Source of the DNA: Fibrobacter sp. UWB4
GTDB taxonomy: Bacteria; Fibrobacterota; Fibrobacteria; Fibrobacterales; Fibrobacteraceae
NCBI RefSeq assembly: GCF_002210345.1
Contig: NZ_MWQI01000007.1
Location: 124,001 to 188,000 of the forward strand
Direction: 5' to 3'
DNA: 64,000 nucleotides
Shown here: one piece after another, positions 1-64,000 of the stretch
Position numbering within the stretch: the stretch's first letter is position 1
How the letters are laid out: the number at the start of each line of letters is the position of its first letter
Made by a program: the position numbers and the translations under genes
Notes under the pieces: generated by a model
Told to the model about the DNA's origin: nothing
The model's input: the letters and a program-made list of their open reading frames with translations, nothing else
The model's database searches: none

Positions 1-2629
1 ATGCTTTCCCGATTTCGGAATTTTCATTGAGCGGTTTTAAAATGCGCTCCTTGACGGTTTCGCTGAGCTGTTGCGGATTCCAGTTTTCTATTTTCGGTAA
101 AATCGTCGTCAGATCCGATGCGTTTTCGATGAGACCATTGATGGAACTTTCAAGGAATGCGTATTCCGGCTTGACTCCTTTGGTGTTTTTCCATTTCTCG
201 TAACGCGGCAACATGAGAATCGAAGATGCACGTGTGAAATCGACGTAGAAGAGTCGCTTCCATTCTTCAAGTTCTTCGAGTTCGCGTGTGGTCTTAGCGT
301 GTTCACTGAAGCCAAGACGAATTTCATCGTTGTCATGATAAAGGAACGGTCCTGTTGCGGGGCGCTTGCCCTTGAAACCTGCGACAGAAATCACGACAGG
401 GAATTCAAGGCCTTTCGAGGCGTGAATCGTCATGACTTGCACGGCGTCGTAATCGCTGCTTTTTTCGACGAGGTTGCCGTCTTCATCATCGGCGTTTTCG
501 CTGTAGCTTGCGAGCGCTTCCAAGTGGCGCACAAGATCTTCGATGGAACAGTTGTGATTATAAAGATATTCGATGGCGTAATTGCCGATTTGGCGGAGCC
601 TTGCCAAATTTTGCAATCTCGAAATTTCGGTCAAGCGTTCTTCGACTTGCGTGTCGCTGTAAATGCGTTCGAGCATTTCGGCGTAACGGCGCTTTTGTGC
701 CAGTTCCGTCCATGCGTTTAATTTTTGTCGCACGGGATTGTTCGGGTCGTCGAACGCTTTGCTTTCGGCGTAGTGTATGTCCTGGCGTACAATCCTGAAA
801 AAGTCCGTGATAAGCGCTTCGCTTAAAAGGCGCCTGTTCCATGCCGAAAAATCAGGTGCGTTGATTGCCTTGAAAATGGCGATCCATTCGGCGCATTCAC
901 GGCAACTGAAAAGATTGCTGTCTTTGTAACGGCTGAACGGAACGCCAGCAGAACGCATCGCATCTTCGATGGCGTCCATTTCACCACGGCTGCGGGCGAG
1001 GATGGCAAAGTCCTTGAAGGTCACGTTTCGGTATTGTGTGCAGTCTTCTTTTTTGAAAACTTGCAATACGGTTTTGCCATCGACAAAAGTGCACCAGTCA
1101 ATGATTTTTTGAACGGCGGCGCGTGCAAAATCGACTTCGTTGATATCTTGTTCGCTAATCCAGATGGGAGCTACTTCATTGTTGTTAATCTTAGGCGGAG
1201 CCTTGATTTGCTTTTCGTTTTGCGGCGGGAGCGATGGCTCAAAATCGACGAGTTTTGTCGCCCCTTCGTTCGGTGTGAAAAAATTGCCTTTGAAAAGTTC
1301 GTTACAACCGTTGATGATTCCCGTGGTGGACCTGAAATTTGTCTGTAGCGACATGCCGTTTTTGATTTCGTGAATCGCTTTTTGATAGACGTTCACGTCG
1401 GCACTCTGGAAACTGTAAATAGATTGCTTGGGATCGCCCACGACAAAAATCTTGTCGAAAATAGCGCTGAAAATATCCCATTGCAATTGGTTTGTGTCCT
1501 GAAATTCGTCAATGATGGCGTATGTGTATTGTGCGCGGAGCCTGCTCTTGAGCAAGGAATCGCCCTTGCTCGTGTCAAGCGCTGCGCGGTGCACCGAGAG
1601 AATCATGTCGTTGAACGACTGGCATTTCTTTTCGGTCTTGTGCTTTTGCCATTCGTCAAAAACGGTGGCTGCTTGCGGAATCAAGAAATTGTTCAGCAAA
1701 ACGCTATTGATGGAAGGGAGCAATTCTTTTAACGATTTGAATGTCAAAAAAGCTTCGTAAGCGTCGGACGGCCAAGTTGTCCGAATAAAATCGCTATCCT
1801 TGAATGAAACGCCAGAAAAGAGCGTCTTGTCTTTTTCCCAAAGCTTGAGCGCATTTAAAAAATCGCTGATGCAATTTTTAGATGTTTTGCCAAATTTTTC
1901 AGACGGGTGCTTTTCGAGTGTCGAAAAAGCGTCTTGGAAAATGGCAATGTTGAGAATGTCGTCAAATGTTTTTGCAACGGCAATGGTGCGGATGTCGTCA
2001 TCGCTTAAAGCCGTATCTCCGAATGTGATTTGCTCTGGCTTGTCGAGAGGAATGATTTCGCAGTCGCCTTCACTACCGCGATAGACGTTGACGATATTTT
2101 CGAGGCTAGTTGCAACTTTGTTCGCGATGGACTGCGCAGAATCGGTCTTGAGCAAAAACTGGAAATCGCTATTGTCGCTCCACTTGTCGCGAATGAACTG
2201 TTCAACGAGATCGTGAACTTCGCTATCGTCAATCATCGACATGTCAAATGGTCTGCCTGCATCGTAGGCGTATTCCTTGAGCGCTTTTTGGCAGAACGAA
2301 TGGATTGTGAAAATGGCGGCGTTGTCTACATCTTGGTAAGCCTTGGAAAACAGCGCAAGCGTAGCGTCGTTGAGTTCTTTTTCGGTTTCGTTTGTCTTGT
2401 CGAGCTTGCGGCTTACAAGGACTTCGTCAATTTTTTTGCGGATGCGGTCTTTGAGCTCGCCGGCCGCCTTCTCGGTGTACGTGACGATGAGGATTTTCTT
2501 GAGCGGTGTGCCAAGGCTGATAAGCTTTGCGACCATCAACTGGATGGTGTACGTTTTGCCAGTGCCTGCGGAGGCTTCAATGAAAAGGCTTTTGGAAGGA
2601 TCAAATTTTTGGAGACTGAAATTTTCCAT
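1..2629 (-). CDS. recB: RecB, exodeoxyribonuclease V beta subunit (3' end outside window)
   Basis: This is the N-terminal 876 codons of a RecB-type UvrD/Rep helicase; the frame is open to the left edge, so the C-terminal nuclease domain is not visible. Residues 18-26 read EASAGTGKT, the RecB form of the Walker A loop. A DEFQDTNQLQW motif II lies near residue 370, followed by VVGDPKQSIY (motif III region). RecB is the 3'-5' helicase and nuclease motor of RecBCD, which resects double-strand breaks in the cytoplasm. The ATG lies 2 bp after the recC stop, so the two are surely co-transcribed and translationally coupled. No recD is seen in the window; it may follow to the left. Confidence 0.93.
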   Translation of the reverse strand, partial: MENFSLQKFDPSKSLFIEASAGTGKTYTIQLMVAKLISLGTPLKKILIVTYTEKAAGELKDRIRKKIDEVLVSRKLDKTNETEKELNDATLALFSKAYQDVDNAAIFTIHSFCQKALKEYAYDAGRPFDMSMIDDSEVHDLVEQFIRDKWSDNSDFQFLLKTDSAQSIANKVATSLENIVNVYRGSEGDCEIIPLDKPEQITFGDTALSDDDIRTIAVAKTFDDILNIAIFQDAFSTLEKHPSEKFGKTSKNCISDFLNALKLWEKDKTLFSGVSFKDSDFIRTTWPSDAYEAFLTFKSLKELLPSINSVLLNNFLIPQAATVFDEWQKHKTEKKCQSFNDMILSVHRAALDTSKGDSLLKSRLRAQYTYAIIDEFQDTNQLQWDIFSAIFDKIFVVGDPKQSIYSFQSADVNVYQKAIHEIKNGMSLQTNFRSTTGIINGCNELFKGNFFTPNEGATKLVDFEPSLPPQNEKQIKAPPKINNNEVAPIWISEQDINEVDFARAAVQKIIDWCTFVDGKTVLQVFKKEDCTQYRNVTFKDFAILARSRGEMDAIEDAMRSAGVPFSRYKDSNLFSCRECAEWIAIFKAINAPDFSAWNRRLLSEALITDFFRIVRQDIHYAESKAFDDPNNPVRQKLNAWTELAQKRRYAEMLERIYSDTQVEERLTEISRLQNLARLRQIGNYAIEYLYNHNCSIEDLVRHLEALASYSENADDEDGNLVEKSSDYDAVQVMTIHASKGLEFPVVISVAGFKGKRPATGPFLYHDNDEIRLGFSEHAKTTRELEELEEWKRLFYVDFTRASSILMLPRYEKWKNTKGVKPEYAFLESSINGLIENASDLTTILPKIENWNPQQLSETVKERILKPLNENSEIGKA

Positions 2630-2631
2630 GA

Positions 2632-5600
2632 TTATGCCTTCCTTTTCTTTGCGTTTTCGGTGACTGTAATTTGCATGAGGCTGCGCATTTTCTTTATCGC
2701 CTCACTCCACTGGTATGTAAAGTTGTTGGCTTCAAAACCGACATCGGTGATGGGATCGAATAGGGACTTTTTGTCGAAATATTTCCAGCAGTCTAAAAGC
2801 TTGTCCTTGAATGCGCGGATATTTGTAATGCCTGGCGTGTCGAGTAAACTGGCGGGAACGGCCTTGGAATAGGGACGCTCTGTTTCGTTACCGAATGCTG
2901 CGGTATAGATTTCTTGCAAAGTCTCTGTTGCCTTTTGCGGTGTCATGGAGACTGTCGCTGTTGTCGGTTCTGCGGTAGAGTCGGTGTTGTAAATGGAAAT
3001 TTTTACAGTTTGTTCTGCATTGGCATCAATAGAGCCTGCTCTTTGTGCAATGACGGCTAGCGCCTTGACGTAAGGCGATAAGAACTTGTCCAAAGTCGTC
3101 TTGCTGTAAGACGAAGAAACGGTAATCATCTCGGAAATGTTGTCGAGATTTTCGCTATTGCACCAGTCGAGCGTTCCCGAAAGAGTCCACTTGCTATCGG
3201 CGCTGCGGTCGATTTGAATGTCCTGGATTTTTGCTTGATAGCTCCAGGATTCCTTGATTTGCGAAACGAGATTTTCGCCCATTTTTGCAAGGATCAAGTT
3301 CTTTTGCGATTCCATTTCGGCGAGAAGCTTTTCACCGAAGATGCCGTCGGGCATGTTGCCCTTGAGCGCGGATTCCTTCTTGAATTTTTCAAGCTCTTCG
3401 GACTTGTGCGAAAGTTCTGCGGCAACCATCATCTTGAGAAGTTCGCTCTTTTGCAGAGGCTCGAAATGAATCGGCTCGAACAGTTCCTTTTCCGGATCGT
3501 CAGATTCGGAGGCGGCGAGCATCTGGCTGATGCGGAATTCGAACGGGTCTTTCAAGAAATCGCTGAGCATGTAAAGCGGGACGCGTTCGGGCAATTTGAC
3601 AGCGACGTTTTCGTCGGCGGTTTGCATCGCGCCAGTTGCAGGGTTCACGTGTGCAAATCCGTCTTGCATCATGTTCAAAAATGCGCGCTTGTTGCGGAGG
3701 CTCTTTTGCGTGAAAAGTTCCGTAAAGTCTCGAGTCTCGTCGAGCGAAATCTTTTTTTCGGGCCACGCTTCGGAAAGTCCGATTTTTTCGGCGGGCGCGA
3801 TGTTCTGATCGCGATTAATGGCATTGACCAAAAACTTGCGGATGTCATTCACGACGGAGGTCGGGTAAAGTTCAGCGTCCTTGCGGATGTCCTGATTTAC
3901 GTAGCTCACGTGGAAACTTTCGCTTGTGCTCATGAGCTGGCAGAGGAACGCGTAACGGCGCTTGGCGATAGGCGAATCGTCGCCCGGCCACGGGCGGCAA
4001 GACTTGCGGAGGTCTAGTGTGTTGTGCTGTTTTGCGCCTGGGAAGTTCATGGAATCGCCACCGATAAAGAACAAGTGCTTTACAGGGATAATGCGGTTCG
4101 GGATGAAGTTCATGAACGTGACGCCGTTGACGAAAAGCGTTCCGCAACTGTAAGCAGATGACTGTGCGGCGGTGAGAAGCGTCTGCTTGACGACTTTCCA
4201 CGAGATGCTTTCAAGTCCCGCGTCCATCTGGTTGCGGAGACCTTCGATGGCCTGCATCACGTTGTTGACGATAATCGTTTCGCTGGCGAAGCCATCGGGC
4301 GCGCCGGACATCGTGATCCATTCGCTGATGAAGTCACTGAGCTTGTCGAGGTCCGCGACTTGCCCGGCCTTTCCGAAATCCATCCACTTCTTGAGCGATT
4401 CGATGCATTCTACGAACTTGCAAAGTGAGCGGTTGTCGCTTGTCGCCATGTCGGCATACGGCATGAGCGTTTCGCTAGAATCTCCGTGTGAAAATACAAC
4501 GGGATTCTTCGTCATTTTTGCAAGGAGCAAACGGCGAACGCCGCCGAGCCAGTCCTCTTTTTTGTGCTCGCGGTCGCGATAGACGTTCGTCTCTTCAATC
4601 CAGCTTTCCCAATTGTTTACATCGTCTTCGCTGATGTGGCGCGTCTGCTGTACGACCGGATTGCGCAAAAGAGCAAAGAATGTCGGGCGTGTAATGGTGC
4701 CCTGTTCCAAAATCGAGAACAAGTTGTCCAGTACGTTTTCGGTCTGTGAACTTCTGGCGGGTGAATCGACAATGGCAAACGGAATGTGCAAAAATCCATC
4801 CTTGTCGTTTTCGCTGGCGTACTTTTTCTTTTCGGGAGTCTGGTCAAAAATCGTCTTGATGGCCGTGCGGTAATCGTCCAGTGCGGGCGATACGACGAGA
4901 ATGTCGCTCACGCGAGCGCCTTCTTGCATGAGCTTGCAGATGCTCGTGTGGAGCGCTTCGATTTCGCGAATCTTGGTCGGCGCTGCGGTCACATCTAGGC
5001 TAAAGTCTTTCGCCTTGCAATCGCTTGCGGTAAAGTCTGGCAATGTGTTGATGCGGTTTGCAATCGCGTACTGCACCTTGTGCAAAAGCGTATCGTGCGG
5101 GAGTTCGCTTGCATCGCTAATCTCGTTGGCGGATGAGTCTCCGCGACCGCTCGTGCTGAAGTCGAAATCGTAATTGGCGGCTTGGCACCAGAGCTTGATG
5201 TTGTCGCGTCCGGAACGTCCCCAGTTGCAGAGCAGCGTGTTTTCGGATTCTGCTTCTGCGCTTGTGTATTCGGGGATGTCATCGACATCGTTGCTTTCGC
5301 CCGCATCCGAAATCCCAACGGACATTTTTTCGCGGACCTTGTCGATGTCCCCATTTTTGTCGCTCCACTGTCCACTGCGTGAAATCCAGTTTCGGTGAAT
5401 CGTTGCGTTTTGCCTGTGAACGGTTGAAGTGTCTTCCCAGAATTCCATACAGGGATTCTGGATGTAGGCGTAAACGTCGTGCGTCTCGGCGTACTTCTGC
5501 AAAATTACGCGGTAAAACTGGCCCATGCCTCCGAGGCCAAAAATGAATAGCGGCGTGTTGCCTGTGTGTTCCGTGTGGAATTGAACATTGCCATTTTTGT

Positions 5601-6306
5601 CGTGGCATGCAATGTAGAGGTACGGGATCGTCATGTATTCCGTGCGTTCGATTCCCTTGCGCTTTGCTTCGTTCTCGAAGACTTCGGAAAGCAGCGAAGG
5701 CTTCCCTTCGTGGGCGTGGAAAATGGCGGAGTACAGCTTGCGCTGCCAGGCTTCACGCTTTGCAATGTCGTGGTTTGATATTCCAAAAAAGTCATCCAAT
5801 TGACCTTGCTTCCACTTGTCGAGAATGCCCGGTGCAGACTTTCCGTCGGTGCCGCGAATGAAATCGCTCGGCCTGCTTGTCTCGTATTCCAAGAACAGCG
5901 AAGCCATCTTGCTTGCAAAATCGAAAAGATGCGTCTCGTCGAGCGCTCCGTCGATCACCAGGTAACGCGTGACTTCATCGTCCATCAGCATGTAGTTCGG
6001 CGTACCGTTTGTCTCCTTGACGAGGTGCGCGAGAATCACGTTCCGAAGCATATCGGAATTCAGCTTTTGCTTGTGCGGGTCATCGCCAATGAGAATTTCC
6101 ATGAGGAAACGGTCAATCATCATCGAATTGAACCCGACGAGGGACTTTTTTTTCTGTACCCATTTTAGCCTGAACCATTGTTCCAGTTTCGGGTCCGGGA
6201 ACAGGACTGCCGGGGCTTCAAACGGGTTTGTCCATGCTTTGGATACCGCCTCGATCAGTTCGTCGGCGAGGTTTTCTAGGTTCAGCGCAAATTTCAGGTA
6301 AAGCAT
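2632..6306 (-). CDS. recC: RecC, exodeoxyribonuclease V gamma subunit
   Basis: A 1224-residue protein, near the usual RecC length of about 1100-1200. The N-terminus contains FPDPKLEQWFRLKWVQ, typical of RecC (position of helicase-like domain 1A, with a degenerate nucleotide site), and there is no intact Walker A. The middle has DILVVSPALDDYRTAI and the SPARSSQTENVLDNLFSIL region expected before the 2A domain, then the C-terminal inactivated-nuclease-like part. RecC recognises Chi and splits the strands in the RecBCD complex. It is the first gene of a recC-recB operon, divergent from the histidine kinase across about 100 bp. Confidence 0.93.
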   Translation of the reverse strand: MLYLKFALNLENLADELIEAVSKAWTNPFEAPAVLFPDPKLEQWFRLKWVQKKKSLVGFNSMMIDRFLMEILIGDDPHKQKLNSDMLRNVILAHLVKETNGTPNYMLMDDEVTRYLVIDGALDETHLFDFASKMASLFLEYETSRPSDFIRGTDGKSAPGILDKWKQGQLDDFFGISNHDIAKREAWQRKLYSAIFHAHEGKPSLLSEVFENEAKRKGIERTEYMTIPYLYIACHDKNGNVQFHTEHTGNTPLFIFGLGGMGQFYRVILQKYAETHDVYAYIQNPCMEFWEDTSTVHRQNATIHRNWISRSGQWSDKNGDIDKVREKMSVGISDAGESNDVDDIPEYTSAEAESENTLLCNWGRSGRDNIKLWCQAANYDFDFSTSGRGDSSANEISDASELPHDTLLHKVQYAIANRINTLPDFTASDCKAKDFSLDVTAAPTKIREIEALHTSICKLMQEGARVSDILVVSPALDDYRTAIKTIFDQTPEKKKYASENDKDGFLHIPFAIVDSPARSSQTENVLDNLFSILEQGTITRPTFFALLRNPVVQQTRHISEDDVNNWESWIEETNVYRDREHKKEDWLGGVRRLLLAKMTKNPVVFSHGDSSETLMPYADMATSDNRSLCKFVECIESLKKWMDFGKAGQVADLDKLSDFISEWITMSGAPDGFASETIIVNNVMQAIEGLRNQMDAGLESISWKVVKQTLLTAAQSSAYSCGTLFVNGVTFMNFIPNRIIPVKHLFFIGGDSMNFPGAKQHNTLDLRKSCRPWPGDDSPIAKRRYAFLCQLMSTSESFHVSYVNQDIRKDAELYPTSVVNDIRKFLVNAINRDQNIAPAEKIGLSEAWPEKKISLDETRDFTELFTQKSLRNKRAFLNMMQDGFAHVNPATGAMQTADENVAVKLPERVPLYMLSDFLKDPFEFRISQMLAASESDDPEKELFEPIHFEPLQKSELLKMMVAAELSHKSEELEKFKKESALKGNMPDGIFGEKLLAEMESQKNLILAKMGENLVSQIKESWSYQAKIQDIQIDRSADSKWTLSGTLDWCNSENLDNISEMITVSSSYSKTTLDKFLSPYVKALAVIAQRAGSIDANAEQTVKISIYNTDSTAEPTTATVSMTPQKATETLQEIYTAAFGNETERPYSKAVPASLLDTPGITNIRAFKDKLLDCWKYFDKKSLFDPITDVGFEANNFTYQWSEAIKKMRSLMQITVTENAKKRKA

Positions 6307-6405
6307 GGCTACAATATATTAATCTGTGACACGAATCGCATGTTTTTGATGGATTCATTTTAATTTTGGGGATTTTTCATATATTTTGATGGAGACGGGG
6401 CAAGC
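6307..6405. promoter_or_regulatory. Divergent promoter region, recC / hybrid kinase
   Basis: This AT-rich gap of 99 bp separates divergently transcribed recC and the hybrid kinase, so it must carry both promoters. A weak ribosome-binding site (GGAG) lies about 14 bases before the kinase ATG. No clear operator is visible. Confidence 0.5.
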
Positions 6406-9400
6406 ATGATAAAAAAAGATATAAACCAACAATCTTGGATCGAAAAAAGTAACGCAATTATTGAATCGATTGCGGATGAGTTTGATTGTGTTTGCTATGT
6501 GGACTTGTCTAAAAGTCCTGAAGAAGATGATGTTGAAATCTTTCATGCCAGTCAGTTTCTCGTGGCTCGAGTTCCCGCTCTCCGTGGAGAGCGCAATCTC
6601 CGTAAGCGTTTAAAACTCATTTGTGATAATTTCGTTTGCTCCGAAGATCGTGATGATTTTCGTGAACGAACCCGTCGCGAAGTGATTACGCAAAATCTTG
6701 AAAAAGCCACTCAATATATAGTCCCGTTTAGATGTGAACTGGATGGTGCCGAAGTTTATTTTCAGATGAACTTCTTCGCTGACCGCGACAAGTCCGGCAA
6801 GTTTAAGGGCTTTACTTTAAGACTGCGCAATGTGGACCGCGATATCCGTTCCAAGCAGCGTTACGAACTCGAACGCCACCTCAATGAAAATATCGTCATG
6901 AAGTTTGGCGAAAAGGTGGAATCCGTTTTTGTCTTCAATCCGACAAAGAACACGTTCAGGACTTTGTATTGCAAGGATGAACTCAAAGGTCTTTTTCCGG
7001 TCGAAGGTAAGCTCGATGGAATTGGTGGGCTTGTTGTCATGGACGTCATTCATCCCGCTGATCGTGAGATGATGATGAAAGGCCTTGATATAAACAATGT
7101 CCTTGACCGCCTTTCTCGTGAGCATAGTTTCCGCTACCTGTTCCGTGATATTGCTCTTGGTTATGCTCGATGGTACGAAGCGCGCGTGATGCGCTTTGAT
7201 ATTGGTGACGATAATGAATTTTTGGTGGGCTTTGTCAACAAGAACGATGAAGTCATCAATAAAAAAATTAACGAAAAAGTCAGTGAAGAATTTGCAAATA
7301 TTGACCTTATCAACCTGGAAGAGGATATCATACAGGTTATTCGCAGGTCAAAGTATTACAATGGCGTAAAAGAAAAGGATATTATTCCTTTTGAAGTCGG
7401 CTTCAAGAACGCGTCAGCATTTGTTCATGAGGAATTCAGGGAACAGTGGAATGAGTTTGGAAGTATTGAAAACTTGAAACGTATTTTTGCGACTACAGAT
7501 AGCCGGGAAATTGTTTTCAAGCATTTGACGGGTGACGGCTCGTATTTTTGGTGCCGCAACGTGTTTCGTGTCCTGGATAGGATTGATGGTGTCCCGGTAA
7601 CGCTTGTCATGACGGCCACGGTTGTGGATAGGGACCAGTCCGAAAAGCTCAGCTTGAACGAAAAGCTCGTGCAGCAGAAAAAGGAACTTGAACGAAACCT
7701 TTCGATCATTGATGTCTTGGCGTCTGAATATTCGTCGGTTATGTATGTCAATCTTTTGACCGAGGAAATGATCCCGTATTCGATGAATGAAATTTCAAGA
7801 CCTTATTACGAAATAATGAAGAAGAACGGCATTAAGTATATTGATGCCTATTTGCGTTTTGTAAATGAACGGGTCTATGATGCGGATAAGGAGAAGATGC
7901 TTGAGGCTGGCAATGTCAGCAATATCAAGGCATTCCTGAAGAATAACAAAACATATGTGGTCCTGTTCCGTTCGGAATCGTCGGGACATATGCGCTACAG
8001 TGAAATGAAGTTTGTGAAGGTCGGCGCTGACAACGAGGAACCGAAAGCAATAATTGTGGCCTTTGCAAACCGCGATGATGAAGTGAGTACCCGCTTTGTG
8101 CATGACAAGATCATGGCGGAGTACGAGGCGATTCTCCTTTGTGATCTGTCGAATGATTCTGCGCGTGAAATTTTGCCTTCGAATAAGGTGGACTTTGGCA
8201 ACGAGCAACAGCGCAATACATGCTCCTATCGCGCAAGCCGAATGGTGCAGATTGTCGATAGCGAATACAAGGAAGAATGGATGAGCCTTGCAAGCCCGCA
8301 ATATATCCAGCGCCTTCTTGCGCACGATGATCGTCGGGAACTGCTTTTTAAGGCGTCGATTTTCAAAAATCCGTGGGTGAGTTTTGTCATGCAGGTCGTG
8401 GAACGCCGCAATGGCGTTGCGACTCTCGTGATTATGACTTTTGCTGCGGTGGACAAGAAACGCGCCGAGAAAATCCAGCTGAACAAGAAAATTGCGGAAC
8501 AGAAAGAGGAACTGGAACGTAACATTTCCATCATCGAAGCGCTTTCCGCAGAATACACGTCAGTGTACTATATTGATCTTGATTCCGAACAGATAACGCC
8601 TTATTCCATGAACAAGGCGACTGCAAATTCGTTTGGTGAAACATTTAAGCAAAATGTCAAATATTCCTTGGCGTACTCCGTGTATGTCGATAAGTTTGTG
8701 AGCGGAATCTACAAGAACCGAATGCTCCAGGCGGGTTCCATTAAGAATATCCGGGAACAGCTTGCCAATCGCAAAAGCTTTAACACGATGTACGTGAACT
8801 TCCTCAATCGCTATTGCGAGATGAAGTTTGTGAAAGTCGGCGATTCCGATCACCCCCAATATGTGGCGCTCGGCTTTGCAGATAAGGATGATATTCTTCG
8901 CAAGGAAATCCAGCAGCAGTCTGTAATCCAGGGCCTTGCCGAAGACTTTGACTTGGTCTGCTATGTCGATACCGTTTCCATGCACGAGAATGTTTATCGC
9001 TGTACGGATGTTTTCCCGCGGATCATCAGGAATTGGCAGGAGATTCAGGGTTTCAATAAAAGGTTGAATTTTATTAAGAATGAATTTGTTTGTGAAGACG
9101 ATCGGGACCAGTTCTACGCATCGACGCGCCGTGAAATCATTCTTGAAAATTTGAAGAACAAGAATGCCTATTATGTGAATTTCAAGGCGAATGTCTTTGA
9201 CCATGTTGAATACTGGCAAATAAAGTTTGTGCTGACGGCGACGAATCCTGTGCAGATTGTCGCTGGCTTCCATAGTGTTGACGAGGAAACCCGCAAGCAG
9301 AAAAAGGATAAGGAGGCTTTGGAGCAGGCCCTTCGGATGGCTAATTCTGCAAGCCGCGCGAAGACGACATTCCTCAACAACATGAGCCATGATATTCGTA

Positions 9401-10905
9401 CGCCGATGAATGCCATCATTGGTTTTACGGGCCTTGCTGCAGAGCATATTGACAACAAGGAACAGGTTGCAGATTATCTTGCGAAAATTGAGCAGTCTTC
9501 GGAGCATTTGCTGTCGCTTATCAATGATGTCCTGGATATGAGCCGCATTGAATCGGGCAAGATGAATATTACGGACCGTCCAGAACGTCTTGCGGACATA
9601 ATCCATACGCTCAAGGGGATTGTTCTTTCGGATGTTCGCGCTCGGCAGCAACAGTTCTTTATTGAACTTGAAAACATTAGCAACGAGATGATCATGTGCG
9701 ATAAGCTGCGCTTGAATCAGGTGTTGCTGAATGTTGTCTCGAATGCCATCAAGTATACGCCTCAAAAAGGTGTCATCTCAATGAATGTCAAGGAGGTTCC
9801 TGCTGAACCGGGTTATGGAATTTACGAGTTCCTTGTAAAGGATAATGGTATCGGCATGAGTGAAAATTTCCTGAAGCAGATTTTTGCGCCGTTTACCCGT
9901 GTGAATTCTTCGACGGTAAGCGGTATTCAGGGAACAGGCCTTGGCATGTCCATCACGAAAAATATTGTCGATATGATGGGCGGTACGATCCGCATTTTGA
10001 GCAAGGAAAATGTTGGCACCGAAGTCATTATGACTTTTAAATTTAAGCTTTGCGATGAACCCAATAGAATTGCTGCTTGCAAAAAGTTCAGGGGCTTGCA
10101 TTGCCTGATCGTAAACGATCGGCCGAGTGTCTGTAGAACGGTTGATACCGCCGTGAAGCTTGAAGAGTTGCGGTATGACTTGTGCTCCTCTGAAGATGAG
10201 GCCCTGGCTTATATAGAAAAATCGAGAGCCTTGAACGATGAATACCGTCTGTTCCTGATTGACTGGAATGTGCAGGGGATGAAGAGCATTCAAATTGCAC
10301 GGAATATTCGGAAGCTCGTAGAATCTAGAATCCCGATTGTTGTGCTTACTTCGTATGACTGGCTGGATATCGAAAAAGAAGCGCTTGAAGCTGGTGTGAC
10401 GTCGTTCTTTGCAAAGCCTTTGTTCCCGTCGGATTTGCAGCAGATGCTTGAACGGTTCTGCGGAAATGTACCGGGGAATGTTGCTGAGTCGGAACAGTTG
10501 ATTTCGCTGCCCAAATCGTTTGATTTTACTGGCCGCAAGGTGATGATTGTCGAGGATAATGTGCTCAATCGGGAAATTGCTACGGAAATCTTGGAAGACC
10601 GCGGCGTAGAAGTCACTGCGGTGGAACGTGGCGACTTGGCTGTTGAAAAATTGCGTTTCTCGACAAATAAGTATGACGCTGTCCTGATGGATATTCAGAT
10701 GCCTGGTATTGACGGTTACGAGGCGACCCGCCAGATCCGCAAGCTGAAAAATAACGATGTCGCAAATGTGCCGATCATTGCGATGACTGCAAATGCGTTT
10801 GATGAGGATAAACGTGCCGCGATGGAGGCGGGCATGAACGACCATGTGGCAAAACCCGTGGATGTCAATGCCCTCTGCGCCACCCTCGCGAAATTCTTTA
10901 AATAA
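6406..10905 (+). CDS. Giant cytoplasmic hybrid sensor histidine kinase with repeated PAS-like modules and two receiver domains
   Basis: A 1499-residue protein with no signal peptide or membrane segment, so a soluble sensor. Residues 1 to about 970 hold a string of sensory modules, some repeated: the units starting SIIDVLASEYSSVMYV and SIIEALSAEYTSVYYI are paralogous to each other, and the first (ESIADEFDCVCYVD) and last (QGLAEDFDLVCYVD) units are also paralogous. HisKA follows with MSHDIRTPMNAIIGF (phospho-acceptor His995), then HATPase with N box near 1103, DNGIGM near 1145 and GTGLGM. REC1 (1230-1350, Asp1286) starts with the unusual VND instead of an acidic pair. REC2 (1377-1499) has VEDN, Asp1429 in LMDIQMPGIDG, and KP. 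REC2 looks fully active. No partner regulator is adjacent, so output may be by phosphotransfer elsewhere. The ligand is unknown. Confidence 0.93.
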   Translation: MIKKDINQQSWIEKSNAIIESIADEFDCVCYVDLSKSPEEDDVEIFHASQFLVARVPALRGERNLRKRLKLICDNFVCSEDRDDFRERTRREVITQNLEKATQYIVPFRCELDGAEVYFQMNFFADRDKSGKFKGFTLRLRNVDRDIRSKQRYELERHLNENIVMKFGEKVESVFVFNPTKNTFRTLYCKDELKGLFPVEGKLDGIGGLVVMDVIHPADREMMMKGLDINNVLDRLSREHSFRYLFRDIALGYARWYEARVMRFDIGDDNEFLVGFVNKNDEVINKKINEKVSEEFANIDLINLEEDIIQVIRRSKYYNGVKEKDIIPFEVGFKNASAFVHEEFREQWNEFGSIENLKRIFATTDSREIVFKHLTGDGSYFWCRNVFRVLDRIDGVPVTLVMTATVVDRDQSEKLSLNEKLVQQKKELERNLSIIDVLASEYSSVMYVNLLTEEMIPYSMNEISRPYYEIMKKNGIKYIDAYLRFVNERVYDADKEKMLEAGNVSNIKAFLKNNKTYVVLFRSESSGHMRYSEMKFVKVGADNEEPKAIIVAFANRDDEVSTRFVHDKIMAEYEAILLCDLSNDSAREILPSNKVDFGNEQQRNTCSYRASRMVQIVDSEYKEEWMSLASPQYIQRLLAHDDRRELLFKASIFKNPWVSFVMQVVERRNGVATLVIMTFAAVDKKRAEKIQLNKKIAEQKEELERNISIIEALSAEYTSVYYIDLDSEQITPYSMNKATANSFGETFKQNVKYSLAYSVYVDKFVSGIYKNRMLQAGSIKNIREQLANRKSFNTMYVNFLNRYCEMKFVKVGDSDHPQYVALGFADKDDILRKEIQQQSVIQGLAEDFDLVCYVDTVSMHENVYRCTDVFPRIIRNWQEIQGFNKRLNFIKNEFVCEDDRDQFYASTRREIILENLKNKNAYYVNFKANVFDHVEYWQIKFVLTATNPVQIVAGFHSVDEETRKQKKDKEALEQALRMANSASRAKTTFLNNMSHDIRTPMNAIIGFTGLAAEHIDNKEQVADYLAKIEQSSEHLLSLINDVLDMSRIESGKMNITDRPERLADIIHTLKGIVLSDVRARQQQFFIELENISNEMIMCDKLRLNQVLLNVVSNAIKYTPQKGVISMNVKEVPAEPGYGIYEFLVKDNGIGMSENFLKQIFAPFTRVNSSTVSGIQGTGLGMSITKNIVDMMGGTIRILSKENVGTEVIMTFKFKLCDEPNRIAACKKFRGLHCLIVNDRPSVCRTVDTAVKLEELRYDLCSSEDEALAYIEKSRALNDEYRLFLIDWNVQGMKSIQIARNIRKLVESRIPIVVLTSYDWLDIEKEALEAGVTSFFAKPLFPSDLQQMLERFCGNVPGNVAESEQLISLPKSFDFTGRKVMIVEDNVLNREIATEILEDRGVEVTAVERGDLAVEKLRFSTNKYDAVLMDIQMPGIDGYEATRQIRKLKNNDVANVPIIAMTANAFDEDKRAAMEAGMNDHVAKPVDVNALCATLAKFFK

Positions 10906-11251
10906 GCTTTTGAATGCCGTTGTCGAACTCGACCTTAAACCACTTTTCTTCGATGATTTCGTAATCAGAACCGCCATTAAAGACGTTCGCGTTTCCGTAG
11001 ACTTCGTAGCCTTTGCGCATGGAAACAGGGCACACGAATTTTATGGATAGCTGCTTGCAGACTTCCTTGACGTCTTCTTCCGAGATGTTTTGACAGTCGG
11101 TGCTGTTGCAGAGCCTTGCGCTGATCTGCTTATTGAACTTGCGGAGCAAAAACGTGTAGCTCTTGAACGTGAATTCGGAGGATTCTTTTTCTTTGGCAAG
11201 GGCGTCCTCGCTACAAGAAATTGAACCTATGACGCTGTATTCGTAATCCAT
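10898..11251 (-). CDS. Small protein of unknown function
   Basis: A 117-residue protein that I do not recognise. It has no signal peptide or transmembrane segment, is mixed-charge, and contains five cysteines spread along the sequence. It is convergent with the hybrid kinase and overlaps its last 8 bp. Coding is plausible because the frame fills the gap, and its composition is protein-like (alternating hydrophobic and charged stretches, C-terminal WFKVEFDNGIQ). Nothing in the sequence indicates a function. Confidence 0.6.
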   Translation of the reverse strand: MDYEYSVIGSISCSEDALAKEKESSEFTFKSYTFLLRKFNKQISARLCNSTDCQNISEEDVKEVCKQLSIKFVCPVSMRKGYEVYGNANVFNGGSDYEIIEEKWFKVEFDNGIQKLI

Positions 11252-11372
11252 CGTCTATAAAGATAATAAAAAAGCCTGCTTTCGTTTTAGATCGATTGGG
11301 TGTATGCGAATATTTTTACTTCTTGTCAAAAACAGACATTATCTATTTGTATATTTGCAATGAGGTAAAAAG

Positions 11373-12503
11373 ATGGATATTTCTTTGATTGTTGCGGCTG
11401 TTGCTGTTATTGCCTTTGCGTTTGGTGCGTTGGCGGGGGCGCTTGTGATGCACAAAGTAGGGCGCTCGGTGCATGATGATCGCGAAGCTCTGTTCAATGC
11501 TGAACTTTCTGCGATGAAGTCTCAGTTTGAGGCGGTGTCGGCACGGCTCCTCAAGGAACGCAGTGAAGAATTTAAAGGAGAAAACCGTGAGCACATGGAA
11601 ATGATCACGAAGCCTTTGTTCAAGGAACTCGACAACATGCGCGAAATGCTTGGCCGCGCGAAAGAAGGCAATGACAAGAATATAGCGGAGCTGAATGGCG
11701 CTATCAAGACGATGGTGGAACAGTCCAGAAAACTCGGGCTTGATGCCGAAAACTTGGCCGATGCGCTCAAGAACCGTGGCAAGGTGCAAGGCGACTGGGG
11801 CGAGGTGGTGCTTTCGAATATTTTAAGCGATAGCGGTCTGCGTGAAAATCAGGAATATTTTGTGCAAAAGAGCTACACTGACGAAAATGGGCGCGAGTTG
11901 CGCCCGGATGTGGTTGTGAAGTGCTCCGACGGTTCGAATGTCATAGTCGATTCGAAGGTCTCGCTGACAGCTTATTCGGAATACGTCTCGGCGGAAAATG
12001 ACGAGGCTCGTGACGCGGCATGCAAGGAGAACTTGGCAAGCATCATGAAGCATGTCGATGAGCTTGCTGAAAAGAACTACCCGAAGGTCGTGCCGCATGC
12101 GGTACCGTATGTGCTCATGTTTGTGCCGAACGAAGGAAGCTATATTCTTGCGGTGAACAAGGACCCTGCCATTGCACAAAAGGCGTATCGCAAGGGCGTA
12201 CTGATTATCAATCCGACAAATCTGATGCTTGCGCTGAACTTGATTTTGCTGACCTGGCAGAATACGCGCCAGGAAGAAAATTGCGTAAATATCATGAAGA
12301 CAGCCGAAGGGCTTTACGAAAAGTTCTGCGGTTTTACGGACAACTTTGTAAAGGTTGGACGTCAGTTAAATACGGTGCAGACGGCTTATGCCGATGCGCT
12401 TGGGCAGCTGAAGGACGGCAAGGGCAATATTCTAAGCCGTTTTGAAACGATGAAGCAACTAGGGATCGCAAGCGCCAAGACAGTGAATGAAAAGTTGAAA
12501 TAA
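11373..12503 (+). CDS. rmuC: RmuC family DNA recombination protein
   Basis: A 376-residue protein with one N-terminal transmembrane helix (residues 4-27), then a charged coiled-coil stretch (about 45-135), then the RmuC nuclease-fold core. The core shows QGDWGEVVLSNIL, the RPDVVVKCSDG...VIVDSKVSL block (candidate acidic/lysine active site of a PD-(D/E)XK-like fold) and FVPNEGSYILAV. RmuC family proteins limit inversions at short inverted repeats and act in DNA repair. A ribosome-binding site GAGG precedes the ATG. It heads a plus-strand block with sbcD and sbcC, which supports a DNA-processing role. Confidence 0.9.
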   Translation: MDISLIVAAVAVIAFAFGALAGALVMHKVGRSVHDDREALFNAELSAMKSQFEAVSARLLKERSEEFKGENREHMEMITKPLFKELDNMREMLGRAKEGNDKNIAELNGAIKTMVEQSRKLGLDAENLADALKNRGKVQGDWGEVVLSNILSDSGLRENQEYFVQKSYTDENGRELRPDVVVKCSDGSNVIVDSKVSLTAYSEYVSAENDEARDAACKENLASIMKHVDELAEKNYPKVVPHAVPYVLMFVPNEGSYILAVNKDPAIAQKAYRKGVLIINPTNLMLALNLILLTWQNTRQEENCVNIMKTAEGLYEKFCGFTDNFVKVGRQLNTVQTAYADALGQLKDGKGNILSRFETMKQLGIASAKTVNEKLK

Positions 12504-12555
12504 TATATTGGGCGATTTAAAAAAGTATCTTTGTCTTGAGTAGAGGCGTTTTTAC

Positions 12556-13887
12556 ATGAAATTTATCCATACCGCAGACTGGCATCTTGGCAATACGATG
12601 CATGACATTGACCGCGCAGAAGAAACGGGCGCATTTTTTAATTGGCTGAAATGTGAAATTGAATCTGCCGGTGCGCAGGCCCTTGTCATTGCGGGCGATA
12701 TCTTTGATGTGGTAAATCCTTCGAACATTGCAAAGACGCAATATTACCGTTTTTTGGCATCGCTCTTGAATACTCGCTGTACCAATGTGATTGTCGTGGG
12801 CGGCAATCATGATTCCGGAACGCTTCTCGATGCGCCGGCGGGCATTCTTGATGCGCTGAACATAAAAGTTGTGGGTTCCATTAACAATCGCAAGGTTGAA
12901 GATCTGGTGATAGAACTCAAGGATGGCGGCGGCGATATCATTGGCATTTGCTGTGCCGTGCCGTTCATGCGCAATCTGGAACTGGAACAGTTTTATAAGG
13001 CGAGCGGGCAACGCGGATCTGGCGAAAGCGCCGATGCTGTATCTGACGAGGATTTACTGAAGCGCCTTTATGCAGATGCGTACCGTTGTGCACTTGAGTT
13101 GCGTGGCGATCGTAACATCCCGATTATTGCAACGGGGCATTTGTACGCATCGAAACTTTCAGGTCGCGAAAACGATGGGAGTGAATCTGCTGCGGAACTT
13201 GCAAATGTTGAAAATGTAGCGCTTCCTGAAAATTCTGTTGACGATGGCGTTCGCGAAGTGATTGGAACACTTGGCAATGTCGATGTTTCGACGTTCCCGG
13301 ACGGGCTCGATTATGTGGCGCTGGGGCATATCCATTATACGTCAATGGTCGCCAAGAATCCGAAAGTGCGCTATTCGGGTTCTCCGTTCGTGATGGGCTT
13401 TGATGAATCGTATTGCAAACGCTATGTTCTTTGCGTTGATGCTCAACCGAATGTACCCCCGGCTGTCGAAAAAGTTTTGGTGCCGCAGACGATGCGGTTT
13501 GAACAGTTCAAGGGAAACGTGGAATCGCTCAAGCGCGACTTGCGCAATCTTGAAAAGGAACTGCTTCAAAATCCGGTGGAAACGTACGTTGATTTGCTTT
13601 TGACCTCTGGCGATTTTGTGAGCCTGAATGAAGCGCTCGAAGCCGAAGAAGCCGGCAAGCATTTTGTGGTCAAGCGCCACCGCATTTCGCGTGATGTTTT
13701 GCGCAGCGCGAATGCGTTTGATGAATGCGTGGAATCGACAAAGCAATACACGAAAGAAGATTATTTCAGAATGCTAATCGCCTCGAATGCAGAAGAAAGT
13801 GACGATTCCGAAGTTGTGAAAAGCCAGTACGACAAGTTTATTGGTCTGTTTAACGAAGCTGTGGCGAAAGCGCATGAGAACGCATAA
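12556..13887 (+). CDS. sbcD: SbcD, nuclease subunit of the SbcCD (Mre11-Rad50) complex
   Basis: A 443-residue metallophosphoesterase. The N-terminus MKFIHTADWHLGN holds the DxH metal ligands. VIAGDIFDVVNPS supplies the GDxxD motif and VGGNHDSGT the GNHD motif. GHLYA and ALGHIH provide the later metal-ligand histidines. It is the Mn-dependent nuclease that, with SbcC, opens hairpins and cleaves protein-blocked DNA ends. The sbcC ATG follows 9 bp after the stop with a GAGGG ribosome-binding site, so the pair is an operon. The length is in the family's normal range with a C-terminal capping region. Confidence 0.95.
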   Translation: MKFIHTADWHLGNTMHDIDRAEETGAFFNWLKCEIESAGAQALVIAGDIFDVVNPSNIAKTQYYRFLASLLNTRCTNVIVVGGNHDSGTLLDAPAGILDALNIKVVGSINNRKVEDLVIELKDGGGDIIGICCAVPFMRNLELEQFYKASGQRGSGESADAVSDEDLLKRLYADAYRCALELRGDRNIPIIATGHLYASKLSGRENDGSESAAELANVENVALPENSVDDGVREVIGTLGNVDVSTFPDGLDYVALGHIHYTSMVAKNPKVRYSGSPFVMGFDESYCKRYVLCVDAQPNVPPAVEKVLVPQTMRFEQFKGNVESLKRDLRNLEKELLQNPVETYVDLLLTSGDFVSLNEALEAEEAGKHFVVKRHRISRDVLRSANAFDECVESTKQYTKEDYFRMLIASNAEESDDSEVVKSQYDKFIGLFNEAVAKAHENA

Positions 13888-13896
13888 GAGGGACCG

Positions 13897-16800
13897 ATGA
13901 AGATTAAGAAGATCGAGTTTTGCAATATTAATTCCCTTGCGGGCGAATGGACGATTGATTTTGAATCTCCTGATTTTGCAAATAGCGGCATGTTCTGCAT
14001 TTCGGGCCCGACAGGTTCTGGAAAGACCTCGATTCTTGATGCAATTTGCCTTGGACTTTACGGCAAGACGCCGCGCTTGGGCGCCATCGTTGGTGATTCC
14101 AACGAGGTGATGACCTATGGTTCCAAGAGCTGCTATGCAAAGGTAATTTTTGAATGTGGCGGAAACATTTATTCGGCGCACTGGAGCCAGCACCGCTCTT
14201 CGAGAACGAATAAGCTGCAAAAGTATTCCTGGGCGCTCTCGAATGAAACGACGCACACCGTAGAAGCGTCTTTTTCAAAGCAGTCTGAAATTGAATCGAC
14301 GATGACGCGCGTAATCGGGCTTGACTTTGGACAGTTCACCAAGTCCATGATGCTTGCGCAAGGCGAATTCAACAAGTTCTTGAAATGCAATGAAAATGAA
14401 CGTGCTGCCATTCTCGAAAAGCTGACGGGCGATAGCATTTACAGAAAAATTGCCGTCGCCGTTCACGATTTGTACGCAAACGCCAATAAGGCTGTCGAAG
14501 ATGTTGAAAACAAGATGGGTGCGGTCGCCTTGCTGAGTGAAGAAGAACTTGCTGAACTGAATTCAAAAATTGAGACAGCCTCGTCGCAAAAAGAATCGCT
14601 TGCTCTTGATGAAAAACGCTTTGGCGATATTTGCATTTGGTTCGAGAATCTGCACAACATTGAATCGCTTTTGCAAAAGGCGAAAGGCGGGCTAGAAATT
14701 GCCGAACGCGAAAAGGCGGGATTCGAGCCGAATCGCGAAAGGCTCGAACGCGCCTTGTGCGCGCAGGAAGTTGAATCGTCGTATGCCGAATTCAATTCCG
14801 TGCGCGGAAATCTTGAACGCATGAAAACGCAACTCGGCGAATGCAATGGTAAGCTCCCGGTTGCTGGAGCCAATCTCGAAAAAGCTTCGAAGGATAGCGG
14901 TGAAAAACAGGCTTCGTTCGAAAAGTGCAAAGCGGACTATTCTGCGAGTGAAACCCTCTGGCAGCAGGTTTCTACGTTGGATGGCGATATTCGAAATGCC
15001 CGTGCGCAGTTGAAAAATGCAGAGACGGATGCTACGAAAGTTGAATCGGAAATTGTGGCGATTCAAGCGAGAATCAAGGAGTTCGGCCTTAGAATTTCTG
15101 AAAATGAAACGGCGCTAAAGAGAGTCGAATCGTATATCGCAGAAAACGGCAAGGACGAAACGATTGATGGATTGCTTTCGCTCCTGAAATCGCAGGTTGC
15201 GGAATGGAAAGCCGAAAAATCGACGGTTGCCGAAGCTTTGCGAAAGCTTGAATCTCAAAAAAATGCATTGCAAGAGTTTGACGGTGCTTGCGAACGGCAA
15301 AAGCAGAAACTGGGCGCATTGCGAAATTACCTGACGGAGCACCAGATTGATGCGGATCTTGTGAACCTTTTGCCCGAATTGAACGGCTATGCCAACGATG
15401 TGGAACGTCACCACAATGAATCGTCGCGTTTGCAGGGCGAGATTGAATCTAGACAGGCTGAAACCTCAAACCTCTCTGGCGAACGTGAAAAAATGCAAGC
15501 GAGTTTAGCGGCGCTCCTGAACGAAAAGGAGACCGTTATTCAAAGCGACATCCCGGTTGTTGTTGCGGAACTTCGCCGTACCCTGAAACCGGGCGAGCCT
15601 TGCCCTGTTTGCGGTTCGCGGGAACACCTGTCGTGCGAGGATTCGGCGGCGATTGAAAATGGCGCTGACCGCCTAAACGATTTTGCAGATAAGTTGCGTA
15701 AAATCAATGGCGAAATGGAAAAAGTCCAGCGCTTGCTAGATGGCCTGGCTGCACGTGAGCAGAACCTCAATGATGCGCTTTGTGAGCTTGCCGAAAGACA
15801 GAAAGTCGAAAAGGCTGCGGAAGCGTCTGCGATTAAGCTTTTGGATTTCAGGCTTGAACCGTGGCGAATCTCGGCGAATCTCGAAAGCGCGAATCTCGAA
15901 AACGACAAGGCGAATTTTGAAAATGCGACTCCTGAAAACATTCGCGGAATTTTGCAGAACTTGCAGACGCTTAAGACAACGTATCTGCAAAAAAAGGAAA
16001 GCGCGGATGACTTGCAGAACAAGGTCAACAATGATGTGGTTGATCGAGCAAAGCTTGCGGGCGAGTTGAGCATCGTCGAAGATGCGGTCAAGAAATCGCA
16101 GGACAAATCGCAAAGCCTTTCGCAGAAAATCGAAGCTTCGCTTTCGCCGTGGTTCCCGGATATCCACATGGAAGATGTGGATGATTCGCTTCTCGAACTT
16201 GAAAAGAAGAATACCTGGTGGAAAAAGGCGCAGGAGAAAAAAGTCAGGGTTGAAGGCGAATTGGAAAAAGACCGCTCAGGTGTGGATCAGCACAAGGAAC
16301 ATCTTGAACAGGCGCAGTCGAGACTCGATGAATCCAAGCGCAAGCTAGACGGCCTTCGTGAAAATCTCGCCACGCTCGAAAAGAACCGCAAGGAACTCTT
16401 TGGCGAAAAATCTGTGGACGACGAACGTCACAAGGCGAGAACTTTGCGGGATTCTGCTGAACGTATGGCCAATGATGCCCGCCGCCTAGAACAGCAAATG
16501 CGCGAAGCGAAAATTGCGCTTGACAATTCCATCGCAGAACTGAACCGCCACATTGCAGATGTTGAACCGAAACTTGCAGAACTTCACAAACAGTTCCTCG
16601 ATAATCTCGCATCGAAATCTTTTGCAGACGAACAGGAATTCTTGGCATCAAAGCTCCCGGAATCGGAACGCAAAATGCTCCAGCAAAAGCAAAAGTCTGT
16701 GGACGATAACTTGACAACGGCGCAAACGTCGGTCAAGAATTTTAAGGACCAGCTGGCAGAACATTTGCAGAAGCGCAACTTCGAGGAATCCGAAGATGCG

Positions 16801-17484
16801 GCAAAGCAGAATTGCGATGATGCGAAATCCAAGCTGAACGAATGCACCGTCAATCTTGCGACCTGGATAGCGCAGAAAAATAGCGATGTGCAGCAACGCC
16901 GAAAGTTTAGCGATATGCAGGCGGAACTTTCTCTACTCAAGTCCAAGCGAAACGACTGGGAACAGATGCAGCGCTGGTTTAACGGCAACAGGCTCGATAC
17001 AGGCAACGGCGATGTGTTTGTCAAGTTTATCCAGACCATCACGCTCCGCAATTTGCTGAAAATTGCAAACGGCTATTTGCGCGACATGTTCCCGCGTTAC
17101 GAGATGGTGACTGAACCCAATACGCTCAACATCCAGCTCGTGGACCATGACAATAGCGATGCTGTTCGCCCGATCGACAACATCTCCGGTGGCGAAGGAT
17201 TCCTCGTGAGCCTCTCCTTGGCGCTTGGAATTTCGACGCTCGCGAGTCGCAATGTGCGCATCGATTCCATGTTCCTTGATGAAGGCTTTGGAACGCTTGA
17301 TGCCAAGATGCTCCAGGAAACGGTCATCGTGCTCCAGAAAATGCAGCAGGAGAAAGGCAAGCTCCTGGGAGTCATTACGCATGTTGATTTGGTCAAGAGC
17401 GAACTGCCCACACATATTGAGGTCACTCCTTGCGGAGGACGGAGCGTTCTCTCTGGCGCGGGTGTCGTATCATCCCGGCCTTAA
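13897..17484 (+). CDS. sbcC: SbcC, SMC-like ATPase subunit of SbcCD
   Basis: A 1195-residue SMC-type ATPase. Walker A is GPTGSGKTS at residues 37-45, and the Q-loop region MLAQGEFNKFL follows. Two long coiled-coil arms flank a zinc hook with CPVC at residues 569-572 (GEPCPVCGSREH). The C-terminal ABC half has signature NISGGEGFLVSL and Walker B DSMFLDEGFGTLD. It is the Rad50 equivalent and clamps DNA ends for SbcD. Oddity: the last residues (GAGVVSSRP) and the stop codon lie inside a short inverted repeat (17468-17492), so the extreme C-terminus appears to be derived from a repeat element. Confidence 0.95.
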   Translation: MKIKKIEFCNINSLAGEWTIDFESPDFANSGMFCISGPTGSGKTSILDAICLGLYGKTPRLGAIVGDSNEVMTYGSKSCYAKVIFECGGNIYSAHWSQHRSSRTNKLQKYSWALSNETTHTVEASFSKQSEIESTMTRVIGLDFGQFTKSMMLAQGEFNKFLKCNENERAAILEKLTGDSIYRKIAVAVHDLYANANKAVEDVENKMGAVALLSEEELAELNSKIETASSQKESLALDEKRFGDICIWFENLHNIESLLQKAKGGLEIAEREKAGFEPNRERLERALCAQEVESSYAEFNSVRGNLERMKTQLGECNGKLPVAGANLEKASKDSGEKQASFEKCKADYSASETLWQQVSTLDGDIRNARAQLKNAETDATKVESEIVAIQARIKEFGLRISENETALKRVESYIAENGKDETIDGLLSLLKSQVAEWKAEKSTVAEALRKLESQKNALQEFDGACERQKQKLGALRNYLTEHQIDADLVNLLPELNGYANDVERHHNESSRLQGEIESRQAETSNLSGEREKMQASLAALLNEKETVIQSDIPVVVAELRRTLKPGEPCPVCGSREHLSCEDSAAIENGADRLNDFADKLRKINGEMEKVQRLLDGLAAREQNLNDALCELAERQKVEKAAEASAIKLLDFRLEPWRISANLESANLENDKANFENATPENIRGILQNLQTLKTTYLQKKESADDLQNKVNNDVVDRAKLAGELSIVEDAVKKSQDKSQSLSQKIEASLSPWFPDIHMEDVDDSLLELEKKNTWWKKAQEKKVRVEGELEKDRSGVDQHKEHLEQAQSRLDESKRKLDGLRENLATLEKNRKELFGEKSVDDERHKARTLRDSAERMANDARRLEQQMREAKIALDNSIAELNRHIADVEPKLAELHKQFLDNLASKSFADEQEFLASKLPESERKMLQQKQKSVDDNLTTAQTSVKNFKDQLAEHLQKRNFEESEDAAKQNCDDAKSKLNECTVNLATWIAQKNSDVQQRRKFSDMQAELSLLKSKRNDWEQMQRWFNGNRLDTGNGDVFVKFIQTITLRNLLKIANGYLRDMFPRYEMVTEPNTLNIQLVDHDNSDAVRPIDNISGGEGFLVSLSLALGISTLASRNVRIDSMFLDEGFGTLDAKMLQETVIVLQKMQQEKGKLLGVITHVDLVKSELPTHIEVTPCGGRSVLSGAGVVSSRP

Positions 17485-17492
17485 GCCGGAAA
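17468..17492. repeat. REP-like inverted repeat at the sbcC 3' end
   Basis: CATCCCGGC and GCCGGAAAC arms surround a CTTAA centre, matching the window's REP-like family. The sbcC TAA stop is the centre of the palindrome. Confidence 0.6.
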
Positions 17493-17538
17493 CTGTGAAA
17501 TTAACTATAATATATTTGAATTTGTCGGGAGCATTTTT

Positions 17539-19185
17539 ATGAATTTTAATGGTTTGATTAAAGGCGCTTGGTCGAATGGCATCGCCAAGAAGCTCTTGAT
17601 TTTGCTTGGCTTGTCCTTGATTATTTTTGTCGTGGGCGTTTTGCTTGGCTCATGGGTGCTTGGCGAAAAGACGCTTGGCTGGAAGGGGTTCCTGTCTGGC
17701 TACGTTGTTTTTGCGGTGCTCTTTATCAGCGTCATCATCAATGTTTTCAAGAATACGTCCGAGTCTATGCGCGAGGGGAAAAAACATGTTGATGTGCGTG
17801 GCCATGTGCTTGTGCTTGGCGCAGGACACCAGCTCAAAAGTATCTTGCGTGTGCTCAAGGGCGATAAGCGCCCGGTTGTTGTCGTGAGCCGCCGTGATAT
17901 CGATGGGCATTTTATCCATTACAAAAAGGATTACGAAAACGAAGAGGATTTGCTCTTTGCTGGGGCGCTCCTGGCGGATCAGATTCTTGTGATTGGCGAA
18001 GACGGCCCGGAACGCGATTCCCGGAATTTACATTGCATCGAGGTGCTGCGAAACATCACGGAAAAAGCTCCGCGCGACATCCATTGCCATCTGTTGTTGA
18101 GTGAACCGTCGTCTTCTGAAATCTTGTGGTATTTGAAGGCGCCTGAACAGAGCAAGGGCCATTTGCTTGTCGATGTTTTTAATGAATATGAATTCATGTC
18201 GGAACAGTTGCTTGTGGGCACGGATTTTTTGCCGGCTATCCGCGAGCCGGAAAATGAACGCTTGCATGTGGTGCTGATTGGCACTGGGCCGATTGCGCAG
18301 GCGGTTGCCTTTGAGGTCGCGAATATTTGCCATTATCCGAATTACAGCCGCACGAATTTAAAGACCTGCATCACGTTCGTCGATGAAGATTGCGAAAAGT
18401 GGGTGGACCGCCTTGTGGTTTCGCGCATGGGGCTTTTCAGGCTCTCGAAGTACACCTATGTCGATGCGAATGGTAACAAAGTAACTCACGAGCCGGAGAC
18501 TGCGCGTGGCGACTATCTCGATGTGGAATGGAACTTTGTCGATGCCTACTGCGAAGCGGACTTGGCACGTAACTTTATTGCAGCCGTCGCCGCAAGCCCC
18601 AAGGAACGCCTTGTCGTGTGCATCTGTAAGGAAGACGCTTCCAAGGCTATTTCGACGCTTGTGCATTTACCACGTGCCGTTTATGACAATGCCGACATTG
18701 CCGTCTATTGGCGCGAAGCGAATGACGATATCATCAAGCGCATCAACGAAAGCGGGATGTATGGCTATGTGCGCATCATGGGTGACATTGATGAAATGAA
18801 GGAGTTTGTGCATTCCAAGCGTGTAGAACGCGGGCAGCGCGCAAACTACGTCCGCGAACGCCACCTGAATCCCGATACGCGTGATACCGAAGAGAAAATG
18901 TGGTATCGCTTGAGCGAGGCGGATAAGACCTCCGCCATTTACTGTGCGAACGCACTCCCGCTCCGCAAGCGTTGCTTTGAAATTTTGGGCGATGACTACC
19001 TCATCCGCGAAGCGGAACATCGCCGTTGGATGATGTCCATGCTCTTGATGGGGTACCGCTCGGGGCCTACCGATGAACGCACGTTTACGCGTCACGATAT
19101 CATCCCGTTCGAGCGCTTGCCGGAAGATCAAAAGTCAAAAGATTCGTACATTCTCGAGAATGCCGAATACATTATGAACGGTTAG
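17539..19185 (+). CDS. Membrane-anchored TrkA-like Rossmann protein with C-terminal RyR domain
   Basis: A 548-residue protein. Two transmembrane helices (about 18-41 and 47-68) anchor two Rossmann-like segments beginning HVLVLGAGHQLKSI and LHVVLIGTGPIAQAVAFEV, resembling TrkA-N/RCK NAD-binding units. The last 60 residues (490-548) read AEHRRWMMSMLLMGYRSG...IIPFERLP, which fits the RyR (ryanodine receptor repeat) domain found in some bacterial proteins. This combination suggests a ligand-gated channel or a nucleotide-sensing membrane effector; that is inference. A TATAAT box about 30 bp upstream suggests its own promoter. The gene sits directly after sbcC. Confidence 0.75.
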   Translation: MNFNGLIKGAWSNGIAKKLLILLGLSLIIFVVGVLLGSWVLGEKTLGWKGFLSGYVVFAVLFISVIINVFKNTSESMREGKKHVDVRGHVLVLGAGHQLKSILRVLKGDKRPVVVVSRRDIDGHFIHYKKDYENEEDLLFAGALLADQILVIGEDGPERDSRNLHCIEVLRNITEKAPRDIHCHLLLSEPSSSEILWYLKAPEQSKGHLLVDVFNEYEFMSEQLLVGTDFLPAIREPENERLHVVLIGTGPIAQAVAFEVANICHYPNYSRTNLKTCITFVDEDCEKWVDRLVVSRMGLFRLSKYTYVDANGNKVTHEPETARGDYLDVEWNFVDAYCEADLARNFIAAVAASPKERLVVCICKEDASKAISTLVHLPRAVYDNADIAVYWREANDDIIKRINESGMYGYVRIMGDIDEMKEFVHSKRVERGQRANYVRERHLNPDTRDTEEKMWYRLSEADKTSAIYCANALPLRKRCFEILGDDYLIREAEHRRWMMSMLLMGYRSGPTDERTFTRHDIIPFERLPEDQKSKDSYILENAEYIMNG

Positions 19186-19192
19186 TTTGCAA

Positions 19193-19225
19193 CAAAAAAG
19201 CCTCCGCTTTTGCGGAGGCCTTTTC
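19193..19225. terminator. Bidirectional terminator
   Basis: A perfect 8-bp stem GCCTCCGC/GCGGAGGC with a TTTT loop is flanked by an A run and a T run, so it can end transcription from both convergent genes. Confidence 0.9.
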
Positions 19226-19262
19226 AAATACTTGCACGTTTATGTCTGTGCAATCCTGAGAG

Positions 19263-19880
19263 TTACTGGATGCGGATGTTCACGCGGCGGTATTCTTCTC
19301 TGGAACCGTACTTGAACTTCTTGAACATGCGCTTGCCATACCACTTGGCCGTGATCTTGGAAGCCGGGATGTACTTCGAGAATTCAGCCTTGACGGTTTC
19401 AGCACGGCGCTGAGAGAGTTCGTCGTTGTAAGCGACAGAGCCGAGGTCGCAGGTGTAGCCTTCTACGAGGAGAGATGCTGCATCGACGTTGGTCTGGGCG
19501 AACTTGGAACCGAGTGTAGCGATGACTGCACGGCCTTCGCTGCTGAGTTCGGCACTGGCGAGTTCGAACATACTGCTTACGTTCGGGAATTCGATTGAGG
19601 TGGCCTGGCCGTTTTCAACCTTGGCGAATGCGTCGTTGAGGAATGCTTCTACTTCGCTGTTGGTGGTCAAGAATACCTGAGAGTTGTTCTTGGCGGCTGC
19701 AAACTTGGAGAAGTCAAACGGTGCCGGCTGTTCTGGTTCCGGTGCCGGGGCTTCGACCTTGGCCGGTTCCGGCTGCTTGACCGGAGCTGCCTTTTCAGAT
19801 TTCTTGTCGCCGCAGGCAACGAGCACAGCAAGCGAGATGGCGACCGGAAGAATACGACCAATTGTTTTTACCAGATTCAT
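19263..19880 (-). CDS. OmpA-family lipoprotein (peptidoglycan-binding)
   Basis: A 205-residue lipoprotein: signal peptide with lipobox LVAC near residues 20-23, then a Pro/Glu/Ala-rich linker (about 30-55) and a C-terminal OmpA-like domain. The domain shows the family core VEGYTCDLG...YNDELSQRRAETVKAEF, the site that contacts diaminopimelate, and ends RRVNIRIQ. The usual NxxLSxxRA motif is present as NDELSQRRA. It should tether the outer membrane to the wall. Monocistronic: a terminator lies on each side, and an AT-rich promoter region lies upstream. Confidence 0.88.
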   Translation of the reverse strand: MNLVKTIGRILPVAISLAVLVACGDKKSEKAAPVKQPEPAKVEAPAPEPEQPAPFDFSKFAAAKNNSQVFLTTNSEVEAFLNDAFAKVENGQATSIEFPNVSSMFELASAELSSEGRAVIATLGSKFAQTNVDAASLLVEGYTCDLGSVAYNDELSQRRAETVKAEFSKYIPASKITAKWYGKRMFKKFKYGSREEYRRVNIRIQ

Positions 19881-19971
19881 TATAAAACCTCCGATTGAAA
19901 AGTGGTATAATCCTTGGATCGCTTTTTAATATAAGTAAAAAAAGCTGAAGAGGTAATTTTTTTTTATTTGT

Positions 19972-20005
19972 ACAAAAAAAATTCGCCTTTTTAGACGAAT
20001 TTTTA
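19972..20005 (-). terminator. Rho-independent terminator after pyrC
   Basis: On the minus strand an AAATTCG/CGAATTT stem is followed by an eight-T run, placed about 45 bp after the pyrC stop. Confidence 0.8.
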
Positions 20006-20047
20006 TATGAAATTTGGGCGTCTTGTTAGAAAAAGTAGCCTAAAACG

Positions 20048-21049
20048 TTATTTAAGTTTCCATTCGAGCGTTTGTCCGGCCGCAAGCGGTACGACGCCGT
20101 TTACGACGGCAGGGACGGTCCACGATTCCTTGACAACTTCAATTTGCTTTGTTGTACGCGGGAGGTGGTAGAAGTCTGCGCCGAATCCTGCGATGAAGTT
20201 TGGAAGCTTGTCGAGGGCGCCAACGCGGTCAAATTCCTGCACCAGAAGCGGGATGGCGACCGGTGCGCTGTAGACGCCTGCGGCGCCGCACGGGCATTCC
20301 TTTTTGCCCTGCTGGTGCGGGGCGGAATCGGTACCGAGGAAGAACTTCGGGTTTCCGCTGAAGGCGGCTTCGCGGATGGCTGCACGGTCTTCCGGGCGCT
20401 TCGGGAGCGGTTTGCAGAAGTGGTGCGGGCGGAGCGCGTCACCGACGATATCGTCGAGAGTCATCATCAGGTGGTGTACCGTGAATGTGGCGGCGACGTT
20501 TGCGGGGAGGCGCTTTACGGCTTCCACAGATTTTGCGCTGCTCAAGTGCTCAAAGACGATGCGGAGCTTCGGGAACTTTTCGGCGAGCGTTTCGACGCGC
20601 TTGATGAAGGCTGGTTCGCGGTCCAGGCAGAACTCGCCCGGCTCTTCGCCGTGTACACAAAGTACGAGGCCGAGTTTTTCCATCATCGCGACAACCGGGA
20701 AAACAGCTTCGAAATCGCTGATGCCGTCTGCGCTGTTGGTTGTCACGCCTGCGGGGTAGTACTTGCCTGCGACAACGCCAACGGCCATCATGTCCTTCAA
20801 GTCCTGTTCCGTGTAGTTCGGGTTCAGCTTGAACGTCATGAGCGGCTCGAAGTCCGGGCGCACCGGAGCGGCGGCTTCGAGAATCTGCTTCTTGTATTCT
20901 GCAATGGCTTTTGCGCTTGTCATCGCGGGGACTGTGTTCGGCATGATGATGGCGCGGCCAAACTGGGCTGCGAGATCGCGGACGTAACCGGGCATAAATT
21001 CGCCCTGGCGCAGGTGCGCATGAAAATCGTCTGGTAATGGAAGGAACAT
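20048..21049 (-). CDS. pyrC: Dihydroorotase (class II, PyrC)
   Basis: A 333-residue class II dihydroorotase of pyrimidine synthesis (carbamoyl-aspartate to dihydroorotate). The zinc site is complete: DDFHAHLR at the N-terminus, the lysine to be carbamylated in AGKYYPAG, HGE and EHLS histidines, TVHHLM, and the catalytic Asp in LGTDSAPH. The length matches the E. coli PyrC type. It is the last gene of a minus-strand block (recR, engB, mlaE, mlaF, pyrC); its ATG is 8 bp after the mlaF-like stop and has no clear ribosome-binding site, so translation is probably coupled. Confidence 0.96.
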   Translation of the reverse strand: MFLPLPDDFHAHLRQGEFMPGYVRDLAAQFGRAIIMPNTVPAMTSAKAIAEYKKQILEAAAPVRPDFEPLMTFKLNPNYTEQDLKDMMAVGVVAGKYYPAGVTTNSADGISDFEAVFPVVAMMEKLGLVLCVHGEEPGEFCLDREPAFIKRVETLAEKFPKLRIVFEHLSSAKSVEAVKRLPANVAATFTVHHLMMTLDDIVGDALRPHHFCKPLPKRPEDRAAIREAAFSGNPKFFLGTDSAPHQQGKKECPCGAAGVYSAPVAIPLLVQEFDRVGALDKLPNFIAGFGADFYHLPRTTKQIEVVKESWTVPAVVNGVVPLAAGQTLEWKLK

Positions 21050-21057
21050 AACTGTAA

Positions 21058-21891
21058 TCAGGTGTTGGGTGAAACGGATTGAAGATCGCGGAACTGGTCT
21101 TTGGAAATTTCGCTGTCCGAACGGAGCCAGTAGTCAAAGGAGTGCGGCTCGGTGAGCTTTTTCTGGTGTAAGAATACGAGGTTGCAGTCCAGTTCCTTTG
21201 CAATCATGAGGTCGTGCGTGACGATGATGATGGATGTCTTGAACATCGTTCGCATGTTGTCGATCAACGGCAAGAGGTTTCTGCGGTTGTAGTTGTCGAG
21301 GCCTGCGGTCGGTTCGTCCATGAGCAAGAGCTTTGGGTCCATTGCCCACGACCTTGCGATGGCGACGCGCTTTTGCATGCCCACGCTGAGTTCATGCGGG
21401 TACATGTATGCGAAGTTGCGGACGCGCATCAGGTCCATGGCCATGTTGACCTTCTTCGTGATTTCTCCTTCGGAACCCATCTTGTGGTAGCGAAGTGGTA
21501 ATGCGATGTTGTCTACAACTTTTAGGTTTGAAATCAGTGCTGCATTCTGGAGCACGTAACCCACCTGGCGCTTAGCGACTTCAAGTGCGGTGAGTCTTTC
21601 TGACGGAATGTATTCGCCAAAATAATAGATGTGCCCCTTGAGCGGACGCGCAAGCCCAGCGATCATGCGGAGGATGGCGCTCTTTCCTTTGCCGGAGGGG
21701 CCTGCAATGCAAATCGTCTCGCCAAGTTTTAGCGTGAGGTTTGCCCCTGCGATGAGCTGGTAGTCCTTGTTGCTTTCGCTGGCCTTAATATTCTCGAAAT
21801 AGCTGACAGCCCTTGGGATCGAAAACATCGTTCCCGACAATTCGTTGGTAGAGAGGTAAACATCTTCAAGTCTGAGGGCTTCGTCTAGCAT
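21058..21891 (-). CDS. MlaF-like ABC transporter ATP-binding protein
   Basis: A 277-residue ABC ATPase. Walker A is GPSGKGKSA, unusual in having Lys between the glycines. The Q loop is near YVLQNAALI, the signature is LSVGMQKRVAIARS and Walker B is LLLMDEPTAGLD, followed by the H loop in IIVTHD. The LSVGMQKR form and the adjacent MlaE-type permease place it in the MlaF (phospholipid / toluene-tolerance) family, which moves lipids between the inner and outer membrane. It starts 3 bp after the permease stop. No mlaD substrate-binding gene is present next to it. Confidence 0.88.
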   Translation of the reverse strand: MLDEALRLEDVYLSTNELSGTMFSIPRAVSYFENIKASESNKDYQLIAGANLTLKLGETICIAGPSGKGKSAILRMIAGLARPLKGHIYYFGEYIPSERLTALEVAKRQVGYVLQNAALISNLKVVDNIALPLRYHKMGSEGEITKKVNMAMDLMRVRNFAYMYPHELSVGMQKRVAIARSWAMDPKLLLMDEPTAGLDNYNRRNLLPLIDNMRTMFKTSIIIVTHDLMIAKELDCNLVFLHQKKLTEPHSFDYWLRSDSEISKDQFRDLQSVSPNT

Positions 21892-21894
21892 ATT

Positions 21895-22773
21895 TTAGAT
21901 AATTGCTGAAAGGTTCTGCATATAATCGTTAACGAAGTACATCAAGAATAAGGCGTCAGTAAAAACGATATAGAGGAAGGACATGATGACCGAGCGGGAT
22001 GTGGCCTTGGGGACTTGGCGGATATCACGCTTGATGTTCAGCGCCTGGTAGCATGCGTTGATCGTAATGATGATGCCGAATACGAGCGGCTTTATGATTG
22101 CAAAAACGAAGTCCGGGACGGTAAGCGCCTTGATAATTTCGGTAGAGAGGATGCTCCATGTGATTTGCAGGTTGGACAAGTTTCCAGTAACGAAGACGAT
22201 TCCTTTCGTGACGAGGAACCCTGCACCGATAGCGCATGCGCTAAAGATGATGTTCATGATGATCATGGCGATGGTTCCGCCGATAACGCTTGGCATGACA
22301 AGGTAACGGATTGGGTTAATGCCCATGGTCGCAAGAGCGTCAACTTCGGAATCGATAACCATGCTGCCAATGTAGGTGGTCAGGGAGGATCCTGTACGGC
22401 CTGCAATGAGGAACGCCGTGAAGATGGGACTCAGTTCGCGGATGATGATCACCACGATGAGGGTACCGATGTTGTTTGAAAAGCCCATCTTGCCCATGAG
22501 GGAGAATAGGTAGATAATGACAACGGTTCCGAACAACGTGGCTACAGCAAAGAGCGGCGGAAAAATTTCAACGCCGGTGAAGAACGTCTGCAAGATGATG
22601 TTGCGAGAGTCGCTCTTGAAGTTATGGCTTTTGTCGAAAAGGGATGCAACTGTGCGGAGAAACAGGGCGACGAGTTGTCCCATTCTTCTTTTCAAGATGA
22701 ATATCCCGAGCGTATGGAATAAACGCCCGACGGGAGTCATCTTTTGCCAGTTCTTAAGTTGCGTCTTTTCCAT
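21895..22773 (-). CDS. MlaE-family ABC transporter permease
   Basis: A 292-residue inner-membrane protein with five or six hydrophobic segments after an amphipathic N-terminus. It contains the MlaE family core ELSPIFTAFLIAGRTGSSLT, the SMVIDSEVDALATMGINP block and RYLVMPSVIGG. It pairs with the downstream ATPase for lipid transport across the envelope. Its first 20 bp overlap the 3' end of engB, so it belongs to the same operon. Confidence 0.92.
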   Translation of the reverse strand: MEKTQLKNWQKMTPVGRLFHTLGIFILKRRMGQLVALFLRTVASLFDKSHNFKSDSRNIILQTFFTGVEIFPPLFAVATLFGTVVIIYLFSLMGKMGFSNNIGTLIVVIIIRELSPIFTAFLIAGRTGSSLTTYIGSMVIDSEVDALATMGINPIRYLVMPSVIGGTIAMIIMNIIFSACAIGAGFLVTKGIVFVTGNLSNLQITWSILSTEIIKALTVPDFVFAIIKPLVFGIIITINACYQALNIKRDIRQVPKATSRSVIMSFLYIVFTDALFLMYFVNDYMQNLSAII

Positions 22774-23407
22774 TATCGCTATGTATTGCCTCTAGGATTT
22801 CGGTCCAGAGTTCGTCGAGTCCTGTTTTCTTGAGCGAACTGACGCAAAGCGGCTTTTGGTCGAGGTCCAGGCGCTGCTGGATGTCCCTGAGTCCCTTGGC
22901 GAGTTCGGACTGGTTCACCTTGTCACGCTTGCTTGCGACAACCAGCACGGGGCAGCCCGTGGCTCGGATGCTTTCGACGGTCTCGATGTCGATCGGCGTT
23001 CCTCCGTGGCGGATATCTACGAGGTAGATGAGCCCTTTGAGGTCCTTGCACTTCTCGACGTATTCACGAATAAAGTCGGACATCTGGTCGCGCTTCGCAT
23101 TGTTGACTTTGGCGAACCCTACACCTGGTAAATCTACAAGAAAAAACTCGTCATTGACTTTAAAAAAATTCAATTCGCGCGTTTTTCCGGGGGTCGAACT
23201 GATTTTCACGAGCTTTTTCTGGCCCATGAGGGTGTTCATGAGCGAGGACTTGCCTACGTTGGAGCGTCCGAGGAACGCAATTTGCGGAAGGTGTTCTTCG
23301 GGGAGGCCTTTGAGACTCACGGCGGCCTTGACAAACTTTGCCGAACGGACTGTGTAACCGCCAACTTCGACGGGAGCCTGGTGGACGATTTTTTCTTTTG
23401 TACTCAT
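22754..23407 (-). CDS. engB: EngB/YsxC ribosome-biogenesis GTPase
   Basis: A 217-residue TrmE-Era-EngA-EngB family GTPase. The motifs are complete: G1 GRSNVGKSS, G2 around SSTPGKTRELNFF, G3 DLPGVGFA, G4 SKRDK and G5 SSLKKTG. It acts in assembly of the large ribosomal subunit. Its start overlaps the recR stop by 4 bp (ATGA), so the two are coupled. Confidence 0.95.
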   Translation of the reverse strand: MSTKEKIVHQAPVEVGGYTVRSAKFVKAAVSLKGLPEEHLPQIAFLGRSNVGKSSLMNTLMGQKKLVKISSTPGKTRELNFFKVNDEFFLVDLPGVGFAKVNNAKRDQMSDFIREYVEKCKDLKGLIYLVDIRHGGTPIDIETVESIRATGCPVLVVASKRDKVNQSELAKGLRDIQQRLDLDQKPLCVSSLKKTGLDELWTEILEAIHSDNGKDAT

Positions 23408-24000
23408 AAGGATACTCTCCCTTCGAATGCGCGAAGCATGGTGACTTCGTCGATGAATTCCAGGTCACTGCCCATCGGGATGCCGCGGGCAAGGCGGGTG
23501 CGCTTGACGTTGACGCCGGCGAGCATGCGGTCGATCATGAGCGCGGTACTGTCGGCTTCGGGGCTAGAACCCAAGGCAAGGACAAGTTCTTCGATGTTTT
23601 CTGCTTTGATGCGTTCCACGAGTTGCGGCAGGTGGAGTGCTTCGGGGCCGATGCCGTCGAGCGGTGAAATTACGCCGCCAAGGACAAAGTAAAGGCCCTT
23701 GTGCACGGAGGATCGTTCAAACGGCAGAATGTCCGAATTCTTTTCGACAACGCAAATGGACTTGGCGCCTTCGCGGGCTCTGCATGTGGGGCAGATGTCT
23801 TCGTCGGTGAAGGCGTGGCAGCGCGGACACGGGTGGACCTTTTCGGCAGCCTGCATCAGGCTATCGGCAAACCGTTCGACATCGCCTTTCTTGCGTGAAA
23901 GCATATGATAGGCGAGGCGGCGGGCCGTCTTTAGTCCAATTCCCGGGAGGGAGGCGAATTCAGAAATCAGGTTTTCCAGACTTTGCGGTTCTACGTTCAT
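23404..24000 (-). CDS. recR: Recombination protein RecR
   Basis: RecR of 198 residues, using the ATG at 24000. A longer frame exists, but the chosen start gives the family length and forms an ATGA overlap with the upstream gene. An HhH motif lies near LPGIGLKTARRLA, the four-cysteine zinc finger is CPRC...CPTC, and the Toprim domain begins ICVVEKNSDILPFER. With RecF/RecO it loads RecA at single-strand gaps. Confidence 0.95.
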   Translation of the reverse strand: MNVEPQSLENLISEFASLPGIGLKTARRLAYHMLSRKKGDVERFADSLMQAAEKVHPCPRCHAFTDEDICPTCRAREGAKSICVVEKNSDILPFERSSVHKGLYFVLGGVISPLDGIGPEALHLPQLVERIKAENIEELVLALGSSPEADSTALMIDRMLAGVNVKRTRLARGIPMGSDLEFIDEVTMLRAFEGRVSL

Positions 24001-24860
24001 GAGCGGGTGTCCAAATGTGCGTACAGCATGATCGTCAGCCATTCCTGGATGTGCTTCATGCCGACCCAGACGATGGCGCCTTTGACGTTTTCGATGACGG
24101 GCTTGTTGCGAATGTCGGAATTCACGAATTGCAAAAGGTTCGCCGAAATGTCCGGGTGCTTGTCGAATTCATCACAGAGGCTTTCGAGCGTCGGGCGTGT
24201 GCGCAAGAGCTTGATGATCTCTAGGATAGCGGCCGATGTCGCGTCGATCTTTTGGCCTGTTACGATTTCGGGTTTTGCAAAATAGAATCCCTGGAAGTAA
24301 TCGTAGCCGATGTCCTTGCAGTGCCTGTATGTCGGTTCGTCTTCGACTTTTTCGGCGAGCAGCTTGATATTTCTTGCCTTGAAGAACTGCGATGCTTTCG
24401 CGATGTCCTCAGGCGAGTTATCGACCAGGTCCATCTTGACGTAGGAGACGTATTCAAACAGCGGTTCAAAGCGGCGGATGTATTCGTCGCTCATGATAAA
24501 GTCATCGAGTGCAAGCTCGAAACCGAAAGACTTGTGGCGCTGAATGGCTCGGATGAGATTTTCGTCTACGGCGACGTCTTCAAGAATCTCGAGGACGAAA
24601 CGGTCGGGGTTCAAAAGCCCGAACAAGTTGTCGAGAAGAATCTCGCGACTGCAGTTGATGAACGCCTTACTCTCACCGACGAGGCGTGTAAGCCCGATGC
24701 TGTTCAAAATGTTCTCGAGCACCTGGGCGGTCGCCTGCAAGTCGCTAGCAATTATTGCGGTATCGCTGCTTGGCGAGTCCCGGAATAGCAATTCGTACGC
24801 GAAGATTTTTCCATCGCGGTCGAGAATCGGTTGACGTGCCAAGTAAGCGAGAGATTGCAT
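23997..24860 (-). CDS. EAL-domain signalling protein with a truncated HDOD-like tail
   Basis: A 287-residue protein of the YuxH type. An EAL-like domain (1-200) starts YLARQPILDRDGKIFAYELLFR, so the signature EAL is ELL, with LDDF, KMDLVD and AEKVED as later landmarks and QGFYFAKP at the end. The changed first motif and LDDF without the following Gly suggest weak or no c-di-GMP hydrolysis. The C-terminal part (about 205-287) looks like the first half of an HDOD domain (LLRTRPTLESLCDEFDKHPDISANLLQFVNS) and then stops, shorter than YuxH relatives of about 400 residues. It may be a protein-interaction regulator. It heads the recR-engB operon. Confidence 0.85.
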   Translation of the reverse strand: MQSLAYLARQPILDRDGKIFAYELLFRDSPSSDTAIIASDLQATAQVLENILNSIGLTRLVGESKAFINCSREILLDNLFGLLNPDRFVLEILEDVAVDENLIRAIQRHKSFGFELALDDFIMSDEYIRRFEPLFEYVSYVKMDLVDNSPEDIAKASQFFKARNIKLLAEKVEDEPTYRHCKDIGYDYFQGFYFAKPEIVTGQKIDATSAAILEIIKLLRTRPTLESLCDEFDKHPDISANLLQFVNSDIRNKPVIENVKGAIVWVGMKHIQEWLTIMLYAHLDTRS

Positions 24861-25012
24861 GGGCAGTTGGGGGTGTGGGGTATGGGCTCGGTCGCCCTAT
24901 CGCGTAGCTCAAGGGCTCCCTTTGAGGTATGAGCACATTCACCCAAAGGTGCGTAGCACCGTCCTCAGAGCGGAGCGAGCTCAAAGCGAGTTTACGAGCG
25001 ACCTCATAGCTC
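24861..25012. other. Intergenic segment with unusual composition
   Basis: This 150-bp stretch holds GC-rich, irregular sequence with several near-palindromic words (for example GGTGCGTAGCACC and repeated GAGC/GCTC). It may be a decayed dispersed element. No ORF or clear terminator is seen. Confidence 0.3.
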
Positions 25013-25852
25013 TTAAATTCTAGCGCTTTCTATGCCGAACAGGAGGATGCTACGGGCGCCTGCGTCCCAGAGCTTGTCCATGATGGCGTTGGCTTCTTCG
25101 CGCGGCACCATGGCCTTCACGGAGTACCATTCGCGACCGTGGAGCTTTGTGACCGTCGGGGCGTCGAGACCCGGAGTCATTTCGCATGCCTTGGCCAAGA
25201 GTTCGGAGGGGCAGTCGTACTCGATCATCATGTACGTCTGGGCGACGAGCTTGCCCTGGATGCGACGGATGAGCGTGTTGACTTCTTCGAGTTCGGTCTT
25301 CTGCGGGTTGCAGAAAATGGCGGCGTTACTGCGGAAGAGCGGTTCGCCGATAATGCGGAGGCCGGCCTGCTTTAAGGTCGTGCCTGTTTCGACAACGTCC
25401 ACGATGGCGTTTGCAACACCGAGGCTTACGGAGATTTCGACGGCGCCTTCGAGCACCACGAAGTCCATCTTCTTCTTGTAGTAGCTTTCTACGATGTTCG
25501 GGAAGCTCGTTGCAATTGTTGCGTCCTTGAGTTCTGCAAGGCTCTGGATCGGGCTTTCGTTCGGCACTGCAGCGCAGAGCTTGGAAGCGCCAAAGGGCAA
25601 GTCCAAGACCTTCACGGCCGGGCTTTTTGCTTCGGCGTTGAAGTCGATACCCGTGATGCCAGCGTCGATGATGCCGCGACCCACGTACATCGGGATGTCG
25701 CTCGGACGGAGGAAGAAGAATTCGATACCGTTCTTGGAATCGATCTGGGTCAAAGTCTTGTAGGGCTTCGATGCCTTGTAACCGCAGGCCTTGAGGAGTT
25801 CCTGGGTCGGTTCAAAGAGCATGCCCTTGTTGGGGAGAGCTACCTTAATCAT
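25013..25852 (-). CDS. hisG: ATP phosphoribosyltransferase, long form (HisG)
   Basis: A 279-residue long-form HisG that needs no HisZ. It catalyses ATP + PRPP to phosphoribosyl-ATP, the first step of histidine synthesis. The N-terminal catalytic part starts IKVALPNKGML and carries DAGITGIDF. The PRPP loop region is the VDVVETGTTLKQAGL block. The last 75 residues (RRIQGKL...SVKAMVPREEANAIMDKLW) form the ACT-like histidine-feedback domain. The start overlaps the hisE stop by 4 bp. Confidence 0.96.
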   Translation of the reverse strand: MIKVALPNKGMLFEPTQELLKACGYKASKPYKTLTQIDSKNGIEFFFLRPSDIPMYVGRGIIDAGITGIDFNAEAKSPAVKVLDLPFGASKLCAAVPNESPIQSLAELKDATIATSFPNIVESYYKKKMDFVVLEGAVEISVSLGVANAIVDVVETGTTLKQAGLRIIGEPLFRSNAAIFCNPQKTELEEVNTLIRRIQGKLVAQTYMMIEYDCPSELLAKACEMTPGLDAPTVTKLHGREWYSVKAMVPREEANAIMDKLWDAGARSILLFGIESARI

Positions 25853-26109
25853 AGTTTAGCGTACACTTCTTCGAGGGTGAGACCTTTTTCTGCCATCATG
25901 ACGGCAACATAGTAGAGCACTTGAGAAAGTTCGAGGCACTGGGCGTCGCGCGATTCAAAGCGAGCTGCCATCCAGCTTTCGGCGGCTTCTTCGACGAGCT
26001 TCTTGCCGATGCCGTGCGGACCCTTCTTGAAGAGTTCCGTGGTGCCCTTGCCTTCCGGCATGTCTTTCTTGCGCTGGCAGGCCAGTGCGTACATTTCTTC
26101 AAACGTCAT
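25849..26109 (-). CDS. hisE: Phosphoribosyl-ATP pyrophosphohydrolase (HisE)
   Basis: An 86-residue MazG-like all-alpha hydrolase, the second step of histidine synthesis. The IGKKLVEEAAESWMAA block supplies the EExxE metal-binding helix, followed by ELSQVLYYVAVMMAEKGL. A strong AAAGAGGT ribosome-binding site precedes the ATG. It is fused to HisI in many bacteria but stands alone here, upstream of hisG in a two-gene operon. Confidence 0.93.
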   Translation of the reverse strand: MTFEEMYALACQRKKDMPEGKGTTELFKKGPHGIGKKLVEEAAESWMAARFESRDAQCLELSQVLYYVAVMMAEKGLTLEEVYAKL

Positions 26110-26361
26110 AATTAGACCTCTTTAGTTTTACACGCCCAAAGATAAAAATTTTAATTAGCTTCGCTTGTGAAGCTCTGCTTTTTGAACGCAAAAATGTACG
26201 TCATGCGGGCGGGGCCCCAGCTCGGAGTTGCGAAGGCCGCACGGGCCCCTCCCTGCACCCTCCCCATCCTTGGCCGACGCTTTTATTCTCACGATGACAA
26301 ATATTCATTTTTAATAACTAGTTGATCTTCTCACGTTTCGTATTTTATTTATATTCTCACT

Positions 26362-27990
26362 ATGAGTTGGTTTGATCGTTCGGTATTTGGGGTGAGCCTG
26401 TTCGGGGCTTGTGTGTTCTCTGCGTCTTTGGCGTGGGCAGAAACATCATCTGAAGAAAACATCGTGATGGAAAAAATCATCTACACCGGTGATATGCTTC
26501 CAGCGCGCACTCCAAGCGGAATGTCTAAAATCCGTTCCAGCAACGATGCCGAGGTGTTTTCGTCTGGTGAGCGTTATTTCCCGGTGATGCTTGTATCGAC
26601 GGCCGACTACAAGGCTCTGGATTCATCGTTTATCTCGCGCTTGTTCAATGAAGAGGGCTTTAAGGATAATGGAGTCTATGGCAGTGTACGGGATTATTTT
26701 GTTGCAAGTTCTGCCGGACAGTTTAAGCCAACGTATGATATTTACCCCATAACGCTCCCTAAGAATTTTAGCAGTTATGCTAGCGATAGCGCTCTGATTT
26801 TACCTTCGCTGGATATCCTTATTGAACGGGACGATTTTAAATCCCGGGCCGTGAAGTACGAAAGCGTAATTCCGTTTGTTATTTTGCACCCCTTGTCCAG
26901 GGAAAAGGCGATTTCATATAATTCGAGCTTGTTTAACCATCAGTACAAACTACAATATAGCGCAAAACGGGTCTATTCGAAAAATGGCTATAAGTTTAAC
27001 AGCTATGCGTTTGTCTCGCAGAAAGCAGAAAGCAAGGCTTCTTCGACAAGTACAAAGGATGTCAACATGCTTGGCACTTTTGTCCATGAATTTAGCCATG
27101 TGATTGGACTTCAGGACCTGTACAGCAACGATGCGAACGGTTACGCGACTATTGGACCGTTGCCCTATGACGTCATGGCGCTTGGGCTTCGCAATTGGGG
27201 TGGCTGCTATCCTCCGACATTTTCCTCGTTCGAGCGTGAGGCGGTGGGTTGGCTCAAGCCCACAGAAATTCTGAATCGCGATACCGTCTATGAACTCAGA
27301 AATATTTCTGGAATGCAGGCGTATGCCGTATCCAACCCGAATCATCCCGATGAGTATTTTCTCATTGAATACCGCCCAGCGGTTGGATTCGATTCGAAAA
27401 TTGGGAACTCGACTTACAGCGGTAAGCAGGGCAAGAACGGCGTTATGATCTGGTACATTGACTATGACTTCGACGCCTTTTTCAGCAATGACCCGAACGG
27501 AGATGTAAACCACCAGCGCGTTGAAGTGCGCTCTGTGCTTAGCAAAGACCAGGAATCTTTTGCTAAGTTCAACTTTGTCAACAAAAATGGCAAAGCTTCT
27601 ATTGATGGCATTTTCAATGTGGTCTTCGACGGAAACGACCGCGTGTGCTTTACGGTGAACCCTTCCAGGAGTCTAGACAAGTGTCCCGAAAAGATTGCGG
27701 AGTCGTCGAGTTCTGTAGCTTCGAGTTCATCGGGAACCGTGAAATTGCCTACAGAAAAAACAGTATCCCCAATGCAGATGCGCGTTGATGGTAAAAAGTT
27801 GGATGTCGAGGTCTTCCAGGAAGGCAAGAAAAACCTTCGTTTTTACGATGCGCTTGGAAACTTGATCGGTTCGCATTCCTTTGAAGAACATTTGGCGTCG
27901 ATCGATATTTCTGGGTGGAATCGTCCCGTATTTGTGCAACTCGATGTCAATGGAATACTGTTGCTTTCAAAACGAGTCTTGCGCCGCTAA
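26362..27990 (+). CDS. Secreted M6-family zinc metalloprotease with C-terminal sorting-like domain
   Basis: A 542-residue protein with an N-terminal signal peptide ending near SLAWA. The zinc motif HEFSHVIGLQDLY (His242, Glu243, His246, Asp downstream) and the Met-turn-like DVMALG fit the immune inhibitor A / M6 peptidase family. A serine-rich linker (SSSSVASSSSG) near 455-465 joins a C-terminal domain of about 70 residues ending VFVQLDVNGILLLSKRVLRR, which resembles type IX secretion sorting domains. It is likely exported to the surface or medium. A TATATT box ends 7 bp before the ATG and no ribosome-binding site is visible, so the mRNA may be leaderless. Confidence 0.85.
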   Translation: MSWFDRSVFGVSLFGACVFSASLAWAETSSEENIVMEKIIYTGDMLPARTPSGMSKIRSSNDAEVFSSGERYFPVMLVSTADYKALDSSFISRLFNEEGFKDNGVYGSVRDYFVASSAGQFKPTYDIYPITLPKNFSSYASDSALILPSLDILIERDDFKSRAVKYESVIPFVILHPLSREKAISYNSSLFNHQYKLQYSAKRVYSKNGYKFNSYAFVSQKAESKASSTSTKDVNMLGTFVHEFSHVIGLQDLYSNDANGYATIGPLPYDVMALGLRNWGGCYPPTFSSFEREAVGWLKPTEILNRDTVYELRNISGMQAYAVSNPNHPDEYFLIEYRPAVGFDSKIGNSTYSGKQGKNGVMIWYIDYDFDAFFSNDPNGDVNHQRVEVRSVLSKDQESFAKFNFVNKNGKASIDGIFNVVFDGNDRVCFTVNPSRSLDKCPEKIAESSSSVASSSSGTVKLPTEKTVSPMQMRVDGKKLDVEVFQEGKKNLRFYDALGNLIGSHSFEEHLASIDISGWNRPVFVQLDVNGILLLSKRVLRR

Positions 27991-28078
27991 ACTTTCTCTA
28001 TCCTCCAAAGAGGAGTTAATTATATTTTAAATGTTGAATAGATACCTAGCCGTGGTGCATTAGCAGGATGAGGAATTG

Positions 28079-29293
28079 ATGAAGAACATTTATTTGTTGG
28101 GGAGCGCGTTTGCTCTTGCGTTGCTTGGATGTGCATTTACAAGAGGCGACAGCGTCTCTAAGGCGGAAAATTTTCAGGGTAAAACAGGCATTATAGGCGT
28201 GTTCCGTCAGCCTGCCTATTACTGTGGCGAAGGTATTCCGCATACAATGACGCTTGGCGGCAAGTCCATCATCGTGAAGCCGGCCTTTAGCAGCGAGCAG
28301 GAAAATGTGTTCTTCAGCGAAATGAAGCCCGGTGTGGCAACACTTACGGAATACAATTACACATGCGGCGAAAACGAAAACAAGATGGCGCTTGATACGG
28401 CTGGTGCCGGGAACGAGCGCTTCCCGACGTCGGTTGTGATTCCCGAAAAGGGATTCTGCAAGGTTGTCATCTCCTTTATGGAAGGCGACAAGCTTTTCTC
28501 GTATAACGGCGAAATTTTGAGCGAACAGTTTGCAAAGGCTGATGTTGCCGTGAATACCGATAGCATCCCGTATTGCGAAATTCGCGACAACAGGGGTAAA
28601 AAGGTTTCGATGGCGAACCGCGATTCCATTTTGGATGTGAAATTTGCGGCTGCGGTGAAGGATGCGTCGGAAGCGCTGGAAGAAGAGAAGTTTACGATTG
28701 TGACGCTGGATGAGTACAGTGACAAGGTCACCTGGAATGGCGACAAATCCAGGCTGCTCGTGGTGACGCTCACGTCGGACCCGGAAACTTATAAGGATGG
28801 CGAACTTGTCAAGTCCGATAGCGTAGTCTGGGCCGTGAGTGAAAAGGAACTTTTGACTTGGTTCCAGGATCATAAGGACGGAGTTCGCAACTGGGATTTG
28901 AGATTCAAGCAGCTGTTTGGCGAACCTAGAACTTCCAAGGCGACGCACATGGCTTTCTTGTGGGTGAAACCTGAAGACCTGATGCGCCCTGCTTATGTGC
29001 CCGACGTAAAAGCCTTCGATATGCGCACTGCGTTTGAAGGGGAACTGAGTAACGATGCCGAAATCTCGGAACGCATGATGTGGTTCAAGAACTGGTTTGA
29101 CGCCCGTGCTTCTAAAATTTATACAGGACCGGATGCCCGTCCGTGGACGCGTTTAGGTTATACGTACGACTGGGGCAGCAAGGGCGACAAGTATGGGCTT
29201 ACGGAATTTATTGTAGTGCCCGGAGCTTCGATGGATGTGCGCTTTACGCGTAACCTGAAGTTCATTGCCAACTGGATGAAGGACCGTAAGTAA
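28079..29293 (+). CDS. Putative lipoprotein of unknown function
   Basis: A 404-residue protein starting at the ATG at 28079, preceded by AGGATGAGGA. The signal peptide ends in the lipobox LLGC (about residues 15-18). The mature part is soluble, acidic and rich in Lys/Asp, with cysteines near YYCGEG and YTCGEN. I do not recognise a domain. It stands alone between the M6 protease and the convergent trmB-like gene. Confidence 0.8.
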   Translation: MKNIYLLGSAFALALLGCAFTRGDSVSKAENFQGKTGIIGVFRQPAYYCGEGIPHTMTLGGKSIIVKPAFSSEQENVFFSEMKPGVATLTEYNYTCGENENKMALDTAGAGNERFPTSVVIPEKGFCKVVISFMEGDKLFSYNGEILSEQFAKADVAVNTDSIPYCEIRDNRGKKVSMANRDSILDVKFAAAVKDASEALEEEKFTIVTLDEYSDKVTWNGDKSRLLVVTLTSDPETYKDGELVKSDSVVWAVSEKELLTWFQDHKDGVRNWDLRFKQLFGEPRTSKATHMAFLWVKPEDLMRPAYVPDVKAFDMRTAFEGELSNDAEISERMMWFKNWFDARASKIYTGPDARPWTRLGYTYDWGSKGDKYGLTEFIVVPGASMDVRFTRNLKFIANWMKDRK

Positions 29294-29365
29294 GTTACTA
29301 GTTAATAGTTGTTAGTTACTAGTGATTCAAGAAATGAAATTCTCTAGTAACTAGTAACTTGAAAC
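29294..29365. repeat. Inverted repeat of TTACTAG words between convergent genes
   Basis: GTTACTAG and CTAGTAAC arms, surrounded by further ACTAGT/TTAGTTA copies, can form a stem of at least 8 bp. The position between convergent stops suggests a weak bidirectional terminator or a repeat element. Confidence 0.55.
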
Positions 29366-30187
29366 TCATAACTGTGGCAACGCCACAAGCACTCGCCACA
29401 GCTTTTGGCGGGCTTCTTTGTACTTGCGTTCGAATGCCGTTTCAGGATTCTCGGGGTCGAAACTTTCGCACTTAATTGTCATTCCCGCTGTATCTGTCAT
29501 TCCGGCCGGAGCCTGTGCTGAGCGAAGTCGAGGTAAGCGGGAATCACCTTTTGCGATTGCGTCGGCAGACATCGCGCGTTCTTCGTATGCAATCCTTGTG
29601 GCTTCGGCAAATTCCCGGGCGTAGATTTCCCAGTTCGTACGGAGTTCTATTGTTTTTCCGAGCGCAAGGAGCGTCGGGAATATCGGGTGCATGTGGAAGC
29701 GTCTCGTGGCCTCGCTTTGCTTGGGCCACGGGTTCGGGTAATAAACAGCATGGTACGGAATAGTCCACTGGCCCGATCTGACGCGCTCCAGGGCGAGCCG
29801 CCAAAAGTCTAAGAGTTCAGCGCGGATCCAGAACGCGTTTGCAGGGACTTCTTCGCCCGCTGTTTGCGATGGGTTCCCGGCCTTGTTCAGGCGGGCGTAG
29901 GACTTGTCTATCCCGATGACGGGAATGCCCGGAAAGCGGCGAGCGATGTGGATCGTGCTTTCGCCTGTCCCGCAGCCAGAATCTAGAATGACCGCTTGCG
30001 GCGCAATCCTATGGGTGTCATTTCCTGCATAAAACATCCGCACGAATTCTTCGACTTCCGCAAATGCTTCTCGTGTGTGGTCTGCGATAGGGCGCAAAAA
30101 AGTTGTCCGCACGTACTTGCGGACAACTTCTTCAAGATCTTTGTGCAGAGCTTCCTGGTTCGATGTTACAGAATTTGCGCCTGGCAT
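29366..30187 (-). CDS. trmB: TrmB-like tRNA (guanine-N7)-methyltransferase carrying an in-frame repeat insertion
   Basis: A 273-residue SAM-dependent methyltransferase. The SAM loop is VILDSGCGTGESTIHIA, and the TrmB marks YYPNPWPKQSE and ELRTNWEIYAREFA follow, so m7G46 tRNA methylation is likely. About residues 214-237 (GDSRLPRL...TAGMTIK) are translated from a REP-like repeat of about 70 bp that keeps the frame. TrmB relatives have no such insert after the NWEIYA block. The start ATG shares one base with the stop of the upstream lipoprotein gene (TAATG), so it is translationally coupled. Confidence 0.8.
   Translation of the reverse strand: MPGANSVTSNQEALHKDLEEVVRKYVRTTFLRPIADHTREAFAEVEEFVRMFYAGNDTHRIAPQAVILDSGCGTGESTIHIARRFPGIPVIGIDKSYARLNKAGNPSQTAGEEVPANAFWIRAELLDFWRLALERVRSGQWTIPYHAVYYPNPWPKQSEATRRFHMHPIFPTLLALGKTIELRTNWEIYAREFAEATRIAYEERAMSADAIAKGDSRLPRLRSAQAPAGMTDTAGMTIKCESFDPENPETAFERKYKEARQKLWRVLVALPQL
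29478..29547. repeat. REP-like repeat inserted in the trmB-like coding frame
   Basis: GTCATTCCCGCT at one end and AGCGGGAATCACC at the other form an inverted repeat. Inside lies a second nested TCATTCCGGCCGGAGC palindrome and a GAGCGAAGTCGAGG segment. Similar arms occur at 55685, 63482 and other intergenic sites. Confidence 0.8.
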
Positions 30188-31497
30188 TATTCCTTTGTTT
30201 TCCAGATGTTGAGCAAGTCCTTGCCGATGAATTCGAGATTGTCAAAGTGGAATTCTGCATCGCTATGGAATACAAATGCAAGCGAGCTTACGTTTTTGCG
30301 GTCAATCTCGTTCGGGAAAAGGTCGGAGAATGCAAGCTTGTACTTTGTCTTGGTCTCAGCAAGTGTAATGGTGTAATTTCCGGCAGTATATGTAAGTACT
30401 CCTGGTGGCGGATTTTCTGGCTTGCGATTTTCGTCGGATATCTGGATTTCTGCGGTGCCTTTTCCCCAGGCTTCAAAAGCGATGGAGTCTACAGAACTCA
30501 AGTCATAAGTCCGAGATAGGTTGCCGATAGCCATGCTGACGCAAAGCCAGGACTGTTTAACCAGCGTTGTATCCGGGAATCCAAAGGTGAAGTTGACTTC
30601 CTTGCCTCCGTTTTCTGAATCCTGGATGCCAAGATTAAACGGGTGACCCGACACAAATATTGGAAGTTCTGGAATTATTTTGAAATCGTACAGGCTGGGG
30701 TATGTGCTTATATTCCACATGCCGTCCAAAGCGCTGGTTGCATATTCGGGAGCAATAAGGTTGATATTGTCTCCGTCTTCGAAATCGTCGATGAGGAGAG
30801 TCTCGTTTTGAGATTCGGGAGCCTTTGGCTTGAGAGTCGTAATCGAGTCGCCGGCGTCCGTTTCGACAGAAATCTTTACCGTGTCCGTTACGCTTTCTGG
30901 AATGAACACCATGTTGATGGTGCCTGCCGGGAGTCCAAAGACCTGGAACTTGCCGTTCGTGATGGCGGCAGAATGGTCAAGACCACGGAACTTGACAAAG
31001 CCGTTCATGTTCTTAAAGCTTTCGCTGCTGGAATCGTCAATAAAGTCGGCAATCGAGCCGCCGATGAAGACGGATTTCTGCAAGCTCTGTTTACCCAGGT
31101 CGATGTCGTTCACTGTATCCTTGACATTGACAGGGAGCTGGAGCGAAAGTGCGGAATCGTCAATGATGGCTTCCATCGTGTAGTTGCCAACGGCGACTTT
31201 TTCAATGGTCACGATGCCGCTGTCGTTTGTGACCGCCGTGTAGCCTTCACCGTCGAGACTGTTTTGCTCGACGAGCTTCACTTGGGCGTGTGCGGCAGGT
31301 GCATTTGCAATAAGGATCTGTGCGGTGATAGCATTACCGGCTTCTGTGCCGCTCGGTCCGCCACCTGCAACCTTGTCAGAACCGCAGGCGCAAAGCGAGA
31401 ACCCGATTGCAAGCGGGGCAATCAGCGAAAGCATGCGTCTGTACTTGTTCTGTTTCAATTCCATACCCTTAATATATAATTTCTTTCTGAAAATCAT
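30187..31497 (-). CDS. Lipoprotein with carboxypeptidase-like repeat and a C-terminal carbohydrate-binding-like domain
   Basis: A 436-residue lipoprotein with lipobox LCAC. After the anchor there is a segment resembling a peptidase-regulatory/CarboxypepD-type beta fold (ITAQILIANAPAAHAQVKL...GIVTIEKVAVGNYTMEAII). The second half (LLIDDFEDGDNIN...FHFDNLEFIG) resembles CIA30/galactose-binding-like beta sandwiches. The start at 31497 has a good GGAGGT site and an ATGA overlap with the regulator gene, although a downstream ATG at 31464 would give a more usual signal peptide. Similar lipoprotein-regulator pairs are known from Fibrobacter. Substrate unknown. Confidence 0.75.
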   Translation of the reverse strand: MIFRKKLYIKGMELKQNKYRRMLSLIAPLAIGFSLCACGSDKVAGGGPSGTEAGNAITAQILIANAPAAHAQVKLVEQNSLDGEGYTAVTNDSGIVTIEKVAVGNYTMEAIIDDSALSLQLPVNVKDTVNDIDLGKQSLQKSVFIGGSIADFIDDSSSESFKNMNGFVKFRGLDHSAAITNGKFQVFGLPAGTINMVFIPESVTDTVKISVETDAGDSITTLKPKAPESQNETLLIDDFEDGDNINLIAPEYATSALDGMWNISTYPSLYDFKIIPELPIFVSGHPFNLGIQDSENGGKEVNFTFGFPDTTLVKQSWLCVSMAIGNLSRTYDLSSVDSIAFEAWGKGTAEIQISDENRKPENPPPGVLTYTAGNYTITLAETKTKYKLAFSDLFPNEIDRKNVSSLAFVFHSDAEFHFDNLEFIGKDLLNIWKTKE

Positions 31498-32360
31498 TTG
31501 GCACCTCCGTTGTTTTCGGGCGAGGTAGGGCCTGTTGCCGGGTCGTCCACCTTGTCGGAGAGGGGGTACATGGCGATGTTCAGTGCGTAAACGCGGTCGG
31601 CGCGTTCGCTCTTGCGGGCAAATTGCAAAAGCCCGCGGCGAAATTCTTCGATCTTGTGCTTGATTTCGGGCAGGTCGGATTCATCAGCGGTAAATACCAC
31701 GCTCGAAATGTCGCGCTCTTCGGGCTTGTGGCGGTCGAGCGATTCTTGCGCAAGTTCCATCGTGTGTCTGTGAAAACTGCGGACTGCGGAACTCTTGACT
31801 TCGCCGCCGGTGCTGATGATCTGGTCGGTGATATTCCAGCCGCCAGTGCCGTCTGGAACGACGAGTCCAAGCTGCTTCAAGATGCCGAGCGCGTTGCGGG
31901 CGTCATCCTGCGAAATAGGCGGGTTCAAGTGCTTGCCGAGGCCAGCGATATCGCTCGTGTCCTTCGTAATGCCGATGAGGGCGCGGAGGGCCGCGCATGC
32001 CCAGCTGCCAAAGTAGGCAAGTTCCGGTTCCGAAAGCACACGCGTTTCAAGCGAGCGGAGTTCCAGGAGCTTGTAGTAAAGCTCGGAGAGCGTCTGCTTC
32101 GCCTTGGTCTTGTTGAACCTGTAAAGGGTTTTGAAATACTCTGCCCTTCGATCGTCTAGGCCGCAAATTCTGATGAACACGGGGAGTGTGCTCTCGTTCA
32201 GATGGCCTTCTTTTTGGAAAACACGAACAAGCCAGGCCGGGTCCACGCCGGTTTTCTGGCCGAGATAGCGGTACGATGTGAACGGGTTGTCTTTCTTGGT
32301 CTCGACAAACCAGTCTTTGAGGTACTCTCGATATTCCAGATAGTCTAATACTTCGGGCAT
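31494..32360 (-). CDS. TIGR02147 / DUF4423-type putative transcriptional regulator
   Basis: A 288-residue soluble protein. The N-terminal block VLDYLEYREYLKDWF...YRYLGQKTGVDPAWLVRVFQ is typical of TIGR02147, a family first defined as Fibrobacter paralogues. It contains a helix-turn-helix-like start, followed by the DUF4423 all-helical part (LSELYYKLLELRSLE...) and a winged section (NALGILKQLGLVVPDGTGGW). Its 3' end overlaps the lipoprotein gene, so it probably controls that operon or its own expression. Confidence 0.85.
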   Translation of the reverse strand: MPEVLDYLEYREYLKDWFVETKKDNPFTSYRYLGQKTGVDPAWLVRVFQKEGHLNESTLPVFIRICGLDDRRAEYFKTLYRFNKTKAKQTLSELYYKLLELRSLETRVLSEPELAYFGSWACAALRALIGITKDTSDIAGLGKHLNPPISQDDARNALGILKQLGLVVPDGTGGWNITDQIISTGGEVKSSAVRSFHRHTMELAQESLDRHKPEERDISSVVFTADESDLPEIKHKIEEFRRGLLQFARKSERADRVYALNIAMYPLSDKVDDPATGPTSPENNGGAK

Positions 32361-32488
32361 ACCCTATAATCTATATTATTATAGGGACGTGTTGCGAAAA
32401 CGTGTTGAGAAACCGTGCTTCGCGTTGTAAAATTTTCAACGAGCGTTGTAAATTGCCGTTTTTTCGCTAAAAAAGGCTATTCAGAAGC

Positions 32489-32521
32489 GTCATCCCGAGC
32501 GAAGTCGTGGGATCCAGTGAC
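32489..32521. repeat. REP-like repeat touching the patatin stop codon
   Basis: GTCATCCCGAGCGAAGTCG...GGGATCCAGTGAC matches the GTCATCC/GGATCCAGT variant also seen at 50642 and 60008. Confidence 0.65.
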
Positions 32522-33387
32522 TATCCCTCTAAAAACTTCAGCAAATCCGGTATTTTATTGTGCGCGTCTTCCTTGCCGAGCTCGTAAAGTTCCGCAATTT
32601 TCTTCTTGTTGCTCTCGATGTCCGAAATCTTGATGAGGCGGCTTGGGCGGTAGATGAAGACCTTGCCCTCAGATTCGAGTTTGGCCAGTTTGTCCAGCGC
32701 CTGGTTGTAGCGGATATGGCGCGTGGCGACCGCTTCGACGAATTTCGGGTAATGGCGGAATACAAGCTTGACGAGCGGGAGCGCCTTGTTGATCTTTTTG
32801 CGGTAGCCGAGCGGGCGCGTAAGGATCACCACGGCGCGTTCGAAACCGCTTTTGAACATGGGTTCGAACGGGATGCTGTCGGCAACGCCGCCGTCCAAGA
32901 ATTTTCTCCCGTGAATCTCGACGATCTTGCTCAAAATTGGGAGGCTTGCCGATGCGCGGATGCTATTCATGTCGTCTTCGTTGCGGTAGTCCAGAATGCG
33001 CGGGTATTCGGCAAGACCTGTCTCGACATCTGTCATGCAGACACGGAATTCGGTCTCTTGGCATTGGGCTGCGAACTTGTCAAATTCAAACGGGTCAATT
33101 TTATACGGAATCTGCTTGTAGCAGTAGTCAAAAGCAAAGTAGTCGCCCGTGAAAAGCAGATTCCTGAAGCTCATGTATCGCGGACTCTTGGAATGTACGG
33201 TATCGACGCGAAAATTGCGACCGATTTGCCCCGAAAGAAAACTGCACAGGTGCGTGGCGCCTGCAGAGGTGCCGCATGCCCCACCAAACTTGATTTCTTT
33301 GTCGGCGAGTACGTCAAGAATGCCGCCGGCATACGACCCGCGTAAACCGCCGCCCTCGACAACGATAGCTGTGTTTTTGTACTTCAT
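32521..33387 (-). CDS. Patatin-like phospholipase
   Basis: A 288-residue patatin-family lipid hydrolase. The oxyanion loop is EGGGLRGSY (11-19), the nucleophile elbow GTSAG has Ser41, and the catalytic Asp sits in KFLDGGVADS near residue 160, so the Ser-Asp dyad is intact. There is no signal peptide, so it is cytoplasmic or inner-membrane associated. It resembles the short bacterial YjjU-like subgroup. It is monocistronic, with a REP-like repeat directly after its stop. Confidence 0.9.
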   Translation of the reverse strand: MKYKNTAIVVEGGGLRGSYAGGILDVLADKEIKFGGACGTSAGATHLCSFLSGQIGRNFRVDTVHSKSPRYMSFRNLLFTGDYFAFDYCYKQIPYKIDPFEFDKFAAQCQETEFRVCMTDVETGLAEYPRILDYRNEDDMNSIRASASLPILSKIVEIHGRKFLDGGVADSIPFEPMFKSGFERAVVILTRPLGYRKKINKALPLVKLVFRHYPKFVEAVATRHIRYNQALDKLAKLESEGKVFIYRPSRLIKISDIESNKKKIAELYELGKEDAHNKIPDLLKFLEG

Positions 33388-33453
33388 AAAATTAACCCGA
33401 ACCTGATTTATTAATCTACATTAATTAGTTTGGCTTTTAAACAACTTTTAAAC

Positions 33454-34002
33454 TTATTTTTGCGTAATTTGTATTGACTGTATCCAAGCGTAATCTTTGG
33501 GGTGGTCCACAAATTTTTCGGGATTTTGGGTGTGCATGGCCAAAAATTCTTCGCGCGTCATCAAAATGAAGTCATCCACTTCGCCTGGCTGCGGAACAAG
33601 TTTTTTCACCTCTTCGTCAGATAGTGTTATTTTGTACGTGTCGTAATATTCGTTGTCGAAATACGTTCCGTTGTTCAGGATGTTCTCGTGGGTCGCTTCG
33701 AAAAGGTATTCCAGATCTTCGGGACGCTTGGTGACGCCCATTTCCTCGCGGAGTTCACGGACGCCGGCGTGACGGCTTTCGTCGCCTGCCGAAATGTGCC
33801 CTGCGCAGCTCGTGTCGAGTAGGTTTGGGTTGTTTTCCTTGAGGTGGCTCCGAAGCTGAAAGACAATTCTACCGTCGGGTGCAAATGCCCAGATGTGGAC
33901 GGTGCGGTGCCAGAGACCCTTCGCATGGACTTCTGTTCGACCGCGGGAATACCCCGCCGGAGTCCCGTCGCTATTCAAAATGTCAATCATCTCTTCTGCC
34001 AT
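33454..34002 (-). CDS. NUDIX hydrolase
   Basis: A 182-residue NUDIX protein, using the ATG at 34002 with an AGGTGG site six bases upstream. The Nudix box is GHISAGDESRHAGVRELREE followed by MGV, matching Gx5Ex7REUxEExGU. WHRTVHIWAFAPDGRIVFQLRS and the C-terminal EVDDFILMTREEF resemble the YfcD / isopentenyl-diphosphate isomerase-like subgroup. Substrate unknown. Confidence 0.88.
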   Translation of the reverse strand: MAEEMIDILNSDGTPAGYSRGRTEVHAKGLWHRTVHIWAFAPDGRIVFQLRSHLKENNPNLLDTSCAGHISAGDESRHAGVRELREEMGVTKRPEDLEYLFEATHENILNNGTYFDNEYYDTYKITLSDEEVKKLVPQPGEVDDFILMTREEFLAMHTQNPEKFVDHPKDYAWIQSIQITQK

Positions 34003-34095
34003 GTTCGCCACCTGTGGTTTGAGGAATTGTTGAAGAATATAGCAATGTTCCCTGAAAAAGTATTATATTACCTATAGCAGGGGAGCAATGCTCAG

Positions 34096-34115
34096 AATGA
34101 TAAATATTTATCATT
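34096..34115. promoter_or_regulatory. Perfect 20-bp palindrome, candidate operator
   Basis: AATGATAAAT is followed directly by its reverse complement between the divergent NUDIX and YidE-type genes. The core TGATAA...TTATCA resembles, but does not exactly match, Fur-type boxes. Confidence 0.5.
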
Positions 34116-34203
34116 TTTTATGATTAATCTAATATGAATAATCTATTAGTCATTATTAATCTCCTATGCTACATTTGGGTGCGAAAAAAAGAAGGTGTAT
34201 AAA

Positions 34204-35868
34204 ATGGACTGGCTAATTGACCTGTTTGCAAAGCCCTCCGTAGGGCAACAAGTACTCGCGCTATCCTTGACGGCTGCCATTGGCATCATGCTGGGCAAGG
34301 TCAAGGTGAAAGGCGTGAGCCTTGGGGGAGCTGGCGCTCTTTTCGTAGGAATCCTTCTCGGTCATATCGGAATGCGAATCGAGCCCAGCGTTCTCCATTT
34401 TATGCAGGAATTCGGTCTCATTCTCTTTGTCTATACAATCGGTATGCAGGTAGGCCCGGGCTTTATTGACTCCATAAAGCGACACGGTCTGGTGCTCAAT
34501 ATTCTTGCAGTGAGCATTGTCCTCCTGGGTGTACTTGCTACCGTTCTTATTTACTTCACGACGAACATGCACGATAACGTGCCGGTGCTGATCGGCATGC
34601 TTTGCGGTGCCGTGACGAACACTCCGTCGCTCGGTGCTGCAAATTCGGCGCTTTCGGCGGCTGGCGTGGACGCTTCACTCACGGGTGTTGGCTATGCGGT
34701 GGCTTACCCGTTCGGCGTGATTGGCATTATCCTCGTGATGATTCTTGTGCGCATTTTCTTTAGGCAAAAGCCGGACACCGCTGCTGCAGAATACCAGAAA
34801 GAAATTGCGGAACAGTCCAAGGAAATCGTCTCTTGCACACTCCGTGTGGACAATGCAAATCTTGTGGGCTGCAAGATCAAGGACATTCCGGGGCTTACTT
34901 CTTCGGGTGCCGTGGTGACGCGCCATGCTCGCGACCAGGTGATTAACATGCCGAAGGGCGATATGACGCTTGAACTCCATGACTTGGTGCATGTCGTCGG
35001 GATGCCGGACGCGATTGAAAGCTTGCAGAAGATTATTGGCGAAAAGCAGGAAACTCCGATTACGCTCCAGAAGTCGAATCTGGCAGTCAAGACGATTCTC
35101 GTGACGAACAAGAAAATTCTTGGCAAGAGCATCCAGCAGCTTGCGCTCAACGACCGCTTTGGCGTGACCGTGAGCCGCGTGACGCGAGGCGGATTCAAGT
35201 TTACCGGGCGCCTCGATATTCGCGTGAAGTTTGCAGATAAGTTGCTCGTGGTCGGTACGCCGGAAAGCATTGCCGCTGCAGCAAAGGAACTGGGTGACTC
35301 GCTCACTGCGCTTGACCATCCGGAAATTCTCCCCGCATTCCTCGGGATTTTCCTCGGCGTGATTGTCGGAAGCATCCCGCTTGCGATTCCTGGAATGCCG
35401 ACCCCACTCAAGCTCGGCCTTGCTGGTGGTCCTTTGATTGTCGCGATTATCCTTAGCCGCAAGCGTAAGATTGGCCCGCTTAACTTCTTCATGGCGAACA
35501 GCGCAAACCTCATGCTGCGTGAACTCGGCATTACGATATTCCTCAGCTGCGTTGGTCTCAATGCCGGTATCAAGTTCTTCGATGTGCTCTTGAATGGCGA
35601 CGGATTCTACTACATGGCGCTCTCGGCAATTATCACGTTCTTCCCGCTGATGATTGTGGCGATTGTTGGCAAGGCGGTGTTCAAGGTCAATTACCTCTCG
35701 CTTTGCGGTGTGCTTGCTGGTGCAACGACAGACCCTCCGGCGCTTGCCTTTGCGAACGGCCTCAGCAGTTCTGAAGCGACGAACGTTGGTTACGCATCTG
35801 TTTACCCGCTTACGATGTTGCTCAGAATTTTAAGCGGTCAGGTGCTTGCGATACTCTTGATTTCGTGA
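34204..35868 (+). CDS. YidE/YbjL-type transporter (aspartate:alanine exchanger family)
   Basis: A 554-residue membrane protein, using the ATG at 34204 with AAGGTG six bases upstream. Two homologous halves of about five to six helices flank two central cytoplasmic RCK_C/TrkA-C modules (CTLRVDNANLVGCKIKDIP and TILVTNKKILGKSIQQLAL). The N-half carries GCGAVTNTPSLGAAN-like GAVTNTPSLGAA and the C-half GATTDPPALAFAN, the duplicated signature of the family. Members exchange amino or dicarboxylic acids; the substrate here is unknown. Confidence 0.9.
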   Translation: MDWLIDLFAKPSVGQQVLALSLTAAIGIMLGKVKVKGVSLGGAGALFVGILLGHIGMRIEPSVLHFMQEFGLILFVYTIGMQVGPGFIDSIKRHGLVLNILAVSIVLLGVLATVLIYFTTNMHDNVPVLIGMLCGAVTNTPSLGAANSALSAAGVDASLTGVGYAVAYPFGVIGIILVMILVRIFFRQKPDTAAAEYQKEIAEQSKEIVSCTLRVDNANLVGCKIKDIPGLTSSGAVVTRHARDQVINMPKGDMTLELHDLVHVVGMPDAIESLQKIIGEKQETPITLQKSNLAVKTILVTNKKILGKSIQQLALNDRFGVTVSRVTRGGFKFTGRLDIRVKFADKLLVVGTPESIAAAAKELGDSLTALDHPEILPAFLGIFLGVIVGSIPLAIPGMPTPLKLGLAGGPLIVAIILSRKRKIGPLNFFMANSANLMLRELGITIFLSCVGLNAGIKFFDVLLNGDGFYYMALSAIITFFPLMIVAIVGKAVFKVNYLSLCGVLAGATTDPPALAFANGLSSSEATNVGYASVYPLTMLLRILSGQVLAILLIS

Positions 35869-35916
35869 TGAAATAAGCACCGTTTTTAAGTTCTTTTTTG
35901 TTTTTCCTGATGAATC

Positions 35917-35946
35917 AAAGGGCGGCCCGGAAGGGTCGCCCTTTTC
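35917..35946 (+). terminator. Rho-independent terminator
   Basis: AAAGGGCG and CGCCCTTTT arms around a GC-rich centre lie about 50 bp after the transporter stop and end in a short T run. Confidence 0.8.
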
Positions 35947-35966
35947 GAACTTGTCATTTTTGAGCT

Positions 35967-35989
35967 GTCATCCTTCGTTAGGAGGATCC
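35967..35989. repeat. REP-like repeat
   Basis: GTCATCCT and AGGAGGATCC arms form a short inverted repeat of the same family as the other GTCATCC/GGATCC copies. Confidence 0.55.
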
Positions 35990-36053
35990 ATACAGCTTTG
36001 ATTATGCTTGCCTAAACTATTATTTCCCGTCTTTACGTTTGCGAGATGATTTA

Positions 36054-37052
36054 TTAAGCTTGGACTTTTTTCTTGTCCATGTGCGCATAGATGCCGGCGA
36101 GGATTGTTCCGCTGATGGAATGGTAGGCGCAGCTGATGGCGCACGGCACGACGCAGAGGGCCGCTTCCGGGTGAAGGGCTAGATTCTCCGGGTTCGCAAA
36201 GAATGCTCCTGCGAGGACGGTTGCCATGCCTGCGTTCTGCACACCGACTTCGATGGAAATGGTGCGCTTCTTGGCGGTGTTGAATTTAAACAAACGACCG
36301 ACGCTGTAGCCGAGCACGTAACCGAGGGCGTTATGCAAGAACACGACGGCGAGTACGAGCGCGATAAGGCCCATGCCGTTTGTCAAAAGCTGCGGACGCA
36401 CGGTGACGATGACGCCGCCGACGATTAATGCGAGGCCGATAACGCTCACAGCGGGCATATTTGCTTGGAATTCCTTGAAACCTGCGCGTTTGCCGAAGAA
36501 GTAGTTGCAGGTGAAGCCGATTGCGATCGGGAAAACGGTCACGTAAAGGATGTTGAGGAACATGCCGACGGCGTTCACTTCGATGCTCGTGTCGGCAAGC
36601 CAAAGGACCAAAAGCGGAGTCATGAGCGGGGCGAGAAGCGTACTTGCCATTGTCATGCTCACGGAATATGTCACGTCGCCTTTAGCCAAGAAACTCATGA
36701 CGTTGCTCGAAACGCCACCTGGGCAGCAACCGACGAGAATAATGCCGATAGCCAAATACGGGTCAAGTCCAAAAATCTTTGTGAGTGTAAATGCGACGAG
36801 CGGCATGATGGTGTACTGCGCGACGGCGCCGAGGAAAATGTCGGCGGGGCGTTTCATCAAGTTGCGGACGTCATCCATGGTAATGGTAAGGCCCATGCTG
36901 AGCATGATAATGCCGAGAATAATCGAGCTTGTGTTGCCGTGTACCCAGCCAAAAAGCGTGGGGATGAAAAACGCGATGACCGCACATGCGATAACGAAAA
37001 GCGATGTGTATGTCGATAAAAAGCGGCTAACAGCCTTGATTAAATTAAGCAT
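36054..37052 (-). CDS. Bile acid:sodium symporter (BASS) family transporter
   Basis: A 332-residue membrane protein with nine or ten helices. The start at 37052 (MLNLIKAVSRF) is preceded by AAGAAGGA; the longer frame upstream runs through a terminator and is not coding. Family marks are MLSMGLTITMDDV, ILVGCCPGGVSSNVMSFLAKGDV (sodium and substrate crossover) and ISIEVGVQNAGMATVLA. Such proteins carry out sodium-coupled uptake of organic anions such as pantoate, pyruvate or keto acids; the substrate is unknown. Confidence 0.92.
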   Translation of the reverse strand: MLNLIKAVSRFLSTYTSLFVIACAVIAFFIPTLFGWVHGNTSSIILGIIMLSMGLTITMDDVRNLMKRPADIFLGAVAQYTIMPLVAFTLTKIFGLDPYLAIGIILVGCCPGGVSSNVMSFLAKGDVTYSVSMTMASTLLAPLMTPLLVLWLADTSIEVNAVGMFLNILYVTVFPIAIGFTCNYFFGKRAGFKEFQANMPAVSVIGLALIVGGVIVTVRPQLLTNGMGLIALVLAVVFLHNALGYVLGYSVGRLFKFNTAKKRTISIEVGVQNAGMATVLAGAFFANPENLALHPEAALCVVPCAISCAYHSISGTILAGIYAHMDKKKVQA

Positions 37053-37119
37053 TATTATATCCTTCTTTTTGAGGTGCCTCAAATATAGGCATATACGCGG
37101 GGCGTGGCTAGGTAATAAA

Positions 37120-37152
37120 AACACGGCACCGAATGCCGGTGCCGTTTTTTTT
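37120..37152 (-). terminator. Terminator after metY
   Basis: An 8-bp perfect stem CGGCACCG/CGGTGCCG with T runs on both strands lies just after the metY stop and before the symporter gene. Confidence 0.85.
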
Positions 37153-37173
37153 GGTGTATAGAAGTGTAAAAAA

Positions 37174-38451
37174 TTAGACCTTGTCGAGAGCCTGCGTGAG
37201 GTCGGCGATAATGTCTTCGACATTTTCGATACCGACACTGAAACGGATGAGGTCCGGTGCAACGCCTGCTTCGATGAGCTGTTCGTCGCTGAGCTGACGG
37301 TGCGTGTGGCTTGCCGGGTGCAGCACACAGCTGCGGGCGTCGGCCACGTGGGTCACGATGCAGATCATCTTGAGGCTATCCATGAACTGGATGGACTTTT
37401 CACGACCGCCCTTGATGCCGAACGTGAGAACGCCGCACGGGAGGCCACCCTTGAACTGCTTCTGGGAGAGTTCATAGTACTTGTCGCCTTCGAGGCCAGC
37501 GTAGTTGACCCAAGCGACCTTCGGGTGATTTTTGAGGAACTTGGCGCAGGCGAGAGCGTTTTCGCAGTGGCGCGGCATGCGGAGGTGCAACGTTTCAAGA
37601 CCCACGTTCAAGAGGAATGCGTTCTGCGGCGACTGAATGGAGCCAAAATCGCGCATGAGCTGTGCGGTTGCCTTCGTGATGTAAGCGCCCTTGCCGAAAG
37701 CCTTCGTATAGGCGAGGCCGTGGTAGCTCGGATCCGGTTCGGTGAGGCCCTTGAAACGGTCGTGGTTTGCTTCCCAGTCGAAGTTGCCGCTGTCAACGAT
37801 GCAGCCACCGACTGCCATGGCGTGGCCATCCATGTACTTGGTCGTGGAGTGGGTCACGATGTCAACGCCGAATTCGATCGGACGGCAGAGAATCGGGGTC
37901 GGGAAGGTGTTGTCGACAATCATCGGAACGCCGTGCTTGTGGGCGAGATCAGCAAAGCGCTTGAGGTCCAAGACCTTGCCTGCCGGGTTTGCGACGGTTT
38001 CGCCGAAGACGCACTTGGTGTTCGGGCGGAAAGCCTTTTCGATTTCTTCGTCAGAAGCGTCCTGGTCCACGAACGTGCATTCAATGCCGAGCTTCTTCAT
38101 GGTGACGGAGAAGAGGTTGCTTGTGCCGCCGTAAATAGCGGAAGTGCTGATGAAATGGTCGCCGGATTCGCAGATGTTGAAAACGGCGTAGAAGTTTGCG
38201 GCCTGACCGGAACTCGTGAGCATGGCGGCAACACCACCTTCGAGAGCGGCGATCTTGTTAGCGACGGCGTCGTTGGTCGGGTTCTGCAGACGGGTGTAGA
38301 AGTAGCCACTGGCCTTCAGGTCGAACAAGTCGGCCATGTCATTGGTGGTTTCGTACTTGAACGTGGTGCTCTGGTAGATGGGGAGAACGCGCGGTTCGCC
38401 GTTTTTCGGCTGCCAACCGCCCTGAATGCAAAGAGTTTCGATCTTGGACAT
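37174..38451 (-). CDS. metY: O-acetylhomoserine sulfhydrylase (MetY / Met17 type)
   Basis: A 425-residue Cys/Met-metabolism PLP enzyme, start ATG at 38451 with an AAGGATT site. It would join O-acetylhomoserine with sulfide (or methanethiol) to give homocysteine (or methionine). ETLCIQGGWQP is the MetY start, YTRLQNPTND and SSGQAA follow, and the PLP lysine is in VTHSTTKYMDGH. The closing ARSCVLHPASHTHRQL...RFSVGIENVEDI block is diagnostic. It stands alone between a terminator and an AT-rich promoter region. It could use the sulfur released by the cluster at 55-64 kb, but that link is inference. Confidence 0.93.
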   Translation of the reverse strand: MSKIETLCIQGGWQPKNGEPRVLPIYQSTTFKYETTNDMADLFDLKASGYFYTRLQNPTNDAVANKIAALEGGVAAMLTSSGQAANFYAVFNICESGDHFISTSAIYGGTSNLFSVTMKKLGIECTFVDQDASDEEIEKAFRPNTKCVFGETVANPAGKVLDLKRFADLAHKHGVPMIVDNTFPTPILCRPIEFGVDIVTHSTTKYMDGHAMAVGGCIVDSGNFDWEANHDRFKGLTEPDPSYHGLAYTKAFGKGAYITKATAQLMRDFGSIQSPQNAFLLNVGLETLHLRMPRHCENALACAKFLKNHPKVAWVNYAGLEGDKYYELSQKQFKGGLPCGVLTFGIKGGREKSIQFMDSLKMICIVTHVADARSCVLHPASHTHRQLSDEQLIEAGVAPDLIRFSVGIENVEDIIADLTQALDKV

Positions 38452-38760
38452 TTTAGAATCCTTTTTTTGTGTGGTCGCCGTGGTGACCATATAATTTAAT
38501 TATGGCTTGTAATATAGTTAGATTCTATAACGTGGTCTAGTAAAAAGAATCCCGAAAACAGCTGAAATTTAGAAAGTATGGGTGAAATTAGGGAAAAGTT
38601 ATAGATGGTAATAACTTGAAACTATAGCTATCTAATCGATAAAGCGTTTTTTTGGGGTGTAGGATGAAAATGGTAAAAATTATTATCTTTGAATTAGGTT
38701 GTTCTTAGGAATGTGGTAATTTGGTGAAATTATCATAAAATAAATGAACAAAGGAGTTTT
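38452..38760. other. AT-rich intergenic region, divergent promoters
   Basis: These 309 bp separate metY (minus) from the AT-rich island (plus). A TATATT box lies about 50 bp upstream of metY, and an AAAGGAG ribosome-binding site precedes 38761. I looked for a SAM or SAH riboswitch and saw none. A CTATAGCTAT word near 38625 is not a full LysR box. Confidence 0.5.
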
Positions 38761-39345
38761 ATGGTGGAATTTTTTAAGAAATACTCTAAAGATATCCGAA
38801 TTGGTTTGGTTGTCGCAATTATAATGCTGGTACTGACAAAATTGGGTGGATATCTTTTGGAATTAGTGATGTTGGCTATACCAAAAATAGGAATTCCTAT
38901 TTTTGATTTTTTTGTAAATTTGATTTACAAAAGTGCGGCTTCATATTCTTCATCATCGATGATATGGTTTTTTACCGCAATATTTTTTAGTGTTTTTTTT
39001 CTTGTTGCTTTTTATATTGCGATGAGGCCTTTTAAAAAGGACGTTGGGGAACAATTGTATGAGTCTGTTGTGCCATGTAAAGAAAGTAATTCTCGAAAAA
39101 ATAAAGTGGTTCTTTTGATGTCCATTTCTTTTTTTGATTTTTTGCTAGGTCTATTTATTTTTGTCATTCCTGGTATGTATTATTCAAAATTTGAAAAAAA
39201 TTTGATTGCTATACGACCATATATCGAAGAACAGGAATATAATCTTTTGAAATCAAAATGGGTGTTGATGAAAGGAAAAAATGATTATTTGATTATAGAT
39301 GAAACGATTACAAATATTAAAAAGAAAAATAATTTAGAAAAATAA
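38761..39345 (+). CDS. Small AT-rich membrane protein of unknown function
   Basis: A 194-residue protein with three strong hydrophobic segments (about 14-42, 65-88 and 117-140) and a basic, lysine-rich cytoplasmic tail. Its DNA is much richer in A+T than the flanking genes, as is the next gene, suggesting recent transfer. An AAAGGAG site sits 5 bp before the ATG. I do not recognise a family. It could be a partner or immunity-type protein for the deaminase-like product downstream, but only the neighbourhood supports that. Confidence 0.7.
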   Translation: MVEFFKKYSKDIRIGLVVAIIMLVLTKLGGYLLELVMLAIPKIGIPIFDFFVNLIYKSAASYSSSSMIWFFTAIFFSVFFLVAFYIAMRPFKKDVGEQLYESVVPCKESNSRKNKVVLLMSISFFDFLLGLFIFVIPGMYYSKFEKNLIAIRPYIEEQEYNLLKSKWVLMKGKNDYLIIDETITNIKKKNNLEK

Positions 39346-39464
39346 GAAAAATACGTTCAGGTATAGAAAAAATCGATTATGGATTATTCAATTGATGTTG
39401 ATGAAAAAAAATTTGTTTTAGTGACGATATTTTAAATGATGAGTCACCATGTATTTTTGAAATA

Positions 39465-40577
39465 ATGATGGATATTCCGCCAGTATATTATCTTTATAAA
39501 TATCATAAAAATGATGACTATGAAAAAACGATTGAAATAACATCTTACTATTTTAATCGTATAAAGCTGATTTATTTGAAGCTAAAAGATGATCTATTTC
39601 ATCTTGAAAAAAGTATTAATTCAAAATTTTTTCTTGCGTACAAAGAATGGTTTGAATTTTCTAAACAAATGATAAGGCGCTCTTTTGAAAATGAAGAAAG
39701 AAATTATGACGAAGTAGAACAAAAATTGAATGAAATTATTTCTTTAAGTGAAGACGATGAACTACAAAATATCATATGGCATAATTTTATGATATTTAAA
39801 CAGCGGTTTTCTCTTCGTCATGATAATAATGGTTTAAGCATTTTTTCCTATTGGATGGCAAAAAAAGTTAACGATTTTATTTTCAAGCAAAATGAGAACC
39901 ATGTAAATTTATTACCATTTCTTGAAAAATCAACTTTATTTAGAAAATTATTAACGAAAACAACTATTACTAGTATTGCAAATTCTGTTCAAAATGCAAT
40001 AAAAAATATAATAAATCATATTCCTAAGCTGAAAAGTCCAGAAAGTTTGTTTTATGATTTAAACAGATTGTTGAATGAATTATATCCAGATTATTCATTG
40101 TTGGAACGGTATCAAAATGATCGGGAAGGATGTTTTGCTATTGCAGTGAATTCGACTTGGAATATAGCGTATGCTTTAAGTGGTTCTAGAGATTTTGAAC
40201 CTGCATTGGAAAATGTTTTTATTGAAATTGAATCTAAACTTTTTAATAACAATTGCGTGAGATGCTGTGTTACTGGTGAAATGCTTTTTTATATACCCCC
40301 TTTTTATACTCCAATTAAATTAAGAGATGATCAGGCCTATAAACCAAATCATTATTCATGTTGCGAAAGAAAAATTTTGGCAAATATAAAAGAAAATGAT
40401 AATACATTCTTTGTTCGTTGGGCTCCTTGTGAAAAGTGTTGCCCTGCGTTGCTTAATCGTTATGAAAAAATATTTGCATATAATGAAAATTTTAAGGAAA
40501 GTAAAATTCATAAGAGAACAAAAGTTCAGGAATATAGAATACATTTGAAAAATATGTTTGTTAGTGAGAAGGCTTGA
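39465..40577 (+). CDS. Putative zinc-dependent deaminase-fold protein, AT-rich, possibly frameshifted at its 5' end
   Basis: A 370-residue protein. The first 220 residues are helical, charged and unrecognised. The last 150 fit a deaminase fold: strand CFAIAVNSTWNIAYALSGSRD, then a [HC]xE-like CCE (Cys299, Glu301) opening helix ERKILANI, strand TFFVRWA, and PCEKC (Pro321, Cys322, Cys325). CxE plus PCxxC are the zinc ligands and catalytic Glu of cytidine/nucleic-acid deaminases, including bacterial toxin deaminases. Additional cysteines (CVRCC) lie just upstream. No ribosome-binding site precedes 39465; an alternative start at 39379 reaches this frame only by a -1 shift at an A8 run (39404-39411). 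Toxin, defence or housekeeping roles cannot be separated from sequence alone. Confidence 0.6.
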   Translation: MMDIPPVYYLYKYHKNDDYEKTIEITSYYFNRIKLIYLKLKDDLFHLEKSINSKFFLAYKEWFEFSKQMIRRSFENEERNYDEVEQKLNEIISLSEDDELQNIIWHNFMIFKQRFSLRHDNNGLSIFSYWMAKKVNDFIFKQNENHVNLLPFLEKSTLFRKLLTKTTITSIANSVQNAIKNIINHIPKLKSPESLFYDLNRLLNELYPDYSLLERYQNDREGCFAIAVNSTWNIAYALSGSRDFEPALENVFIEIESKLFNNNCVRCCVTGEMLFYIPPFYTPIKLRDDQAYKPNHYSCCERKILANIKENDNTFFVRWAPCEKCCPALLNRYEKIFAYNENFKESKIHKRTKVQEYRIHLKNMFVSEKA

Positions 40578-40633
40578 TAGATGGGAAAAAATAGAAATAA
40601 TTGTTATTAATTTTTTTTCTATTTTTCTTTCCG

Positions 40634-41596
40634 ATGAAACCGGCTCCGATTAAAACTCCCGATTCTCTAGCAAGCACTTCGCGCGGCCTTGCTTTTTGGC
40701 ATGCCCTTGCGATTGGGACGATTGCATTCTGGGGTACGAGTTTCGTGAGCACGAAGGTGCTCTTGAATCACGGATTCTCGGCGGTGCAGATTTTTACGTT
40801 GCGTTTTACGGTGACGTACTTGCTGCTGCTTGCGATGACTCATAAAAGGTTCCGTTGCGAAAACTGGAAGCACGAACTGATTTTGTGCTTGTGTGGGCTT
40901 ACGGGTTGCACTCTTTACTTTTGGGCAGAGAATACGGCGCTTACGATTTCGCCGTCGAGCAATGTCTCGCTGATTGTCTGCACAAATCCGCTTTTGACGA
41001 TGATTTTTGGCGGGCTCATTTACAAGAGCGAACGCCTTTGCAAGCGACAGATTCTCGGGTGTGTGATTACGTTTATCGGGATGGTGCTTGTTGTGTTGAA
41101 TGGAAAGTTTATTCTGAAGCTTTCGCCGGTTGGCGATTTGCTTGCGTTCAGTTCGGCATGCATGTGGACGATTTATTCCTTGATTGTCCGACCGCTCAAT
41201 GGAAAATACTCTACGCTTTTTATAACGCGAAAGATGTTTTTCTATGGCGCGCTCTCGTCAATAATCATTATGCTTGGCGAAACCGCGATTGCTCCAAACG
41301 AGGTGGGTGCGGGGCGGTTCCTCGGAGTCCCGTGGCAGAACTTTGCGGAGCCTGTCGTGTCGCTCAACTTCCTTTGCCTTACGGTGTTCTCGTCGCTGTT
41401 TGGGTACCTCATCTGGAATAAGGTACTAAAACAACTCGGAACGGTTTTGGCAAGCAATTATATATACGCGATTCCGCTGGTGACAATTATTACGGCGGTC
41501 ATTGCTCTTGGGGAACGCATCACGTCGGTCGCGATTGCGGGTGCTGTTGCCATTGTTGCGGGCATGGTCCTTGCGGAATGGAAACCGCGAAAGTAA
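40634..41596 (+). CDS. EamA/DMT-family membrane transporter
   Basis: A 320-residue protein with ten predicted helices in two EamA repeats, starting at the ATG at 40634 (MKPAPIKTPDS). IAFWGTSFVSTKVLL and the ENTALTISPSSNVSLI segment in the first half, and SSLFGYLIWNKVLKQLG...ASNYIYAIPLVTIITAVI in the second, are typical of drug/metabolite exporters. Base composition returns to that of the main genome here, marking the right border of the AT-rich island. Substrate unknown. Confidence 0.9.
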   Translation: MKPAPIKTPDSLASTSRGLAFWHALAIGTIAFWGTSFVSTKVLLNHGFSAVQIFTLRFTVTYLLLLAMTHKRFRCENWKHELILCLCGLTGCTLYFWAENTALTISPSSNVSLIVCTNPLLTMIFGGLIYKSERLCKRQILGCVITFIGMVLVVLNGKFILKLSPVGDLLAFSSACMWTIYSLIVRPLNGKYSTLFITRKMFFYGALSSIIIMLGETAIAPNEVGAGRFLGVPWQNFAEPVVSLNFLCLTVFSSLFGYLIWNKVLKQLGTVLASNYIYAIPLVTIITAVIALGERITSVAIAGAVAIVAGMVLAEWKPRK

Positions 41597-41611
41597 GGCC
41601 TCGTGAAAGGG

Positions 41612-41639
41612 CGATGCCCGTTCGGTGACGGGCATGACA
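41612..41639. repeat. REP-like repeat
   Basis: CGATGCCCGT and ACGGGCATGACA arms, the GATGCCCG/CGGGCATGACA variant, lie just after the DMT transporter gene. Confidence 0.7.
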
Positions 41640-41685
41640 AGTTTTGTTTACAGCGCCCTGAATTGTTTACTATATTTTTCATAGG

Positions 41686-41871
41686 TAATGCCTTATGCGG
41701 TAAAACGCTGTATCGTGTCACCGCTGATGCGATATAAGAGAATCCTGTGAAAGCCGGGAACGGTCTCGCCGCTGTAAGGGAGGACGAAACCAGCATAAAC
41801 CAATGCTTGCCGCAAGGCGGGTGTGAAGGGGCTGGAAGTAGAGCGATCCCCGAGTCAGAAGAACTGTAAGG
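41686..41871 (+). ncRNA. Cobalamin (B12) riboswitch
   Basis: The region has the conserved core of cobalamin riboswitches: GAATCCTGTGAAAGCCGGGAACGG... leading to GCCGCTGTAAGG, a later GGCTGGAAGTAG, then GATCCCCGAGTCAGAAGA followed by ACTG, a B12-box variant. It lies directly before a TonB-dependent receptor. A following hairpin (ACAAC-GGCGC / GCGCC-GTTGT, about 41873-41901) ends next to the start codon and could be the expression platform. A TATATT promoter element is at 41671. Confidence 0.88.
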
Positions 41872-41906
41872 CACAACGGGCGCTTTGCGCCACGGGTTGT
41901 TAAACG

Positions 41907-43997
41907 GTGCGAAAGACATCGCTTTGCATAGCCACGCATTTGCGTGGGTGTTTGACTGCATGCTATCGTTCTGGCAGTCTCTTGGGCGTTCGCGTGTGCG
42001 CGGCCGTACTGCTTGCGAGCGTTTCTAGTTTTTCCGAAGAGTATATCCAAGATTTAGGCGAGTCCTCTGTTTACGAGACGACGAGTGTTGAAAAGCCTTT
42101 GCAGGCGTCATCGAGCTATGCCGAGGTTTTGTCCGAAGCGTGGGAAGGTCGTTCGCTTTCGGCAGCGGAAGTCTTGGCTTCTTTGCCGGGTGTGCAGTAC
42201 ACGCGCCAGGGCGGTGTCGGGAGTTTCCAGACCGTGAGCATCCGTGGAGTCTCGGCAAAGAACATTGTCGTTTGCATGGACGGAATCCCGCTGAACGATG
42301 CGTCGGGCGGTGCGGTTGATTTTGGAACGATTGACCTGAATCAGGTTGAAAAAATTGAAGTTTACAAAGACCGTGTGCCTGCGAAATTTGGCGGTCGCGG
42401 GATTGGCGGTGCCATTAACTTTGTGACGAAAGGTTCGAAGCCTGCTGAAGCTGTGCTCAAGCCGGAAGATAAAAAGTCGGGCCGTGTGCTTTTGAGCTAC
42501 GGTAGCCACAACACGTGGGAAGCCTCGACGCAGTTGCTTTCGCGTTTGACGGATAGCGCTTCGGTGAGTGCGTCTTTGTCGGCGCGTCACAGCGATAACG
42601 ATTACGAGTTTGAAAGCCAGAACGGAACTCAGTACGATCCGGATGATGACTATACGGATACGCGTAGAAATGCTGAATTTACTGAATATTCGGGGCTTTT
42701 CAAGGCTCGCGTTCTGCATGCAAGTGGTGTGTTCTCGACGTTGAATTTTAACTTTAGCCGTTCGGAAGGCGGTAATCCGGGTCGCGATGATTACCAGACG
42801 TCTGTCGCGGGCTACAAGGGCGAGTTTGCGCAGGCGACATACCGTGCGGAACTCCCGCAGTTGCTCGGTTGGCTCTGGCTTGAATTTTCGCTGACGGGAA
42901 AATTTGAAAAGGCCGTCTCGCATTCGTATTATCCGCTCGATCACTTGGGCTATGCTTCATCGGATTTTTTGAAGTATGGAGCGGCCGGCTATAGCCTTAT
43001 TCCTGAAGTCCTTGCGAATTACTCTGGCGAAAAAATTGAAGCGAACTTGCGCTTGTCGCTGGATATGAGCTACTATTCGGGACGCGGTTCTTCGAAACCT
43101 TGGAACTTGACTCGCTACGCGACGACATCTTCGGGAGATGTTTCGTATAACATCCTAAAGACGCTTTCTGTGGGCGGCGAAGGTTCGGCTCTCTTTATTA
43201 AGGACGATATTCACGGCGGTGAATATGTTTCTCCTGTAATGACGAAAAAGTTGAAATCGGCTAAAGATCGCGATGTTTCTTTTGCGGGCCGTGGGTTTGT
43301 GCGGTATGATGCGCCTGATTCTAGATATGGTGGCAGCTTGAGCTTTGGACGCTTATTCCGTGCGCCGCAGCTGATGGAAATTTATGGTGTTTATCCTGGT
43401 ATGGTCTCGAATCCGGATCTTCTTGATGAATCGGCTCTCCGTTTTGAGGTGGGCGGCTATTATATGATCCCTAAAAGCCAAACGGTTATTCGGGCCACGT
43501 ATTTTCAGACGAGTGTAAAGAATGCGATTTGCTGGATCAATAGCGGAAATTTTCTGAAACCGTTGAATGTCGGCAAGTCGCATATTCGGGGCCTTGAAGC
43601 CGAATTAGAAAGCAAGCCTAAAAAGTGGTTTACTGCTATTTTACGTGCAACATTCCAAAAAACGGAAGACAAAAGCGAGGAACATTATTATAACGGAAAA
43701 ATGCTCCCGTATGAGCCGGCGCGTTCGTACTATGCTGAGGCAAAATTTGATTTGCCGTACCATTTTGATTTTATTTGGACGTCGGAATACCGTACGAAGA
43801 TTTTTGAAGATAGGACAAACCGCATAAAGCAACCTGCGGTGGATTTGCACCATCTTTCGCTAGGTTATAATCCCTTTAATAAAACCAGACTTGTATTTGC
43901 GTTGCGGAATATCACGGATGAAAAATATAGAAATGTATATACGCCGTTCCCTACTCCTGGACGAGAGTACAAATTAACATTAACACAGGGGTTTTAA
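41907..43997 (+). CDS. btuB: TonB-dependent outer-membrane receptor, BtuB-like (cobalamin)
   Basis: A 696-residue receptor. A signal-like segment (VCAAVLLASVSSFSE) is followed by a short TonB-box region, the plug (SAAEVLASLPGVQYT...VSIRGVSAKNIVVCMDGIPLND...KIEVYKDRVPAKFGGRGIGGAINFVTKG) and a 22-strand type barrel ending in an aromatic residue (LTLTQGF). The upstream cobalamin riboswitch gives the substrate. The start is uncertain: GTG at 41907 is the first in-frame candidate, and another GTG lies at 41994. The next gene is a surface lipoprotein that probably works with it. Confidence 0.88.
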   Translation: MRKTSLCIATHLRGCLTACYRSGSLLGVRVCAAVLLASVSSFSEEYIQDLGESSVYETTSVEKPLQASSSYAEVLSEAWEGRSLSAAEVLASLPGVQYTRQGGVGSFQTVSIRGVSAKNIVVCMDGIPLNDASGGAVDFGTIDLNQVEKIEVYKDRVPAKFGGRGIGGAINFVTKGSKPAEAVLKPEDKKSGRVLLSYGSHNTWEASTQLLSRLTDSASVSASLSARHSDNDYEFESQNGTQYDPDDDYTDTRRNAEFTEYSGLFKARVLHASGVFSTLNFNFSRSEGGNPGRDDYQTSVAGYKGEFAQATYRAELPQLLGWLWLEFSLTGKFEKAVSHSYYPLDHLGYASSDFLKYGAAGYSLIPEVLANYSGEKIEANLRLSLDMSYYSGRGSSKPWNLTRYATTSSGDVSYNILKTLSVGGEGSALFIKDDIHGGEYVSPVMTKKLKSAKDRDVSFAGRGFVRYDAPDSRYGGSLSFGRLFRAPQLMEIYGVYPGMVSNPDLLDESALRFEVGGYYMIPKSQTVIRATYFQTSVKNAICWINSGNFLKPLNVGKSHIRGLEAELESKPKKWFTAILRATFQKTEDKSEEHYYNGKMLPYEPARSYYAEAKFDLPYHFDFIWTSEYRTKIFEDRTNRIKQPAVDLHHLSLGYNPFNKTRLVFALRNITDEKYRNVYTPFPTPGREYKLTLTQGF

Positions 43998-44063
43998 CCC
44001 CGCGCAGTGAAAACCTTGCAAAACATGTAATGCTTTTGCTGCGAAAACATAAAGAGGTAAACG

Positions 44064-45125
44064 ATGAAAAAACTCCTTACACTTCTTGCAGGCTCTACGC
44101 TTGCGCTCTACATGCAGGGCTGCTCGGATAGCGGTACTTCTGCTAATGATGGTAATCCGTTTAAGGCTTCTGTCTATGTTTTCGGAAGCAACCGTTCGGA
44201 TGCTGGTGAACTCCGCTGGATCGACGAAGATGGCGAAGTCTCTGAAGCCAAGGTTTCGCTCTATCAGGACTCTAGAATTTTCCCCATTGACGGAAAAATC
44301 TTTGTTCTTGAAGGTCTTTCTATAGATAACATTTCTGTTTTCGATCCTTCGAAGAACAAGGTCACGGCGCAGATTAAACTGGACGACTCATCGAATCCTG
44401 TTGATGTTGTAAAGGCAAACGATGATGAAGTTTGGGTTGCTCTTCAGAATGCTCCCAAGATTGTAAAGGTCTCCGTCGAAAAGAAGAAGGTAATAAATAA
44501 AATTAAGACGAAGGACTTCATTCAGGGTAAGGCGATTTCTCCGAACGTTGTTGATCTTGAAGTGACTGGCGACACCTTGATCGCCCTCTTCCAGCGTATG
44601 GATGAAAATTGGGGAACTCCTGCTCCGGGCCTCATTGCCTTGTATACGCTTGATGAAGGCAAGCTGCTTGACACCATTAGACTTGCTAAGTACAATCCGC
44701 AGACAATGGGCTTTGCTAAGGGCAAGCTTTATGTAGGCTCTATTGCTGGTTATTCGACCGAAGACAATGGCATTGAAGTCGTTGATCTGGCTAAGAAGAA
44801 GTCTTCTGTGGTTGTTGACGGTAAGAAACTTGGCGGTGGCGTTTTCTCGATGGCGCTTAATTCGGATGATGGCATTGCATATGTAGCCGTTTATGAAGCT
44901 TGGGGAACGATTACTCTTGCTCAAGTCAATCTTTCTGATAAGTCTATAAAGAAGATCAAGGGCATTTCCAATATCATTGGTTCTTTGGCCTATGATTCTG
45001 ATGCCGAAACCTTGTACATTGGTAACGACGACTATTTTTATAGCTATAAGGGCGACAAGGTCGAGAAAATTGAAAATGCGGCAAAGGATGCTCTCCAGCC
45101 GTACGGCATTGCTATTTTGAAGTAA
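44064..45125 (+). CDS. Beta-propeller lipoprotein, probable BtuG-like cobalamin-binding partner
   Basis: A 353-residue lipoprotein with lipobox MQGC. The mature part is a series of YncE-like blade motifs (GKIFVLEGLSIDNISVFDPSKNKV, ANDDEVWVALQNAPKIVKV, KGKLYVGSIAGY, GIAYVAVYEAWGTITLAQV, ETLYIGNDDYF), a seven-bladed-type propeller. In Bacteroides, BtuG, a surface propeller lipoprotein, caps BtuB and binds B12 tightly. The same order, riboswitch-BtuB-propeller, supports an equivalent role. Spacing is 66 bp after btuB, with AAAGAGG before the ATG. Confidence 0.75.
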   Translation: MKKLLTLLAGSTLALYMQGCSDSGTSANDGNPFKASVYVFGSNRSDAGELRWIDEDGEVSEAKVSLYQDSRIFPIDGKIFVLEGLSIDNISVFDPSKNKVTAQIKLDDSSNPVDVVKANDDEVWVALQNAPKIVKVSVEKKKVINKIKTKDFIQGKAISPNVVDLEVTGDTLIALFQRMDENWGTPAPGLIALYTLDEGKLLDTIRLAKYNPQTMGFAKGKLYVGSIAGYSTEDNGIEVVDLAKKKSSVVVDGKKLGGGVFSMALNSDDGIAYVAVYEAWGTITLAQVNLSDKSIKKIKGISNIIGSLAYDSDAETLYIGNDDYFYSYKGDKVEKIENAAKDALQPYGIAILK

Positions 45126-45170
45126 TTGAAGGTGGCTCCGGTACTGTGGCCGGAGTGACTATGTGCTTAA

Positions 45171-45205
45171 TTCGAGGCGGCTATTCCTAGCCGCCTTATT
45201 TTGTA
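45171..45205 (+). terminator. Terminator; exact 35-bp copy of 46955-46989
   Basis: AGGCGGCTA-TTCC-TAGCCGCCT forms a strong stem followed by TATTTTGTA. The 35 bp are identical to the terminator region at 46955. Confidence 0.85.
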
Positions 45206-45322
45206 CGTTTTTTAGTTTTTGGAATGTTCGAAAGGCTGGAAAAGTGTTAAATTATGGATATGGCCAACCTAATTTTGGTGGGGCTATAGGTGGTTTTAGA
45301 TTAGTGAGGAGGTTAAAATAGA

Positions 45323-46060
45323 ATGAAAAAGTCCGTTATGTTTTTTTTAATAGCGTCGTTTTTATTGGCGTCCTGTGCGGATAGTGTTTCTGAAGATCAG
45401 ACTTTTGGCAGTGTTCTTGTCGATAAGGAAGAAATTAGTGTAGATTCTCTGCTTCTAAGTCAAATAGCGGGATCGAAAAAAATAGATGGCGGTCTTTATG
45501 TGTCTTTTTTGAAGCCGAACTCAAAGAATTCTTTGGATACGGTGACTGTTTTGACTTCAGAAAATAAAGTTCTTTATTTGAAGGATAGTTCCTTCAATTA
45601 TGTTGCTGCTTATGATTGTCGTAATTCTGACGCTAAATCAGATATCGCTGGTGGTTATGACACAATGTTTGTTAATTATGGTGAATCTAAAAAGATGAGC
45701 TATATACCATATCAAAAAATACCTTCCATAAACAAGCAACTTCTGAAAAGTGTGCTTTCGGTAATCTCCAAAGAAAAAGACCATGTTTTGTCAGATACGA
45801 TAGTTTCAAGTTATAAATTAAAAGCAAAAAATTTTATAGATGGAATTGAATTTGTTGATGCGAGCGATTATCCTGAATATGTGGATGATCCTTGCCGTGG
45901 TCATATGGAATATCCAGAACCGTTGGAAAACTGGAAATATTATTTAGAGAATGTGAGTCGAATTACTTTGCCTAAGGATACGACTGTTGATTGGATTTTA
46001 GTATATACTGATCAATATGGCCGCAGTGATTCGTTGACGATAACAACGCAATTTAAATAG
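45323..46060 (+). CDS. Putative lipoprotein of unknown function
   Basis: A 245-residue protein with a signal peptide and lipobox LASC near residues 15-18. The mature part is acidic and beta-rich, with one cysteine pair candidate (YDCRNSD and DDPCRGH). No known domain is recognised. It has a strong GAGGAGGT site and is followed 26 bp later by the FISUMP lipoprotein, so the two form an operon. Confidence 0.82.
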   Translation: MKKSVMFFLIASFLLASCADSVSEDQTFGSVLVDKEEISVDSLLLSQIAGSKKIDGGLYVSFLKPNSKNSLDTVTVLTSENKVLYLKDSSFNYVAAYDCRNSDAKSDIAGGYDTMFVNYGESKKMSYIPYQKIPSINKQLLKSVLSVISKEKDHVLSDTIVSSYKLKAKNFIDGIEFVDASDYPEYVDDPCRGHMEYPEPLENWKYYLENVSRITLPKDTTVDWILVYTDQYGRSDSLTITTQFK

Positions 46061-46086
46061 TTGTGTTTTTTTTGAAGGAGATGCAA

Positions 46087-46938
46087 ATGAAAAGTCTCTA
46101 TCGCGTTGCTTTGTTTTCCACTTTGATTCTTGTCGCTTGCGGTGATGATGACTCTGGCAATCCTTTTGTTGCGAATGAAGATTCGTCATCGTCATTTGTT
46201 TTACTGTCATCATCGTCATCCGTTGCTGAATCAAGTAGTTCTAATCATGAAGAAAAGAAAAAAAATCTTTCTTCATCCTCGGCTCCGATTGAAGATCTAT
46301 TCAGCAGTAGCAGTGAAAGTGCTGTCAGCTCTTCAAGTGTCCAAAATGAAGAGTCTTCATCGTCTATAAAAGTGGATTGGCCGACGGATTCTATAATTGA
46401 TGACCGCAATGGTCAGAAGTACAAAATTGTGAAGATTGATAGGCTATGGTGGTTTGCTCAGAATCTCAATTATGAAACTGAAAATAGCCATTGCTATAAT
46501 GATTCTACGAAATATTGCGATAAGTATGGACGCCTTTATACGTGGGCTGCTGCTGTAGGCAAATCAGAAGAAGAATGCGGAGAAAGACATATTTGTAATC
46601 TTTCTTTGCCGGTGCAGGGCGTATGCCCTCCGGGTTGGCATGTTCCTTCAAATTATGAATGGAATGATTTGTTTGTTTTTGTTGGAGGTGACAAGGTTGC
46701 TGGCGAGGTCTTGAGGAATTCTAGTGAAGGTGGCTTCGCGTTGCTTTATGCTGGTCGAATTAATTTTGCGGGTGATTTTATTCAAGAAGGGCGGAGTGCA
46801 TGTATATGGAGTTCTAATGAAGTAGGCGAAGATGATTCTTACTACGTGGATTTTTATTATACCTTTAGCAAAGTCTTTTTAAAGGATGCCGATAAGACGG
46901 ACGGCTATTCTGTTCGCTGCGTGAAAGACGAATCGTAA
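46087..46938 (+). CDS. FISUMP-domain lipoprotein with serine-rich linker
   Basis: A 283-residue lipoprotein starting at 46087, seven bases after AAGGAG. Lipobox LVAC; then about 80 residues of poly-serine linkers. The C-terminal domain of about 170 residues is the FISUMP paralogous domain: DRNGQKYKIVKI...WWFAQNLNYET, YGRLYTWAAA, VCPPGWHVPSNYEWNDL and the ending GYSVRCVKD. It is a C-type-lectin-like fold family expanded in Fibrobacter and expected at the cell surface; its ligand is unknown. Confidence 0.92.
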   Translation: MKSLYRVALFSTLILVACGDDDSGNPFVANEDSSSSFVLLSSSSSVAESSSSNHEEKKKNLSSSSAPIEDLFSSSSESAVSSSSVQNEESSSSIKVDWPTDSIIDDRNGQKYKIVKIDRLWWFAQNLNYETENSHCYNDSTKYCDKYGRLYTWAAAVGKSEEECGERHICNLSLPVQGVCPPGWHVPSNYEWNDLFVFVGGDKVAGEVLRNSSEGGFALLYAGRINFAGDFIQEGRSACIWSSNEVGEDDSYYVDFYYTFSKVFLKDADKTDGYSVRCVKDES

Positions 46939-46950
46939 TTTTTGCAATTT

Positions 46951-48090
46951 CTAGTTCGAGGCGGCTATTCCTAGCCGCCTTATTTTGTATAGCATCATGC
47001 GCGGGCTTACGGAAAGGTCGCGGCCGGCGGCGCTCATGTTGCCGTCATGACGGCGGAGTGCTTCGCTTAAGATTTCACGCTCGTAGCTGTCCATCAGCGT
47101 GGCGAGCGGGCTGTTGCCTTCGGGGAGTACGGACGTTCCTGACGTGACGTCGGTTTGCAGCGTGGGCGGCAAATCGTAGGCGTTGATACAGACGTCTGTT
47201 GTCGCAAGGCATGCGTGCTCGATGCAGTTTTCGAGCTCGCGGACGTTACCGGGCCAATGGTAGCTCATGAGCATGTCGATGGCGGGCGAACTTAAACGCA
47301 AAATTTTCTTGCCGTATTTGTAATTCATCTTTTCGATGAAATGGTCTGCTAAAAGCAGAATGTCCGTCTTGCGCTGGATGAGCTCGGGGAGCGAAATCTG
47401 GAAAATGTTCAGGCGGTAGTAAAGGTCTTCGCGGAACGTGCCATGTTGCATCATGGCTTCGAGATTCTTGCCGGTGCTTGCGATGAGGCGCACGTTGCAG
47501 CGTTGCTCGATGTTGCTGCCGAGACGCTTGAAACTTTGTTCTTGAATAAATTGCAGAAGCTTGATTTGCGCGGGGAGTGGCAAGTCGGCAACTTCGTCTA
47601 GAAAGAGCGTGCCGCCGTTTGCTTGTTCGGCCTTGCCGATGTGGCGGTTGGTGGCGCCAGTGAAGGCTCCGCGTTCAAAGCCGAAAAGTTCGCTTTCAAA
47701 AGAGTTCGCGCCTTCGGTGAGGGCGTCGCAGTTGAGCGCTACGAATGGGGAATCTTTGCGTTCCGAAAGTTCATGGATGCTGCGGGCAACGTATTCCTTG
47801 CCGGTGCCTGCCTTGCCGCGGATAAGGACTGTTGCTGCGGTGGGGGCGATTTGGCGGACGAGCTTGCTCACTTCGCGCATTTCGCGCGTGTTCCCGATGA
47901 GTTCGCCTGGAATGCCTTCAATGACATTGCGGATTTTCTGGCATTCGATTTGGTGCTGCTCTTCGACGGTTTCGAAGTTCTTTTTTAAAATCCCGTGGAT
48001 GCTCTCTAAAAGCTCGCCACGCTTGCGAACCTTTTGGATTTTCTCGACGATGGCCGCGAAAGTCGTGTTTTCAAGAGCTTCGATATCCAT
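46951..48090 (-). CDS. Sigma-54-dependent transcriptional activator without a recognisable sensor domain
   Basis: A 379-residue bacterial enhancer-binding protein. The N-terminal 60 residues are helical and too short for a receiver or GAF domain. The AAA+ core has Walker A GKAGTGKE (92-99), the sigma-54 contact loop GAFTGA (141-146), Walker B GTLFLDEVADLP near 165 and the arginine-finger region HGTFREDLYYRL. The C-terminal Fis-type HTH is NMSAAGRDLSVSPRMMLYKIRRLGI. The last 12 residues are encoded by the hairpin of a terminator (46955-46989). It diverges from glnN, so a nitrogen-control role is plausible but no sigma-54 promoter was found. Confidence 0.88.
   Translation of the reverse strand: MDIEALENTTFAAIVEKIQKVRKRGELLESIHGILKKNFETVEEQHQIECQKIRNVIEGIPGELIGNTREMREVSKLVRQIAPTAATVLIRGKAGTGKEYVARSIHELSERKDSPFVALNCDALTEGANSFESELFGFERGAFTGATNRHIGKAEQANGGTLFLDEVADLPLPAQIKLLQFIQEQSFKRLGSNIEQRCNVRLIASTGKNLEAMMQHGTFREDLYYRLNIFQISLPELIQRKTDILLLADHFIEKMNYKYGKKILRLSSPAIDMLMSYHWPGNVRELENCIEHACLATTDVCINAYDLPPTLQTDVTSGTSVLPEGNSPLATLMDSYEREILSEALRRHDGNMSAAGRDLSVSPRMMLYKIRRLGIAASN
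46955..46989. terminator. Terminator hairpin that is also coding sequence of the sigma-54 activator
   Basis: The AGGCGGCTA/TAGCCGCCT stem follows the FISUMP gene stop on the plus strand. On the minus strand it encodes YKIRRLGIAASN, the end of the regulator. An identical 35-bp copy is at 45171. Confidence 0.85.
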
Positions 48091-48396
48091 TTTGCTTTTC
48101 GGGGAATCTCTGTTGCTGCATCGGGCCGTTTTTGGCGACCCGACGCAGCTCTAGGAGAGATGAACGTGAATAATATAGTAATAAATTGCGTTCTTGTTTT
48201 ACAAAAATGTAATAAAGTGATATATTTTTACAAAAATGTAATGAAATGGGGCGAAAATAGGCGATTTTGTACGGTGCAAAGGGGTAAAAGCATTGCTAAC
48301 TTATAGTTCGTAAAACAAAAATCGTCCAATTTTACTGGATTTTTCGCCACAAGTGGCTCAGAATGACGGGTTGAACGAAAACATTAAGGGTAAAAA
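48091..48396. promoter_or_regulatory. Divergent control region, sigma-54 activator / glnN
   Basis: These 306 bp hold two copies of a palindromic site (48199 and 48228) and several hairpin-like words, but no clear ORF. A GGCAC-N5-TTGC sigma-54 promoter was looked for and not found. Confidence 0.6.
48199..48241. promoter_or_regulatory. Twin operator TTACA-N4-TGTAA
   Basis: TTACAAAAATGTAA occurs at 48199-48212 and again at 48228-48241, 29 bp apart (nearly three helical turns). The identity extends into the flanks (TTTTACA...TAATRAARTG). This is the pattern of a cooperative dimer-binding operator. Confidence 0.7.
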
Positions 48397-50514
48397 ATGA
48401 ACAATAGTCGTAATAAGGCCATCTACGATATCGCTACGGCGCCGGTGAGTGCTGTGATGCCTGCCGCTCCTGCGAATGTCGATTTCTATGGCGAAGACGT
48501 TTTCAATGCCGATGCCATGCGCACCTACCTCCCGAAGGATATTTGCGAGAAGTTGCTCGCAACAATCGACGAGGGCGTGGCTCTTGATCCGAGCATCGCT
48601 GGCGATGTCGCTCACGCTATGAAGCGCTGGGCAATGGATCGCGGCGCGACGCACTTTACGCATTGGTTCCAGCCTTTGACGGGGTCGACGGCCGAAAAGC
48701 ACGACAGTTTTATTGAACCGTCTGGTGGCAAGGCCATTATGGCTTTCAGTGGCAAGAATTTGATTGTGGGCGAACCGGACGCTTCAAGCTTCCCGAGTGG
48801 TGGTTTGCGTTCTACGTTCGAAGCTCGCGGCTATACCGCTTGGGACCCGACTTCACCGGCTTTCATCAAGCGTCACGGCAATGGTGCTACGCTTTGCATC
48901 CCGACCGCATTCTGCAGCTACACCGGTGAAGCTCTCGACAAGAAGACTCCGCTTCTCCGCAGCTTGCAGGCTCTTTCCAAGTCGACTCGCCGCCTCATGA
49001 CTTGCTTTAAGGCTGGTCCGAAGAAGACGACTGTTACGCTCGGCGCTGAACAGGAATACTTCCTCATCGACAAGAGATTTTATCTGCAACGCCCGGACCT
49101 GTACCAGGCTGGCCGCACGATTTTCGGTGCAACTCCTGCAAAGCACCAACAAATGAATGACCATTACTTTGGCAGCATTCCGAGCCGCATCTTGAACTTT
49201 ATGAACGATGTGGAAAAGGAATTGTGGAAGCTCGGCATCCCGGCAAAGACCCGTCACAACGAAGTGGCTCCGGCTCAATTCGAACTTGCTCCGCTCTTTG
49301 AAGAAGTGAACCTCGCTTGCGACCACAATATGCTCGTGATGGAAACGCTCCGCAATGTGGCGGACCGCTACGGTCTTGTTTGCCTGTTGCACGAAAAGCC
49401 GTTTGCTGGCGTGAACGGTTCTGGTAAGCACAACAACTGGAGCCTTTCTTACGGTAAGGGCAACTTGCTCAATCCGGGTAAGGACCCGCACCAGAATGCC
49501 GTGTTCCTCACTGCCATTTGCGCCATCATGTACGCTGTCGATACGCATGCTGATTTGCTCCGCATGACTTGCGCAGGTGCTGGTAACGACCACCGTCTCG
49601 GTGCTCACGAAGCTCCTCCGGCAATCATCTCCATTTACCTCGGCGATCAGCTTATGGACGTGATTGAACAGCTGGAACAAGGCGTGCCGAAGTCTAGCAA
49701 GCAGGCCGGAGCCATGAAGCTTGGCTCTGATACGCTCCCGCCACTCCCGCGTGACGCTACGGACCGCAACAGAACTTCGCCGTTTGCATTTACGGGCAAC
49801 AAGTTTGAATTCCGCGCACCGGGCTCTAGTCAGAGCTGCTCTGAACCGAACGTTGTCCTGAATACGATTGTCGCGGAAGCTTTCGACATGATTTCGGAAC
49901 AGCTCGAAAAGCTTGATGACAAGAATTTCCACACGGGCTTGCAAAAGATTTTGCAAAAGATCGTGAAGGAACACAAGCGCATTCTTTACAATGGCAATGG
50001 CTACACCGAAGACTGGGTGAAGGAAGCTGAAAAACGTGGCCTCCCGAACATCCGCACGTCTATGGAAGCGCTCAAGGCTTTGACGAAGGAAGAAAACATT
50101 GCGCTCTTCGAGAAGTATGGCGTGATGAACCGTGCTGAAATGGTTTCTCGTTACGAAGTGAATGTGGAAGATTACCACAAGCGCATCCATATCGAAGGTG
50201 AAATCGCTCGTGACATGGCAAAGAACATCATTTTGCCTGCTGTTGTCGAAGCATACTCCAAGGCGCTCAAGACAAACGAAATGGCTCTCAACCAGGGCTT
50301 CCCGGGTCTTGATGGTTACGCCAAATCGCTTGGCGAAGGCATGAACCGCTTGCTCGCCGCAATTGACGTGATGGAAAAATCTCTCGGTGGACTCCACGAA
50401 GGCATTGTCGATGCGATTGCCGCTCTCCGCAAGGAAGTGGATGGCCTTGAAAAGATTGTGCCGAATGAACTTTGGCCGCTGCCGAAGTATCGCGAGATGC
50501 TTTTTATTTACTAG
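48397..50514 (+). CDS. glnN: Glutamine synthetase type III (GlnN)
   Basis: A 705-residue GSIII, the long form found in Bacteroides, cyanobacteria and Fibrobacter. It makes glutamine from glutamate, ammonia and ATP. Marks are [17 protein letters not shown]...EKHDSF at the N-terminus, [11 protein letters not shown], the [14 protein letters not shown] motif, [11 protein letters not shown] and [12 protein letters not shown]. It is monocistronic with a terminator 30 bp downstream and is preceded by twin palindromic operators and a divergent sigma-54 activator gene. Confidence 0.97.
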
Positions 50515-50546
50515 TAGACAGTAGGAAGTTAGAAGTAGACAGAAGA

Positions 50547-50578
50547 GTCGCGGGCTTTATGCCTCGCGACTTTTTTCT
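50547..50578 (+). terminator. glnN terminator
   Basis: A GTCGCG/CGCGAC stem with a GGCTTTATGCCT loop is followed by a six-T run. Confidence 0.9.
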
Positions 50579-50580
50579 AT

Positions 50581-50608
50581 GTCATGCCCGCCTTGAGCGG
50601 GCATCTCC
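50581..50608. repeat. REP-like repeat
   Basis: GTCATGCCCGC and GCGGGCATCTCC arms around CTTGA. Confidence 0.75.
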
Positions 50609-50641
50609 CTATAATTATTTTGATAGAAAATGCCGCGCCTC

Positions 50642-50730
50642 GTCATCCTGAACGGCGGAGGTGTGATATATGAAACTAGGCTCTTTAGAGCCTTAGTTGA
50701 ATTAGGTTCGTAGGAGCAGGATCCAGTTAT
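50642..50730. repeat. Long composite repeat, copy 1
   Basis: It begins GTCATCCTGAACG and ends TTAGGTTCGTAGGAGCAGG followed by ATCCAGT, with an internal GTGATATATGAAACT. The same ends and internal words occur at 60008-60093, so both are copies of one element of about 85-90 bp. Confidence 0.75.
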
Positions 50731-52127
50731 TTTTTCTTTAAGCTTGCCAACGCAAACGCAAGCGATATCGCAATCCCGACAAGTGGCAAGTAAGCGGGAC
50801 TTTGGATTTTTGCAGTCGAAGCGAGAATCGCGGGAATGAGCCCGAAGAGTCCGCCGATAATCACGCCTGCGTACCAGAGCGTTTTCTTGACTTTGAACTC
50901 TTTGTGCGCAATAATGGCGACTGCGAGCGGGGCGACGATACCTGGCGTGTAAACGGAATAGGCCATTGTCAAAAGCCCGATGATATCTTTGCCCTGGAGC
51001 GCAAGGTAGGTGGCGATAATGCCGATGACAACGACTGAAATGCGCACGACGGAAATGCGGCGCGTGTTCAGAATGTCGCTCCCGAAAATGGCGGCGGAAT
51101 TGATAAGGCATGTATCTGCCGACGAAAGGAGTGCTGACAAAAGCCCGACGGAAAGGAGTGCTGCAAGCGGGAGCGGGAGCACGCCGGAGGCGAGGCGGAA
51201 CAGCGGATTCGTGGCGGAGCCTGCTGTAGCAGGGGCGTAAGTGGCGGCCCACATGCCGAGCAAAACGATGATCACGCTAAAGACGAGGATGGCGAAACTG
51301 CCCGCAACAACGGCTTTGCGTGCCGATGTTGCATCTTTAGCGACGAGGTTTCTGGAGATGACGTCGGGACCGAGGAAGTATGCTCCGCCGATAGTGAACA
51401 GCATGATGGCTAAATCGCTGGCGCCGAACTTTTCGTTCAAAAGATTGAAGTTGCCGAAAGTCGTGAGACCTGCGTTGCCCGCTGTCGAACTGCTGGCGGC
51501 GAGATTTTCCGCGGCTTGTAGTGCCGCATTTTCGGCGCCCGAGAAGCCGCCGAAAAGATAAACTGCGGCGGCGAAAAATCCGAGCGTCAAAATTCCAAAT
51601 TGCAAGGCGTCGGTACGGACAACAGAAAGTTGCCCGCCCAATAGCGTATAGACAATGACAATGACGGCGGTAATCAATACGGATTGCGTCCCGGCATCGT
51701 GACCGAGCACAAGGCCGATGAATCCTGCGACGGCTGCAAATTGTGCGGCGATGATTCCGATCCACGAAACGGCGATGATTAACGCAACGAGTTTTCGACC
51801 TGTTTTCCCGACAGTCTTTTCTGCAATTTCAGGAAGCGTACGCACGTCCAGATCGTGAACGGGCTTGCTCAAAAATGCGGCTTGAAACCAAAACCCAATT
51901 GCTCCAACGGCGAGCCACCAGAAGGCGGCAAAACCGATGCTCTCGGCACGTGCGGCAATGCCCACCGTTGCAGATGCCCCAAGGACGGTTGCCATGAGGC
52001 TCATGAATACAAACGGGGAGCTTTGCTTGCGACCTGCAACAACGTAGTCGTCAAAATTCTTCACTTTAAATAAGTCTCGAATGCAGATGAAACCGAGAAC
52101 AAAGAAGTAAATGAGTAATAGTTTCAT
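50727..52127 (-). CDS. Sodium:solute symporter (SSS family)
   Basis: A 466-residue membrane protein with about 13 helices. FDDYVVAGRKQSSPFVFMSL and TVLGASATVG are the family's first-helix region, and the VVYTLLGGQLSVVRTDALQF segment (here VIVYTLLGGQLSVVRTD) is the SSS signature. Such carriers use sodium to import proline, pantothenate, sugars or carboxylates; the substrate cannot be told. It is monocistronic, with repeats on both sides. Confidence 0.9.
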   Translation of the reverse strand: MKLLLIYFFVLGFICIRDLFKVKNFDDYVVAGRKQSSPFVFMSLMATVLGASATVGIAARAESIGFAAFWWLAVGAIGFWFQAAFLSKPVHDLDVRTLPEIAEKTVGKTGRKLVALIIAVSWIGIIAAQFAAVAGFIGLVLGHDAGTQSVLITAVIVIVYTLLGGQLSVVRTDALQFGILTLGFFAAAVYLFGGFSGAENAALQAAENLAASSSTAGNAGLTTFGNFNLLNEKFGASDLAIMLFTIGGAYFLGPDVISRNLVAKDATSARKAVVAGSFAILVFSVIIVLLGMWAATYAPATAGSATNPLFRLASGVLPLPLAALLSVGLLSALLSSADTCLINSAAIFGSDILNTRRISVVRISVVVIGIIATYLALQGKDIIGLLTMAYSVYTPGIVAPLAVAIIAHKEFKVKKTLWYAGVIIGGLFGLIPAILASTAKIQSPAYLPLVGIAISLAFALASLKKK

Positions 52128-52142
52128 ATCGACATGAAAAGG

Positions 52143-52170
52143 CGATGCCCGATTAAATCGGGCATGACAG
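52143..52170. repeat. REP-like repeat
   Basis: CGATGCCCGATT and AATCGGGCATGACA arms form a near-perfect palindrome between two minus-strand genes. Confidence 0.75.
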
Positions 52171-52197
52171 GTTTACGACGTTGTAAAATTAGAAATT

Positions 52198-52881
52198 TTA
52201 GAGATTGCCGTATTCTCCGATGTCGGGGATGAGTGTTCCCGATTTCATGTGGTACGTGCGATTACTGTAGCCAAATGCCGATCGGTCGTGCGTGGCGACA
52301 ATGACTGCTGCGCCTGATTTTGCAAGCCTTCCGAAAAGACTGAAAACCTTGCGGCTGTTGTCTTCGTCGAGATTGCTTGTCGGTTCATCGGCGATAATCA
52401 AATCGGGATTGTTGACAAGCGCACGCGCGATGGCAACGCGACGGAGTTCTCCGCCCGATAAGTTGGCGGGGTATTCGTTTGCCAAATGAGCGATGCCGAG
52501 CTTTTTGAGGAGACTCTGGATTTGCTCTTTGTCAATGCGGCGTTTGTAAAGGCTTGCCGCAAGTTCGATGTTTTCGGTCACGGTGAATGCGGGCAGGCAG
52601 GCTGCGTTTTGCGGAATGTAGCCGATGCGCTCGTTGCGTAACTTTGAACGGTCTTCGTCATTCAAGGTGTAGAGTGGCTGCCCGTCAATGACGATGCTGC
52701 CTGAAGTGGGTGCGCTGATGCCTGCGAGGGCGTTCAAAAGCGTACTCTTGCCGCTCCCGGATTCTCCGAAGATGACCGTGTAATCGCCTGACCAGGCGAA
52801 AAAATCGGCGTTGTTGACGGCAGGGAACTTTTCACCGCGTCGGGTATATTCTTTTGTAATGTTGTTACCATTGAGTATCAT
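52198..52881 (-). CDS. LolD/MacB-type ABC transporter ATP-binding protein
   Basis: A 227-residue ABC ATPase: Walker A FGESGSGKSTLL, Q loop GYIPQNAACLP, signature NLSGGELRRVAIARAL, Walker B LIIADEPTSNLD, H loop VATHD. The EPTSNLD form and partner FtsX-type permease place it with the LolCDE/MacB class, which moves lipoproteins or exports small molecules. Its start shares one base with the permease stop (TAATG). Confidence 0.92.
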   Translation of the reverse strand: MILNGNNITKEYTRRGEKFPAVNNADFFAWSGDYTVIFGESGSGKSTLLNALAGISAPTSGSIVIDGQPLYTLNDEDRSKLRNERIGYIPQNAACLPAFTVTENIELAASLYKRRIDKEQIQSLLKKLGIAHLANEYPANLSGGELRRVAIARALVNNPDLIIADEPTSNLDEDNSRKVFSLFGRLAKSGAAVIVATHDRSAFGYSNRTYHMKSGTLIPDIGEYGNL

Positions 52882-54071
52882 TAAGTTTCCTCCTTTAAAG
52901 CCGAGTAAACATCTAGACGGCCAACTTGTTTAGCTATTCGATAGGCGGCTCCTGTGCCTGTGATTGTGGGAATGAATATTGCAGCGATGATAATCGCAAA
53001 AATGGTTAGTGCGCTCGGAAGCAAGAACGGTACGGATAAACTGTCGATAATGAACACACGGAACGATAGCGTTGCAAATACGCTGATGAACGTGCCCACG
53101 ACAGTGCCGATGATGGTTGCTAGCAGTGATTCTCCAAGGACGATGTGTTCCAATCTCTTTTGCGTGAATCCAATGACGCGGAGCGTTGCAAATTCGCGCT
53201 TGCGCTCGTTTGTAGAAATCGAGAAAGCGATGGAAACGGCGGCGATGGCAACAATCAAGAAAAATACGGCGATTACCCAGACGATGATCTTGAAAGAGCT
53301 TGCCGTGGCGATGACGGTATCGAATAAGTCCTTGCGCGGAATCACGTGGATGTTGTCGAATTTCTCGTGAAGCGTCTGCGATATTTTTTCAAAGTCTGCG
53401 CCTTTTTCGAGATTCGCAAGAATCGCGGAAGGTTCGCCTTCGGAAATGAAGTTGATACCTTTTTCTTTCGCTGCTTTCTGCAAGATTTCGATGGTCCCGA
53501 CATCGGCAAAAATGGCTTGGTCAAGCTTATTACCCATGCGTTCTAGGTGTGCTACGACAGTAAATTCCTGATCGAAGAACTTGATTTTCCCGGATTCATC
53601 GACTTGAATGTCGCTACCCGCGATTACAGAACCAATGGGAAAGTCTTTCTTGTATGTTTTGCGAATCCACGGCTTGATGGTAAAATCGGTCTTGGAATCG
53701 AAACCGATGATGTTGACTTTTTTATCGCAGCAGCTAGATCCGAGCGTGGAAAAATAAAATTGCGATGTGGCAATTTTGATTCCTGGAGTTTTTCGAGTGA
53801 ATTCGAGAATTTCTCGGGGGAGCGTACGATGGCTTAATTCGCCTTGCAATAGAACGGGTTGGTCTTTTGCTTCGCTGCCGTACGGGACGATGAGCAAGTC
53901 TGCGCCCATGCGCGATGAAAGCTGCTCCAGGCCGGCGTCAAGGCTTTCAGAAAAAAGAGCGCTCGATAAAAGTGTTGCCGAAGCGACTGCGGTTAAGATG
54001 ACAAGTCCAATGCTTCGGAACGGATGACGCCAAAAGTTTGTATAAATAATTCTAAGTATGATTTGATTCAT
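52881..54071 (-). CDS. FtsX/MacB-type ABC transporter permease
   Basis: A 396-residue protein with one N-terminal helix (20-45), a large extracytoplasmic MacB periplasmic-core-like domain (about 45-260), then three C-terminal helices (FtsX domain: FKIIVWVIAVFFLIVAIAAVSIAFSIST and two more). FATLRVIGFTQKRLEHIVLGES is the conserved cytoplasmic loop that touches the ATPase. DMGADLLIVPYGSEA-like RMGADLLIVPYG is typical of permeases found with DUF4418 genes. It overlaps the DUF4418 gene by 20 bp. Confidence 0.9.
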   Translation of the reverse strand: MNQIILRIIYTNFWRHPFRSIGLVILTAVASATLLSSALFSESLDAGLEQLSSRMGADLLIVPYGSEAKDQPVLLQGELSHRTLPREILEFTRKTPGIKIATSQFYFSTLGSSCCDKKVNIIGFDSKTDFTIKPWIRKTYKKDFPIGSVIAGSDIQVDESGKIKFFDQEFTVVAHLERMGNKLDQAIFADVGTIEILQKAAKEKGINFISEGEPSAILANLEKGADFEKISQTLHEKFDNIHVIPRKDLFDTVIATASSFKIIVWVIAVFFLIVAIAAVSIAFSISTNERKREFATLRVIGFTQKRLEHIVLGESLLATIIGTVVGTFISVFATLSFRVFIIDSLSVPFLLPSALTIFAIIIAAIFIPTITGTGAAYRIAKQVGRLDVYSALKEET

Positions 54072-54480
54072 TTAAAGTCTCCTGTCGCGTTATACTGCGA
54101 TTCAATAAGTAAATGCTGTTGGCGATTCCAACGAGCGCAATGATGATTCCTGTGATTTGCAAAACCGGGGAAGAAATGGAATGACAATGCATGTGGGGTG
54201 CTGCGCAAACGCCTACGATCACGGCGGGCACAAGGGCTGTGAATACACCGCCTGCAATCACTGCTGCCGATAAAACCTTTTGTGCCTTCGGAATGGCGAT
54301 ATAGGCAATGCCGAAAATCGCGATGACAATGCCGATGATGCCGTCAACACTGGAGGTCTTTTGGCAGCGCATGATCATGTCTCCATGACCCGAGCAAAAT
54401 GGGAGCAGAACAAATGAAAGTAGCGAAACGAGAACGCCAAATGCAATTGCTGTTGCGCCGAATAAAATACCTTGTTTCAT
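54052..54480 (-). CDS. DUF4418-family membrane protein
   Basis: A 142-residue protein with four helices. Conserved cysteine/histidine spots face the same side: LLPFCSGHGDMIMRCQKTSS and GVCAAPHMHCHSISS. These fit DUF4418, whose genes often accompany LolD/FtsX-type ABC genes in anaerobes. The Cys/His pattern hints at metal or redox function, which is inference. A strong AGGAGGT site precedes the ATG, and the promoter upstream carries the shared LysR-type box at 54572. Confidence 0.85.
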   Translation of the reverse strand: MKQGILFGATAIAFGVLVSLLSFVLLPFCSGHGDMIMRCQKTSSVDGIIGIVIAIFGIAYIAIPKAQKVLSAAVIAGGVFTALVPAVIVGVCAAPHMHCHSISSPVLQITGIIIALVGIANSIYLLNRSITRQETLNESNHT

Positions 54481-54520
54481 AATGACCTCCTAGTTGACTT
54501 TGTGCTTTTGTTCGATGCCA

Positions 54521-54550
54521 AATATAGAAGGCAAATATGAGTTTGTCCAA
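54521..54550 (-). promoter_or_regulatory. Promoter of the DUF4418-FtsX-LolD operon
   Basis: TTGGAC (54550-54545) and TATATT (54526-54521) are separated by 18 bp. The -35 flank GTATTGGACAAA is the same as at the malY-like promoter. Confidence 0.7.
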
Positions 54551-54571
54551 TACTTTATTTTTAGCGTGTTT

Positions 54572-54588
54572 TATAGCTTTTTGCTATA
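54572..54588. promoter_or_regulatory. LysR-type box TATAG-N7-CTATA, site 1
   Basis: A palindrome with T-N11-A spacing, centred at about -66 relative to the predicted transcription start of the DUF4418 operon. It is identical in architecture to sites 2 and 3. Confidence 0.75.
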
Positions 54589-54601
54589 ATAAGACGTGTA
54601 T

Positions 54602-54631
54602 GGAGATGCCCGCTCGGTGGCGGGCATGACA
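54602..54631. repeat. REP-like repeat
   Basis: GGAGATGCCCGC and GCGGGCATGACA arms, with an extra half-arm (GGACGGGCATGA) 8 bp further. Confidence 0.75.
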
Positions 54632-54657
54632 GATTAATGGACGGGCATGATAAAAAC

Positions 54658-54686
54658 GTAAAAACGCCCATCGGGGATGATGGGCG
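54658..54686 (-). terminator. Terminator after the LysR gene
   Basis: CGCCCATC/GATGGGCG stem followed by TTTTTACG on the minus strand, just after the regulator's stop. Confidence 0.85.
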
Positions 54687-54712
54687 TGGTGCAATGAGTT
54701 TGTACGCGTGTG

Positions 54713-55657
54713 TTATGCGTTTGGATTGTGCTCGGCGGTGTATGCCTTGAGGTATTCTTCCATCTCGCGGATGTAAATGCGGCAGATGGTGCTGAGCATA
54801 AAGTTCTTTTTGGTGATGTAGCCGATTTCCATCGAACGGTCGTCTTCGCCTTTCGCATCCTTGAACGGCACGGCAACGTAATCGGAACCGTTGATTTCTT
54901 CGCTAATGATGCCGGAGCAAAGCGTGTAACCGTTGAGACCCACCATCAAGTTGAGCATTGTAGCGCGGTCATTTGCCTTAATGGTTTTGTGGTACTCGTT
55001 TGTACTCAAGATTTCTTCGGCGAAGTAATAGTTGCCGCTTTCGCCCTGTTCAAAAGAAAGGCACGGATAATCCGAAAGGTCTTCGAGATTCACGTAAGGC
55101 TTGTTCGCGAGCGGATTGTTTTTCCACATGTAGGCGTAAGCCTTACAATCAATCAGCTTCTGGAAAACGAGATCGTGTTCCTTGAGCAGATATGTGATGT
55201 ACTTGCGGTTGAAATCACTCAAGTAGATGATTCCGATTTCACTGCGGAGGCTCGTCACGTCATCGATGACTTCTTTGGTCTTTGTTTCGCGGATAGCGAA
55301 TTCGTAATCATCGATGTTGAACTTCTTGGCCATGTTCACGAAGGACTTGACGGCGAAGGAATAGTGCTGCGTCGAAACGGCGAAACGCTTCTTCTTCTGT
55401 TCTTCCTTGCTGTAGCGTTCGAGAACGGACTCGTAATGGTTGTAAAGTTCGTTCGCGCGGGCGATGAATTCTTCGCCTTCGGGCGTGAGCGTGATGCCGC
55501 GGCTTGTGCGGTTGAAAACGGTTATGCCGATTTCATCTTCGAGTTCGCGGATGGCTGTCGTGAGCGACGGTTGGGATATGAACAAGGATTCGGCGGCCTT
55601 GTTGAAGGAGCCTGCTTTTGCAATCCCGATGGCGTAACGTAATTGTTGTAGTGTCAT
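54713..55657 (-). CDS. LysR-type transcriptional regulator, probable master of the sulfur/nitrogenase-like cluster
   Basis: A 314-residue LTTR starting at 55657 with AAAGGA upstream; a longer frame only reads through a repeat. The winged HTH occupies residues 1-60 (LRYAIGIAKAGSFNKAAESLFISQPSLTTAIRELE), followed by a linker helix and a two-lobed effector domain. LTTRs of sulfur metabolism (CysB, CysL types) sit next to their targets. Three T-N11-A boxes in the neighbourhood (54572, 57110, 63462) are its likely targets. A palindrome CTATACGTATAG at 55758 upstream of the gene may serve autoregulation. The effector is unknown. Confidence 0.9.
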   Translation of the reverse strand: MTLQQLRYAIGIAKAGSFNKAAESLFISQPSLTTAIRELEDEIGITVFNRTSRGITLTPEGEEFIARANELYNHYESVLERYSKEEQKKKRFAVSTQHYSFAVKSFVNMAKKFNIDDYEFAIRETKTKEVIDDVTSLRSEIGIIYLSDFNRKYITYLLKEHDLVFQKLIDCKAYAYMWKNNPLANKPYVNLEDLSDYPCLSFEQGESGNYYFAEEILSTNEYHKTIKANDRATMLNLMVGLNGYTLCSGIISEEINGSDYVAVPFKDAKGEDDRSMEIGYITKKNFMLSTICRIYIREMEEYLKAYTAEHNPNA

Positions 55658-55684
55658 GTTCTGTTTATATCCTTTCTTTGATTT

Positions 55685-55712
55685 GTCATTCCCGACGTGA
55701 TCGGGAATCTCC
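55685..55712. repeat. REP-like repeat
   Basis: GTCATTCCCGA and TCGGGAATCTCC arms around CGTGA, in the leader of the LysR gene. Confidence 0.75.
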
Positions 55713-55757
55713 ATTGGGAGTGCTTGTGGTAAATATAAGAAATTTAGCGGTCTTATC

Positions 55758-55769
55758 CTATACGTATAG
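55758..55769. promoter_or_regulatory. Palindrome CTATACGTATAG upstream of the LysR gene
   Basis: A perfect 12-bp palindrome within a longer TCCTA...TAGGA inverted repeat, about 100 bp upstream of the regulator. It shares CTATA/TATAG half-sites with the three LysR boxes but in inverted arrangement, so an autoregulatory role is only possible. Confidence 0.45.
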
Positions 55770-55777
55770 TAGGAATA

Positions 55778-55822
55778 TTAAAAAAAGAAGAACCCCCAGG
55801 TGGATTCTAAGCATCCCGGGGG
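55778..55822 (-). terminator. Terminator after the malY-like gene
   Basis: GCCCCCGGGAT and ATCCACCTGGGGG arms followed by TTCTTCTTTTTTT on the minus strand. Confidence 0.8.
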
Positions 55823-55834
55823 CTCTCGTTGCTT

Positions 55835-57049
55835 CTATTTGATAGAATCAAGCGCAACTTTTAATCTGTTGAGAGCCTCCGCGAGTGTACTTCGTGGACA
55901 CGCAATGTTTAAACGCTGGAACCCTGCGCCGGTCTTTCCGAATTTTGAGCCGCTGTTGAGCCAGAGCTTTGCTTTGCGGAGGACGAGACTGTCAACCTGT
56001 TCACTCGAAAGTCCGGTGCCGTTAAAGTCTAGCCAAGCAAGATATGTCGCTTCCATTGGCAAGAGCTTGACGCCTTCTAATTTTTCACGAATAAATTTGT
56101 CTGTATAATCAATGTTTCCCTTGATATACTTGAGGAGGGCATCGAGCCAGACGTCGCCCTTGGAATAGGCTGCTTCGGCAGAGACGATTCCCTGAATGCT
56201 GACTTGGCTGTAGCCTGTTGCATTGATCTGGTAGCGGAGCGCTCGTCGAATTGTAGGATTTTTCACGAAGGTGTGAGAAATCTGGACACCGGCCAAGTTG
56301 AACGTTTTTGTCGGTGCGGTAACGATTATGGAATTGTCTGCGATTTCTTCGCTGAGGGAACCGAATACGGTGTGAGTACCTTCAAAGACAAAGTCACTGT
56401 GGATCTCGTCGCTTACGACGAGGACGTGGTGCTTTAGGCAAATCTCGCCGATGCGCAAAAGCTCTTCGCGGGTCCAGACGCGGCAAACGGGGTTGTGCGG
56501 GCTGCAAAGCAAAAAAAGCTTGATGTTGTTTTCGACAATCTTCTTTTCAAAATCCTCAAAGTCAATATGATAGCGGCCGTCTTCGCCATATACGAGATCG
56601 TTGCTCACGACTTTTCGTTCGTTGAATTCAATCACATCAACGAAGTGCATGTAGACCGGCTGCTGTATGAGTACCGTATCGCCGACGTTTGTGAATGCTT
56701 TCACGGCCATGCCGATGGCAAACATCACGCCGGGCGTTTTTATGACCCAGCGCGGGCTTTCGATTTCGTAATTGTGATGGCGGCGATAAAAATCCTGAAG
56801 AATGCGGAAGTAATCTTCTTGCGTTTCACTGTAGCCGAAAATTCCATGTTCTGCGGTACGGATCAATGCGTCCTGAACGAATGAACTTGTCTTAAAATCC
56901 ATGTCCGCAATCCAAAGCGGAAGAATGCCGCTTGCGTCGTCGCCGGGTTTCACAAGTCCGCGTTCTACAAAGAAGTCGTACTTGATGCTTTTCGTATGGC
57001 GACGATCAATAACGGTATCAAAATCTAAATTTCGTTCTTCCGATTGCAT
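55835..57049 (-). CDS. MalY/PatB-type PLP-dependent C-S lyase
   Basis: A 404-residue fold-type I aminotransferase-like enzyme starting at 57049 (MQSEERNLDFDTVIDRRHTK). FDTVIDRRHTKSIKYD and LPLWIADMDFKTSSFV are MalY/PatB marks, LLCSPHNPVCRVWTREEL and SDEIHSDFVF bind the cofactor, and the PLP lysine is in VTAPTKTFNLAG. These enzymes are cystathionine beta-lyases or cysteine-S-conjugate lyases that release a thiol, pyruvate and ammonia. The sulfur setting favours thiol release. A TATATT box ends 10 bp before the ATG and no ribosome-binding site is present, so the mRNA is probably leaderless or nearly so. Confidence 0.9.
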   Translation of the reverse strand: MQSEERNLDFDTVIDRRHTKSIKYDFFVERGLVKPGDDASGILPLWIADMDFKTSSFVQDALIRTAEHGIFGYSETQEDYFRILQDFYRRHHNYEIESPRWVIKTPGVMFAIGMAVKAFTNVGDTVLIQQPVYMHFVDVIEFNERKVVSNDLVYGEDGRYHIDFEDFEKKIVENNIKLFLLCSPHNPVCRVWTREELLRIGEICLKHHVLVVSDEIHSDFVFEGTHTVFGSLSEEIADNSIIVTAPTKTFNLAGVQISHTFVKNPTIRRALRYQINATGYSQVSIQGIVSAEAAYSKGDVWLDALLKYIKGNIDYTDKFIREKLEGVKLLPMEATYLAWLDFNGTGLSSEQVDSLVLRKAKLWLNSGSKFGKTGAGFQRLNIACPRSTLAEALNRLKVALDSIK

Positions 57050-57058
57050 ACGCGGTAA

Positions 57059-57088
57059 AATATAGAAGTTCGCTATAGCTTTGTCCAA
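57059..57088 (-). promoter_or_regulatory. Promoter of the malY-like gene
   Basis: TTGGAC (57088-57083) and TATATT (57064-57059) with an 18-bp spacer, matching the DUF4418 promoter in layout and flanks. Confidence 0.7.
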
Positions 57089-57109
57089 TACATTATTTCT
57101 AGTATGTTT

Positions 57110-57126
57110 TATAGGATTTTACTATA
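57110..57126. promoter_or_regulatory. LysR-type box TATAG-N7-CTATA, site 2
   Basis: The palindrome is centred 30 bp upstream of the -35 start, about -66 from the predicted start of transcription, exactly as at site 1. The 24 bp between box and -35 are also similar. Confidence 0.78.
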
Positions 57127-57151
57127 GCGGAGTTTTTTTTGTCAATGTTTT

Positions 57152-57955
57152 TTACAAGTAGTATTCCGGTTCTGGAATCTTTCCTGCAAAGTTCAGGATT
57201 TCAAGAATCTTTTTGCGGTACAAGATGAATGTGTCTTGCGTGCGGATTCTCGGGAATGGCAAATCGATATGGATGACCTGCTCGATTTTTGACGGGCGGG
57301 CCTTCATTACGACGACGTAATTGCTGAGGTAGAGCGCTTCATCGACATCGTGCGTGACCATCACCATTGTTGTCTTGTACTTTTCCCAAAGTCTATGGAT
57401 TTCATCTTGCATGGCCATGCGCGTAAATGCGTCCAATGCACCGAGCGGCTCGTCCAAAAGCAGAATGTTCGGGTGCCCGACAAGTGCTCTTGCAAGGCTT
57501 GCGCGTTGATTCATGCCGCCCGAAAGTTCGTGCGGATACGATTTTTCAAAACCCTTGAGGCCAACGGTTTCGATGAATTCGTCAACGTCCTGCTTGTGTT
57601 CCTTGTAGATGTGGCGGGTCTTTAGGCCGAGCGCGATATTGTCGCGGATGTTGAGCCACGGGAAAAGCGTTGCTTGCTGGAATGCAAAACCGCGGTCGGC
57701 TCCGGGCTTTGTGACTTTTTTGCCATCGACAAAAACTCCGCCAGAAGTGGGTGTGGCAAGTCCTGCGATTTGTCGCAAGAGCGTTGTCTTTCCGCAGCCA
57801 GAAGGTCCAATCAAGCTGACAAAACTTCCAGGAGGAATATCAAGATTGACGCCGTTTAAAGCGGTAACGGTCTCGCCCTCGTTGCTAATAAATGTCTTGA
57901 CGAGGTTTTCAATGTGAATTGCTCCTTTTAACTGTTCTTTATTTTCTGTTACCAT
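57152..57955 (-). CDS. NitT/TauT-family ABC transporter ATP-binding protein (SsuB/TauB-like)
   Basis: A 267-residue ABC ATPase starting at 57955. Walker A IGPSGCGKTTLLRQIAGL, Q loop FAFQQATLFPWLNI, signature ELSGGMNQRASLARAL, Walker B ILLLDEPLGALDAFTR and H loop VMVTHDVDEALYL. The FPWL and EPLGALDAFTR words mark the nitrate/sulfonate/taurine class. It overlaps the permease gene by 7 bp, and with the binding protein at 60110 forms a full importer. A sulfonate or other organosulfur substrate is inferred from the neighbouring cysK, malY and nitrogenase-like genes. Confidence 0.92.
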   Translation of the reverse strand: MVTENKEQLKGAIHIENLVKTFISNEGETVTALNGVNLDIPPGSFVSLIGPSGCGKTTLLRQIAGLATPTSGGVFVDGKKVTKPGADRGFAFQQATLFPWLNIRDNIALGLKTRHIYKEHKQDVDEFIETVGLKGFEKSYPHELSGGMNQRASLARALVGHPNILLLDEPLGALDAFTRMAMQDEIHRLWEKYKTTMVMVTHDVDEALYLSNYVVVMKARPSKIEQVIHIDLPFPRIRTQDTFILYRKKILEILNFAGKIPEPEYYL

Positions 57956-58899
57956 TTTAACGTACCCTTTTGCCAATTCAAAACTTTATCGCGGAACTTG
58001 AAGAGAAGTGTGAGGATGAGCATGCAGTAAACGGCGATGACGATAATGCCTGCGTAAACGCCGCTGTAGACGAGCATTGCTTTTTGCCAGGAGATGTACC
58101 AGCCGATACCATATTTGGCACCGAACATTTCGGCGGTCATGAGTGCCAAAAATGCGTTGATGATGCCGTAGAAAACGCCGAGGAAAATCGAGGGCATCGC
58201 AGCCGGGATGCCGACGCGGAATACCTGGAATGCACCGCTTGCGCCGAGTGTGCGTGAAACTTCAAAGTATGCTTTCGGGACGCTCTGGATTGCAGAACTT
58301 GTCATCAATGCGACCGAGAACCATACGGAAAGTGCGACAATGAAGACGCTTGCGCCAAAGGGCGTCGGGAAAATTGTGAGTGAAATCGGGATCCAGATTG
58401 TAGCGGGAATAGGGCCGATGAGCTTGATGTAGGGATTCACCCAGTAATTGAATTTTTTGCTGAAGCCGAGAAAAACGCCTGTGATAAATCCGATGACGGA
58501 GCCATACACAAATCCTAAAACCAATAGCTTTGTAGAGTGCCAAATGCATTTCAGGATGATGTCGTAGCCTTCGAAGAACATCGCCAAAATGTTGTCGTAT
58601 TTCGGGAAGAACAAAACGGGCAAAAGAGCGTACTTGCCGATGGCGATATCGATAATGGCGACAACAACGCCGACGCCGCCCCAAAACGGGCCGGAATGTT
58701 CAAGCTTCGCTCTGAAATTTTTCAAAAAGAAGGAGACTCCGCCAATAATAAATGTGACGGTCAAGAAAAAATACAGAAAGTAGCTGTAATAAGTGTCTTC
58801 GGCTTCGGGGTGTTCAATGTCGTCTTCAATCAGCACGTGGACGAGAAACGCGATAACAGTGCCTAGAAACGGCAAAAATCTTTTTAGAATGCTAATCAT
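57949..58899 (-). CDS. NitT/TauT-family ABC transporter permease (SsuC/TauC-like)
   Basis: A 316-residue inner-membrane protein starting at 58899, with an AAGGAG site seven bases upstream. Two extra N-terminal helices (about 5-22 and 38-60) precede the usual binding-protein-dependent permease domain. The EAA-type loop is the EVSRTLGASGAFQVFRVGIPAAMPSIFLG segment. GPIPATIWIPISL is typical of the sulfonate/nitrate class. Members without the extra helices are about 250-270 residues, so the N-terminal extension is unusual. Confidence 0.9.
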   Translation of the reverse strand: MISILKRFLPFLGTVIAFLVHVLIEDDIEHPEAEDTYYSYFLYFFLTVTFIIGGVSFFLKNFRAKLEHSGPFWGGVGVVVAIIDIAIGKYALLPVLFFPKYDNILAMFFEGYDIILKCIWHSTKLLVLGFVYGSVIGFITGVFLGFSKKFNYWVNPYIKLIGPIPATIWIPISLTIFPTPFGASVFIVALSVWFSVALMTSSAIQSVPKAYFEVSRTLGASGAFQVFRVGIPAAMPSIFLGVFYGIINAFLALMTAEMFGAKYGIGWYISWQKAMLVYSGVYAGIIVIAVYCMLILTLLFKFRDKVLNWQKGTLKW

Positions 58900-58928
58900 T
58901 TCGTCTCCTTTGTATAACAGTCGCTTTG

Positions 58929-58973
58929 AAAAAAAAATGGCCCCCTCCCATGTGAGGTTTCGGGAAGGAGCCA
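58929..58973 (-). terminator. Hairpin with T run after cysK copy 1, probable partial terminator
   Basis: On the minus strand TGGCTCCTTCCC pairs with GGGAGGGGGCCA across ACCTCACAT, followed by a run of at least eight T. It lies between the cysK stop and the permease start, where it would lower expression of the ABC genes. Confidence 0.75.
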
Positions 58974-58986
58974 AACGCAGTGAGTC

Positions 58987-59973
58987 TTACTTCTTCAATG
59001 CGTAAACCTTGGTGGAGAGGTATTTGAAGCCGTTGTCTGCGGTAATGACGACAACGTTCTTGCCCTCGTTTTCCGGGCGGGCAGCAACGATGGATGCTGC
59101 GTAGATGCCTGCTGCGCCAGAGGTTCCGAGGAACACGCCTTCGTGTTCGGCAAGTTCGTGGGCAACGCCTGTAGCCTGGAGCGTAGAGACTTCGATGTAT
59201 TCGTCATAGATTGAAGAATCGTTCAGTAGAGGAGGCGGTTCCGGGACGTTTGCGAACGGGGCGACGCCATCGATCACGCCGTGTTCTTCGGCTTCCGGAG
59301 TGAAGAAGCGGGAATCCGGAGTGGCCTGCACACCGACGATTTTCACGTTCGGATTGTGTTCGCGGAAGTACTTGGAAAGACCGTTGAGCGTACCGCCCGT
59401 ACCCGCCATGGAAACGATGAAATCTACCTTGCCATCCGTATCGGCAACGATTTCCGGGCCGGTGGTGTAGTAATGGGCGAGCGGGTTGTTTTCGTTTTCA
59501 ATCTGGTTGATGAAGAATGCGTTGTGTTCTTCGGCGTACTTGCGAACGTCGGAGAGCAAGACGGCGACAGAGAAGGAGCCTTCCTTCAGGAGCTTGCTTA
59601 CGTTCGGGAGGGAATCGTAACCGAGGAGCGTTGCACCGTAGGTCTTGATCACTTGTACGCGTTCTTCAGAACCACCCGGTTCAAAGAAAACAGTAAGCTT
59701 GTAGCCCTTGGCGGCTGCGATAGCGGCAAGGCCGATGCCCGTGTTACCGCTTGTGATTTCGACAATTTCTCCACCCGGCTTGAGCTTGCCTTCGCGTTCG
59801 GCTTCTTCAATCATTCTGAGGGCGGCGCGGTCCTTCACGGAGCCGGATGGGTTGAAGTATTCGAGCTTCGCGAGAATGTGTGCCTTGGCGTTGTGATTTT
59901 TCTCGAAGTTGTGGAGTTCGAGGAGAGGGGTATGACCGACAAGTTCGGTGATAGAATGGTGAATATTGGACAT
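58987..59973 (-). CDS. cysK: CysK-like PLP-dependent synthase, copy 1
   Basis: A 328-residue beta-family PLP enzyme of the cysteine synthase type (O-acetylserine + sulfide to cysteine). The PLP lysine is in NPSGSVKDRAA, the substrate loop is EITSGNTGIGLA, and the phosphate-binding loop is MAGTGGTLNGL. The final GTSGAAGIYAA and ITADNGFKYLST are conserved. It is nearly colinear with copy 2 at 62349; differences concentrate at about residues 110-155. It lies between the binding-protein gene and the permease/ATPase genes, so it is embedded in the transporter operon. Confidence 0.92.
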   Translation of the reverse strand: MSNIHHSITELVGHTPLLELHNFEKNHNAKAHILAKLEYFNPSGSVKDRAALRMIEEAEREGKLKPGGEIVEITSGNTGIGLAAIAAAKGYKLTVFFEPGGSEERVQVIKTYGATLLGYDSLPNVSKLLKEGSFSVAVLLSDVRKYAEEHNAFFINQIENENNPLAHYYTTGPEIVADTDGKVDFIVSMAGTGGTLNGLSKYFREHNPNVKIVGVQATPDSRFFTPEAEEHGVIDGVAPFANVPEPPPLLNDSSIYDEYIEVSTLQATGVAHELAEHEGVFLGTSGAAGIYAASIVAARPENEGKNVVVITADNGFKYLSTKVYALKK

Positions 59974-59998
59974 CGTTACCTCTTTTTTTAAAAGTTTT

Positions 59999-60103
59999 AC
60001 TCTACATTGTCATCCTGAACGTAGTGATATACGAAACTTGTCAACTTGTTGACTTAGTTGAGTTAGGTTCGTAGGAGCAGGATCCAGTGATTTCTTGTAG
60101 AGT
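59999..60103. repeat. Long composite repeat, copy 2, bounded by 8-bp inverted repeats
   Basis: The element GTCATCCTGAACG...GTAGGAGCAGGATCCAGT (60008-60093) is enclosed by ACTCTACA (59999-60006) and TGTAGAGT (60096-60103). The body matches copy 1 at 50642-50730. Confidence 0.7.
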
Positions 60104-60109
60104 TTATTG

Positions 60110-61201
60110 TTATATATTCTTAGTTAGAGACTTAGGCTCTTCGAAAGTCTCTGTAAATTTGTCTGTTTTTGCATCGTAGATGTAGCCGTCAGGAATCTTG
60201 ATTCCCTTGGCTTCGAAGTCTGCGAAATGCTTGTTGATGAACTTTTCGATGTTCAGCTTTGCCTTGAGAACGCCTGTTTGCTGGAGTTCTGTAGCGACAA
60301 TTTTGAACGTGCGGCGCGCGGCCTTGCGAGACGGAATGTGACCGTAGCTTTCAAGCAACTTGGCGTTGAATTCCTGATTGCCGGCGACGACATCCTTGGA
60401 AAGTTGGAGTCTTGCGGCTTCTTGTGGGTTGGCGGCGACGAATGCGGAACCGCGAGCAACGGCGCGCGTGTAAGCGGCGGCACCTTCAGGATTTTCTTTC
60501 CAGAGCTTGAGGCTCACGAATGCGACACAGCAGTATTCCGGGGCGAATTTCGGGTCGGTAGAAGTGTCGAGCAACTTCTTGAAACCGTACTGTTCTTCTG
60601 CGGTGGCTGCGGTCGGGTCGTGCAATGCAATCACGTCAACTGCGCCTTTTTCGAGGGCAATCGGCAAGTCGCTTGCGCCATAGACGATGAATTCCACGTC
60701 GGCTTCCGGGCCGTCGGCGACGATACCCAAGTCGCGGAGTTTACGCCTAAAAGACATCACGGAACTGTCGGACAAACCGATGACGCCCACCTTGGTCTTT
60801 CTGCCTTTCAAAGCATTGAGGTTTTGAATGGCGGAATTCTTTGTCACGTAGAATTTTGTACAGCCGGTATGGACACCAATCACGAATGTAATCGGAAGTC
60901 CGTTCTGGATCGGCTGCAATTCCGTTGCCAAGAGGTCGTTCCCTGCATCGACTTTGTTTGCGACGATGAGTTCGTTGATGGAATTCTTTTCGGCGTTCAC
61001 AGGGACCATTTCGTACTTCTGCCCAATCTTCTTGAATTCTTCATCAAGGTAGCCCTTGAGCCAAGCGACGTGAACCGGGGCGCTACACAACACACCCGTG
61101 TAGTGGGCGATTCGGACGGGCTTGAATTCTGCGAAAACGCTAGTCACGCCGAAGATGAGTGTAGAGACGAATGCTGTTTTGATGATGCTTTTGAAATTCA
61201 T
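60110..61201 (-). CDS. NitT/TauT-family ABC transporter substrate-binding protein
   Basis: A 363-residue periplasmic binding protein starting at 61201 (MNFKSIIKTAF) with AAAGGATC upstream. The signal peptide ends near TSVFA. FKPVRIAHYTGVLCSAPVHVAWLKGYLDEEFKK is the SsuA/TauA-type N-lobe start, VIGLSDSSV lies at the ligand cleft, and AVDVIALHDPTAATAEE closes it. It has no lipobox, so it is soluble in the periplasm. The ligand may be a sulfonate, thioether or a nitrogen oxyanion; context favours organosulfur. It follows the barrel gene by 19 bp. Confidence 0.9.
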   Translation of the reverse strand: MNFKSIIKTAFVSTLIFGVTSVFAEFKPVRIAHYTGVLCSAPVHVAWLKGYLDEEFKKIGQKYEMVPVNAEKNSINELIVANKVDAGNDLLATELQPIQNGLPITFVIGVHTGCTKFYVTKNSAIQNLNALKGRKTKVGVIGLSDSSVMSFRRKLRDLGIVADGPEADVEFIVYGASDLPIALEKGAVDVIALHDPTAATAEEQYGFKKLLDTSTDPKFAPEYCCVAFVSLKLWKENPEGAAAYTRAVARGSAFVAANPQEAARLQLSKDVVAGNQEFNAKLLESYGHIPSRKAARRTFKIVATELQQTGVLKAKLNIEKFINKHFADFEAKGIKIPDGYIYDAKTDKFTETFEEPKSLTKNI

Positions 61202-61220
61202 TGTCTGATCCTTTTGAGAT

Positions 61221-61976
61221 TTAGAAAGCGAAAGTGGTCTGGAATATGTAGCCGGAATAGTAGGCTCCGTGAGCGGCGTATTCAATGTCGGTGAACAAGG
61301 TCAGAGTCACATGTTTGTTTACGGCGTAAGAACTTCCGGCCCAGAACGAAACATTGGAGGAACCTGTTCCAGACTTCTTTTTATCGGCATCTCTGCCGTC
61401 TGTCAACTGGCTTGTAAAAACCCAGCCCGTAAACGGCGTAAAACCAGATTTGAAAGCGTAATAGAATTCAAATCCGTAGTCTGCGGTAATTCCGCCATGC
61501 TGGCCGCCATCGTGCTTAAAGGGAAACGTCAATGCGAATTCATTGCCGATGCCGAATTGTTCGGTGATGGGCAAGTGCCACTGAACGCCAGTCTTGAGAC
61601 TGAATTCGTTATTCGTGACTTCGTCTGCGCCTGTAGGGATGTTGGCATCGATGAAGGCGTATAAGTTAGGGTCGAAAGCGTACTTGAGGCCGACAGTAAT
61701 GTCTTTGAAGCCATTGTTGCCACTGGCTCCGTCATGGTCGTTGGCGAAGAACTGATAGCCAAGATTCTGGAGGCTGATTTCCAAGCCTTTAACGACTGTG
61801 AAACGGGCGTCAACGTCGAAATCCGTAGAATGGAAATCTCCGTTGTACCAGTAATGGGCGCGTACGCGGGCTTCGCCGTGGTGCTCTTCTGGAATGTTGT
61901 AGTAGTCCCATGCGGCAAATGAACTGGCGGTTGCAAGGGCGATTGCAAATGCGATTTTCTTTACGTTAAAATTCAT
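61221..61976 (-). CDS. Small outer-membrane beta-barrel protein, probable channel for the ABC substrate
   Basis: A 251-residue protein with a signal peptide ending ASSFA, then alternating amphipathic beta strands (VRAHYWYNGDFHSTDFDVDARFTV, GLEISLQNLGYQF, ITVGLKYAFDPNLYAFIDANI) and a C-terminal Phe (IFQTTFAF), the barrel-assembly signal. Length suits a 10-12-strand barrel. It is immediately upstream of the binding-protein gene, so it may let the substrate through the outer membrane. An AAGGAG site precedes the ATG. Confidence 0.85.
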   Translation of the reverse strand: MNFNVKKIAFAIALATASSFAAWDYYNIPEEHHGEARVRAHYWYNGDFHSTDFDVDARFTVVKGLEISLQNLGYQFFANDHDGASGNNGFKDITVGLKYAFDPNLYAFIDANIPTGADEVTNNEFSLKTGVQWHLPITEQFGIGNEFALTFPFKHDGGQHGGITADYGFEFYYAFKSGFTPFTGWVFTSQLTDGRDADKKKSGTGSSNVSFWAGSSYAVNKHVTLTLFTDIEYAAHGAYYSGYIFQTTFAF

Positions 61977-62348
61977 TGAATAAACTCCTTAGATTTTATG
62001 GCGTGTGCATTGTCGTTATAATGCTCACTTTGGGATTGTCATGCCCGCTGCTGAGCGGGATTCTCCATACAAACGGCTTGGTTGATTTTAAGAGGCATAC
62101 GTACTGAAGATGACCTCCATTTTTATCAACTGAATTTGAATCGTTTCTGCGGTCTTATCCTTTTGAATTTGAGGGTGGATCGTTTTTTGTTTGATCCGCT
62201 TTTTATCGTTTCCTTGCGATGGGCTTAAAATTAAAAACCGCATTTCCGTTCTCAAAGGCTTTGCGGAGGTGGATTTTCAAAATAATTGAAAAAAGTTTGT
62301 CCTTAATTTTCTATGAATATTGGGGGCAATAGGTAAAGATTATAGGAG
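61977..62348. promoter_or_regulatory. 372-bp leader/promoter region of the barrel-importer operon
   Basis: It contains a REP-like repeat (62038-62066), a GGATCG...TGATCC hairpin near 62182-62204, a CCGCA...TGCGG hairpin near 62238-62266, and a weak LysR-like box ATAG-N7-TTAT at 62329-62343 followed 34 bp later by GGACAAAC, as in the two strong promoters. No ORF is seen. If transcription starts near 62268 the leader is about 290 nt. Confidence 0.45.
62038..62066. repeat. REP-like repeat
   Basis: GTCATGCCCGCT and AGCGGGATTCTCC arms. Confidence 0.75.
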
Positions 62349-63335
62349 TTATTTCTTCAAGGCGTAAACCTTTGTAGACAAATACTTGAAACCGTTATCG
62401 GCGGTGATGACAACGATGTTCTTGCCTTCGTTTTCGGGGCGGGCCGCAATGATGGAAGCGGCGTAAATGCCTGCTGCACCTGATGTGCCGAGGAAAAGAC
62501 CTTCGTGTTCGGCAAGCTCGTGCGCAACAGCTGTCGCCTGCAACGTAGAAACTTCGATGTATTCGTCGTAAATGGAAGAATCGGTCAGGAACGACGGCGG
62601 AGCATCGACATTGGCAAACGGGGCGACGCCATCGATTACGCCATGTTCTTTGGAAAGCGGCGTAAAGAATCTCGAATCAGGAGTGGCTTGTACACCTACG
62701 ATTTTTACGTTCGGATTTTTCTCGCGGAAATATCTCGAAAGTCCGTTCAATGTGCCGCCCGTACCTGCCATCGAAACGACAAAGTCTACGTTCCCATCGG
62801 TGTCTTCCCAAATTTCAGGCCCGGTTGTGTTGTAGTGGGCGAGCGGGTTGTATTCGTTTTCGCACTGGTTGATGAAAAATGCGTTGTGTTCTTTAGTGTA
62901 TTTTGTGATGGCGTCAATGACGATATTGTCTGAAATTGTGCCGTCTTCAAGAGCTTTTTTCAATTCGGGAATATCTTCGTAATCAAAAAGCTGTGCGCCG
63001 TATGTCTTGATGACCTGAACGCGTTCCTTGGAACCGCCTGATTCAAAGAAAATCGTGACTTTGTAACCTTTAGCGGCTGCGATAGCGGCGAGGGCGATGC
63101 CCGTGTTGCCACTCGTGAGATCTACAATTTCTCCACCCGGTTTCAATTTGCCGGTGCGTTCGGCTTCTTCGATCATGCTGAGGGCTGCGCGGTCCTTGAC
63201 AGAACCTGTAGCGTTGAAATATTCGAGCTTGGCGAGAATATGGGCTTTTGCGTTGTGCTTCTTTTCAAAATTATGAAGCTCAAGAAGTGGCGTATGCCCA
63301 ATAAGTTCTGTAATGGAATGGTGAATATTCGACAT
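62349..63335 (-). CDS. cysK: CysK-like PLP-dependent synthase, copy 2
   Basis: A 328-residue paralogue of the enzyme at 58987, starting at 63335 with GAGGTTTCA upstream. The PLP lysine is in TGSVKDRAA (NPSGS in copy 1 is NATGS here), the substrate loop is DLTSGNTGIALA, and the C-terminal 90 residues are nearly identical to copy 1. It lies between the nitrogenase-like operon terminator and the barrel gene, with LysR box site 3 about 135 bp upstream. Two copies in one locus suggest different acceptor or donor substrates. Confidence 0.92.
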   Translation of the reverse strand: MSNIHHSITELIGHTPLLELHNFEKKHNAKAHILAKLEYFNATGSVKDRAALSMIEEAERTGKLKPGGEIVDLTSGNTGIALAAIAAAKGYKVTIFFESGGSKERVQVIKTYGAQLFDYEDIPELKKALEDGTISDNIVIDAITKYTKEHNAFFINQCENEYNPLAHYNTTGPEIWEDTDGNVDFVVSMAGTGGTLNGLSRYFREKNPNVKIVGVQATPDSRFFTPLSKEHGVIDGVAPFANVDAPPSFLTDSSIYDEYIEVSTLQATAVAHELAEHEGLFLGTSGAAGIYAASIIAARPENEGKNIVVITADNGFKYLSTKVYALKK

Positions 63336-63461
63336 TGAAACCTCGTGACTTTTGACCATCAAAAAGTAAAAATCACTTACGCCAAATCAAAGTTTTTTTA
63401 TCTGTGAAAATGTAAAACCTAAAGAAATAGTTTGTTGTAATTTAATCACGGTATTGAGTGT

Positions 63462-63478
63462 TATAGAATGCTTCTATA
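63462..63478. promoter_or_regulatory. LysR-type box TATAG-N7-CTATA, site 3
   Basis: The same palindrome as sites 1 and 2, upstream of cysK copy 2. At the expected distance (30 bp) lies TTACAA as a possible -35; the -10 region is poor, as expected for an activator-dependent promoter. Confidence 0.75.
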
Positions 63479-63481
63479 AAA

Positions 63482-63512
63482 GGAAATTCCCGCTCTGGGG
63501 CGGGAATGACAG
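63482..63512. repeat. REP-like repeat
   Basis: GGAAATTCCCGC and GCGGGAATGACAG arms around TCTGGG. Confidence 0.75.
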
Positions 63513-63529
63513 ATATGTGTATTAAAAGA

Positions 63530-63562
63530 AAAACTCCCGCGAGATTACTCTCACGGGAGCGT
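63530..63562 (-). terminator. Terminator of the nitrogenase-like operon
   Basis: CTCCCGTGAGAG and CTCGCGGGAG arms followed by a five-T run on the minus strand, about 45 bp after the stop at 63605. Confidence 0.88.
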
Positions 63563-63604
63563 CCACGCCTAAGGAAACGAGGTAGCGGACTTTAATTTAA
63601 CGCG

Positions 63605-64000
63605 TTATCTTGTGCCTTCCGGCTTCAAGAATTTATCGGTTTCCTGTTCGTACCACCACTTGGTATAAGGCAACTTGATACGGGCGGCAAGGCTCTTTTC
63701 AAAGCTGCGGTTCTTGATGGTGTCCAAGATGCTCTTTGCAAATCGGAGCGTTCCCTCATAACCGAAAATCATGTATTCGTCAGCGACGAAGAGTGCTGCG
63801 TAACCTTGCTTAATTGCCCACACGGTTGTACCCGGGTGACGGCTAAAGTAAATGTCCGGTTTGAAGTGGTTCAAAATGCTGAGCACTTCGTAGTTCTGCT
63901 GGTCAGCCACGGAGAGCTTGAGTCCCTTCGGAGATGTCTTGAGCAAATGTTCGAGTGCAGGCGGAACCTGACCGTTATCATACTTGTAGTCGTAATGCCA
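63605..64000 (-). CDS. Nitrogenase component 1-like protein (NifD-like), C-terminal fragment at window edge
   Basis: The frame is open to the right edge (131 codons visible, starting WHYDYKYDNG), so this is the C-terminus of a longer protein. LNHFKPDIYFSRHPGTTVWAIKQGY matches the NifD/VnfD 'KPD...' segment, and IFGYEGTLRFAKSILDTI matches the final helix region after the cofactor site. LPYTKWWYEQE is typical of nitrogenase-like (not Mo-nitrogenase) component 1 proteins. At the place of the NifD cofactor histidine (MHSWDYSGPYHG) the sequence is ADEYMIFGYEG, without His. Role inferred: a nitrogenase-like reductase working with the sulfur genes to its left. Confidence 0.8.
   Translation of the reverse strand, partial: WHYDYKYDNGQVPPALEHLLKTSPKGLKLSVADQQNYEVLSILNHFKPDIYFSRHPGTTVWAIKQGYAALFVADEYMIFGYEGTLRFAKSILDTIKNRSFEKSLAARIKLPYTKWWYEQETDKFLKPEGTR

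Follow-up and report, generated by a model that had tools for sequence, protein, structure and literature searches.

The TrmB-like gene and its palindromic insert

The window, by which we mean the whole 64,000-nucleotide stretch of Fibrobacter DNA analysed here, carries on its minus strand a methyltransferase gene whose reading frame runs through an imperfect hairpin at positions 29478-29544. The features of the gene are as follows.

29366..30187, minus strand: gene for a TrmB-like SAM methyltransferase with an in-frame REP; 273 aa, ORF without a stop
29477..29494, plus strand: extra 5′ arm copy (TGTCATTCCCGC plus 6 nt), an 18-nt partial duplication that makes the outer hairpin
29481..29488, plus strand: left arm of the outer stem, ATTCCCGC (8/8 exact arm match)
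29495..29552, plus strand: REP element proper, long form, 58 nt (assigned from its genomic family match and from tag, tail and loop statistics)
29537..29544, plus strand: right arm of the outer stem, GCGGGAAT (8/8 exact arm match)
29999..30022, minus strand: loop 1, from FY... to ILDSGCGTG, before the SAM motif; residues ~56-63, short in the window gene, with REPs in 13 orthologues

What is the host enzyme? Pfam Methyltransf_4 matches the 273-aa product at 37 bits (cut-off 24), and the best hits in a fold search of the PDB are TrmB structures (7nzi, 1yzh and 2fca; 14-17% identity, E about 1e-8). On both counts, the label "TrmB-like" given in a preliminary description of this DNA holds. The enzyme is not TrmB itself, the tRNA m7G46 methyltransferase, because its score of 26.5 bits lies under the TrmB equivalog cut-off of 112.65 and a much stronger match is found elsewhere in the same genome (G000:C2:392427, 109 bits), as is a better one at another locus in nearly every genome of the genus. 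Orthologues of the TrmB-like gene are present in 76 of 80 genus genomes, including all 40 of good quality. Outside the genus, the gene occurs in two genomes from a different family within the order, and matches beyond these are marginal and partial. The dN/dS of the core ranges from 0.03 to 0.09 when the window gene is compared with relatives, with or without REPs, pointing to strong purifying selection on a gene that is maintained.

The preliminary description had reported a repeat of about 70 bp. A hairpin does lie there (RNA fold of -24.4 kcal/mol, z -2.5), but the unit that belongs to the repeat family is the 58-nt element at 29495-29552, and the 18 nt at 29477-29494 are an additional copy of its 5′ arm. 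The element has a TGTC tag, an 8-nt stem (ATTCCGGC/GCGGGAAT, one mismatch), an apical segment of ~30 nt (CGGAGCCTGTGCTGAGCGAAGTCGAGGTAA) and the tail CACC, as opposed to the family consensus CTCC. The sister species (G001) has the 18-nt duplication as well, with both copies still reading TGTCATTCCCGC (TGTCATTCCCGC TGCATC TGTCATTCCCGC...), and a similar doubled arm is found in an intergenic copy (L019). Together, REP and half-arm encode residues ~215-237 of the protein, that is, 23 codons within the stretch GDSRLPR...AGMTDTAGMTIK, so that the earlier reading of a REP-like element adding ~23 residues to a trmB-like gene with the frame intact is borne out. Loop 3, the hypervariable stretch into which the insert falls, measures 54 aa in the window gene versus 32-35 aa in close relatives without a REP (G062, G080, G026), a net gain of ~20 aa. 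Since the linkers of the insert-free close relatives have diverged, an empty site with the exact junctions of the window insertion was not found. The insert is shared with the sister species at a core dS of 0.38 and is thus not recent; related REPs occupy loop 3 across much of the F. succinogenes-type clade.

An AlphaFold2 model built from 77 sequences (mean pLDDT 86.9, pTM 0.86) places residues 215-237 between a helix (187-213) and a strand (237-243), with mean pLDDT falling to 52 in the block 221-230. The REP insert is therefore predicted to lie in a disordered linker. Loop 1, in the same model, directly precedes the strand leading to the SAM motif. The gap beside the gene (window 29293-29373) holds a palindromic repeat of another family (AGTTACTAGTTAATAG...CTAGTAACTAGTAACTT), with 48 matches in the genome including itself.

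The repeat family between and within genes

A strict search pattern, TGTCATNCCSGC-N3..33-GCSGGNAT, recovers 125 intact copies from the 3.58-Mb genome, in which the reversed control pattern has none. The long-form 58-nt unit recurs at 17 other genomic places with 82-95% identity, and an 18th match is partial, over the doubled arm; the arms of the window insert are indeed of the type seen in the intergenic copies. Six further family members lie in the window.

41614..41638, minus strand: REP of the same family
50581..50604, plus strand: REP of the same family
52145..52168, minus strand: intergenic REP of the same family
54606..54630, minus strand: intergenic REP of the same family
55685..55708, plus strand: REP of the same family, short form
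63486..63510, minus strand: intergenic REP of the same family, short form

Family arms read ATNCCSGC/GCSGGNAT and form an 8-nt stem with AT at its first two positions. Among 48 sampled copies, the base before GTC is T in 47 and C in one, both underlying searches having started from TGTC-type sequence; CGTC is present in several matches of a wider census of 1.13 Mb of Fibrobacter DNA. CTCC is the tail of 32/48 and appears as GGAG ahead of the stem on the complementary strand. The segment between the arms spans 4-6 nt in 34 sampled copies (short form) and 29-30 nt in 13 (long form). REPs nested in the apical loop of another REP also exist outside the gene (L099:1750-1797; G000:C8:50929-50976).

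Do these elements commonly enter genes? By a dicodon test of coding potential, no REP lies inside a gene at the 48 other sampled loci, which partly overlap, some places having been reached by both the long-form and the pattern search. The test called 28/28 control sites inside genes correctly; flanks of 180 bp missed the window copy, which is near the gene end, and flanks of 96 bp call it coding. Five REPs that seemed to lie within ORFs (L100, L102, L104, L113 and L137) turned out to be at gene ends or ahead of the likely start. Some REPs overlap conserved ORF ends and give the last codons (L100:13483-13506; L123:2280-2304; L137:2633-2656), as GTAG REPs likewise do for ORFs they overlap (PMC3733652).

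The wider census, covering 63 Fibrobacter records, contains 46 REP hairpins, as compared to 3.5 expected in shuffles: 19 in the methyltransferase gene (58 kb), 3 within 200 bp of it and 24 elsewhere, a ratio that is descriptive since the records were fetched around this gene and some REPs are common by descent among related sequences. One of the 24 is clearly internal to another conserved gene, encoding an EF-G-like protein (L123:3151-3174 in ORF 2281-4266). There, a single clean in-frame REP sits in a hypervariable loop directly ahead of domain III, and among the homologues compared from other species (L118, L132, L134, L137, L138, L139, L146, L149) there are probable remnants of REPs as well as tandem-like short repeats (CGAGAGACGAGAGACGAGAG; TTCGGAATTCGGAGTTCGGA). 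This second case favours tolerance of loops over targeting of the methyltransferase. The proposal that the elements move into genes is thus upheld for a few permissive loops, those of the methyltransferase in particular, but does not extend to the other copies sampled: judged from the sequences, the methyltransferase gene is an exception in its genome, and there is no general in-gene habit.

Loops of the orthologues

The 77 orthologous sequences, drawn from 76 genomes, combine a nearly fixed core with three hypervariable stretches: loop 1, listed above; loop 2, after GIDKS; and loop 3, from EFAEA to TAFERKY, the site of the window insert. By the hairpin test, clean REPs are present in 24 of the 77, only in loop 1, in loop 3 and once in loop 2. 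When the arms must match exactly (8/8), six orthologues have a hairpin in loop 1, nine in loop 3 and one in loop 2, and the N-terminal, core and C-terminal parts, about 50 kb in total, have none. At 7/8 matching arms, the counts are 13, 17 (two of these judged false by eye) and one, respectively, with eight scattered matches outside the loops that are not REP-like. A blastn-short comparison of the loops with the 1.1-Mb set pointed in the same direction at low sensitivity, and the hairpin test was used instead. By eye, further orthologues display degenerate or other palindromes, such as TGCGAGAAGCGAAGCGACGAAGCAATC in loop 1 of G024 and G075 and GATTGCWTCCCCTCTTCGAGGGTCGCAATGACA in loop 3 of G002, G021, G027 and others.

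Had all orthologues shared one conserved segment, as the preliminary description proposed to check, an insertion would be hard to defend; in fact the segment is hypervariable and mostly absent across the 77. Some orthologues have different REPs in loop 3, in the other frame or orientation, and the loops are short in outgroups such as F. intestinalis ATCC 43854. REPs of loop 1 are in sense orientation in G035, G092 and G023 and antisense, in two frames, in others; those of loop 3 are antisense, also in two frames. Elements in the common orientation end, on the gene strand, in GGNATGACA, where one frame reads TGA. No detected copy uses that frame and all use the other two. Avoidance of the TGA frame follows necessarily from the requirement that the frame stay open, and with both remaining frames in use no single REP peptide seems favoured.

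Carriers are spread over separate parts of the tree (G032, G092, G023, G035, G064, G028, G089, the G015/G083 group and the F. succinogenes-type clade). Parsimony assigns 10 changes to loop 1 and 14 to loop 3, gains and losses mixed, on a gene tree with many weak inner branches. Because the REPs vary in sequence, reading frame and orientation, with some nested in others, insertion into these loops would appear to be recurrent, involving about ten or more distinct elements. Near-identical pairs document remodelling: the stem and flanks (GGAGATYCCCGGTCA...CCGGGGATGACAATGTAGTAG) are common to G083 and G015/G098/G065 and enclose an apical part that is short in G083 and 24 nt longer in the others, and G081 has CCCGG-CACAAGG-CCGGGATGACA nested where G080/G084 have a plain loop. 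Nested REPs are found in loop 1 of G081, G082 and G093, and the net length changes are multiples of three. One orthologue, L048 (genome G035), has REPs in both loops 1 and 2, the latter being the only clean REP of loop 2 (TGTCATTCTCGCGAAGGCGAGAATC).

Origin of the inserts and known systems

How did the palindrome become part of the protein? We consider it highly probable (roughly 0.87) that a TGTC-tagged REP, one of well over a hundred in the genome, inserted in frame into a disordered connector and was kept, and that the same happened repeatedly in the genus. The element would have entered the DNA for the connector that leads from a helix to the late sheet strands, and would have been retained as it introduced no break in the frame and sat at a distance from the conserved core. 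Across the genus, loops 1 and 3, and once loop 2, would have gained REPs of differing sequence, orientation and frame; later arrivals may have nested in the apical loops of earlier REPs or exchanged apical segments with them, and old copies may have decayed to ordinary linker. We infer a process of insertion plus selective filtering, the inserts themselves being presumably close to neutral. That such inserts survive as protein, as had been suggested, is supported by the purifying selection acting on the insert-bearing gene.

As to the mover, RAYT-driven mobilisation was considered and set aside: none of 80 genus genomes has a RAYT (NF047646) above cut-off, and the two Y1 transposases of the genome are IS200-like. 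The latter (G000:C1:280990-281346 and G000:C7:68792-69148) are identical over 719 bp and have hairpin ends unrelated to the REPs.

Alternatively, the loops themselves may be under selection for change, with REPs feeding rapid diversification of substrate- or partner-facing segments in an arms race or a shift of specificity. The far higher density of REPs in the methyltransferase gene (19/46 in 58 kb of 1.13 Mb) and the juxtaposition of hypervariable loops and nearly fixed core would fit. Yet the same type of element is found in different frames and orientations, so that no particular peptide is favoured, the EF-G-like gene with its similar REP-bearing loop speaks for tolerance, and the insert is predicted to be disordered. 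We regard adaptive diversification as an unlikely sole explanation, although it may operate in addition to the favoured one. Likewise unlikely is a true hot spot, in which the machinery that mobilises REPs targets the loop DNA, or selection for altered loops favours REP capture. If so, mobile palindromes would repeatedly supply one enzyme with protein loops throughout the genus.

The palindromes could also be home-made, with local replication slippage or hairpin template switching enlarging the loops and no dispersal involved. While the 18-nt duplicated arm, the nested palindromes and the apical exchanges do resemble hairpin-associated template switching, such a process leaves unexplained why the elements match dispersed intergenic copies over their full extent, with tag, apical segment and tail all included; same-genome donors that match the inserts better than the locus sequence does were seen in part. 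A purely local origin is thus improbable, and local processes may rather have remodelled REP copies after their arrival. Least credible of all, and in our view scarcely worth entertaining, is an ancestral origin, with the segment a functional part of the protein and its likeness to a REP only superficial: the sister species shares it, but other orthologues and the outgroups lack it or have something different, and the same sequence recurs at sites of non-coding appearance. Repeated in-frame insertion of a dispersed REP remains our preferred account.

This kind of insert is already known; the novelty lies in the host phylum and in how deep the series is. Coding REPs are extended to Fibrobacterota. 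Our literature search retrieved no publication describing such elements in Fibrobacter, and palindromes go unmentioned in the main text of the F. succinogenes S85 genome paper. In-frame REP or RPE inserts have mostly been reported gene by gene, whereas here one enzyme with 77 orthologues offers many inserts in two or three loops, and near-identical pairs catch nesting and apical exchange. This provides a natural series for how repeat DNA turns into protein, for the filter on frame and orientation, and for REP movement without a known transposase.

Palindromic repeats of the RPE-1 type, studied by Ogata and colleagues, are reportedly kept in frame as extra residues of conserved Rickettsia proteins. 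RPE-1 is longer than the Fibrobacter REPs and is not known to be related to them in sequence. The likeness to Rickettsia palindromic elements drawn earlier is apt, as a dispersed repeat adds in-frame residues to an otherwise conserved protein and is absent from orthologues, with translation suggested by frame selection. Unlike RPE-1, the Fibrobacter inserts use at least two frames and both orientations, and intragenic copies are rare genome-wide. With GTAG/RAYT REPs they have in common that they are short tagged palindromes dispersed between genes; unlike those, they end in TGTC and CTCC (the latter GGAG on the opposite strand), there is no GTAG tag, and a cognate RAYT is lacking above cut-off in the 80 genomes.

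Closest are the CGTC-tagged REPs, a superfamily that includes Neisseria dRS3 and Rickettsia conorii RPE-6/RPE-4 and for which no dedicated transposase has been found (Di Nocera et al. 2013, PMC3733652). These have an unpaired tag, an 8-9 bp stem with AT first, a loop of 4-5 nt (of other length in a few species) and a tail that is mostly CCA (PMC3733652). The Fibrobacter elements resemble them in their C/TGTC tag and AT-starting 8-nt stem, in being mostly intergenic with some copies in frame in genes, and in having no RAYT above cut-off; they differ in the tail, CTCC (CACC in the window copy) and not mostly CCA, and in the common long form with its ~30-nt apical segment, to which the window copy belongs. 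By tag and stem as described, the Fibrobacter family likely falls within this CGTC/TGTC-tagged superfamily, although its tail and long loops differ. Intragenic REPs have been documented, as have genes with several inserts and, for recB in two Xanthomonas species, different REPs at roughly one site (PMC3733652). Unlike those cases, the present one concerns Fibrobacter, a host absent from that paper, and a single enzyme whose loops appear to have been hit about ten times or more across the genus.
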